NCBI GenBank assembly: GCA_947174565.1
Contig: CAMWJL010000012.1
Location: 1-37,386 of the forward strand
Length of the DNA stretch: 37,386 nt
Origin: an uncultured Prevotellaceae bacterium
GTDB lineage: Bacteria; Bacteroidota; Bacteroidia; Bacteroidales; Bacteroidaceae
Direction: 5' to 3'
Shown: in pieces, positions 1 to 37,386 of the stretch
Position numbering within the stretch: the first letter of the stretch is position 1
Layout of the letters: every line of letters begins with the position of its first letter
The notes under the pieces: generated by a model
Told to the model about the DNA's origin: nothing
Database searches by the model: none
The model's input: the letters and a program-made list of their open reading frames with translations, nothing else
Program-made: the position numbers and the translations under genes

Positions 1-277
1 ATAGTAATCTTATGTTACCTTATTCTATTGGTTAAAAAGTTCTATTAAAAGCGTGGACTCTATGAATTTTTATCATTGGGGATTAACAAGAAATGTTATA
101 ATCAAGGGTCTAAAAATGTACAAACAACAATCGCTATGCTTATCAAGGACAAAGTGGCTGAAGTGTTCTTATTGCGGTTGATTTTTACAAGTTATTTAAA
201 CATAGAAAGCGTTAAAACGAACATGGGACACACTGCTGGCTTTATTCTAATAAGCTACACGATTGGCGGTATAACAA
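1..277. other. AT-rich stretch with no supported gene
   Basis: No convincing coding sequence is visible on either strand. An 84-codon frame opening with TTG at 76 has no family features. A 21-codon frame from ATG at 116 ends in a C-x-x-C-like peptide and might be a worn fragment of something, but I cannot support it. The stretch is more AT-rich than the rest of the window. Confidence 0.5.
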
Positions 278-307
278 TAAGCGTGAGTTCGATTGAACTC
301 ACGCTTA
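278..307 (-). terminator. Terminator of the outer-membrane receptor gene
   Basis: A perfect 13-bp inverted repeat (278-290 with 295-307, loop GATT) starts 20 bp past the stop codon of the minus-strand receptor gene. Read on the minus strand it is followed by TTATTGTTAT, a weak U-tract, as expected for an intrinsic terminator. Confidence 0.7.
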
Positions 308-326
308 GATTGGATGGCTGGTTGGG

Positions 327-2795
327 TTAATGAGATTGGTGCTCATCGCCGTATCCACCAGTGTCGATGTGGTTGTGGCGGCTGTGTTCGTGGTTGAGGG
401 TCTTGCCAAAGGTGTAGGTGACTGTCAAACGCAGGGTGCGACCGCCCGACCATTTGCTGATAGATTGTGTATAGCCGTTGCCGTAGAGGATGTTGTGCGT
501 CTCTTTGGAGTTGAAGATGTCCTTGCCGAGAAGCGATATGCCCCATGACCCGATGGCTTTGCGTACACCTGCTTCTACATCCCAGTCGGATTCAAGTGTG
601 CCTTGTGCGGTGACACGGCGTGAGTTATACCGACCGGTGGCTTGGAAGGTCATGTCCCACGGCAGGCGTATGGATGCCATGCAGCGCACATCCCACACGA
701 AGCGGTTCTGCTTGTCGCCATGTACGGCATAGAAGCTGTCGTGCAGCGGATAGGCTGTGCTCCAAGCCTTGAGGTGGCTGTTGCAGAGGTTGACCGTGGT
801 GGTGAGGGTCAGGCGTTTGGAGAGTGTGTTACGGGAGATGATTTCCATGCCTGTGTTCGTCATGTTGCCCACGTTGGCATGGCCGTAGTACATCGTGTTG
901 ACATTGGGATCGGAAGCCATGGGGGCAAGAAAGCTGATGTGGCTAATCATGTCGTTGTTGGTGCGGAAATAGCTGGATACGGATAGCGTATGGTCGTCCC
1001 AATTCTTGATGTATGATAGTTCCACGGCATTGCTGTATTCGGGCAGAATCAGTGGGTTGCCGAGGTGTACTTCCGAGGGGTCGGAGATGTTCTCGAAGGT
1101 GTTGAGCTGTGGTCCGAAAGGACGGCGTATGCGGCGAGAGTAATTCAGTTTCAACTCGTTGTTGTCGAGAAACGACCATCCGATGGATGCCGACGGGAAC
1201 AATGCGAAGTTGTTCTTCTTGAATGGGGCGACATCGCCGTTTGTCTGACCGTAGCTCAGAGAGCGTGTCCGTATCTGCCACAGTTCTCCACGAAGTCCTG
1301 CTGAGAAGGTCAGTTGCTCATAGGTGCCCGAGAAATTGATGTAGAGGGCTGAAATGTCAGTGTCGTATTTGAAGCAGTTGTAGAGGTCGTTGAGTGGGAC
1401 GAGGTTGTTCTCGTCAAGACCGCGTGCATACGAAGCAGGGCTGTTCTCATGGTTGTAGTTGCCTTTGTAGCCAGCTTCGAGGCGTAGCCACGGGAGTGCC
1501 ATGACGGAGTAGTCGAGTGCGGATTCCCAGTTGCTGATTTTCACGTCCTGGTGTTGGCTTTGCCAGATGGATTCTGCCGTTCCGTCTGCCGATGTTGCGT
1601 TTTCGTGCGACCAGTTGTCGTTGGGGCCTTGCCATACATTATAGCTCACGTTCATGTCGATGAAGTGGTCGGGGCTGAAAGTGTGCTTGTAGCCAAGCAT
1701 GACATTGGCACCACGAGTGTCGCCGCTCTTGTGCATGTTGTTGACATTGCTCGTCCATTGCTTAGGCAGGTTGCTGAGGTGCGTGGTCGTTGTGCGTCCC
1801 CATTTGTGCCCGAGTGTTCCGATGGCACTCAGATAAATGGTGTTCTTTTCATTGGGCTTGAAGTTGGTGCCTGCACGGAGGAACATGCTGTTTTCATGCT
1901 TGTTATTGTCTCCATCAGAGTTGAGATAAGCACCATCTTCGTAGCTGCGACGTGATGCTGAACCTCCTGGCGTATGCTGGGTTTTGAGTTCGATGCCTGC
2001 GAATGACTCGAATTTGCCTTCGTTGTAGTTGATGTTGAAGTTCGCATTGGTCGTTCCGCGTGTGTCAACGCTTGTTTCGGCGTTTCCGAAGTAGCCATGA
2101 CGATGCTCTTCTTTCAGTCGGATGTTGATGATGCCGGCAGTTCCCTCGGTGCTGTGCTTTGAGGATGGGTTTGTCATCACTTCGATGCTCTCAATGGACT
2201 CGGCTGGGAGCTGACGGAGTATCTGTGCGCGGTTGTCGGCGTTCATGCCCATCTCTTTGCCATTGACCCATACAAGGACATCTGTGTTACCACGCAAGGA
2301 TATTTCTCCGTCGCTGTTGACATCGACGGACGGAACTGCGGCAAGAAGTTCGTCGGCAGATGCGCCTGTGGAAGCAATGTTGGAACTGACATTGAAAACC
2401 CTGTGCTCTGAGTTGACCGACATTTGGTTTTTCGTTCTGGTTATGACCACTTCCTGAAGCAGTTTTGAGTCTTCGGCAAGTTCGATTCTGCCGAGGTTGA
2501 TTTCTGCGTTAGCTACCGTCACTTCACGTTCCTGTGGAATGTTGCCAATCATGCTGACGCGGACAATATACTTTCCTGAAGGGGCATTGGGGATAACAAA
2601 CACGCCATTCTCGTCGGTGGTGGTGCCTATGGGGAGTGGCGAGCCTGTTTCAGGGTTCACGAGCACGACCGTGGCGTAGTCGAGAGGCTCGGATGTACCT
2701 TTGTTAAAAACTGTACCTGTTACGTTGCCGTCGGCATACGCGCTTCCTGCTATCAACAAGGAGACGGCTAAAGAAATTGGGAACTTTGCTTTCAT
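327..2795 (-). CDS. TonB-dependent receptor-like outer-membrane beta-barrel protein
   Basis: 822 aa. A signal peptide (residues 1-21, hydrophobic core ISLAVSLLIAG, cut near AYA-DG) precedes a carboxypeptidase-D-like regulatory domain (about 23-105; NVTGTVFNKGTSEPL, DENGVFVI, GKYIVRVSMIG). A plug domain follows (about 115-230; EVVITRTKN, LRGNTDVLVWVNG, PSSKHSTEGTAGIINI), then a long beta-barrel. This matches the OMP_b-brl_3 type of TonB-linked barrel common in Bacteroidota, which usually has no SusD partner, and none is encoded here. Substrate is unknown. The last barrel strand (LRLTVTYTFGK) does not end the protein: a tail of about 22 residues with six histidines follows, which could bind metal. 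The gene appears to be a single transcription unit with its own -7 box and terminator. Confidence 0.9.
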   Translation of the reverse strand: MKAKFPISLAVSLLIAGSAYADGNVTGTVFNKGTSEPLDYATVVLVNPETGSPLPIGTTTDENGVFVIPNAPSGKYIVRVSMIGNIPQEREVTVANAEINLGRIELAEDSKLLQEVVITRTKNQMSVNSEHRVFNVSSNIASTGASADELLAAVPSVDVNSDGEISLRGNTDVLVWVNGKEMGMNADNRAQILRQLPAESIESIEVMTNPSSKHSTEGTAGIINIRLKEEHRHGYFGNAETSVDTRGTTNANFNINYNEGKFESFAGIELKTQHTPGGSASRRSYEDGAYLNSDGDNNKHENSMFLRAGTNFKPNEKNTIYLSAIGTLGHKWGRTTTTHLSNLPKQWTSNVNNMHKSGDTRGANVMLGYKHTFSPDHFIDMNVSYNVWQGPNDNWSHENATSADGTAESIWQSQHQDVKISNWESALDYSVMALPWLRLEAGYKGNYNHENSPASYARGLDENNLVPLNDLYNCFKYDTDISALYINFSGTYEQLTFSAGLRGELWQIRTRSLSYGQTNGDVAPFKKNNFALFPSASIGWSFLDNNELKLNYSRRIRRPFGPQLNTFENISDPSEVHLGNPLILPEYSNAVELSYIKNWDDHTLSVSSYFRTNNDMISHISFLAPMASDPNVNTMYYGHANVGNMTNTGMEIISRNTLSKRLTLTTTVNLCNSHLKAWSTAYPLHDSFYAVHGDKQNRFVWDVRCMASIRLPWDMTFQATGRYNSRRVTAQGTLESDWDVEAGVRKAIGSWGISLLGKDIFNSKETHNILYGNGYTQSISKWSGGRTLRLTVTYTFGKTLNHEHSRHNHIDTGGYGDEHQSH

Positions 2796-2824
2796 TGTTA
2801 ATGTTGTTTTTTGTTTTCTGGGTG

Positions 2825-2832
2825 CAAAGTTA
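2825..2832 (-). promoter_or_regulatory. -7 promoter box of the receptor gene
   Basis: TAACTTTG on the minus strand matches the Bacteroidota -7 consensus TAnnTTTG, about 30 nt upstream of the ATG at 2795. A second TTACTTTG lies just upstream. No clear -33 element at ideal spacing was seen. Confidence 0.65.
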
Positions 2833-2865
2833 CTCCATTGTCAGTGCAACTTGGTTGCAAAGTAA

Positions 2866-2901
2866 AGCGGAGGCTCATCTTGTGAAAGAAAAGCCTCCGC
2901 T
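2866..2901 (-). terminator. Terminator at the end of the rpe-comEC operon
   Basis: A 10-bp inverted repeat (AGCGGAGGCT with AGCCTCCGCT) and a 16-nt loop lie 40 bp past the stop of the small helicase-associated-domain gene. On the minus strand it is followed by TTACTTTG, so it is a modest terminator close to the next gene's promoter. Confidence 0.55.
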
Positions 2902-2940
2902 GATGGCGGTTAAAAGCCTGTGTTTTAGGGTGTGTGCCCT

Positions 2941-3228
2941 TCAATCGTTGCTGAACAGGTTGCCGCAGAAGTTGTCGTCGGCATTGCCTTGATGCGTGTA
3001 GGCATACTGGTTCTTGCGAAGGTACTGGTCAGCCACCTCCAGCAGTTGCTTGAAGCGGTCGATGCGCTCGGGCTTCATCTTGCCTTGAGCCATCCGTTTC
3101 TTTTGGTATTTGAGCCAGTTGAGCATCGGGTGCTCCGCTGTGCGGTGCTTGGAGGGACGCTTCTTTTGTTCGGTCATGAAGTTGAGGAAAGCGTGGTAGT
3201 TCTTTTCCCAGGATTCGTCTTGTGTCAT
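2941..3228 (-). CDS. Small helicase-associated (HA)-domain-like protein
   Basis: 95 aa counted from the ATG at 3228, whose ATGA overlaps the stop of comEC. That overlap decides the start over the longer frame opening at 3315, whose extra N-terminus is His/Pro-rich and antisense-like. The body (W-x3-Y-x-A-F-L-x-F at about 7-16, then MLNWLKYQKKR at about 34-44, then ER-x3-F-x-x-LLEVA) resembles the HA domain found singly or in tandem at the C-terminus of some bacterial helicases and in small stand-alone Bacteroidota proteins. It is basic and could bind nucleic acid. Function is not known, and the coupling to comEC is only suggestive of a DNA-related role. Confidence 0.65.
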   Translation of the reverse strand: MTQDESWEKNYHAFLNFMTEQKKRPSKHRTAEHPMLNWLKYQKKRMAQGKMKPERIDRFKQLLEVADQYLRKNQYAYTHQGNADDNFCGNLFSND

Positions 3229-4742
3229 AAGGCTTGTTTTTTGTGGGTGAAGAAATAGGTGAGGGTGAGTAGTGTGGCGTAGCAGAGGATGGTGGTGAGG
3301 AGGCTTGGATGCCATTTGAGGGTTGCGTAGGGGAGGGAGGCGATGGACTCAACGATGCTGTTCATGGTGGTGGCTGTCCAGTTGAGCAGGTCGGTGAGGA
3401 GGGTGTTGATTGGGGCGTACCAGAGGAATGCCCACCAGAGGATGCTGGCGAACATGAGGAGATAGACAAAGGGAAAGAGCAGGAGGTTGGACAATAGGGC
3501 GAGGGTGGAGACGTGCCCAAAGTAATAGGCAACGAGTGGAGCGGTGAAAACTGTGCTAATCAACGAGATAGCGATGATTGTGATGAGCCAAGCATAATGT
3601 TTCCAGTAGTTTGGAAACGAGAGAAGCGTGATGAGTTTTCTGCCAAGCACTCCAATGCTGGCAACCGCAATGAAAGAAAGCTGAAAGCCAATATCATGCA
3701 GGTAGAACGGATTGATGCAGAGCATGATGAAGAAGGCGACGGCGCATGAGTTGGGGGATGGGCTGTTGCGAAAAGTCGATTGGCAAAACAATAGAATCGT
3801 GAACATGAGGGTGGCACGAACCAAGGAGGGCGACATGCCTGTGATGAGGGTGTAGCACCAGAGCGATGCGATGATGAAGACGTTGTTGACCCATTGCCAC
3901 CGCAGGGGCAGCAGTTTTTTGAGGAAGAAGGCTTGTATCATCAGGGCGATGATGCCGACGTGGAATCCCGATAAGGCAAGGATGTGGCTGACACCTGCGT
4001 GGGTGTAGGCGTTCCGTGTTACTTGGGGTATGTCTGTCTTTCGTCCGATGCTCATGGCTTCGATGATGCTGCTAACTTCTTGATTGAGTCCGTTTTCTTT
4101 GTAGATGTGATGCAAGTTTGTTTGAATCTCTTTGGCGAACAGGGTGATGCTCCGACGGTTCTTGCAGGGCTTTACCTGCCATTGTCCATGAGGCGTGTAT
4201 GCTGTGGCGCAGATGCCGTGATGGAACAGGTATTGTCTGAATGTTTTGAACTTACCCCCCCCATGCTCGGTTCTTTCAAGATGCTTGATGTTGGCAAGAA
4301 TCGTATCGCCCAACTGCAACGAGGAGTAGGCGATGGCGTCGTGTTGTGGTGTCTCCCAATTCTTTCCTATATATAATATAATGTGCGTATCGTTGTCCTG
4401 CTGGAGGTTGAGTGCCCACGACCTGTTCTTCTCTGTGGGCACTTCGGAAAGAATGCCTTGGCAGAAGGTTGTGTCGGTGGGGATACCCTGTGTGATGCGC
4501 TGGTGCTTGCCTGTGTAGAGCGTCATGCCGATGAGGAAGAAGAGCATCATTGCCACGAGACCGAATTTGCCGTCTTTGTAGGTGTTAGAGGTTCTGAGGT
4601 GGAAAAACGAGAAGGCAAGGACGGCGCAACAGAGTATGAACAGAACTGCCATGCTCATGTGGCGGATGAACAGATTCGCCACAATCATGCCTAATGTGAA
4701 GGGGATGATGAGGCGGATGAGAGGATGGTTCTGCCAGAACAT
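3225..4742 (-). CDS. comEC: ComEC/Rec2-family membrane protein (competence channel core)
   Basis: 505 aa polytopic inner-membrane protein. N-terminal helices (about 8-80) lead into a soluble OB-like segment (about 85-195) and then the competence domain. The signature HAGVSHILALSGFHVGIIA (about 248-266) is the conserved ComEC helix carrying the S-G-x-H-V-G motif, and at least seven further hydrophobic segments follow to the C-terminus. ComEC forms the channel that passes single-stranded DNA through the inner membrane during natural transformation. Full-length versions carry a C-terminal metallo-beta-lactamase domain; this one ends after the membrane domain, as is common in Bacteroidales. It lies between rpe (60-nt gap) and the HA-like gene (ATGA overlap). 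Confidence 0.92.
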   Translation of the reverse strand: MFWQNHPLIRLIIPFTLGMIVANLFIRHMSMAVLFILCCAVLAFSFFHLRTSNTYKDGKFGLVAMMLFFLIGMTLYTGKHQRITQGIPTDTTFCQGILSEVPTEKNRSWALNLQQDNDTHIILYIGKNWETPQHDAIAYSSLQLGDTILANIKHLERTEHGGGKFKTFRQYLFHHGICATAYTPHGQWQVKPCKNRRSITLFAKEIQTNLHHIYKENGLNQEVSSIIEAMSIGRKTDIPQVTRNAYTHAGVSHILALSGFHVGIIALMIQAFFLKKLLPLRWQWVNNVFIIASLWCYTLITGMSPSLVRATLMFTILLFCQSTFRNSPSPNSCAVAFFIMLCINPFYLHDIGFQLSFIAVASIGVLGRKLITLLSFPNYWKHYAWLITIIAISLISTVFTAPLVAYYFGHVSTLALLSNLLLFPFVYLLMFASILWWAFLWYAPINTLLTDLLNWTATTMNSIVESIASLPYATLKWHPSLLTTILCYATLLTLTYFFTHKKQAL

Positions 4743-4802
4743 GAGATAAGGATTGATGGATAGTAACCTTGAAGCATCGCCTGTGCAGTGTTGGAGGTGG
4801 TC

Positions 4803-5465
4803 TCAGTTCTTTAGTCCTTTAAGTTTTTTTAGTTCTTTGATTCTTTCTTCGGGATTCTCGGCACTGAACACATAGCTGCCAGCCACGAGTACATCGACTC
4901 CTGCCTCTACAAGACGGGGGGCTGTGTTGCCGTTCACGCCACCGTCCACTTCGATGAGGGCGTGGCTGTTGGTTTGCTGGATGAGCTGGCGAAGCCGACG
5001 CACTTTCTGAATGGAGTTGTCAATGAACTTCTGACCGCCGAAGCCTGGGTTGACGGTCATGAGGAGCACCATATCGAGGTCCTGGATGATTTCTTCAAGC
5101 ACGCTGACAGGGGTGTGGGGATTGAGGGTGACTCCTGCTTTCATGCCAGCGTCGTGTATCTGCTGGATGGTGCGGTGGAGGTGGGGACAGGCTTCGTAGT
5201 GTACGTTCATCATGTAAGCCCCAAGTGCTTGAATCTGTGGGATAAACTTGTCAGGGTCAACTATCATCAGATGAACGTCGAGGGGTTTCTTGCAAATCTT
5301 GGCAACGGCTTCGAGCACGGGGAAGCCGAAACTGATGTTAGGCACGAATACGCCGTCCATCACGTCGAGGTGAAGCCAGTCGGCCTCACTGCGGTTTATC
5401 ATGTCGATGTCCTTGCTCAAGTTGGCGAAATTGGCAGCAAGGAGAGAAGGAGAAACTTTTGTCAT
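4803..5465 (-). CDS. rpe: Ribulose-phosphate 3-epimerase
   Basis: 220 aa TIM-barrel enzyme interconverting ribulose-5-phosphate and xylulose-5-phosphate in the pentose phosphate pathway. Family hallmarks are all present: SPSLLAA near the N-terminus, metal/catalytic HLDVMDG, DVHLM, the phosphate-binding NPGFGGQ and the catalytic EVDGG. I start it at MTKVSPSLL (ATG at 5465), where the family normally begins; an in-frame ATG at 5498 would add 11 residues unlike the family. It sits in a compact minus-strand run, 39 nt after the coiled-coil protein gene and 60 nt before comEC, so it is probably cotranscribed. Confidence 0.97.
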   Translation of the reverse strand: MTKVSPSLLAANFANLSKDIDMINRSEADWLHLDVMDGVFVPNISFGFPVLEAVAKICKKPLDVHLMIVDPDKFIPQIQALGAYMMNVHYEACPHLHRTIQQIHDAGMKAGVTLNPHTPVSVLEEIIQDLDMVLLMTVNPGFGGQKFIDNSIQKVRRLRQLIQQTNSHALIEVDGGVNGNTAPRLVEAGVDVLVAGSYVFSAENPEERIKELKKLKGLKN

Positions 5466-5504
5466 GTGTCTGTATTTGAATCGATTGGCGTTAGCCACGT
5501 TCCA

Positions 5505-6425
5505 TCATTTGAGTGTAAAACTGGTTTGTCCTATCATTTGGCTGTCGCAGAAGATGAAGAGCTTGTAGGTGCCAGCTTCGAGGAACTCGGTCACGTCGCT
5601 GTACATGGTCACACGCTCTTCCTCGCCTGTATAGTCGATGTATTTCTTTTCTGTGTAGTCAAGGGTGGTGTTCTCGTAGGTGAAAGTACCCTTTGCGCCC
5701 ATTATGGTGTTGTCGGGCTTGAGGATACGGGCATAGAGGGTGCGCTGTCCGTTCGTGGCGGTCACGTTCTTCACGATGGTGAAACCGAAGGCGAAACGCT
5801 TCACGTCCTTCACACGACGGGCTTCCTTGCTCTTCTTGTCTTTGGGTGTCACCCAAAAGCCAGTGGCATCCAGCTGGGCAGCGATACTTACCTTGTCTTG
5901 CAGCTGGTTGCGCTGGGTAGAGAGCGTGCTGATTTGGGTGTTTGCCTCGCTGATTTGCTCCTTCATGTGAGTGTTCTCCTCACTGAGCGACTGGTTGAGT
6001 CGTCCCAGCGAATCGACCTGCATGATGTAGCTTTGCAACACTTTGCGGAGGGACGCAATTTCTGCTTTGAGTCGCATGATTTCGCGAGCGTCGGTGGCTT
6101 TTGTGCGTTCCAGTTCTTCGAGGAGTTGCTGGGTGTGGCGACGTTCTTCTTCTATCTGTGCAATGAGGCTGTCATTGCTGAGTTGGCTCTGGAGCATCTC
6201 ATACTGCACGTCGAAGTCTTTATACTGGTTCTTCATCTCCTGCTTTTCCAGTTCAGCCAACTCTTTCAGTTCTTCGTTTTCCTGCTGGAGAGGACGGGCA
6301 TAGAAGTAGTAGTAGCCCACCACGGCTACGATGATGGCAATGGCGGCTACTATGATGCCGACGATGAGGCTGGTGTGGCTGCGCTGTTCGGATTGCGTCG
6401 CTTGTGTATTGTTCTGTTCTTCCAT
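5505..6425 (-). CDS. Membrane-anchored coiled-coil protein of unknown function
   Basis: 306 aa. A short polar N-terminus precedes one transmembrane helix (about 21-43, VGIIVAAIAIIVAVVGYYYF). A long charged coiled coil (about 48-180, rich in E, Q, L and K) follows, then a compact C-terminal domain (about 186-306) with beta-type patterning (FAFGFTIVKNVTA, LYARILKPDN, YKLFIFCDSQMIGQTSF). The expected topology is N-in, with coiled coil and C-domain in the periplasm. I do not recognise a named family, but the architecture recurs in Bacteroidota. The ATG lies inside the 3' end of the histidine kinase gene (76-nt overlap), so the two are very likely cotranscribed and translationally linked. A role as a periplasmic partner of the kinase is inference only. 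Confidence 0.85.
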   Translation of the reverse strand: MEEQNNTQATQSEQRSHTSLIVGIIVAAIAIIVAVVGYYYFYARPLQQENEELKELAELEKQEMKNQYKDFDVQYEMLQSQLSNDSLIAQIEEERRHTQQLLEELERTKATDAREIMRLKAEIASLRKVLQSYIMQVDSLGRLNQSLSEENTHMKEQISEANTQISTLSTQRNQLQDKVSIAAQLDATGFWVTPKDKKSKEARRVKDVKRFAFGFTIVKNVTATNGQRTLYARILKPDNTIMGAKGTFTYENTTLDYTEKKYIDYTGEEERVTMYSDVTEFLEAGTYKLFIFCDSQMIGQTSFTLK

Positions 6426-8524
6426 TGAGTTTTAGAGTGTTTCACGTTTTCATTCTTTTGTCTGATGGGGATGTCCACTACGATGCGGCATCCGTCGGTG
6501 TAGTCCTTGTCTATTCCGATAGTGCCGTCCATGAGTCGGCAGATGTTGCGGCAGGTGCAGAGACCCATGCCTGTGGCTTTGACTGCATCGTCGGTATCGG
6601 TAAACATATCGAAGACAGTGGTTTGTGCATCGAGAGGGATGCCAGGACCTGTGTCGGTGATGCTGATGATGAGGCGGTTCTCGTTGGTGCGGCGGAGGCT
6701 GAGGGTGATAGATCCTTGCTGGGTGAACCTGCCGGCGTTGTCGAGCAGATAGTCGAGCAGACGTTCCATGGCTTTCATGTTGGTCAGCATCTCAAAGTCG
6801 TCGGGCAACTGGCTGTCGAATATGAGTTTAAGTTGCTTTGATTGCAATGGGATGACGGTCATGCGTGCCTGGCAGAATGCGTTGACGGGTATGCTGTCTT
6901 CCATGTCAAGCTCTTCGAGGCATTGGTAGTGGGAGAGGTAAATCATCTTGTCCACGATGCTGGTCAGCAGCTGGGTGTTCTCACTGATGTATCGGCTTAA
7001 CTCGATTTTCTCCTCGTCCGACACCTCCATGCCCGGCATGGTGAGTATCTGCGTGAAGCCAAAGATGGCGTTGAGCGGTGTGCGCATCTCGTGGGATATG
7101 TTGTTGAGAAAGAGACGCTTGGTAGTCAGTGCTGCCTCGGCTTGTTGCCTGGCTTTGGCTTCTGCCTGTTTGGAGATGCGCAACTGGGCGTTGATGGATT
7201 CCAGCTTCTCCATCTGTTGCTTGCGACGGTATAGGAAGAAGAACATACCGCCGATGGTGAGTGCAGCCAATGCGCCACCCGTCGCCACGTAGATGTGATG
7301 GATGTGCTCTCTGTTCTCAATCTCTTCTATATAGGCTTGGGCTTCCAAACTGTCGTTCTCCTTTTGGATAGCGATGCGTTCCAACTCCAGCTTCCTTGTT
7401 TTTTCTTTCGATGCCGTTAGTGCCAGCTGATGCTTCAGTTGCTTGGCTAACAACTCCTTGTTCTGTACCTCCAGCTCATGGCTTTCTCTTTTCGACGTTT
7501 CCACAGCCAACTGATGCTCCAAATGTTCGGTCATCAGCTGCTGGTTCTGCATTTCCAGTTCGTGGGCTTCATTTTTTGCCCGTTCAAGATCCATCGCAGC
7601 CGTGATTTCGGTCATCAGGTGCGAGTTGTTGACTCGGATCATCGAGTCGTTGTAGTTTTGGTAATGCTTATTAAAGATGTAGGCCTGCTTATAGTTCCCT
7701 TGTGCCAAATAGATGTAGCACATCATGGAATAATATGAGATTGGCTTCTTTTTCAGTTTCTCGCAGAGTTTGAGTGCTTCGTCGTAGTTTTGGTCAAAGA
7801 TGCACCGCCAAACTTCGATGGTTGATCCTCGTGTGTCGTCGTGACCCACTACCTTCTTGAGCTTCTCTCGCTCGGCATAGAGCCGTTTGAACTCTGCCAC
7901 TTCCTCCTTGCTGTGCCGTATGGTAATGTAGTCGACAGGGGCAGCCACCTGCATACATCTGATGGAATAAACCTCAAGTTTTTGGAGTGGGGTGATGTTT
8001 GGCTCCTTGAGAGCGAGGTTGAGCATGCGTTGGCTCTCTGTGCGGTCGTGGTAGTAGAGGTAATAGATGATGCCCAAATCAATGTAGGGGTAAGCTGCGC
8101 TTTCGTTTGGGAAGTGTTTGTGCAGGTATTTGATGGCATCCTTATAGTTTGCCTCAGCATCGTCATAGTTGCCCATTCGGTTTAAGATGCTTGCTGCCAC
8201 GATGGTGCTGGTGTAGATGCCGTATTTGTGGTTGTTCTGGGTGGCATGGTTCAGCATGTCCTTTGCTATGCTGAGTCCTTTGTTGCGGTGCATGGTTTTG
8301 GCTTGGTATTGTGCCGTGTAGCCCCATGCCTTGTAGAACATTCGCTCGTTGCCTTCCTTCTGTGCTTTTTCTTTCAGCCGTTCGGCTGTTTCCATCAGCT
8401 TCGGTTCGTCTTCTGCAAGTTCGTATTGGTACAGCTCCTGCTCCAGCTCTGCGAGGGTCTGCGCACCGATTGGCAGGGTGAGCAGGACAAGGAGTGTTAA
8501 TATGTAAAATTTAATGTGATTCAT
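6350..8524 (-). CDS. TPR-containing sensor histidine kinase
   Basis: 724 aa from the ATG at 8524. This start is chosen because the next upstream ATG (8545) would sit about 6 nt after the predicted transcription start, and because it opens directly on a signal peptide (FYILTLLVLLTLPIGAQT). Residues 25-300 are TPR-like helical repeats in the periplasm. Residues 310-405 are coiled coil containing a near-perfect 28-residue tandem duplication. A transmembrane helix (about 411-431) precedes a cytoplasmic HisKA (phospho-acceptor H478 in NNISHEMRTPLNAIFGF) and an HATPase (N596 in DYLLDNAGRF, D624 in SITDTGPGIP, GMGL at 652-655). No receiver or DNA-binding domain is fused and no response regulator lies nearby, so the partner is elsewhere. 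The C-terminal 25 residues or so are low-complexity and encoded in the overlap with the next gene. Confidence 0.95.
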   Translation of the reverse strand: MNHIKFYILTLLVLLTLPIGAQTLAELEQELYQYELAEDEPKLMETAERLKEKAQKEGNERMFYKAWGYTAQYQAKTMHRNKGLSIAKDMLNHATQNNHKYGIYTSTIVAASILNRMGNYDDAEANYKDAIKYLHKHFPNESAAYPYIDLGIIYYLYYHDRTESQRMLNLALKEPNITPLQKLEVYSIRCMQVAAPVDYITIRHSKEEVAEFKRLYAEREKLKKVVGHDDTRGSTIEVWRCIFDQNYDEALKLCEKLKKKPISYYSMMCYIYLAQGNYKQAYIFNKHYQNYNDSMIRVNNSHLMTEITAAMDLERAKNEAHELEMQNQQLMTEHLEHQLAVETSKRESHELEVQNKELLAKQLKHQLALTASKEKTRKLELERIAIQKENDSLEAQAYIEEIENREHIHHIYVATGGALAALTIGGMFFFLYRRKQQMEKLESINAQLRISKQAEAKARQQAEAALTTKRLFLNNISHEMRTPLNAIFGFTQILTMPGMEVSDEEKIELSRYISENTQLLTSIVDKMIYLSHYQCLEELDMEDSIPVNAFCQARMTVIPLQSKQLKLIFDSQLPDDFEMLTNMKAMERLLDYLLDNAGRFTQQGSITLSLRRTNENRLIISITDTGPGIPLDAQTTVFDMFTDTDDAVKATGMGLCTCRNICRLMDGTIGIDKDYTDGCRIVVDIPIRQKNENVKHSKTQWKNRTIHKRRNPNSAATPASSSAS
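7397..7564 (-). repeat. Tandem duplication of 28 codons in the kinase coiled coil
   Basis: Two adjacent 84-bp units (7481-7564 and 7397-7480) encode HELEMQNQQLMTEHLEHQLA... and HELEVQNKELLAKQLKHQLA..., in phase at exactly 28 residues (four heptads). It looks like a duplication that lengthened the coiled-coil stalk. Confidence 0.85.
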
Positions 8525-8556
8525 AGAAAAATTCGTTCTTGTCATGTAAGTTTTCG

Positions 8557-8564
8557 CAAATGTA
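8557..8564 (-). promoter_or_regulatory. -7 promoter box of the histidine kinase operon
   Basis: TACATTTG on the minus strand matches TAnnTTTG and lies 32 nt upstream of the ATG at 8524. It divides this operon from the divergent nrnA promoter and rules out the far-upstream in-frame start at 8671. Confidence 0.7.
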
Positions 8565-8701
8565 GTGATTTTTTCTGTAAGTCGTAGGCTTTTGTGGCTT
8601 TTTTCTTTCTTTCTGTGCGGTTTCGTGCCCCAAGGTGGGGAAGATGTTCTTCTTTTTTGTCGTTTTTCCATTGTTTTTGCCGTCCATGCCGAAAAAGGTT
8701 A

Positions 8702-8709
8702 TACCTTTG
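8702..8709 (+). promoter_or_regulatory. -7 promoter box of the DHH phosphoesterase gene
   Basis: TACCTTTG matches TAnnTTTG, 29 nt before the ATG. A TTTG within TTTTTG at 8676-8679, 22 nt upstream, can serve as the -33 element. Confidence 0.75.
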
Positions 8710-8738
8710 CAAAAAAATAGATATAGAGAAGAGAGACA

Positions 8739-9839
8739 ATGCTGAGAAGAATCATCACGCCGCAGGAAGTGGCGATAGCGAAGAAAGACTTTGGGGAGTG
8801 CAGGAATGTGGTCATCGTGTGCCACACCTCGCCCGACGGGGATGCCATCGGCTCGTCGTTGGGGCTGTATGAGTACTTGAAGCGGAGGGGGAAGAACGTG
8901 ACGGTCATTGTGCCGAACTATTTCCCTGACTTTCTGCACTGGATGAAGGATGCTGACAAGATTGTGCGCTTCGACCGTCAGAAGACGCCTGCCTACACGG
9001 CGTTGAAGATGGCTGACCTCATTTGCTGTCTCGACTTCAACGATATGCGTCGCATTGACGAATTGGGTGCTGCCATCTGTAAGATACACTGCAAGCGTCT
9101 GCTCATCGACCACCACATCGACCCTGTGCATCGGCAGTTTGCCCACGTCATATCCCATCCAGAACTGAGCAGTACCTGCGAGGTGCTCTTCCGTCTGTTC
9201 GACGCAATGGGCGAGACGGACAAGCTGACGTTTGCTGCGGCTGAGGACCTCTATGCTGGCATGGCGACTGACACGGGCTTTTTCTCGTTCAACAGCAACG
9301 ACCCCGACCTCTTCATCATCATCAGCGAACTGCTGAAACGGGGCATTGACAAGGACCTCATCAACCGCCGCATTCAGAACAACTTCTCGCCCGACCGGCT
9401 GAGGCTGATTGGCTATATGCTCTACGAGAAGCTGCAAATCTTCTCCGACCTCCACGCCTCGCTCTTCACCATCCGCAAGGAGGAACTGGCGCAGTTCCAC
9501 TATCTGAAGGGCGACATGGAGGGCATCGTGAACATGCCGCTGCAAATCAAAGGTCACAAGCTGAGCATTGCCCTGAGGGAGGACACGGAGAAGCCGCTCA
9601 TCCGAGTATCGACCCGTTCGGTGGATGATTTCCCGTGCAACGAGTTCTGCGCAGCGTTCTTCAACGGTGGCGGTCACAAGAATGCGGCTGGCGGCACGCT
9701 GGAGTGCTCTATGGACAAGGCTGTCAAAATAGCCAAGGCGGCATTGGAAGCATGGCGTGATCGTCTGGAGGACAAGCCCCTGCCCGACGCTGCCGAGTGT
9801 GGCAGTCAGGCTCCTGCCGATGCAGGCGAATCGAAGTGA
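8739..9839 (+). CDS. nrnA: DHH-family phosphoesterase, NrnA-like nanoRNase/pAp phosphatase
   Basis: 366 aa cytoplasmic enzyme of the DHH/DHHA1 family. The metal-binding motifs are in order: H29 with D33/D35 (CHTSPDGDAIG), D99 (CCLDFND), and D124-H125-H126 with D128 (LLIDHHIDP). The DHHA1 domain carries GGGHKNAAGG near the C-terminus. NrnA-type enzymes degrade 2-5 nt RNA to mononucleotides and dephosphorylate 3'-phosphoadenosine 5'-phosphate. A polar tail of about 25 residues follows the DHHA1 domain. It has its own promoter, divergent from the kinase operon. A relative acting on other short oligonucleotides or cyclic dinucleotide products cannot be excluded. Confidence 0.92.
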   Translation: MLRRIITPQEVAIAKKDFGECRNVVIVCHTSPDGDAIGSSLGLYEYLKRRGKNVTVIVPNYFPDFLHWMKDADKIVRFDRQKTPAYTALKMADLICCLDFNDMRRIDELGAAICKIHCKRLLIDHHIDPVHRQFAHVISHPELSSTCEVLFRLFDAMGETDKLTFAAAEDLYAGMATDTGFFSFNSNDPDLFIIISELLKRGIDKDLINRRIQNNFSPDRLRLIGYMLYEKLQIFSDLHASLFTIRKEELAQFHYLKGDMEGIVNMPLQIKGHKLSIALREDTEKPLIRVSTRSVDDFPCNEFCAAFFNGGGHKNAAGGTLECSMDKAVKIAKAALEAWRDRLEDKPLPDAAECGSQAPADAGESK

Positions 9840-9852
9840 CTGGATGCCGTGC

Positions 9853-9953
9853 GTCGGAGTTGTTCATAAGTTATGAATAATTGTTCGTAACTTGTGAATA
9901 ATAATTCATAACTTTGGAATAATTGTTCATAACTTATGAATAAGCAGATGGAG
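9853..9953. repeat. Four-unit 21-bp palindromic tandem array, copy 1
   Basis: Four exact 21-bp periods: 9860-9880, 9881-9901, 9902-9922 and 9923-9943. The unit is TTGTTCATAAGTTATGAATAA with a palindromic core TTCATAA-N-TTATGAA. It is bracketed by GTCGGAG (9853-9859) and GATGGAG (9947-9953). The same four-unit array with the same flanks occurs at 26677-26775. Here it lies between nrnA and the GH97 gene. The repetitive YEQLF-type peptides read from it are shadows of the repeat, not genes. Confidence 0.9.
9909..9916 (+). promoter_or_regulatory. Candidate -7 box of the GH97 gene inside the repeat array
   Basis: The third repeat unit departs from consensus so that it reads TAACTTTG, a match to TAnnTTTG. 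It is the only match between nrnA and the GH97 ATG at 9995. No -33 element at ideal spacing was seen, so this is tentative. Confidence 0.4.
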
Positions 9954-9994
9954 CGGAAATGTAACGAAGGGAACACCCTAAAACCTATCATAAT

Positions 9995-12016
9995 ATGAAG
10001 AAAAGACTTTTATTTCTATCGGCTGTGCTGGCATCGCTGAGCGTGTCGGCCCAAGTAGCCAGTGTCGTCAGTCCTGACGGCAAACTGAAAGTGAATGTGG
10101 ATGTGCAAAGTGGCAAACCTGTCTATGAGGTTGTCTATGACGGCGTGCAGGTGTTGGATGCGAGTCCGTTGGGCTTCGTGGCTGACCATGGCGACTTTGC
10201 GCAGGATGTCTCGTTTGTGGGCAAGCGCGAGGGGCATCTGGAGTTCAATTACGACCTGCGTGTGAGCAAGATGAGCCATGTGCATGTGGACGCCAACCAG
10301 TTGGTGGTGACGTTGAAAAACGCGCAGGGGTATCCCTACGATGTGGATTTCCGTGTGTCGAACAACGATGTGGCTTTCCGCTATGCCATCCCCAACCATC
10401 CCAGCCGTGCCAACGGGAAGAAGTTCTCGGTGCGCATCATGAAGGAGGCCACGGGCTTTGATTTCCCCAGCCAGACGACCACGTTCCTGACACCTCAGTC
10501 GGATGCGATGATTGGCTGGAAGGGCACGAAGCCCAGCTATGAGGAGGTCTATGGCTATGACGAGCCGATGGATAAGAAGAGCCAGTATGGGCATGGCTAC
10601 ACGTTCCCATGCCTCTTCCATGTGAACGCTGCCGATAAGAACGGCAAGGAGGCATGGGCGTTGATTTCGGAAACAGGTGTCGATTCTCGCTATTGCGCTT
10701 CTCGTCTCTCCGACATGAAGGGTGAGGGTCTCTACACGGTAGAGTTCCCGATGCCAGAGGAGAACAACGGAAACGGCACTGTGGAGCCTGCTTTTGCACT
10801 GCCTGGTGTCACGCCTTGGCGCACCATCACGGTAGGCACTTCGCTGAAACCCATCGTGGAGACGACGGTGCTTTGGGACTATGTGGAACCGCGTTACGAG
10901 ACTTCGCACGACTATCAATATGGTAAAGGCACTTGGAGCTGGATTGTGTGGCAGGACAACTCCATCTGCTGGGACGACCAAGTGAAGTACATCCAGCTTG
11001 CCAAGGACATGGGCTTCAAGTATGTGCTCATCGACAACTGGTGGGACACCAATATCGGCAAGGAGAAGATGACGAAACTGGTGAAGTATGCTCAGAGCCA
11101 AGGCGTGGATGTCTTCCTGTGGTATAGCTCCAGTGGCTGGTGGAACGACATCGAGCAGGGACCTATCAACATCATGAGCGACCCTATCGTGCGCAAGCAG
11201 TATATGCGCTGGATGAACGAGATTGGCGTGAAGGGTATCAAGGTGGATTTCTTCGGTGGCGACAAGCAGGAGACGATGCGCCTGTATGAGCAGATTCTGA
11301 CCGATGCCGACGATGCTGGCATCATGGTTATCTTCCACGGCTGTACCATTCCTCGTGGATGGGAGCGGATGTATCCCAACTATGTGGGTAGCGAAGCGGT
11401 GTTGGCGTCGGAGAACATCTACTTTAGCCAAGGTGCTGCCGACAAGGAGGCAAAGGACGCTGCTACGCATCCTTTCATCCGCAACACCATCGGCTGCATG
11501 GAGTTTGGCGGCTGTTTCATGAACCGCCATCTCAACCGAGGCAACACGGGTGGTAACACACGTCGCACAACCGACTGCCACGAACTGGCTACTTGTGTGC
11601 TCTTCCAAAATCCCATTCAGAACTTTGCCATCACTCCTGAGAACCTTCCCACTGAGGCAACTAAGGATTTGAAACCCAACGAGAAGGGTGCGCCTGCACC
11701 AGCCATTAGCATGGACTTCTTGCGCGATGTGCCTACCGTCTGGGATGAGACAGTCTTCATCGACGGATACCCAGGCAAGTACTGCGTGCTCGCTCGCCGT
11801 TCGGGCAACACATGGTACATCGCTGGCAACAACGCCACTGGTGCTCCGCTCAAACTGAAACTCAATCTGCCTATGTTGCAGAAGGGAGACCAAGTAACCC
11901 TTTACAGCGACAACCTCAAAGACCGTGAGCCTCAGAAGCTTGCGCTCAAGGTGAGCAACCCTCAGGCGGTCAGCGTGACAATGGCTGACCAAGGTGGTTT
12001 CGTCATCGTGAAATAG
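9995..12016 (+). CDS. Glycoside hydrolase family 97 (alpha-galactosidase/alpha-glucosidase type)
   Basis: 673 aa with signal peptide (1-19, LLFLSAVLASLSVSA-Q), so periplasmic. The order is a GH97 N-terminal beta-sandwich (about 22-285), a TIM-barrel catalytic domain (about 290-575; TWSWIVWQDNSICWDDQVKY, VLIDNWWD, KGIKVDFFGGD) and a C-terminal beta domain (about 580-673). GH97 holds inverting alpha-glucosidases (SusB type) and retaining alpha-galactosidases. Here D418 in VDFF and E473 in SENIYF are 55 residues apart. From memory that equals the nucleophile/acid-base spacing (D415/E470) in the retaining B. thetaiotaomicron enzyme, so I lean to the retaining subgroup. No SusCD pair is adjacent. 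The gene ends at a strong terminator shared with convergent aroB. Confidence 0.93.
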   Translation: MKKRLLFLSAVLASLSVSAQVASVVSPDGKLKVNVDVQSGKPVYEVVYDGVQVLDASPLGFVADHGDFAQDVSFVGKREGHLEFNYDLRVSKMSHVHVDANQLVVTLKNAQGYPYDVDFRVSNNDVAFRYAIPNHPSRANGKKFSVRIMKEATGFDFPSQTTTFLTPQSDAMIGWKGTKPSYEEVYGYDEPMDKKSQYGHGYTFPCLFHVNAADKNGKEAWALISETGVDSRYCASRLSDMKGEGLYTVEFPMPEENNGNGTVEPAFALPGVTPWRTITVGTSLKPIVETTVLWDYVEPRYETSHDYQYGKGTWSWIVWQDNSICWDDQVKYIQLAKDMGFKYVLIDNWWDTNIGKEKMTKLVKYAQSQGVDVFLWYSSSGWWNDIEQGPINIMSDPIVRKQYMRWMNEIGVKGIKVDFFGGDKQETMRLYEQILTDADDAGIMVIFHGCTIPRGWERMYPNYVGSEAVLASENIYFSQGAADKEAKDAATHPFIRNTIGCMEFGGCFMNRHLNRGNTGGNTRRTTDCHELATCVLFQNPIQNFAITPENLPTEATKDLKPNEKGAPAPAISMDFLRDVPTVWDETVFIDGYPGKYCVLARRSGNTWYIAGNNATGAPLKLKLNLPMLQKGDQVTLYSDNLKDREPQKLALKVSNPQAVSVTMADQGGFVIVK

Positions 12017-12027
12017 AATGGTGTAGA

Positions 12028-12069
12028 TACAAAAATGGGGGGCTTTGTGTAAAGCCCCCCATTTTTGTA
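12028..12069. terminator. Strong bidirectional terminator between GH97 and aroB
   Basis: A perfect 19-bp stem (12028-12046 with 12051-12069) has a GTGT loop, a GGGGGGC core and A5/T5 arms. It serves the plus-strand GH97 gene and, with its T-arm on the other side, the minus-strand aroB gene, whose stop codon abuts it. Confidence 0.93.
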
Positions 12070-13116
12070 TTAGCCCTCTCGGAAGAAGTCCAGCATCTCG
12101 AAGATTTCTTCCTTCGTTGCTGTTTGGTTGATGCGGATGTCACCGATGTCGCCAAGCAGCGTGAAGTTGATGATACCCGCTGTGTTCTTCTTGTCGTGGG
12201 TCATGTAGTTGTAGAGTTCCTCGTAGTCATCGCAGGTGACGGGCAATGTGCCGTAGTTTTCCTTGATGAAACGGACGGTTTGGCGCATCTTGTCGGTTGG
12301 GAAACCAGTCTTGATGCACGAAAGATACAGTTCGCAGATGAGTCCCCATGCTACGGCATAGCCATGCAGGTAGGGGTTGCGGCTGAGTGCCCAGCTCTCA
12401 AACGCATGCCCAGCTGTGTGTCCGAGGTTCAAGGCCTTGCGAATGCCGTGCTCCAACGGGTCTTCCGCCACGATGCGTTCCTTGATAGCGACGGATGTGC
12501 CGACCATCTCTCCAAGGTGCAGGTAATCCACATGGTCTAAATCGAAATTGAGCAACTCTGCAAAGTTTTTGTCGTTTGAAATGAGACCATGCTTCAGCAT
12601 TTCTGCATAGCCCGAGAGGATGTTCTCGTGGTCGAGTGTCTTCAAGAACTCCGTGTCGAGAATCACCGTCTCGGGAGCGTTGAACACGCCGATTTCGTTC
12701 TTTAAGCCATTGAAATTGATGCCTGTCTTGCCACCCACGCTGGCATCGACCATGCTCAGAAGAGTGGTGGGTACATTGATGTACTTGATGCCGCGCTTGA
12801 ATGTGCTGGCAGCAAAACCGCCCAAGTCTGTCACCATGCCGCCACCGAGATTCACCATGAGCGAGTGGCGTGTACCGCCACCGTTGCCTAACTCCGTCCA
12901 CACCTTTGCCAATGTGTCCAGCGTCTTGTGGGTGTCGGTGGCACCAATGATGATGTGCGTGGCCTCTTTGAGACAGAGAATGTCCTTCACAACGGGAAGA
13001 CACAGCTGTTGTGTGGTCTTGTCCATCAGCAGAAACAGTTTGTCGTGCTGCACTTCCGATACAGCCTCCGCCAGTGTGTGTGTAATCTCCGTTGAAATAA
13101 CTACTTTGTTGCTCAT
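12070..13116 (-). CDS. aroB: 3-dehydroquinate synthase
   Basis: 348 aa cytoplasmic NAD- and zinc-dependent enzyme converting DAHP to 3-dehydroquinate, the second step of the shikimate pathway. Signatures are NLGGGMVTDLGGFAASTFKR, the substrate/phosphate motif TTLLSMVDASVGGKTGINF, KNEIGVF, the metal-ligand segment SGYAEMLKHGLI and NLGHTAGHAFE. I start at MSNKVVIST (ATG 13116). The longer in-frame start at 13137 would lie inside the predicted -7 box. The protein ends soon after the family core. It is monocistronic, divergent from rfbC. Confidence 0.97.
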   Translation of the reverse strand: MSNKVVISTEITHTLAEAVSEVQHDKLFLLMDKTTQQLCLPVVKDILCLKEATHIIIGATDTHKTLDTLAKVWTELGNGGGTRHSLMVNLGGGMVTDLGGFAASTFKRGIKYINVPTTLLSMVDASVGGKTGINFNGLKNEIGVFNAPETVILDTEFLKTLDHENILSGYAEMLKHGLISNDKNFAELLNFDLDHVDYLHLGEMVGTSVAIKERIVAEDPLEHGIRKALNLGHTAGHAFESWALSRNPYLHGYAVAWGLICELYLSCIKTGFPTDKMRQTVRFIKENYGTLPVTCDDYEELYNYMTHDKKNTAGIINFTLLGDIGDIRINQTATKEEIFEMLDFFREG

Positions 13117-13134
13117 GTGTCTGTGAAATTTGTG

Positions 13135-13142
13135 CAAAGGTA
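13135..13142 (-). promoter_or_regulatory. -7 promoter box of aroB
   Basis: TACCTTTG on the minus strand, 18 nt upstream of the ATG at 13116, giving a very short leader. It fixes the aroB start codon. Confidence 0.75.
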
Positions 13143-13186
13143 GAAAAAAGTTCGGAGTTGGATGTTCGGAATTTGAACTTTTTCCT

Positions 13187-13194
13187 TAACTTTG
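13187..13194 (+). promoter_or_regulatory. -7 promoter box of rfbC
   Basis: TAACTTTG, 21 nt upstream of the ATG at 13216. It lies back to back with the aroB promoter, about 45 bp away. Confidence 0.75.
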
Positions 13195-13215
13195 CAAAAA
13201 ATACAAGGAAGCATT

Positions 13216-13788
13216 ATGATTCATGTGATAGACACCGAGATAGAAGGCGTGAAAATCATTGAGCCTAAGTTGTTTGGCGATGCCAGAGGGTATTTCTTCG
13301 AGTCTTTTTCTCAGCGCGAGTTTGAGGAGAAGGTGTGCAAGACCATGTTTGTACAGGACAATGAAAGCCGTTCTGTTGCAGGTGTGGTGCGTGGTTTGCA
13401 CTTCCAGAAGCCTCCGTTCACGCAGTCGAAGTTAGTGCGTGTGGTAAAGGGAGCGGTGCTTGATGTGGCAGTTGACATCCGTAAGGGCAGCCCGACATTC
13501 GGTAAGCATGTGTCAGTCGTGTTGACGGAAGAGAATCACCGTCAGTTCTTTGTGCCTCGTGGTTTTGCTCATGGCTTTGCTGTATTGAGCGATGAGGCGG
13601 TGTTCCAGTATAAATGTGACAACTACTATGCTCCTCTGAGTGAGGGTGCTATAGCATGGGATGACCCTGACCTCGGCATTGACTGGCAAGTGCCGACTGA
13701 GAACCGCATCCTGTCTGAGAAGGATGCCCATCATCCACGCCTGAAAGATGCCGAACAGGTGTTCGACATAAACGTTCCTTTATATTAA
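13216..13788 (+). CDS. rfbC: dTDP-4-dehydrorhamnose 3,5-epimerase
   Basis: 190 aa cupin enzyme (RmlC) making dTDP-4-keto-L-rhamnose for surface polysaccharide. Family motifs are present: GDARGYFFESF, FVQDNESRS, the catalytic His in VVRGLHFQ, VRVVKGAVLDVAVDIRKGSP, VPRGFAHGFAVLS and the C-terminal WDDPDLGIDW. The start at 13216 (MIHVIDTEIEG) is chosen because an upstream TTG-initiated extension would begin inside the -7 box. The other rml genes are not in the window. It converges on a GT2 glycosyltransferase with a 44-bp gap and no clear terminator. Confidence 0.96.
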   Translation: MIHVIDTEIEGVKIIEPKLFGDARGYFFESFSQREFEEKVCKTMFVQDNESRSVAGVVRGLHFQKPPFTQSKLVRVVKGAVLDVAVDIRKGSPTFGKHVSVVLTEENHRQFFVPRGFAHGFAVLSDEAVFQYKCDNYYAPLSEGAIAWDDPDLGIDWQVPTENRILSEKDAHHPRLKDAEQVFDINVPLY

Positions 13789-13832
13789 AGTTGTTCGTGT
13801 ATTGTCATTTGGTTGCTTGCCATTATTCACCC

Positions 13833-14858
13833 TTAGATATTCCTTTTCCTCTTGTGTCTGGGTTGCTTTCGCAAAGACTCCTTCAAAGCGATGCGCCATG
13901 CTCCTTTGCCACCTAACAATGTATAGATGCGCAAACTATTGCCTATCATGCGTTGCATGAACGTGGGGGCGAAGTTGTCGTTGCGGAAGATGGTGACAGC
14001 CTTGGCTGCCATCTTGTACTTTTGGCATTGACCCGTAATCTTCTCTCTTTGTAGCCTGCCCAACAAGATGCTGATACGCAGATAGAGTGGATACATCAGC
14101 AAGTCTAAATGGGGATACAGACAGGCAAGGTGCTGTGTGTGATATGTGGAAAGGGGTTGTATGATGGATGACTGCAAGTTATTGACAGCCGCTGTTAGGG
14201 TGCGCAGTAATTGCTTGTAATTCACAGAACAACAGCAGCCTTTGGCGTTTTCTCCACGAGCACGAAGTGTGTGGAAAGCATGTTGAGTGTACCACAGAAT
14301 CTTGGGCTGATGCAGCATGATGCGCAGCCCCAATTCCCAGTCTTCCCAAATGCGGCATGCGGGATTCCATGCACCGATATCCTTTAGATAAGATGTACGC
14401 AAGAGCATGTTTGAGGTGGCAAGAACATTCCCCAACAGCTGCACACGCGGGTCTTCCGATGGGATGAACGGACGTACCCACTCCTTGTGACCGTCTGTGA
14501 CCTTTGTCGGCACTGCAATCACATCATAATCATCCACTTCCGCCTTGTGAAAGGTCGAAATGAAGTTGTAGTCAAACAGGTCATTGCTGTCGAAGAAATA
14601 TACCCATTCTGTCTTGCACGACTTGAGTCCCTTGTTGCGTGCTGCCGCAGCACCTGGGAACGTTTCTCGCAGTAGCGTCATGTTCGGACGGCCCTTGATG
14701 TACTGCTCACAGAACTGATATGTTCCGTCTGTACTCTCGTTGTCCACGATGATGACCTCTTTGGGAAGCATGCTCCCTTTCATGATGGAGTCGAGCGTCT
14801 TGCCGATGTGTTCACGTCTGTCCTTGACAGGCACGATTACCGTTATTTCCATGCTCAT
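13833..14858 (-). CDS. Family 2 glycosyltransferase
   Basis: 341 aa. It has a GT-A fold N-terminus typical of GT2: ITVIVPVKDRREHIGKTLDS (4-23), EVIIVDNESTDGT (34-46), PGAAAARNKGL (68-78) and the metal/nucleotide DxD-like FFDSND (88-93). The WEDWELGLR segment is the usual acceptor-side motif. The C-terminal third is basic, with no clear transmembrane helix. Acceptor and sugar are unknown. The start is limited by the -7 box at 14874-14881: ATG at 14858 (MSMEIT) or 14852 (MEIT) are both possible, while the upstream one at 14885 is not. Being near rfbC suggests surface glycan assembly, though the two genes are convergent, not an operon. Confidence 0.9.
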   Translation of the reverse strand: MSMEITVIVPVKDRREHIGKTLDSIMKGSMLPKEVIIVDNESTDGTYQFCEQYIKGRPNMTLLRETFPGAAAARNKGLKSCKTEWVYFFDSNDLFDYNFISTFHKAEVDDYDVIAVPTKVTDGHKEWVRPFIPSEDPRVQLLGNVLATSNMLLRTSYLKDIGAWNPACRIWEDWELGLRIMLHQPKILWYTQHAFHTLRARGENAKGCCCSVNYKQLLRTLTAAVNNLQSSIIQPLSTYHTQHLACLYPHLDLLMYPLYLRISILLGRLQREKITGQCQKYKMAAKAVTIFRNDNFAPTFMQRMIGNSLRIYTLLGGKGAWRIALKESLRKQPRHKRKRNI

Positions 14859-14873
14859 TAAAGGTTTTGGTTG

Positions 14874-14881
14874 CAAAGGTA
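14874..14881 (-). promoter_or_regulatory. -7 promoter box of the GT2 gene
   Basis: TACCTTTG on the minus strand, 15-21 nt upstream of the two candidate ATGs. Confidence 0.7.
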
Positions 14882-14927
14882 ACAAAAAGTTAGGATACGT
14901 CAGTTAGGAGTTGGAAGTTTTTTTTCA

Positions 14928-14935
14928 TACCTTTG
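14928..14935 (+). promoter_or_regulatory. -7 promoter box of the msrC-gluQ operon
   Basis: TACCTTTG, 24 nt upstream of the ATG at 14960. It is divergent from the GT2 promoter, with 46 bp between the boxes. Confidence 0.75.
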
Positions 14936-14959
14936 CAAATCAAACGAATCAAAGAGAAG

Positions 14960-15427
14960 ATGGCGGAAGAATTGACGATATCAGGAGGCTCGAAGGAAGA
15001 GAAGTACAGAGAGCTGTTGCCGCAGGTCAAGGCGGTGGTGGAAGGTGAAACGGATGGGATTGCGAACATGGCGAATGTGGCGAGCATGCTGCATGAGACG
15101 TTCGGGTTCTTGTGGACAGGCTTTTACAGGGTGAAGGACGGGGAGCTTGTCCTCGGTCCTTACCAAGGTCCGTTGGCTTGTACACGCATCAAGAAAGGGA
15201 AAGGCGTGTGTGGCACGGCATGGGAACGGGGCGAGACCGTGGTTGTGCCAGACGTGGATGCTTTCCCTGGGCATATCGCTTGTTCGAGTTTGAGCCGAAG
15301 CGAGATTGTGGTGCCTGTGTGGCAGGATGGGGAAGTGGTGGCAGTGTTGGACATCGACAGCAAGGACTTGGGCACATTTGATGAGGTGGACAAGCAATAC
15401 TTGGAGGAGATAGTGAAACTGTTTTGA
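14960..15427 (+). CDS. msrC: Free methionine-(R)-sulfoxide reductase (GAF domain)
   Basis: 155 aa single-GAF-domain enzyme (fRMsr, E. coli YebR/MsrC type) that reduces free L-methionine-(R)-sulfoxide using thioredoxin. The three family cysteines are present: C74 and C84 in ACTRIKKGKGVCGTAW and C108 in HIACSSLSRSEIVVP, with substrate-binding E115 and the PDVDAFPGH loop. Length is normal. The start is the ATG at 14960; a longer TTG-initiated frame would begin inside the -7 box. It is followed after 1 nt by gluQ, so the pair is an operon. Confidence 0.94.
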   Translation: MAEELTISGGSKEEKYRELLPQVKAVVEGETDGIANMANVASMLHETFGFLWTGFYRVKDGELVLGPYQGPLACTRIKKGKGVCGTAWERGETVVVPDVDAFPGHIACSSLSRSEIVVPVWQDGEVVAVLDIDSKDLGTFDEVDKQYLEEIVKLF

Positions 15428-15428
15428 G

Positions 15429-16358
15429 ATGCAGGAGAAGAAGATGGACAGGGACATTCTCCCTTCTGTAGGGCGTTTCGCGCCTTCGCCGACGGGGCGC
15501 ATGCACTTGGGCAACATCTTTTGTGCGCTGCTCTCTTGGCTTTCGGCTAAAAGCAAGGGCGGAAAGTGGCTGTTGCGCATAGAGGACATTGACGCAGGAC
15601 GTTCGCGGCAGGAGTATGCCGACTGGCTGATGGACGACTTGGCGTGGTTGGGTTTGGAATGGGATGGCGAGCCTGTGTATCAGAGCCAACGCTCAGAGAT
15701 ATATGAATGCTATTTTGAACGGCTGAAACAACAAGGACTTACATACCCGTGCTATTGTACCCGTGCCGACCTCTTGGCAACACAGGCACCGCACGAGAGC
15801 GACGGACGGGTGGTGTATCGAGGCACATGCCGCCATCTGCCTCCGCAAGCGGGACGTGCCGCAGCCACACGCCTTATCGTGCCTGACGAGGAGATACACT
15901 TCACCGATGGACACTACGGCGATCATAGCGTCAATCTTGCTCAGCAGGTGGGCGACTTCATCATCCGCCGCAAAGACGGGGCATGGGCGTATCAGTTAGT
16001 GGTGGTCATCGATGATGCGCTGATGGGCGTGACCGAAGTGGTGCGTGGTCGCGACCTGCTCTTGTCGTCTCCCCAACAGCTTTATGTGGCTCGTCTGTTC
16101 GGCTTCCCTTCTCCGCAGTTTGTCCATCTTCCCCTCCTCTGCAATGTTCAGGGACAACGCCTCTCTAAACGTGACCAAAGCCTTGACATGGAGTCTTTGC
16201 GCCAACGCAGCACCGCCCCTCAGCTCATTGGTCTGCTTGCTTGTATGGCAGGGCTGCTTCCTTCGCCCGAAGCCATCACTGCAAGCGAACTCCTTCCTCT
16301 GTTCTCTTGGGAGCACGTTCCTTGCCAAGACGTGATGGTCAAGGACTTATCTTGCTGA
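15429..16358 (+). CDS. gluQ: Glutamyl-Q tRNA(Asp) synthetase
   Basis: 309 aa truncated GluRS-like protein. It attaches glutamate to the queuosine at position 34 of tRNA-Asp and does not charge tRNA with an amino acid at its 3' end. It has a HIGH-type motif PTGRMHLGN (21-29), RIEDID (50-55), a zinc-binding set C108/C110/Y130/C134 (YPCYCTR and YRGTC), and a KMSKS-type RLSKRD (244-249). It lacks the GluRS anticodon-binding domain, and about 300 aa is the normal GluQ-RS length. An earlier-ending N-terminus (ATG at 15444) is possible. It ends just before a strong terminator. Confidence 0.94.
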   Translation: MQEKKMDRDILPSVGRFAPSPTGRMHLGNIFCALLSWLSAKSKGGKWLLRIEDIDAGRSRQEYADWLMDDLAWLGLEWDGEPVYQSQRSEIYECYFERLKQQGLTYPCYCTRADLLATQAPHESDGRVVYRGTCRHLPPQAGRAAATRLIVPDEEIHFTDGHYGDHSVNLAQQVGDFIIRRKDGAWAYQLVVVIDDALMGVTEVVRGRDLLLSSPQQLYVARLFGFPSPQFVHLPLLCNVQGQRLSKRDQSLDMESLRQRSTAPQLIGLLACMAGLLPSPEAITASELLPLFSWEHVPCQDVMVKDLSC

Positions 16359-16374
16359 TTCTATCATTCTGTAT

Positions 16375-16416
16375 AAAAAAAGTTGGGAAATACTGCAATG
16401 TTTCCCAACTTTTTTT
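16375..16416. terminator. Terminator after gluQ
   Basis: A perfect 16-bp stem (AAAAAAAGTTGGGAAA with its complement), a 10-nt loop and a T7 run built into the 3' arm. It lies 16 bp past the gluQ stop and separates it from the sigma factor gene. Confidence 0.9.
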
Positions 16417-16442
16417 GTATATTCGTGTAGAAGACAGACAAA

Positions 16443-16982
16443 ATGGAGAACGAAACCAATAGACTCATTTCGGACTTGCTCAAGCAGAAGCGAGCGGCAC
16501 AAGAGCGGTTGCTCGTGCTGTACGGCAAGATGGTGTTCCGCTTGGTGGCGAGGATTGTGCCACAAAGGGAGGATGCCGAAGAGGTCTATCAAGATGTGTT
16601 TGTGAAGGCGTTTCGCAGCATCGGCACTTACGACGAACGACAGGCTTCGCTTGCCACATGGTTGGGGCGAATCGCTTATCACGAGGCACTGAATTTCGTG
16701 CGGAGGAAAGCACCGACGCTTGTCTATTTGGATGAACACCCAAAGGACTTGGAGACCTGCGATGAGGATGCCGATGTGCAGCACGACGAGCATGCCATTC
16801 AGCGCATGGAACAGGCATTGAAGCACTTACAGCCCCACGAGCAGAGTCTCCTCACGATGTTCTACTTCGACCATCTGAGTTTGAAGGAGATAGCCTACAT
16901 CACCGACTCCATTCCCACGACTGTCGGCTCGCAACTGAGCCGAATCAGAAAGAAACTATACCGAATCATGCAAAAACTCTGA
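16443..16982 (+). CDS. ECF-type RNA polymerase sigma factor
   Basis: 179 aa. Sigma region 2 spans about 22-88 (LYGKMVFRLVARIVPQ, EDAEEVYQDVFVKAF, LATWLGRIAYHEALNFVRR). Region 4 spans about 118-172 (ALKHLQPHEQSLLTMFYFDHLSLKEIAYI, VGSQLSRIRKKLYRIM). There is no region 1 or 3, as in group IV sigma factors. It is followed 3 nt later by a single-pass membrane protein, the usual place of an anti-sigma factor, and then by a secreted protein. No TAnnTTTG box lies between the upstream terminator and the ATG, which would fit control by an alternative, perhaps its own, promoter. Confidence 0.95.
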   Translation: MENETNRLISDLLKQKRAAQERLLVLYGKMVFRLVARIVPQREDAEEVYQDVFVKAFRSIGTYDERQASLATWLGRIAYHEALNFVRRKAPTLVYLDEHPKDLETCDEDADVQHDEHAIQRMEQALKHLQPHEQSLLTMFYFDHLSLKEIAYITDSIPTTVGSQLSRIRKKLYRIMQKL

Positions 16983-16985
16983 GAT

Positions 16986-17588
16986 ATGATGAACGAGAAG
17001 GAACTTGAAACCCTGTTGAGGCGCGACACCGACTTGCACGAAGCCATCAGCCGGCACGAACAGGCGTTGCCGCCGATGCCCGACGACTTGAACGCCCGAG
17101 TGCTGCAACGCATGAAGCAGCCGGACGCGAAGCCCAAACGCCGCATTTGGCTTTACACCGCCTCAGCCGTTGTTGCCAGTGTGCTGCTTCTGTTGCTGTT
17201 CCGTTTTGTGCAGGACACTCCCGAAGCTCCTGTTGTTGCCATGCAACACCCCGTGCAACCCAAGGTGGAGCAGCCTCAAGAAGCGTTGGCTCAACCGATT
17301 ACGGAGGTGGTGAAAGAAGCACCGTCAGCGACTCCGCAACGAAAGTCTCCCGTCAGAAAGGCAAGGCGAAGCCAACCGATAGAAGAGGAGGACACGCTGC
17401 CAGAGCAGACGGAAGAGCCTGACGTGGAACAGGAGTTTGTTGACCCCACGCTGATTTATTTCCAAATGACAGGCGACCCTGTCCTTGCCGCCGTGGAGCA
17501 TGTACGGGACATCCGCGCCCGTGGCGAACGCTTGCAGCAGGAAGTGGAGCTTGTCCTGAATCGCAGTATGCAATCTTTCAATAACTAA
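16986..17588 (+). CDS. Probable membrane anti-sigma factor
   Basis: 200 aa. The cytoplasmic N-terminus (1-52) contains MPDDLNARVLQRM, a segment common in Bacteroidota sigma-linked membrane proteins. One transmembrane helix (about 55-74, WLYTASAVVASVLLLLLF) follows, then a Pro/Glu/Gln-rich periplasmic linker (75-145) and a short helical end (150-200). No zinc-binding HxxxCxxC motif is present, so it is not a classical ZAS anti-sigma. The role is inferred from its position 3 nt after the sigma gene and from its topology. Two ATGs in tandem (16986, 16989) could serve as start. Confidence 0.75.
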   Translation: MMNEKELETLLRRDTDLHEAISRHEQALPPMPDDLNARVLQRMKQPDAKPKRRIWLYTASAVVASVLLLLLFRFVQDTPEAPVVAMQHPVQPKVEQPQEALAQPITEVVKEAPSATPQRKSPVRKARRSQPIEEEDTLPEQTEEPDVEQEFVDPTLIYFQMTGDPVLAAVEHVRDIRARGERLQQEVELVLNRSMQSFNN

Positions 17589-17602
17589 TAAATAATTAAA
17601 CA

Positions 17603-18718
17603 ATGAAGAAACTAACCACATTTGTGCTGCTCGTGCTCGTATGCCTGGCAGCACAGGGACAAACTCCCAATGCGCAGTTCCGTCAGTTGGAGGACTATCT
17701 GGACAGGAAAGGCTTAGATGTCGTGCATACCCAATTCAGTGAGGGGGAGAATCTTAGCCATCAGTGGGCTGTCTGCATTTCTGCCATGTCGCTCAAGTTG
17801 CAGTTAGGGATGATAATTGGTGGGAATGAAGATCTCTACGCCCGCCAACAGCTGATTGATAGCATCAACGCTTTGCGTCAACAGGCATTGGTGGAAGTGC
17901 TCGACTCAATTCGCCATACTTTCGCCCGTGTCAGCAAGGATGCCGCCGAGAGCTATCTCTACGAGGTTCATAAGAATGGAGCTGACACCATCAAATACTC
18001 GTTTAGTGTGGCAAAGGACCCTTATTCACTGTTTGTATCAGGAAAGGATAGTTGTGATGAAAAGTCTTATGTGGATATCCGTGAGATTATGGGTTTCCGT
18101 TATCAATCGAAAGCATCTGTTGCCAACGGCATGGGATTCGGTTTTCTCACTCATGTGTTCAATTATGATTCGGGGCTTTCGTGGGACGACATGAAGGATT
18201 TTGACAACATGGCTTTTGAGCAACTCATCCAGCCCGTTTTGAAGCGCGCTATGAAACTGAAAGGCGCGAAGGAGTACCCTGTCTATTGGCGGCATGATAA
18301 GGGTTTCGACGACGATGTTACTGAGGGAGGAGGTCTTATCCGAAAGGAGGTAAGTAGTGTATTTGATAATCCGGGTGGGCTGACCACAGGCGTTGATTAT
18401 GTCATACCGCTCCAATACGATGATGCCGCCCATGCCCTGTTCCGAGAGCTTGACTCGCTGTCGCATGGCTATGTGGATGCCCATCCCGAGCAGCTCTACC
18501 GTTATAATTTCCCGACTCAATGCTTTCCTGCGATAGACGGAACTATTCTAAAAGGGTACAATTTGGATGGCACTGACAAATACATCCTGATGTGTGAATT
18601 GGATCCAGAAGGTTTCCACATCCTCTATCTCCGCATAAACGGTGAGTTTTGGATGCCTCGCGACTGGCAAAAGCTGAAAAGCTACATCAACGGCGAGAAA
18701 GTCTATCGGAAGAAATAA
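17603..18718 (+). CDS. Secreted protein of unknown function in the sigma operon
   Basis: 371 aa with a clear signal peptide (KLTTFVLLVLVCLAAQG-Q), so periplasmic or outer-membrane-associated. I do not recognise the family. The first 120 residues are helical and charged; the remainder is mixed, with a W/Y-rich end (EFWMPRDWQKLKSYINGEK). No lipobox cysteine, catalytic motif or repeats stand out. It starts 14 nt after the anti-sigma gene, so it is very likely the third gene of the sigma operon and either a regulon member or a signal input for it. Confidence 0.85.
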   Translation: MKKLTTFVLLVLVCLAAQGQTPNAQFRQLEDYLDRKGLDVVHTQFSEGENLSHQWAVCISAMSLKLQLGMIIGGNEDLYARQQLIDSINALRQQALVEVLDSIRHTFARVSKDAAESYLYEVHKNGADTIKYSFSVAKDPYSLFVSGKDSCDEKSYVDIREIMGFRYQSKASVANGMGFGFLTHVFNYDSGLSWDDMKDFDNMAFEQLIQPVLKRAMKLKGAKEYPVYWRHDKGFDDDVTEGGGLIRKEVSSVFDNPGGLTTGVDYVIPLQYDDAAHALFRELDSLSHGYVDAHPEQLYRYNFPTQCFPAIDGTILKGYNLDGTDKYILMCELDPEGFHILYLRINGEFWMPRDWQKLKSYINGEKVYRKK

Positions 18719-18800
18719 AGGGGCGCAGGACACCTTTTCCCCCGAAACAGACCTCTCATATTTCTCTTGCCTTTTATCTCTTGTTTCTAACCCTCTAAAT

Positions 18801-18866
18801 CGATGTCCCCGACATCGACCAATCGGAGTCCCCGACATCGGTCAACCGATGTCGGGGACTCCGATT
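18801..18866 (+). terminator. Long perfect hairpin with an extra palindromic half-unit
   Basis: A 22-bp perfect inverted repeat (18821-18842 with 18845-18866) is followed by TTTTTA, serving as terminator for the sigma operon 80 bp upstream. Directly before it lies a smaller palindrome CGATGTC-CCC-GACATCG (18801-18817), so the core GTCCCCGACATCG occurs three times. Confidence 0.8.
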
Positions 18867-18931
18867 TTTATGCTGTGGAAGCGTCCTCAACGGGGGTGTT
18901 GGTTTTGATGGGTTGTGGGAGGGGGTGCATC

Positions 18932-18973
18932 AACACGTCGGCCCACGGTCATGATACCGTGGGCCGACGTGTT
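18932..18973. terminator. Second strong hairpin, terminator for htpX
   Basis: A perfect 18-bp GC-rich stem (18932-18949 with 18956-18973) and a CATGAT loop lie 25 bp past the htpX stop. On the minus strand it is followed by a short T-poor stretch, so it may work mainly as an insulator between convergent operons. Confidence 0.7.
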
Positions 18974-18998
18974 TTGTCTTTGTGGAAGTTTGTCTGAC

Positions 18999-20003
18999 TC
19001 AGAATTGCTCCAAGATTCTGATGCGCTCTTCGGTGCTGGGGTGCGTGCTGAAGAGGGATTGGAGGTTGTCGAAGAAGCTTTGTTTCAGTTTTTTCGGATG
19101 GATGATGTAGAGCTGGGCAATGTCCTCGCGGTCCACCTGACCAAGCCCTGGTTTCGCTGAGATTTTGCGCAGGGCGGAGGCCAAGGCACGGGGATTGCGG
19201 GTCAGTTCAGCACCGCCGGCATCGGCCATGAACTCACGTTTGCGCGAGATGGCGAAACGGGTGAGCAGCGTGAGGAAGTAGGCGATGGCTGCGCAGATGA
19301 TGGCGACGATGATGACCACGATGGTGGCTGCGCCGCCGTTGTTCTTGTTGTCCGAACGGCGCGATGCGCTGACTCCGCCCCACAGGAAGGCGCGCAGCAC
19401 CCCGTGGGTGAGCAGTGTGAGCAGCGTGGAGAGGATGCCTACGAAGACAATGCTGATGATGACCACTTTCGTGTCGCGGTTGCGGATGTGGGTCAGCTCA
19501 TGGGCTATCACGCCTTCTAATTCTTCGTCGTTCAGATAGTCGATGATGCCGCGTGTCAGCGTCACCGTGTAGCTCTTCTGATTGATGCCCGACGCAAAGG
19601 CGTTCAGCTGCGGGTCGTCGATGATGTTCACCTTCGGCATGGGCATGCCTGCACCCATGCAGAGATTCTCCACCATGTTGTAGATGCGTGGGTTCTCCCT
19701 GCGTTCCAGCGGTTTCGCCCCTGTGGCGAACTGGACCATCTGCACGTTGAACAGGTAGGCGATGAAGAACCAAATGCCTACAATCACCGCTGCCCATGGG
19801 GCCATCTCCATCCACCTCGCGTTGACCAGCTCCGTGTCGAAGTAGTATTGCTCGTTGTAGTACTGGTCGTAGGTGCTCTGGAAGCCAAACACGCAACAGA
19901 ACACCCACAGCATGCCGAGGATGATGCACGGGAACATCAGGAGCAGCATCACGCTGTTCCAGTTGTTCCGCGCCATTTGTGTATGTATGCCGACGTACTG
20001 CAT
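18999..20003 (-). CDS. htpX: M48-family zinc metalloprotease, HtpX-like
   Basis: 334 aa inner-membrane protease. Two N-terminal transmembrane helices (about 16-39 and 69-89) lead to the catalytic domain with zinc-binding HELTH (VIAHELTHIRNRD) and the third-ligand helix (FMADAGGAEL). Two more helices lie between them, after the HExxH (about 180-200 and 225-247). HtpX degrades misfolded membrane proteins. The ATG overlaps the lemA stop (TGATG), so it is coupled to lemA, a pairing seen in many bacteria. Confidence 0.94.
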   Translation of the reverse strand: MQYVGIHTQMARNNWNSVMLLLMFPCIILGMLWVFCCVFGFQSTYDQYYNEQYYFDTELVNARWMEMAPWAAVIVGIWFFIAYLFNVQMVQFATGAKPLERRENPRIYNMVENLCMGAGMPMPKVNIIDDPQLNAFASGINQKSYTVTLTRGIIDYLNDEELEGVIAHELTHIRNRDTKVVIISIVFVGILSTLLTLLTHGVLRAFLWGGVSASRRSDNKNNGGAATIVVIIVAIICAAIAYFLTLLTRFAISRKREFMADAGGAELTRNPRALASALRKISAKPGLGQVDREDIAQLYIIHPKKLKQSFFDNLQSLFSTHPSTEERIRILEQF

Positions 20004-20566
20004 CAGAACTGAATCTCAGGTGCTTTCTCCACAGCGGCACGTTGTGAAGCCTCAATCTCGTACATGGACTCCTTGTGGAAACCGAACATGCCAGCGAAGA
20101 TGTTGCTGGGGAACGTCTGCACGGCGTTGTTCAGTTCGCGTGTGGCGGAGTTGAAATAGCGGCGGACGGCAGCCAACTTGTTCTCAATGTCGGCAAGTTC
20201 GCCTTGCAGCTGGAGGAAATTCTGGTTGGCTTTCAGGTCGGGATATGCCTCAACGGAGACTTTTAGCCCTGCTAAAGCCGATGTCAGCTGTCGGTCGGCA
20301 GCCATCTTCTCGTCGATGCTGGATGCGTTGACACCAGCCGTGCGGGCAGCGGTCACAGCCTCCAGCAGCCCTTTCTCGTGAGCGGCATAACCCTTCACGG
20401 TGGCGACGAGTTGCGGAACGAGGTCGAAACGCTGTTTCAGCTGCACGTCGATGTCGGCGAAAGCGTTCTCACGGTTGTTGCGGAGCTTCACAAGGTTGTT
20501 GTAGATGCCGACGACTGCAATGACAATCACGGCAATGACTGCAATGATGATGATAGTTGTACTCAT
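20003..20566 (-). CDS. lemA: LemA family protein
   Basis: 187 aa. An N-terminal transmembrane helix (about 3-21, IIIIAVIAVIVIAVVGIY) precedes the conserved LemA motif (YNNLVKLRNNRENAFADIDV, then LKQRFDLVPQLVATVKGYA) and a long helical bundle. It is anchored in the inner membrane with the bundle expected in the periplasm. The function is poorly known. It is first gene of the lemA-htpX operon, with its own -7 box. Confidence 0.96.
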   Translation of the reverse strand: MSTTIIIIAVIAVIVIAVVGIYNNLVKLRNNRENAFADIDVQLKQRFDLVPQLVATVKGYAAHEKGLLEAVTAARTAGVNASSIDEKMAADRQLTSALAGLKVSVEAYPDLKANQNFLQLQGELADIENKLAAVRRYFNSATRELNNAVQTFPSNIFAGMFGFHKESMYEIEASQRAAVEKAPEIQF

Positions 20567-20622
20567 GGTTGCTTAGTGGTTTTGAATGTTTTGTTGTTCT
20601 TGCTTTTTATGTAAATGTGTTG

Positions 20623-20630
20623 CAAAGATA
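20623..20630 (-). promoter_or_regulatory. -7 promoter box of lemA-htpX
   Basis: TATCTTTG on the minus strand, about 57 nt upstream of the lemA ATG; divergent from the alaS promoter 65 bp away. Confidence 0.7.
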
Positions 20631-20694
20631 GTACATAACCGTTGTTTCTCGTTAATTCATCGTGCTTTTTAGCGTTTTTTAAGAAGAAAAACCG

Positions 20695-20702
20695 TACCTT
20701 TG
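20695..20702 (+). promoter_or_regulatory. -7 promoter box of alaS
   Basis: TACCTTTG, 94 nt upstream of the alaS ATG. This leaves an unusually long leader for the window, which contains the upstream ORF at 20741-20800. Confidence 0.75.
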
Positions 20703-20740
20703 TGCCTCAAATCGTAAATAATAACCATCAAGAGGTGGAA

Positions 20741-20800
20741 ATGGGAAGCCCCGTTGCAACGTCCCGTCTGCCTCGGCAAAGCAAATCAATAAAGCGATGA
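20741..20800 (+). CDS. Possible 19-codon upstream ORF in the alaS leader
   Basis: ATG at 20741 opens [19 protein letters not shown] and stops at a TGA (20798-20800) that overlaps the alaS ATG as ATGA. It is preceded by AGAGGTGG, a Shine-Dalgarno-like run that is rare in this window. It could couple or regulate alaS translation. Only one alanine codon is present, so it is not an obvious alanine attenuator. It may be chance. Confidence 0.35.
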
Positions 20801-23415
20801 CAGCAAAGGAGATACGTGAGTCTTTCAAGAAGTTCTTTGAAAGCAAGGAGCACCTCATTGTGCCGTCGGCCCCGATGGTCGTGAAGGACGACCCCACGCT
20901 GATGTTCACTAATGCGGGCATGAATCAGTTCAAGGACATCATTTTGGGCAACGCTGTGCCCAAGAGCCGCCGTCAGGCAGATTCGCAGAAGTGTCTGCGT
21001 GTGAGCGGCAAGCACAACGACCTTGAGGAGGTGGGACACGACACCTACCACCACACGATGTTCGAGATGTTGGGCAACTGGTCGTTTGGCGACTACTTCA
21101 AGAAGGAGGCCATCTCGTGGGCGTGGGAGTACATCGTCGATGTGCTCAAGATTGACCCCAAGGACCTTTATGCCACTGTCTTTGAGGGCAGCGAGGAAGA
21201 GGGCTTGGCGCGTGACGATGAGGCTGCTGGCATCTGGGAACAGTTCTTGCCCAAAGACCACATCATCAACGGCAACAAGCATGACAATTTTTGGGAAATG
21301 GGCGATACAGGTCCCTGCGGTCCTTGCTCGGAGCTTCATGTCGATTCTCGTTCTGAGGAGGAGAAGGCGAAGGTGCCTGGTCGCGAACTGGTGAACAAGG
21401 ATCATCCGCAAGTCATTGAAATATGGAATCTTGTGTTCATGCAGTATAACCGAAAGGCGGACGGCTCGCTTGAAGGGCTGCCTGCCAAGGTGATAGACAC
21501 GGGCATGGGCTTTGAGCGTTTGGTGCGCACGCTTCAGGGTAAGACATCCAACTACGACACCGATGTGTTCCAGCCCCTCATCAAGGTGCTGGGCGACATG
21601 GCTGGTTGCCAATATGGTCAGGACGAGAAGAAGGACATCGCCATGCGTGTGGTGGTTGACCACCTGCGTGCCATCGCCTTTGCCATCGCCGACGGGCAGC
21701 TGCCGTCGAATGCCAAGGCTGGCTATGTCATCCGTCGTATTCTGCGTCGTGCTGTGCGCTATGGCTACACTTTCCTCGGTCAGAAGGAAGCCTTCATCTA
21801 CAAGCTCGTGCCGACGCTCGTTGACGAGATGGGAGAGGCGTTCCCCGAGATTGCTGCACAGCAGAAGCTCGTCATGAAGGTGATGCAGGAGGAGGAAAGC
21901 TCTTTCCTTCGCACGCTGGAGAACGGCATCAAGTTGCTGCAAGGCGTCATTGACGAGACCAAAGCCACTGGCAAGACAGAGATTGCTGGCGACAAAGCCT
22001 TCACGCTGTTCGACACCTTCGGTTTCCCACTCGACCTCACGGAGCTTATCTGTCGCGAACAGGGTTTCACGGTCGATGATCAGGGCTTTGATGCGTGTAT
22101 GCAGGAGCAGAAGAATCGTGCCCGTAACGCCGCTGAGGTGAAGTTGGGCGACTGGGTGGTGCTCAACGACGAGGCGGAGAGCGAGTTCGTGGGTTACGAT
22201 TACACAGAACATCCCGCACACATTATTAAATATAGGGAAGTGCAGCAGAAGAAGCGCACTGCCTATGAGGTAATCCTCGACAAGACCCCCTTCTATGGAG
22301 AGATGGGTGGCGAGGTAGGTGACTCGGGCGTGCTGGTTAGTGAGAGCGAGGAAATTAAGGTGCTCGATACCAAGAAGGAGAACGGACTCTCCATCCACAT
22401 TGTTGATAAGCTGCCCGAACAGCCAGAGGCTGAGTTCATGGCGTGCGTGGATGTGGAGTGTCGCCGTGCCATCGAAGCTAACCACACCTGTACACACCTC
22501 TTGGACGAAGCCCTCCGCGAGGTGCTTGGCACGCATGTGGAGCAGAAAGGTTCGTTGGTCACAGCCGATGGGCTTCGCTTCGACTTCTCCCACTTTGAGA
22601 AGGTCACTCCCCAGCAGCTCCGCGAGGTGGAACATATCGTGAACGCTAAGATTCGTGAGGACATCCCATTGAAGGAATACCGTGACTATCCCATCGAGAA
22701 AGCCAAGGAACTCGGTGCCATCGCGCTCTTCGGCGAGAAGTATGGTGACAAAGTGCGTGTCGTTCAGTTCGGTACGAGCGTTGAGTTCTGTGGCGGTTGT
22801 CACGCAGCCAGCACGGGTCGCCTCGGCATGGTGAAGATTGTCAGTGAGAGTTCGATTGCCGCTGGTGTGCGCCGCATTGAGGCTATCACGGGCAAGACCG
22901 TGGAGGAAATGCTTGACAATATGCAGGACTTCATGGCTGACCTTCGTGGTCTTCTCAACAATGCCCCCGACCTCATGGCGACCATCCAAAAGGCCATTGC
23001 GGACAACAAGGAACTGCAAGCGCAGGTCGATGCCTTCAAGGCACAGAAAGCGCAGCAACTCAAGCAGATGCTCATCGAGAAGGCGCGTGATGTCAATGGC
23101 GTGAAGGTCGTTTCGGGTGTGCTGCCAATGGAGGCGCAGCATGTGAAGGACATTGCCTTCCAGCTTCGTGGTCAGTTCCCTGAGCACTTGCTCGTGGTCA
23201 TCGGGAGCGAAACCGCTGGCAAGCCCGCACTGACCGTCTCTATCTCCGACGACCTTGTGGCCGAAGGCAAGAATGCGGGGCAGTATGTTCGCGAGGCTGG
23301 CAAGCTCATTCAGGGCGGTGGTGGCGGACAGCCTCATTTTGCTACCGCTGGCGGCAAGAACCCCGATGGCTTGAAAGCCGCTGTGGCTAAGGTAATTGAG
23401 TTGGCAGGGCTGTAA
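20797..23415 (+). CDS. alaS: Alanyl-tRNA synthetase
   Basis: 872 aa class II synthetase of full length. The catalytic domain comes first ([63 protein letters not shown]). Next is the editing domain with metal-binding H563/H567 ([17 protein letters not shown]) and C665/H669 (CGGCHAAS), then the C-Ala domain ending with the Gly-rich [14 protein letters not shown]. It charges tRNA-Ala and hydrolyses mischarged Ser/Gly. A long opposite-strand open frame here is a codon-usage shadow. Confidence 0.98.
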
Positions 23416-23464
23416 GGCAAACTACCAATCATTAACAAATGTATCACCCCAAAGTAAGCAACGC

Positions 23465-24550
23465 ATGAATCGACTCATCCTTCTCTTTTTGGCTGCTCTC
23501 TGCCTCTCCCATTCCGAGTTGCAAGCCAAGCGCAAAGCACGCACGATGGCAGGCTATGTTATGGTCTATCACAAAGATATAGACCACGGACTGCACATGG
23601 CATATAGTTGGGACGGTTACACCTGGGAGGCTCTCAACGACGACCATCCCATCATGGCAGGCGACACCATTGCCGAGCAGAAGGGCATCCGCGACCCATT
23701 CATCTTTCGTGGTCCTGACGGCGGCTTTTGCGTAGCCATGACCGACCTGCACGTGTTTGGGCAGAGGGATGGCATTCGCACGACCCAGTGGGAACGTGAC
23801 GGGAAGAAGTACGACTGGGGCAATAACAGAGGGCTGGTGTTGTTGAAGTCCTTTGACCTCATCCATTGGAGCAGGACTAACCTCGACTTCACAAAGCTCA
23901 CTTGCCCCACAGGGGAATCTGATGCCGATGGCACACCTATTTCGTGGGAAGACGTGGGCTGTGTGTGGGCTCCAGAAATGATAATAGACGACAGGACAGG
24001 GCAAATCATGATGCACTTCACCACTCGCTTTATGCGTGGTCGAAACCGCATCTATTATGTCTATATGAACGACGATTTCACGCAGATGACCACTGACCCT
24101 GTATTCCTCTTTGGCTCAGAGGTGAATGAGAATGGACTCTTCAAATACAATATGATAGACTCCGACATCATAAAGGTGGGCGACACCTACCATTTGTTTG
24201 CCACACAGCATGGTCTGCCCAAGCATGCCACCAGCAACTGCATCACAGGGCCTTATGTTCAAGACCCCGACTTTACGGACGGAGAGGAGCAGCGGCACGA
24301 AGCCCCCAACGTGTGGAAGCGCATTGGCGAGGACAAATGGATAATGATGTTCGACAATTACTCTCGCGAGCCACACAACTTCGGCTTCCTCGAAACCACT
24401 GACTTTAAGACTTTTACACCTCTCGGCTACTTCGATGAGCCAGGAAGCCCCATGAAGCGCACCAACTTTGCAGAACAAAAGCATGGCGCAGTGGTTCAAG
24501 TCACAAAGTCGGAGCTAAAAGCATTGATAGCTTATTGGAAACGGAAATAG
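23465..24550 (+). CDS. Glycoside hydrolase family 43-like secreted beta-propeller enzyme
   Basis: 361 aa from the ATG at 23465, which opens a signal peptide (LILLFLAALCLSHSELQA). The longer frame starting inside the alaS end lacks one. Five-bladed propeller motifs are visible: KGIRDPFIF (base D77), CVWAPEMIID, the pKa-modulating Asp in IDSDIIKVGDTYHLF (232/234) and the acid Glu in HEAPNVWK (E279). GH43-type enzymes act on arabinose- or xylose-containing glycans; the substrate is not evident. The gap to alaS is 49 nt with no visible promoter, so it may be read through from alaS. A hairpin terminator follows. Confidence 0.85.
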   Translation: MNRLILLFLAALCLSHSELQAKRKARTMAGYVMVYHKDIDHGLHMAYSWDGYTWEALNDDHPIMAGDTIAEQKGIRDPFIFRGPDGGFCVAMTDLHVFGQRDGIRTTQWERDGKKYDWGNNRGLVLLKSFDLIHWSRTNLDFTKLTCPTGESDADGTPISWEDVGCVWAPEMIIDDRTGQIMMHFTTRFMRGRNRIYYVYMNDDFTQMTTDPVFLFGSEVNENGLFKYNMIDSDIIKVGDTYHLFATQHGLPKHATSNCITGPYVQDPDFTDGEEQRHEAPNVWKRIGEDKWIMMFDNYSREPHNFGFLETTDFKTFTPLGYFDEPGSPMKRTNFAEQKHGAVVQVTKSELKALIAYWKRK

Positions 24551-24613
24551 ACCATCACTCGCACCTTATAGCAAAACTAACTCTGAGTGTTTTTTCAACA
24601 TCACTCTTATAGT

Positions 24614-24647
24614 AAGGGGGCGACTTCCACACGGAAGTCGCCCCCTT
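24614..24647 (+). terminator. Terminator after the GH43-like gene
   Basis: A 15-bp perfect stem (AAGGGGGCGACTTCC with its complement) and an ACAC loop, then TTTGTG. It lies 63 bp past the stop codon. Confidence 0.85.
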
Positions 24648-24714
24648 TGTGTCTCCGCATGGCTCTGTTGGCTCGTCGGACGGGCATGCGGACAAAATAC
24701 AGGCTCGTTTTCTG

Positions 24715-24744
24715 TTTGTTTTTCAGCAAAATGTAGTAACTTTG
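24715..24744 (+). promoter_or_regulatory. Promoter of the membrane HTH regulator
   Basis: -33 TTTG (24715-24718), 18-nt spacer and -7 TAACTTTG (24737-24744), close to the Bacteroidota consensus. It lies 40 nt upstream of the ATG at 24785. Confidence 0.75.
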
Positions 24745-24784
24745 TCGGCAAAATATGTTGTACAAGGAAATAAAGAAACGGAAT

Positions 24785-25819
24785 ATGAAGAAGATGTTAT
24801 TGGCATTGGCTATGGGCTTGTTGCTGCTGAGTTGTGGCACGGATGATGACAACCAATCGCCATTCTCGTTACAGGGAGCGTGGGTGCTGACACAACGCGT
24901 GTACCCCAGTGGTGACATTGATGTTTTTTCTGCCAATGAAAGGACGTTGTTGCGGTGGTACGAGGGTGACAGCATGGTGTATGAGTTCCATCTGACACAG
25001 GCGGAGCATGTGCTGATGGTGACACCTGTGACAAAGTGTGGCGTGACGCTGCGTTATAAAGGCGGTGGCGAGTATATCTATCTGGAGGAAGAGAATCTGC
25101 GTCCGTTGTCGGTGGTGAGTGACTCGACCATCACGATTCAGAGTATGGGAATCGTTTACACATTGCAGCGTGCTGACAACATTGCTCAGGAATGGGGCAC
25201 GGAGATACGTGCCATTATCGACCGTGACATGAAGGGTGAAATCACCTCGGACACCCCCATGGGCGGTTATGTGCTCTCGACCACGGAACGTCAGCAGAAC
25301 AGCCTTATTCATGGGCTTGTGTATGCCATTGCCGCCGCCGTCATGCTGGTGCTGGTTGTGGCGCAGATAGCCCTTGCCAACCGCAGGGCGAAACAGCGGT
25401 TGCGATTGTTGCTGCAACAGATTCACGAGGAGCACAACGAGCGTCCGCAGCAGGTCCGCCAAGCCATCGTGTCGGTGGAATGGGCATTCTTCTCTTCCGA
25501 CGAATACAAGGCCTTGCAGCAACGTATTGCCACGGGGATGTTGCTGGAGAAAAAGGACTGGGACGAGATTGAAGCCCTCCTGAAGAAAGTCTATCCAGGC
25601 TTCACGAGCCAGTTGCGAAGCCTGTACGTCATGTCGGAACTGGAGTATCAGACGTGCCTGCTCATCAAGCTCCGCATCGCACCGAGAGACATGGCTCTTG
25701 TGATGAACCGCGACATGAGCACCATCAGCACCGTGCGCAGCAGACTCTATCAGAAGGTGTTCGGACGGAAAGGCGGTGCCCGAGAGTGGGACAACTTCGT
25801 GCTGAGCATCGGGGCGTAA
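24785..25819 (+). CDS. Membrane-tethered one-component regulator: lipoprotein, TM helix, LuxR-like HTH
   Basis: 344 aa from the ATG at 24785, which opens a lipoprotein signal (LALAMGLLLLSC, lipobox Cys17, then GTDDD). Residues 25-130 form a beta-rich, lipocalin-like sensor domain (LQGAWVLTQRVYPSGDID). A transmembrane helix spans about 175-197. The cytoplasmic part has a helical linker (198-280) and an HTH (about 283-325; SELEYQTCLLIKLRIAPRDM, MSTISTVRSRLYQKVFG) of the type that ends many Bacteroidota membrane regulators. It is probably lipid-anchored on the periplasmic side, sensing there and binding DNA in the cytoplasm. It lies directly upstream of a motif cluster and a small secreted protein gene that are its likely targets. 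No known ligand. Confidence 0.8.
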   Translation: MKKMLLALAMGLLLLSCGTDDDNQSPFSLQGAWVLTQRVYPSGDIDVFSANERTLLRWYEGDSMVYEFHLTQAEHVLMVTPVTKCGVTLRYKGGGEYIYLEEENLRPLSVVSDSTITIQSMGIVYTLQRADNIAQEWGTEIRAIIDRDMKGEITSDTPMGGYVLSTTERQQNSLIHGLVYAIAAAVMLVLVVAQIALANRRAKQRLRLLLQQIHEEHNERPQQVRQAIVSVEWAFFSSDEYKALQQRIATGMLLEKKDWDEIEALLKKVYPGFTSQLRSLYVMSELEYQTCLLIKLRIAPRDMALVMNRDMSTISTVRSRLYQKVFGRKGGAREWDNFVLSIGA

Positions 25820-25837
25820 CTGCCTCATACACAGCTA

Positions 25838-25908
25838 TGCAAAGTAATTTGCATCGGTTTGCAAATTACTTTGCAAAGTTTGCACTGAAAATGCAAACAA
25901 AATGCAAA
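25838..25908. promoter_or_regulatory. Cluster of TGCAAA/TTTGCA motifs, candidate operator
   Basis: About seven copies of TGCAAA or TTTGCA lie in 71 bp. They include a perfect 15-bp inverted repeat (GCAAAGTAATTTGCA 25839-25853 with its complement 25860-25874, 6-nt spacer). The cluster ends 8 bp before the -33 box of the next gene's promoter, the classic place for an activator or repressor. The 25654-26034 reading frame across it is not a gene. Confidence 0.6.
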
Positions 25909-25916
25909 CTCAAAAA

Positions 25917-25948
25917 TTTGGCTACTTGTCGGGAAGCCTATACCTTTG
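25917..25948 (+). promoter_or_regulatory. Promoter of the small secreted protein gene
   Basis: -33 TTTG (25917-25920), exactly 20-nt spacer, -7 TACCTTTG (25941-25948): the best consensus promoter in the window. The leader to the ATG at 26035 is about 80 nt. Confidence 0.8.
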
Positions 25949-26034
25949 CAGCGAGTTCCAAAGTCAGGGGAATGAAAGTTCTTGGCTTGGTGCTCGCGCT
26001 TATACATTATTCATTTATTAAAAACTTAATCAGT

Positions 26035-26529
26035 ATGAAGAAAACTTTGTTAATGATGGCAGTGACGCTCATGAGCGCGCTCCAAGTATGTGCTCAAACC
26101 ACGAAGGTGACAGACAAGGACATCATTGGTGTGTGGATGATGGAGTGGATGCAATTCGATGGCGAAAAGAAGATGATGTGTGGCAAGCCACTGGGTGTCA
26201 CTACGTTCAAGTACTACGGTGCTGATGGCGAGTATGCCTGTTGCGAAATTCTGAACACTGACGGCAAAATTATATTGATGCCCCATGAGTATGGCAAGTA
26301 CACCTACAAGGCAGGCAAGTACAGCGAGATGGGTCGTCCCGTCGTCAGCTCAGAGGGATTTCGGCTGATTGACAAGACCCATTTCCGTGGTCGCTGGAAG
26401 AATCGTTCGGAAGCGTGGAAGAAGATAACCCTGCCGCGGAACGTCATACGCTATCTTGTCGATTGCTGCAAGTCGAAGAACGTGCCTGCCGATGTCCAGA
26501 CGGCGATTAAGCAGGCGATGTTTGAGTAA
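26035..26529 (+). CDS. Small secreted lipocalin-like protein
   Basis: 164 aa from the ATG at 26035, opening a signal peptide (KTLLMMAVTLMSALQVCA-Q). The mature part starts with DKDIIGVWMMEWMQ, the G-x-W opening of lipocalin-like barrels. It continues with FKYYGADGEYAC and HEYGKYTYKAGKYSEM, a pattern resembling DUF4488-type Bacteroidales proteins, though I am not certain of the family. A basic helical C-terminus follows. The longer frame beginning at 25654 overlaps the regulator and runs through the operator, so it is rejected. Position after the membrane regulator, whose sensor domain also opens with a G-x-W, suggests a regulated target or ligand-binding partner. Confidence 0.82.
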   Translation: MKKTLLMMAVTLMSALQVCAQTTKVTDKDIIGVWMMEWMQFDGEKKMMCGKPLGVTTFKYYGADGEYACCEILNTDGKIILMPHEYGKYTYKAGKYSEMGRPVVSSEGFRLIDKTHFRGRWKNRSEAWKKITLPRNVIRYLVDCCKSKNVPADVQTAIKQAMFE

Positions 26530-26576
26530 AACACGTGTTGTTAAATCAGTTAAAAGTTTAGTTACAGTGTACACAC

Positions 26577-26608
26577 CCCTCGCATTGTCAGTGATGATAG
26601 TGCGAGGG
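26577..26608 (+). terminator. Terminator after the small secreted protein
   Basis: An 8-bp stem CCCTCGCA/TGCGAGGG, extendable by weak pairs inside, followed by TTTCTTATT. It lies 47 bp past the stop. Confidence 0.65.
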
Positions 26609-26676
26609 TTTCTTATTCCCTCTCTCCACAATCGGCAAAGGAAAACACCAACAAACGCAGGGAGGATTCACCCGCA

Positions 26677-26775
26677 GTCGGAGTTGTTCATAACTTATGA
26701 ACAATTATTCCAAACTTGCGAACAATTATTCATAACTTATAAATAATTGTTCATAAGTTATGAATAACGATGGAG
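26677..26775. repeat. Four-unit 21-bp palindromic tandem array, copy 2
   Basis: Units at 26684-26704, 26705-26725, 26726-26746 and 26747-26767 share the consensus, copy number and the GTCGGAG (26677-26683) and GATGGAG (26769-26775) flanks of the array at 9853-9953. Unit 4 here is identical to unit 1 of copy 1. Confidence 0.9.
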
Positions 26776-26813
26776 GGGCAAACATCGGCATGGATGATTG
26801 CCCCTCCGTCGTT
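26766..26813. terminator. Hairpin abutting the second 21-bp array
   Basis: A 16-bp stem (26766-26781 with 26798-26813, one mismatch tolerated as G-T) around GGAGGGGCAA, 16-nt loop. It lacks a clear T-run, so it may be a processing or boundary structure more than a terminator. Confidence 0.5.
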
Positions 26814-26913
26814 GTTGGATATTGGTTCTGAGGAGGTCGTGGTTGTGTCTGCCTTTTGTGGCGGTGGATGAAGTGACCGCACGGGGATGGCGGACTTCAT
26901 GGTGGGAATAACA

Positions 26914-26963
26914 TGCACTCTTTGAGTGCATAAAAGCCCCGAATACTGCACTCAATGAGTGCA
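26914..26963. repeat. Two 17-bp palindromes TGCACTC-NNN-GAGTGCA
   Basis: Perfect palindromes at 26914-26930 (spacer TTT) and 26947-26963 (spacer AAT), 33 bp apart centre to centre (about three helical turns). Their form fits paired sites for a dimeric DNA-binding protein, or small hairpins after the convergent helicase gene. Confidence 0.65.
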
Positions 26964-27017
26964 TTTTGGAAGTTTCGCTTTACACTTTCGCTATATGCCT
27001 TTGCTGGTTCTTGTTTA

Positions 27018-28511
27018 TTACTCGTTGAGAATCTGCTCTTTGGGCCAGTTGACGAAGAAGACACGCTGGGTGGCACGGGTGATGGCGGTGTAGAGCCAGC
27101 GGAAATAGTCGGGGGTGAGGAGGTCTTCGGTCATGTAGCCTTGGTCGATGAAGACATTGGTCCACTGACCGCCTTGGGCTTTGTGGCAGGTGACGGCGTA
27201 GGCGTACTTGATTTGCAGGGCGTTGTAGTAAGGGTCTTGGCGCAGGGCTTTGAGCTTGTCTTGCTTGGAGCGCAGGGTGGGGTCGCTGGCGTAGTCCTCC
27301 ATTATATTATTAAATAATGTGTCCTGCTGCTCACGGGTGAAGGCTGGGGCTTCGGCTTGGAGGGTGTCGGTGAGGAGGGTGAGCTGCATCTGGAAGTGGT
27401 TGAAGTCGGGGAACTCCAGTTCGGCATCGACGAAGGTGAAGTCGTAGAAGTTGCGCTCGTTGCGCACTCGGCGGATGATGGCAGTGTCGCCATTGGCGAT
27501 GAAGTCGAAGGGGACGCTCTCGGCTTCATCCACGGTCTTGCCCTCAGCCTTGGCGTTGGCGATGAGTTCGAGGGCGAGCTTTTCGCTCCAGTAGTAGTTG
27601 TTCTTAGCCACCATGAGCATGTCGCCGTTTTCGAGAGGCTCTTCTCGCCAAAGGATTTGGGCGCGTATGCCGTTGTTGTAGATGTTGGCGCGCTTGTTGC
27701 TGCGAGTCACGACGATGGTTTCATCTTCGCCATCGCGATGGTAGCACTCTTCAAGGGCTTCGATGAGTTCGTTGCCGGGGATGTTCCGAATGTCGGGGAA
27801 TGCCTTGAAGCGAATCTGTGGGAAGGAGAAGATGTCTTCGTTTTCAAGCAGTTGGCGCAGATGAGTGGCGTTCCACAGGATGCCCGAGGAGTCGGCTTGT
27901 CGCACCACTTCGGTGAGGGTGTGGCTGACGACTTGGAGGCCGTAGCCGCCCATGTAGGTGTCGTTGAGGGCAGGGCTTTCGTCGTCGCCTACGGGCGGAA
28001 GCTGGGCGGTGTCGCCCATGAGGATGAGCCGACATCCCTTGCCGCCATAGACGAAGTGTACGAGGTCGTCGAGCAGCCGCCCCGTGCCGTAGAGGCTGCC
28101 CGAGAGGTATTCGTCGTTGGCTATCATGGAGGCCTCGTCGCAGATGAAGAGGAGGTTCTGCCGCATGTTGTAGTTCAGCGTAAAGATGCTGTCCTTGTCG
28201 ATGGACTTCTGTCGGTAGATGCGCTTGTGGATGGTGAAGGCTGGGTGGTCAGCGTAGAGCGAAAATACTTTGGCGGCGCGTCCCGTGGGTGCCATGAGCA
28301 CACACTCGCGGTCGAGCTGCTCCAGCGTCCTGACCAATGCGCTGACGAGGGAGGTCTTGCCCGTACCCGCAAACCCTCGGAGGATATACACGGAATCGGC
28401 TTCGGGGGAGAGGATGAACTCGCAGAGCGAATCAATGACTTGGGCTTGGTCGGGCGTGGGAATATGCTCAAACTGGTGGCAAATGAGTTCTTTGAGATAG
28501 TCTTTTATCAT
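27018..28511 (-). CDS. RecD2-like superfamily 1B DNA helicase
   Basis: 497 aa ATPase. Motifs in order: Q-type PTPDQAQVID (18-27), Walker A GFAGTGKTS (46-54), motif Ia APTGRAAKVF, Walker B LLFICDEAS (120-128), motif III GDTAQLPPVG (166-175), motif IV EVVRQ, motif V VTCHKAQGGQW (440-450) and motif VI LYTAITRA (473-480). This is the 5'-3' helicase core of the RecD/TraA/Pif1-like group, without the long N-terminal region of classical RecD2. It is a common stand-alone housekeeping gene in Bacteroidota, often annotated AAA family ATPase. A role in DNA repair or recombination is likely. The long opposite-strand frame is a shadow. Confidence 0.9.
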   Translation of the reverse strand: MIKDYLKELICHQFEHIPTPDQAQVIDSLCEFILSPEADSVYILRGFAGTGKTSLVSALVRTLEQLDRECVLMAPTGRAAKVFSLYADHPAFTIHKRIYRQKSIDKDSIFTLNYNMRQNLLFICDEASMIANDEYLSGSLYGTGRLLDDLVHFVYGGKGCRLILMGDTAQLPPVGDDESPALNDTYMGGYGLQVVSHTLTEVVRQADSSGILWNATHLRQLLENEDIFSFPQIRFKAFPDIRNIPGNELIEALEECYHRDGEDETIVVTRSNKRANIYNNGIRAQILWREEPLENGDMLMVAKNNYYWSEKLALELIANAKAEGKTVDEAESVPFDFIANGDTAIIRRVRNERNFYDFTFVDAELEFPDFNHFQMQLTLLTDTLQAEAPAFTREQQDTLFNNIMEDYASDPTLRSKQDKLKALRQDPYYNALQIKYAYAVTCHKAQGGQWTNVFIDQGYMTEDLLTPDYFRWLYTAITRATQRVFFVNWPKEQILNE

Positions 28512-28677
28512 CTTTTTTCAAAAAAAAGGTGTGAGTTGTGGGCACAATTGATTTTTTATGCTTATTTTTGCCACGAATATAGCGATTCTTTGCGAGTCGG
28601 TCGGCAGGTGGAGCGGAAAACTTGCTTGCCAGCCAGTGAAAAGGTGTGTAATCAATAAAAAATTAACAAAACATATC

Positions 28678-29427
28678 ATGAAAAAAAGTATTGTAAACAC
28701 GATCCTTGTACTTTGTACGTTGGGTCTTGTTGTAGCATGTTTCTTCAGCATCTACAATGACATTGCCTTTGATGAGGAAAAGTCAGCTCGTGAGAAAGTT
28801 GTTATTGCCCGTCTGATGGACATCCGTAACGCAGAGGAGCAGTTCAAGATGACGTTTGGCGAATACTGCGGCACGATGGACTCGTTGATTGACTTCGTGA
28901 AGAACGGTAAGACCGTTGATAAGATTATCAAGGAGGGCGAGTTGACCGACGACCAGCTGGAAGCCGGCATGACGGAGCGCGAGGCTGTGGCTCAGGGCAT
29001 CATCAAGCGCGACACGATATGGATGACGGCTGCTGAGAAGCTGGGTATCGCTAACCCTGACTCCATGAAGTATGTGCCCGTGGGTCGTAAGGCTGACGGA
29101 ACGTTCATGGTGGTGCAGTCAACGTTCGACCCTTCGGTGTATGACACCATCTATCAGGGTATCATCGAATTGCGCAAGAAGGCTGCCTTCAACATGAAGT
29201 CGAACGAGTTCGACATGATGGTGGAGTTCCGTGCCCGTCTGGATGACTACATGGACGGCATGAGCGAGAAGAAGCTCAAGAACTTGAAGTCTGACCTGAA
29301 GAAGCGTCACAGAAACCGTGCTGAGCTGATGCTTGACAACGAGGACCACACGGAGGGCGAATGGTATGGTCTTCGCATCGGTGACCTCGACGACACCAAT
29401 AACAAGATGGCTGGTAACTGGGAATAA
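28678..29427 (+). CDS. Single-helix membrane protein of unknown function
   Basis: 249 aa from the ATG at 28678. An N-terminal transmembrane helix (about 5-26, IVNTILVLCTLGLVVACFFS) runs straight into a charged amphipathic helix (AREKVVIARLMDIRNAEEQF) and then FGEYCGTMDSLIDFV. This order resembles pseudopilins, but no prepilin-peptidase site is present. The rest is charged and mostly helical. The family is not recognised. It is 2 nt upstream of the DUF3822-like gene, so they are cotranscribed. The longer frame from 28558 is rejected because its extension has no signal and overlaps the promoter area. Confidence 0.85.
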   Translation: MKKSIVNTILVLCTLGLVVACFFSIYNDIAFDEEKSAREKVVIARLMDIRNAEEQFKMTFGEYCGTMDSLIDFVKNGKTVDKIIKEGELTDDQLEAGMTEREAVAQGIIKRDTIWMTAAEKLGIANPDSMKYVPVGRKADGTFMVVQSTFDPSVYDTIYQGIIELRKKAAFNMKSNEFDMMVEFRARLDDYMDGMSEKKLKNLKSDLKKRHRNRAELMLDNEDHTEGEWYGLRIGDLDDTNNKMAGNWE

Positions 29428-29429
29428 GC

Positions 29430-30242
29430 ATGGCAGAAAATCCGATTAACAATAAGAGTTTGTCCATTCGAGTCTGCTCGAATGGACTTTCTTTTTGTAC
29501 TTATGTCCCGGGGCAGGAGGAGCCGTTTGACTACAAGGTGGTGGAGGTGAACCACACTATCTCGCTGGCTGCCAATCTGAAAGCGGCACTCATGAACGAG
29601 CCGATGCTGCAGCAGTCGTATCAACGAGTCAACGTGTTGGCGGCAACTCCTCATTTCACAACGATGCCTGTGGCAGCCTTTCAGAAGGAGGAGGTGCAGG
29701 ATGTCTATCGTCTCGTCTTCCCCAAGGATGGACCTCAGCATGTGAGCTACAATGTGTTGAGGCGTTCGGGCATCGCCATCGTCTTCGGCATGGACAGGAA
29801 CATCCATCAGCTGCTGTTGGACGACTATCCCCGTGCTCGCTTTTATGCTTCTGCCAGCACACTGATAGAGTTCTTCGGCGAGAAGAGCCTGTTTGGTTCG
29901 GGCAAGAAGATGTATGCTTATCTGCACGAGAAGGAGATGACGTTGTATGTCTTTGACCAAGGACGGATGCTGTTTGTCAACACGTTTGATGCCGTAAGTG
30001 CCTCAAACTTGCAGTATTATATCCTCAATGTGTGGAAGGAGTTAGGCTTGGATCAGGTGGATGACGCACTCTTCGTCGTGGGCGACATGGAGGAGCGCGT
30101 TACAGAGTTGTCGGAGAAGATTAAATACTTCTTGCAGCATGTGACCGTCATCGACCGCAGCGAGGATTTCAGGAACCGCTTAACGATGGGTAACCGCTTC
30201 ATCCCCTACGACTTGCAGACCTTGCTTATCTGTGGCTTTTAG
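29430..30242 (+). CDS. DUF3822-like protein
   Basis: 270 aa cytoplasmic protein. Its size, the N-terminal NNKSLSIRVCSNGLSFCTY and the location beside rsmD match the DUF3822 family of Bacteroidota, thought to adopt an actin/ASKHA-like fold reminiscent of PilM. Visible elements are YLHEKEMTLYVFDQGRMLF, a beta-hairpin typical of that fold, and DALFVVGDMEERVTEL. Function unknown. It lies 2 nt after a membrane protein with pilin-like N-terminal order, and 53 nt before rsmD. Confidence 0.82.
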   Translation: MAENPINNKSLSIRVCSNGLSFCTYVPGQEEPFDYKVVEVNHTISLAANLKAALMNEPMLQQSYQRVNVLAATPHFTTMPVAAFQKEEVQDVYRLVFPKDGPQHVSYNVLRRSGIAIVFGMDRNIHQLLLDDYPRARFYASASTLIEFFGEKSLFGSGKKMYAYLHEKEMTLYVFDQGRMLFVNTFDAVSASNLQYYILNVWKELGLDQVDDALFVVGDMEERVTELSEKIKYFLQHVTVIDRSEDFRNRLTMGNRFIPYDLQTLLICGF

Positions 30243-30295
30243 CCCACTTATGCGTAGCAGGGCGATTCTCTTTATCGACTGAAAACTTTCTACAA

Positions 30296-30826
30296 ATGCG
30301 AATCATCAGAGGAAAATATAAGGGACGGCATCTGCCTACACCAGTGGGCTTCAAGGCGCGTCCCACGACCGACTTTGCCAAAGAGGGACTCTTCAATATC
30401 TTGGAGAATGTCTATGTGGATTTTGACGCAGCTCCTACGGCACTCGACCTCTTTGCTGGCACGGGTTCTATCGGACTTGAGCTGGCATCGAGGGGATGCC
30501 GTAAGGTGGTGTCAGTAGAGAAGGACTTCAGACATTGGCAGTTCCTTGTGCGTGTGCAGAAGGAATTGCGAGCACAGGAGTGGTTGCCGTTGAAAGCAGA
30601 CGTATTTAAGTATGTTCGTGCGTGTCAAGAGCGTTACGACATCATCTTTGCCGACCCACCATACGCACTGGAGAATTTGCAGGACATCCCCGATGCGGTG
30701 TTGCCGCTGTTGGCGGAAGGCGGCTTGCTTGTGCTGGAGCATGGCAAAGGCTATGACTTCTCAGCCCATCCCCGTTTTGTGGAGCATCGCAATTATGGCA
30801 GCGTGAACTTCTCCTTTTTCCAATAA
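30296..30826 (+). CDS. rsmD: 16S rRNA (guanine-966-N2)-methyltransferase RsmD
   Basis: 176 aa Rossmann-fold methyltransferase. MRIIRGKYKGRHL at the start, RPTTDFAKEGLFNIL, the SAM-binding LDLFAGTGSIGLELASRG, SVEKD and catalytic DPPY (ADPPYALENL) all match RsmD. It modifies G966 of 16S rRNA during 30S assembly. Last gene of the three-gene group, followed by a strong terminator. Confidence 0.95.
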   Translation: MRIIRGKYKGRHLPTPVGFKARPTTDFAKEGLFNILENVYVDFDAAPTALDLFAGTGSIGLELASRGCRKVVSVEKDFRHWQFLVRVQKELRAQEWLPLKADVFKYVRACQERYDIIFADPPYALENLQDIPDAVLPLLAEGGLLVLEHGKGYDFSAHPRFVEHRNYGSVNFSFFQ

Positions 30827-30849
30827 GGACTGTTGACAGACAGGAATAC

Positions 30850-30888
30850 AAACAGGCCCGACCAACGAATGATTGGTCGGGCCTGTTT
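30850..30888. terminator. Bidirectional terminator between rsmD and the second receptor
   Basis: A perfect 16-bp stem (AAACAGGCCCGACCAA and complement), 7-nt loop, then TTAT on the plus strand and an A/T arm on the minus strand. Confidence 0.9.
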
Positions 30889-30922
30889 TATGTTCTTGGG
30901 TTATAATAGGTTGTGTCGTCGT

Positions 30923-33880
30923 TTATCTTCTTTCGCCTGGACGACCGCCACCAGGGTGACCTCCAAAAGGTCCGCCCCATGAACCGCGAGCGTGCTCTGT
31001 ACCATTGGCGTTCTTGCCCCCGAAGATGTTCAGCTTGTAGATGACATGCACCATGCCGTAGGAATAGATGGCGTTGTAGCGTGAGTCGCTGCTTTGGTAA
31101 GCATCGATGGCGCGGCTGATGTTGCTACGGTTCTTCAAGATGTCGTTCCACTGCAATGTGACGGTCAGCGCATTGCCTTTCAGGAAGGACATGCTCGCCT
31201 GTGCATTCCACAGCAGTTCGTTAGTGTTCATGCTTGCCGAAGCATAGCCACGGCGGCTGCTCTCGCTAATGTCGGTGGAGAAGGCGAAGCCATTGTTGAA
31301 GGTGAAGTTGAACTCTGTGCCATAGCTGAACGACCATGTTTCCATATTGCCCGTTGTGATGACAGAGTTCTTAGAGCTGTTGTAGTTCACGCTGCCGTTG
31401 ATGCCCATCTCGAACCAGTCCTTGCGGAACTCAAAGCCCAGATTTTCGTTCACACCAATGGTGTTGGTCTTTGACTTGTCCTCCTCATATTGTTTGGGGT
31501 CAAGATAGCTGACGTTGTGGCTATAGTTGAGCGACGTGAAGTTGTTCACCGTGAAGAAGTTGCTCTTGTCGAGCGACATATTGAAACCTCCACCGACGTT
31601 GGCTTTCCAGTTGCCGTTGATGTTCTCGGGGCGAGTGGTTCTTACACCTGTTTCTGTGTTGTAGGAGGTGCGGTTGCTGATGCTGTTCTGCGTCATCGTT
31701 GCGCCAGCCCATGAGAAGATGCCACGCTGATGCTCCATCTGGAAAGTGTGGAAGTTCAAGCGGACGTTGTGATTGAATGAAGGTTTCAATTCAGGGTTAC
31801 CCTTTGTGATATTGAGTGGGTTAGAGTCGTCTGTGATGTCCAACAGATTCGTCATGCCGGGTTGAGAGGTGCGTCCGTGGTATGACATACGCAAATTTGT
31901 CTGCTTGTCAAAGTTGTAGCGGAAATCGACATTGGGCGCATAGTTGAACACATTGCGTGTGACAGTGGGGTATTCCTTGCCCATATACTTGTAATCGAGC
32001 GTGCTGTGTTGTGGCAAGAGGTCGATGCCCGCACTGAAATTGTAGTCGTCCGTCACCTTGCGGAAACTGAGGCTGATGGTGTGGTTAAAGTTCTTATAAA
32101 CAGAGTATTGGCTCAGATTGTCGGCTTCATCGCTTTCGTCAGCACCAAAGAGTTTGTGGTTGTTGGCGATGAGGTAGTCGATAGCTCCATCAATGTTGTA
32201 GCGATACCTGTTGAGTGCCTCAGCCAAGTCAGTGTAAGTGGTTGCATCCATCACGAACGCCTCACGGTCTGACTTGTTGTAGCTATAATCGTATTTGTAG
32301 GAGAATTGCAGGTAGGTCTTTTTCGCAATAGGCTCAGAGTAGGTGAGTTGCGCACTGAAAGCCTTGTTGCGACCAGGGGTGGTGTAGTAGCGGTTGTTGG
32401 TGTTAGGGTCAATGCCAGCCATGATATAGTCAATCTTTGCCGCCGAGAGCTGTTTGCTGTCCGACCCTGACAGATTGCCTGTGGTACGGAGGGTGATGTT
32501 GCGTCCCTCGTTGTTCAGTCGGCGATTGGCTTGCAGTTCGCCTGCCACACGGCGGTTCTCAGAGAAACTCTGCGAACGATTTATGTTCGTGTTGATAATC
32601 AAATCCAACAATCCTTCCACTTCCTTCGGATGGTTGATGGCATCGCCAAGTGGGTCGTCTGTCACCTCGTAGGGATTGTCGTTGAAGCTGGCTGACTCGC
32701 TGTTGTTGTATCCCTTGCTGCGTGAGAAACTGCCTGAAGGGCGGAAGATGATGTTCGTCATGGTGTCAGGCTTCCACTCCAGACGGAAGTCGGCATTCCA
32801 GTTGTTGGCACTGCTTTTGTTGCTGCTCTCGCTGTTGCTGAATGCGCCTCTTTCTGTGACGAAACTCTGCACGCTCGACTGATTCCACACATCGCTGCCA
32901 TCGTAGCGGAAACGTATGTTACCGCCAGCTTCTAACTTGTCTGTAGAGGTGGCAAAGTTGAAACCCGCATTCTTTGAACTGCGCAAGCCGTTGCCACCAC
33001 GTCCCCAGCCACGACCGCCACCGCCTCCGAAACCGCGGTCGCCCGTGTTGTTCGTACCGCCGAGGATGGTGAACTGGTTGCTGTCGATAAAGCGGTTCAG
33101 CATCAGGCTCTCGGCATAGCGATTCTCCGTGCCGATGCCAGCGTCGAAGTTGCCAAACCATCCGTTGTTCATTCCTTTCTTCACGGACAGGTCGAGCACG
33201 GTCTCCTCCTCGCCGTCGTCAATGCCCGTCACACGGCTGAAATCGCTTTTGCGGTCGTAGGTCTTCAACTTGTCAATCATGTTGGTAGGGATGTTCTTCA
33301 TCGCAATCTTCGTGTCGTTGAGGAAGAACTCCTTGCCATCTACCAAAATCTTGCTCACAGTCTTTCCGTTGATGGTGATGTTGCCTTCGTCATCCACTTT
33401 GGCACCAGGCAGTTTCTTCACGAGGTCCTCCAGCGCAGAGCCTTCTGCCACGCGGAATGCCTGTGCGTTATACACCAGCGAGTCGCCGCTCACCTGCATC
33501 TGTGCGACATTCGCCACCACCTGTGCCTCTTTCAGCAACTTCGAGTCGGAAGTGATGCGGATGTAGCCGATGTTGACATTCTTGCCCTCTTCCTTGTTTG
33601 TCAAGTCGAGAGGCATCACGCGTTCCTGATAGCCGATGTAAGTGATTTTGACGGCATATTTGCCTTTCTTGATGTTTTTGATGCTGAAAGCACCGTTGGC
33701 ATCGGTTGCAGCACCGCCCGCCATTGCGCTGTCGGGCAACGAGAGAACGCGCACCGTTGCAGCCATCACTGCCTCGTTGGTCTCTTGGTCTAAGATTGTT
33801 CCCGACACGTTGAATTTAGATTGTGCTATCGCACTCAAACTGCCTATCATACACAGTGCAGCAAGTATAGTTCTTCTCAT
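30923..33880 (-). CDS. Large TonB-dependent receptor-like outer-membrane barrel
   Basis: 985 aa. Signal peptide (RTILAALCMIGSLSAIA-Q); carboxypeptidase-D-like domain (about 22-100; NVSGTILDQETNEAV, DANGAFSIKNIKKGKYAV); plug (about 115-235; LVYNAQAFRVAEGSALEDLV, TVSKILVDGKEFF); then a long barrel. It is the same OMP_b-brl_3 type as the receptor at 327-2795, without SusD. Two low-complexity stretches stand out: a Gly/Arg-rich loop (RGFGGGGGRGWGRGGNG, about 250-270) and a Gly/Pro/Arg-rich C-terminal tail of about 25 residues after the last strand (LNIFGGKN). Substrate unknown. Single-gene unit. Confidence 0.92.
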   Translation of the reverse strand: MRRTILAALCMIGSLSAIAQSKFNVSGTILDQETNEAVMAATVRVLSLPDSAMAGGAATDANGAFSIKNIKKGKYAVKITYIGYQERVMPLDLTNKEEGKNVNIGYIRITSDSKLLKEAQVVANVAQMQVSGDSLVYNAQAFRVAEGSALEDLVKKLPGAKVDDEGNITINGKTVSKILVDGKEFFLNDTKIAMKNIPTNMIDKLKTYDRKSDFSRVTGIDDGEEETVLDLSVKKGMNNGWFGNFDAGIGTENRYAESLMLNRFIDSNQFTILGGTNNTGDRGFGGGGGRGWGRGGNGLRSSKNAGFNFATSTDKLEAGGNIRFRYDGSDVWNQSSVQSFVTERGAFSNSESSNKSSANNWNADFRLEWKPDTMTNIIFRPSGSFSRSKGYNNSESASFNDNPYEVTDDPLGDAINHPKEVEGLLDLIINTNINRSQSFSENRRVAGELQANRRLNNEGRNITLRTTGNLSGSDSKQLSAAKIDYIMAGIDPNTNNRYYTTPGRNKAFSAQLTYSEPIAKKTYLQFSYKYDYSYNKSDREAFVMDATTYTDLAEALNRYRYNIDGAIDYLIANNHKLFGADESDEADNLSQYSVYKNFNHTISLSFRKVTDDYNFSAGIDLLPQHSTLDYKYMGKEYPTVTRNVFNYAPNVDFRYNFDKQTNLRMSYHGRTSQPGMTNLLDITDDSNPLNITKGNPELKPSFNHNVRLNFHTFQMEHQRGIFSWAGATMTQNSISNRTSYNTETGVRTTRPENINGNWKANVGGGFNMSLDKSNFFTVNNFTSLNYSHNVSYLDPKQYEEDKSKTNTIGVNENLGFEFRKDWFEMGINGSVNYNSSKNSVITTGNMETWSFSYGTEFNFTFNNGFAFSTDISESSRRGYASASMNTNELLWNAQASMSFLKGNALTVTLQWNDILKNRSNISRAIDAYQSSDSRYNAIYSYGMVHVIYKLNIFGGKNANGTEHARGSWGGPFGGHPGGGRPGERR

Positions 33881-33934
33881 ATCCTTGAATGAAAAATGAT
33901 TGTTTTCGTATTCTTAATACAGCTAATTCGACCA

Positions 33935-33942
33935 CAAAGGTA
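33935..33942 (-). promoter_or_regulatory. -7 promoter box of the second receptor
   Basis: TACCTTTG on the minus strand, 55 nt upstream of the ATG at 33880; divergent from the MORN-protein promoter. Confidence 0.7.
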
Positions 33943-33985
33943 CGAAAAGGTTTAGTCCCATGATGCGGATTTTGTTTATTATATG

Positions 33986-33993
33986 TAATTTTG
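33986..33993 (+). promoter_or_regulatory. -7 promoter box of the MORN-menA pair
   Basis: TAATTTTG matches TAnnTTTG, 46 nt upstream of the ATG at 34040. Confidence 0.6.
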
Positions 33994-34039
33994 CAACGTT
34001 TTTTAGCAAATGACTTCTATTTATATATATGTGTCTCCT

Positions 34040-34669
34040 ATGGAAAAGAAATTTTTGTCACTTTTTCTCCTGATGTCGTTGGTTGGTCTCTCTGCTCGGG
34101 CGCAGTTCTCGCGGTTAGACAAATACCCTAACATCCCAGCGCAATACGATGCCGCGTTTGTCGATTACGTCAAGGACTTTGCCAGCGGTGTCGCCAAAAC
34201 TCCCTCTGGTCAATACTTCGGTCAGATTACCCGCGAGCGCAATGTTTACGGCTTTGGTGCTTACTATACCGACACCGACGGCATCATCTATGGTCAGTAC
34301 CGCCTTGGCAACTTCCTCTTTGGCATCAAGATGGGCACGCTGACAGCCAAGGTGGGCAGCGATGACCACTTCATCTGCTACGACCTCACCACGGGCAATC
34401 CGCTCTACATCATGAAGGACGGTGACAAATACTCCCTGCCTGCCGACTACGAGAAGACCTATCGTTTCGAGTCGCTCACCTACCAGAATGGCGACAAATA
34501 TGTGGGCGAAACGGTGAATGGTCGCCGTGAAGGTCTTGGCATTTACTATTATAATAATGGTAACTACTACTACGGACGCTACAAGAACAATGAGCGCAGA
34601 GGTTTCGGTGCTTTGTTCTTCACCAACAATACGATAACCATTCAATACTGGAAAGATGAAAACGAATGA
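34040..34669 (+). CDS. Secreted MORN-repeat protein
   Basis: 209 aa from the ATG at 34040, opening a signal peptide (FLSLFLLMSLVGLSARA-Q). An upstream ATG at 34010 would put ten extra residues before it. MORN-type repeats are visible, clearest at the C-terminus (GDKYVGETVNGRREGLGIYY, then NYYYGRYKNNERRGFGALFF), with degenerate copies earlier (GQYFGQITRERNVYGFGAYY). In bacteria such repeats occur in secreted or surface proteins, with no defined activity. Its last 14 nt overlap the start of menA, so the two are cotranscribed and perhaps coupled; a functional link to menaquinone synthesis is not obvious. Confidence 0.88.
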   Translation: MEKKFLSLFLLMSLVGLSARAQFSRLDKYPNIPAQYDAAFVDYVKDFASGVAKTPSGQYFGQITRERNVYGFGAYYTDTDGIIYGQYRLGNFLFGIKMGTLTAKVGSDDHFICYDLTTGNPLYIMKDGDKYSLPADYEKTYRFESLTYQNGDKYVGETVNGRREGLGIYYYNNGNYYYGRYKNNERRGFGALFFTNNTITIQYWKDENE

Positions 34670-35630
34670 AGCTCCTGTCACCAATTCCCTGTGGGCGTGG
34701 GTGTTGGCAGTACGCCCCAAGACCCTCACGGGGGCAATAGCCCCAGTACTTGTTGGCGCGGCCTTTGTGTTTGCCCAGTGTCCAGTGCCCAGTGATTTCT
34801 CCCTGCTTTTGCCGCTCATCTGCCCATTCTTGCTCTGTCTGCTCTTTGCAGTGCTCATGCAGATAGCCGCCAATCTCATCAACGACTATTTTGACTTCAA
34901 GAAAGGAGCTGACCGTGCCGACCGCCTCGGTCCTGAACGCGCCTATGCACAGGGATGGATTACCCCTGGGGCAATGAAGATAGGCATCGGCATTGCCACA
35001 GTGCTCTCCGCAGTGGTCGGTCTCTGCATCTTTGCTTGGCATACGCAGTGGGAACTCCTTGTCGTGGGTGTACTGTGCCTTGTGTTCAGCTTTCTCTACA
35101 CCACATGCCTCTCCTATCAAGGCTGGGGCGATGTGCTCGTGCTCATCTTCTTCGGTCTCGTACCCGTGTTCTTCACCTACTATGTGATGACAGGCGGAGC
35201 TTGGAACGTCCCCCTCGTCATTGCAGGTGTGGCGATGGGCTTGGTGACTGATAACATGCTCATTGTCAACAACTATCGCGACCGCTACCAAGACGTGCAG
35301 AGTGGCAAACGAACCCTGATGGTACACATCATCGAAAGCCAAAAGCGTAAATTGGGCGACGCACAGGGGCAGAAGGAAGGCGAAGAAATCTGCATCGACC
35401 TCTACCTGTGGTGCGGTGTCTTTGCCGCAATTCTTGCCTTCACGGCACTTTTCCTCTTCCCTTATTCCAGCATCCGTTGGCCTCTGATGCTCATCTACCT
35501 CATTCTCCATTTCAAGACATTCCGTCAGCTGAAGACACTCGACGGCAAGGAACTTAACACGGTGCTCGGTACCACAGCCCGTAACATCTTCCTCTTCGGT
35601 CTTCTGCTTGCCATCAGCGTATTCCTGTAA
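34656..35630 (+). CDS. menA: 1,4-dihydroxy-2-naphthoate polyprenyltransferase
   Basis: 324 aa UbiA-superfamily inner-membrane enzyme that prenylates DHNA, giving demethylmenaquinone. It has about eight hydrophobic helices. The first Asp-rich motif is NLINDYFDFKKGAD (73-86) and the second NNYRDRYQD (204-212). VRPKTLTGAIAPVLVG near the N-terminus is typical of MenA. Between helices a hydrophilic insertion (SQKRKLGDAQGQKEGEE) is somewhat longer than usual. A tandem-repeat hairpin follows the stop. Confidence 0.95.
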   Translation: MKTNEAPVTNSLWAWVLAVRPKTLTGAIAPVLVGAAFVFAQCPVPSDFSLLLPLICPFLLCLLFAVLMQIAANLINDYFDFKKGADRADRLGPERAYAQGWITPGAMKIGIGIATVLSAVVGLCIFAWHTQWELLVVGVLCLVFSFLYTTCLSYQGWGDVLVLIFFGLVPVFFTYYVMTGGAWNVPLVIAGVAMGLVTDNMLIVNNYRDRYQDVQSGKRTLMVHIIESQKRKLGDAQGQKEGEEICIDLYLWCGVFAAILAFTALFLFPYSSIRWPLMLIYLILHFKTFRQLKTLDGKELNTVLGTTARNIFLFGLLLAISVFL

Positions 35631-35641
35631 GCCTCTTAATA

Positions 35642-35758
35642 GGTGTGACTCACACCCCTTTTGGGGTCTGAGTCACACCCTCTTTGGGGTCTGAGTCACT
35701 CCCCTTTTGAGGTCTGAGTCACTCCTCTTTTGGGGTCTGAATCACTCCGTTTTTTTGT
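35642..35758. repeat. Five-unit 23-bp tandem array after menA
   Basis: Units begin at 35644, 35667, 35690, 35713 and 35736, consensus TCTGAGTCACTCCCCTTTTGGGG. Each holds a CCCC-TTTT-GGGG mini-hairpin. Units 1 and 2 together form a larger hairpin (GGTGTGACTCA 35642-35652 with its complement 35669-35679). The last unit decays into a T7 run. It likely terminates menA; there are no spacers, so it is not CRISPR. Confidence 0.85.
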
Positions 35759-35807
35759 ACTCTGCGATGATTCTTTCACCCCCCTTCCACACGCACAAAT
35801 GTCCCTT

Positions 35808-36149
35808 TTAGATGTGGTTTTTCCCCGTCTTCTCAAAAAAGCATACCCAATCCTTCTTGCTTCTCGCATTTATTTTGTACATTTGCCCTCGCAATTCGTT
35901 CGGCATCCTTTTGTGCCGTCCGTCTTGCAAATAGACATCGTGGGCATATTGGATCAACGTATTCAATTCTGAAGGTTCTGTGTTCAAAATAGTCCGACCA
36001 GACATTTCTACGAACCGGAGGAACGGGATACGCCTGTCTTTAGGCGTACCCTTTCCTTTCATTTCGTAGAAAAGGTTAACTCTTTGGTCGGACGCTACCT
36101 GAACACAGGAATGAAAAACGGAAAGCGGTGCGCCTTCTTTTGTGTCCAC
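35808..36149 (-). CDS. Doubtful hypothetical ORF across the menA-lpxL intergenic region
   Basis: 113 codons from a GTG at 36149. Composition is protein-like (RRIPFLRFVEMSGRTILNTE, then MPNELRGQMYKINARSKKDW) and I recognise no family. Against it: GTG start, no promoter seen, and a nested palindrome of about 135 nt runs through its middle, which is hard to reconcile with ordinary coding. It could be a worn mobile-element fragment. Confidence 0.3.
   Translation of the reverse strand: MDTKEGAPLSVFHSCVQVASDQRVNLFYEMKGKGTPKDRRIPFLRFVEMSGRTILNTEPSELNTLIQYAHDVYLQDGRHKRMPNELRGQMYKINARSKKDWVCFFEKTGKNHI
35857..35885 (+). promoter_or_regulatory. Candidate promoter for a long leader upstream of the acyltransferase
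   Basis: TTG (35857-35859), 18-nt spacer, TACATTTG (35878-35885). If used, the transcript would carry about 305 nt before the ATG at 36197, including the nested palindrome. Confidence 0.4.
35976..36110. other. Nested imperfect palindrome, possible structured RNA or MITE-like element
   Basis: Four stacked helices: P1 35976-35986/36100-36110 (11 bp, one wobble), P2 35992-36000/36085-36093 (GTCCGACCA, 9 bp), P3 36005-36014/36063-36072 (TTTCTACGAA, 10 bp) and P4 36025-36035/36042-36051 (10 bp, one bulge, 6-nt loop). The P2 right arm, extended to 36084-36096, also complements 36182-36194 over 13 bp, ending 2 nt before the acyltransferase ATG. Confidence 0.55.
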
Positions 36150-36156
36150 ATCAGTG

Positions 36157-36164
36157 TAAATTTG
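36157..36164 (+). promoter_or_regulatory. Candidate proximal -7 box of the acyltransferase gene
   Basis: TAAATTTG matches TAnnTTTG, 32 nt upstream of the ATG at 36197. If this is the real promoter the nested palindrome would be outside the transcript. Confidence 0.45.
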
Positions 36165-36196
36165 TTTAATTAGATTTCAAAAGCGTCCGACCAACT

Positions 36197-37210
36197 ATGC
36201 AGAAGAATCTAAAAGGGGATAACCGTGCCCCTATGTCAGCAGATGCTGGCATGAAGAACGGTGGAATGAAAGCGGTAAAGAACCTCCGTATGTTGAGATT
36301 TAGAATTGTGAGAAGTTGCTTGTATGCCGTCAGCTTTTTGCCACTGTCCGTACTCTATGCCGTGAGCGACTTCCTGTGCCTGTTCGTCAGCCGTTTCTAC
36401 CGTACTCGCGTAGTGCGCAGCAACTTGGCTGGCGCATTCCCCGAAAAGAGTGAGCACGAACGTCGCAAAATAGAACGGCGGTTCTACCACCAATTCTGCG
36501 ACAATGTAGTGGAAAACATTAAAGCCTTGTCCATGTCGCGTGAGGACATGATTCGGCGCATGACTTTCTCTGGCTTGGAACACATTCGTCAACGCCACGA
36601 AGCTGGACAGAGCTTGCATTTTCTCTACTCGGCTCACATGGGTAATTGGGAATGGATAGCCTCCATCAACTACCACCTATGTCCATGGGGACATTCCGCA
36701 CAGGTATATCACAGAATCCATGACAAAGCCTTCGAGCGTCTCTTTCAAGACTTGCGCGCCAAAGCTGGAGGCATCAACATCGAGATGAAAGAGACCTTCC
36801 GCCGCATCTTGCAATTGCGCAAAGAAGGGAAGAACTACACCATTATATTCATTAGTGACCAACAGCCCACGTGGAACAGTATTCACCATTTCGTGCCTTT
36901 TCTCAATCATGACACTGCCGTGTTCATCGGTGCGGAGCACATTGCCCGAAAAGTGGACGCATTTATGTGTTACGGACGCATGACACGACCCCGTCGGGGC
37001 TACTACCACCTTGAAATCGTACCGATGGAAGACCATCCCTCTTCTGTGCCAGAAAATACTTTGACTAACAGATACTGCAATATGTTGGAGCAAGATGTGC
37101 GAGAGCATCCGGAAATGTGGCTTTGGACGCACAAGCGTTGGAGTCGCACAAAGGAAGAATGGTTGCGGCGCAAGCAAACCAAAGAGGACAAAAGTCAATC
37201 CTCCGAATAA
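36197..37210 (+). CDS. LpxL/HtrB-family lipid A acyltransferase
   Basis: 337 aa inner-membrane-associated acyltransferase that adds secondary acyl chains to lipid A or a related lipid. It has an N-terminal hydrophobic helix (about 40-65, LYAVSFLPLSVLYAVSDFLC), the conserved RVVRSNLAGAFPEKS, the catalytic H-x4-E in SAHMGNWEW (H147, E152) and a downstream FISDQQPTW and HKRWSRTKEEW typical of the family. The ATG at 36197 gives about 28 extra residues; a start at 36266 (MKAVKNLRM) is equally family-like and would place the nearby GTCCGACCA repeat well inside the leader. Confidence 0.93.
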   Translation: MQKNLKGDNRAPMSADAGMKNGGMKAVKNLRMLRFRIVRSCLYAVSFLPLSVLYAVSDFLCLFVSRFYRTRVVRSNLAGAFPEKSEHERRKIERRFYHQFCDNVVENIKALSMSREDMIRRMTFSGLEHIRQRHEAGQSLHFLYSAHMGNWEWIASINYHLCPWGHSAQVYHRIHDKAFERLFQDLRAKAGGINIEMKETFRRILQLRKEGKNYTIIFISDQQPTWNSIHHFVPFLNHDTAVFIGAEHIARKVDAFMCYGRMTRPRRGYYHLEIVPMEDHPSSVPENTLTNRYCNMLEQDVREHPEMWLWTHKRWSRTKEEWLRRKQTKEDKSQSSE

Positions 37211-37386
37211 CCTTTGGCTTGTGCCACTCAAAAAAGCAAGCACACACCCATGTCATTCGTTCCCTTTACCATACAGAAGCGTCAGGGCGACCCCCAATTT
37301 GGGGGGGCCCAGACGCCAGTGTCGTTTAAACAAAACACCGCCCCCCCGCCGGAAAGGGAGATAGTTTGGCCGCGGGTGGATGTAAA
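37211..37386. other. Gene-free window end, probably contig-end sequence
   Basis: No supported gene. The last 100 bp or so contain homopolymer C and G runs, the palindrome CCCCCAATTTGGGGG (37291-37305) and GTTTAAAC, unlike the rest of the window, and look like assembly-edge noise. Confidence 0.5.

Follow-up and report, generated by a model that had tools for sequence, protein, structure and literature searches.

What is the function of a long nested palindrome that stands upstream from a lipid A acyltransferase family gene (Lip_A_acyltrans, 36197-37210, encoding a 337-aa protein) in an uncultured Prevotellaceae bacterium, and of the third copy of one of its arms next to the start codon? Judged by sequence comparison, the palindrome belongs to a family of structured mRNA leaders in Prevotella-like gut bacteria, able to adopt either of two mutually exclusive folds and located mostly before unrelated anti-phage defence operons, so that a single type of RNA switch may decide when defences are switched on in these bacteria. 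The window, i.e. the whole stretch of DNA analyzed, is 37,386 nucleotides long, and the parts of the leader and the gene behind it are on its plus strand.

Anatomy and covariation of the leader

The first-pass annotation had described a palindrome of four helices and a third copy of the P2 arm, complementary to 36084-36096 and ending 2 nt before the ATG at 36197; both were present as described. The palindrome (35976-36110), formed by the helices P1 to P4, is far beyond chance expectation (z -6.3; 0/200 shuffles). Its elements include Z (GGTTC, 35974-35978), the 5' strand of an early competing stem; A (GTCCGACCA, 35992-36000), the 5' arm of P2; Z' (GAACC, 36012-36016), the partner of Z within the internal loop between P3 and P4; B'C' (36042-36065), the P4 3' strand plus its flank, which doubles as the 5' strand of a terminator-like stem T; and A' (TTGGTCGGACGCT, 36084-36096), the partner either of A in P2 or of A2 at the start codon. 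C2B2 (36108-36135), the 3' strand of stem T, forms 24 bp with B'C', and a U-rich run (TTCTTTT, 36135-36141) lies at the foot of this stem. The third arm copy, A2 (AGCGTCCGACCAA, 36182-36194), pairs with A' over 13 bp, compared with 9 bp for P2 in the window. A stretch TTAGATT (36170-36176), recurring in relatives as read from the alignment, is able to pair with AATCTAA (36206-36212), thereby enclosing A2 and the start codon.

The box TACATTTG at 35878-35885 matches TAnnTTTG, which we take to be the Bacteroidota promoter -7 box. The transcript would start near 35890, giving the leader of about 305 nt proposed from this promoter match by the first-pass annotation. The same box was detected 60-150 nt upstream from the core in 53 of 54 members, compared with 9 of 194 control windows. 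A second promoter match at 36157-36164, previously raised against the RNA reading, was absent from that position in 11 comparable rows and was rejected as a downstream promoter; one relative (L015) carries such a match 14 nt away. Between the promoter and the palindrome lies a 5' domain (35892-35970), which is variable between members but, as read from the alignment of 5' regions, contains a recurring short hairpin P0 (TTGGAT, 35949-35954, with ATTCAA, 35961-35966) and a GACATnGnGG stretch. No consensus fold of this domain was obtained from that alignment, and the domain is a possible sensor region. As regards a possible leader peptide, no ATG occurs within 35886-36041 of the window, and a GTG-started frame is, by eye, not kept between classes. 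Between menA and the promoter of the leader, at 35639-35745, a unit of about 23 nt (TTTTGGGGTCTGAGTCACNCC-like) is tandemly repeated, and short matches to these repeats are located near the leaders of L010, L012, L014, L016, L017 and L020.

The first alignment, of 13 copies, gave a fold of 50 pairs, 16 of them with compensatory changes. In an alignment of 56 distinct rows, fitted to a covariance model and thereby favoured in its pairing figures, 90.2% of cells pair and 38 of the 50 pairs show changes on both sides; the slid controls drop to 42-51% paired cells. The covariation score was 0.464 against 0.200 for shuffled alignments, and none of 500 shuffles reached the observed value on any of the five measures. 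With the weak tail hairpin excluded, there were 254 G.U pairs and 20 A.C pairs, indicating that the structure is kept as plus-strand RNA. The tail hairpin (helix 8), in which only 78.2% of cells pair and the bases are shared with stem T, was omitted from the covariance model R2. The compensatory changes looked for in homologues were thus found, and action as coding-strand RNA is indicated at the level of sequence. The results support the earlier proposal of a cis-acting RNA whose pairings exclude one another: co-variation was observed between the third arm copy and its pairing partner.

Stem T and the start-codon pairing

Stem T was found in all 55 members tested, with an energy of -32.1 kcal/mol for the own strands against -26.2 for swapped strands (0/2000 swaps); an ungapped permutation test was not significant (167/1000). 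The U-run columns contain on average 73% U over the 55 members, with a minimum of 55%. In each of these members a terminator-like stem with a U-run is exclusive with another conserved stem. P4 and the tail of B2 are almost invariant.

A copy of the A2 type, complementary to A', was detected in 18 of 56 members at p<=0.02, located 1-4 nt before an ATG or overlapping it, and this ATG opens a long downstream frame in 14 of the 18. Members of the DpnII and BREX classes yielded no A2; for the DpnII class, a candidate pairing at the start codon (CACAGAAGC-like, within codons 2-5) was too weak (p about 0.03-0.35) and was rejected. The pairing at the start codon thus forms only a part of the putative switch, and what all 55 members tested have in common is stem T. 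In L097, L171 and L096 the ATG after A2 opens only short frames of 20, 7 and 9 codons, respectively; those of L097 and L171 seem to run into the start of the methyltransferase gene, as in translational coupling. Two relatives, L019 and L020, lack almost all of the palindrome (35977-36106). Their A2 has drifted from CCGACC to CCGAAC, as would be predicted if its sole role were to pair with A'. These natural deletions are ready-made controls. The first codons ATGCAnnnGAATCT (MQxNL; 36197-36214 in the window) are common to unrelated proteins, including those of L178, L015 and L017, which apparently reflects the ability of these nucleotides to form pairs with TTAGATT upstream from the start.

Distribution of the family and the genes behind it

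Similar DNA was detected in 15 of 45 genomes of the genus, the source genome included. The conserved unit spans about 35846-36255 in 13 aligned rows, and the gene behind it differs. By reading of translations, an EptA-like sulfatase/phosphoethanolamine transferase follows in seven loci (L009-L014 and L020); for L132, from the G008 region, this assignment was made by Pfam. A Mrr/DEAD restriction enzyme follows in three loci (L015, L017 and L018). L016 keeps only the 5' half of the leader, before a cytosine methyltransferase gene, and L015 carries a second copy of the promoter plus 5' domain before a KilA-N-like gene, both genes being named by reading the translations; the two cases look like reuse or decay of a cassette.

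For wider searches, covariance model R1 was built from the 13-copy alignment and R2 from 63 copies in 64 chosen loci. The large searches scored the best 6 candidates per genome (the best 9 for the phylum), so that their counts are lower bounds. R1 detected the leader in 17 of 45 genomes of the genus (E<=0.01), in at least 37 of 399 genomes of the family (E<=0.001), and in at least 2 of 393 genomes of the order, both belonging to the family of the source genome. R2 detected it in at least 37 of 399 family genomes, covering at least 10 of 30 genera (E<=0.0001), and in at least 2 of 296 genomes of the phylum, namely the source genome and G956 of another family. The G956 copy (L190, minus strand; E 1.3e-7) combines the palindrome with a stem-T-like duplex (-24.2) and seven consecutive T, and is followed by a secreted-looking protein; no TAnnTTTG was present within 260 nt upstream, and this copy is a possible distant member. 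A distant relative in the source genome (L192, G000:C31:11547-11713; R2 E 2.6e-4), found by the covariance model only, precedes a protein with a weak match to a secretion-tail domain, and L183 and L184 carry look-alike copies, which hints at a sister family.

A scan of an 84,980-species collection for the P4 motif yielded 75 loci, with titles naming Prevotella, Prevotellaceae, Bacteroidaceae, Muribaculaceae, Bacteroidales, Bacteroidia or only 'bacterium', and in many cases ruminant gut samples. Viral contigs gave no match. No Rfam family exceeded the gathering threshold in the window, and the T-box model gave no match; a permissive scan of 35700-36300 yielded a single miRNA match far below threshold, and 20 related loci gave no match except for three tRNAs in L064.

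Among the 75 loci, which were picked by exact motif and thus give a more biased gene mix than the family-wide R2 set, the first downstream gene was a member of the DpnII-type methyltransferase cluster in 46, BrxP in 5, type III Mod in 4, HKD-Snf2 in 4, EptA-like in 3, Mrr/DEAD in 2 and type IIG in 1. The remainder comprised 3 with rearranged or degraded neighbours and 7 with a short ORF or none in the stretch examined. In the representative L119, MethyltransfD12 is followed by the DpnII endonuclease, and in L114 BrxC adjoins BrxP. The family-wide R2 search gave at least 44 rows, from which five opposite-strand shadows of the same palindrome were dropped, leaving at least 39 places; genes were classified by HMM, by membership of a cluster with a tested representative, or by reading of the translation. 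Defence genes stand behind the leader at 26 of these 39 places, a raw count without a genome-wide background rate for comparison. They include DpnII, BREX, DndC, SspB, type III, type IIG/ISP and other methylases, Hma, a DrmD-like helicase, HKD-Snf2 and a candidate PDC-M33A, the ORF of which starts 350 nt downstream. Envelope genes follow at 8 places (six EptA-like, the acyltransferase of the window and one Acyl_transf_3) and other genes at 5 (L092/L189 and the distant L181-L184), coding for secreted- or lipoprotein-like proteins or PD40. The suggestion that the element controls lipid A acylation is too narrow: in relatives the leader precedes EptA-like genes, and the family stands mostly before restriction-modification, BREX and other defence operons.

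The acyltransferase itself scores below the NCBIfam cut-offs of the named subfamilies. The upstream gene menA is common to the window and G008 (L009), yet the G008 leader precedes an EptA-like gene, and 16 of the first 20 residues are equal between the two proteins behind the leader, indicating that the acyltransferase appears to have taken the place of the original gene behind the leader and start codon. In the 14 other leader-matching genomes, the acyltransferase relatives reported are on contigs other than that of the leader. Pieces of a second lipid A acyltransferase in the source genome (G000:C114:7635-8237 and G000:C117:1-315), 61% and 79% identical to the window protein, are perhaps the ordinary orthologue split over two contigs; if so, the window gene is perhaps a paralogue with a borrowed leader and N-terminus.

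Proposed mode of action and known systems

The best explanation, which we consider probable, is that the leader acts as a bistable attenuator. In the ON fold, the structure of which is shown by covariation, the palindrome forms as an antiterminator-like structure with its 3' half buried; this would block stem T and leave the start codon free. The pairings of the OFF fold are shown by co-variation as well, and their effects are predicted. Pairing of Z with Z' would confine the 5' half of the palindrome to a loop, and B'C', thereby released, would pair with C2B2 to form the stem of about 24 bp with its U-rich run, which would terminate transcription before the gene. In one class, pairing of A' with A2 across the ribosome-landing site would act as an additional lock, on translation. 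Since the same leader stands before many unrelated phage-defence operons and a few envelope genes, it most likely couples them to one shared signal, which might be sensed by the 5' domain, the transcription speed or a trans-acting factor. A wider proposal, which we put forward tentatively at somewhat less than even chance, is that in Prevotella-like bacteria many unrelated operons for phage defence or for the modification of phage receptors are under the common control of one RNA-switch family, carried as a promoter-plus-leader cassette; the switch would sense infection (e.g. through altered transcription) without a dedicated regulator protein and would impose a double lock, on both transcription and translation.

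Antitermination by a specialized trans-acting factor such as a NusG paralogue, recognizing the P4 hairpin while the RNA itself senses nothing, is compatible with the attenuator anatomy and differs only in the trigger. Antitermination by a NusG paralogue serves capsule operons in Bacteroides, and paralogues with leader targets are known. The near-invariance of P4 and the B2 tail fits such a factor, but that of P4 is also explained by its double use in stem T, and we regard this reading as credible though rather unlikely. We give a lower chance, about that of an outsider, to a purely translational switch, in which stem T is non-terminating and the alternative folds merely expose or hide the start codon. 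The position of A2 at the ATG, the long frames that follow, the recurrence of TTAGATT/AATCTAA around the ATG in the A2 class (read from the alignment) and the interruption of the U-runs by C or G agree with it, whereas the presence of stem T with a U-rich run throughout and the failure to find A2 in the DpnII and BREX classes do not. A DNA-level element, either a recombination/inversion site or the operator of a dimeric DNA-binding protein, might account for one arm being present three times, once in inverted orientation, and for different genes following the same leader at one locus; the strand asymmetry between G.U and A.C, the conserved order of promoter box, palindrome and gene, and the lack of an inverted isomer among the 13 aligned rows make it very improbable, and it was rejected on the asymmetry. 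Least probable of all is the insertion of a mobile, MITE- or REP-like palindrome before the gene, as the first-pass annotation had alternatively suggested from the nested palindrome: L019 and L020 do lack nearly exactly the palindrome stretch and different genes do follow at the same site (window and L009), but the search for other copies of 35976-36110 gave one sequence-level copy in the 2.81 Mb analyzed of the source genome (the other nine matches were of 14-19 nt), no similar DNA was detected in phage, plasmid and viral collections, no target duplication was evident by eye in the 13-row alignment, the promoter box stands at a similar place in 53 of 54 members, and the covariation is of the RNA type with G.U preference, the single copy and the covariation being decisive.

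The proposed bistable attenuator was compared with known systems. No such leader was found in the open-access literature covered on defence regulators and in general RNA catalogues, including PMC8040213, PMC12255303 and PMC2864571; as covered there, defence control is mostly by protein regulators, and the RNA side consists of general catalogues. The HMP2 candidate RNAs include palindromic candidates in Bacteroidetes, some with terminators, with one of which this leader possibly overlaps; in contrast to the present family, the neighbours named in the main text are phage-related domains, TPR, ruvA, tonB and uvrC, and that text nowhere uses the terms restriction, methyltransferase, defense or lipid A (PMC8040213). 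The WYL repressors BrxR/CapW, together with RptR and CapK/CapS, resemble this leader in that one type of regulator is associated with many unrelated defence systems, but they are proteins acting on transcription (RptR: PMC12255303), unlike an RNA leader.

In the literature examined, repressor proteins are the main explanation for how costly defence systems are kept quiet until needed; one RNA attenuator common to the DpnII, BREX, Dnd/Ssp, type III, type IIG and Hma operons would, if true, be a different answer to defence control, and would suggest why lipid A and other envelope enzymes, able to change phage receptors, carry the same leader. The leader is also a sequence handle for new defence genes, any gene behind it being a candidate. 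In Bacteroides, UpxY and other NusG paralogues act by antitermination in the leaders of envelope operons of Bacteroidota, which this leader would resemble in logic only. Closest in design are transcription attenuators and riboswitch platforms (T-box, ANTAR/EutV and ribosomal-protein leaders), with which it shares mutually exclusive antiterminator-like and terminator-like stems in the 5' leader and an earlier competing stem. Unlike these, it is without an Rfam match and without an ATG in 35886-36041 of the window, its putative antiterminator is one long nested palindrome, a start-codon lock is apparently added in one class, and it precedes unrelated defence operons.
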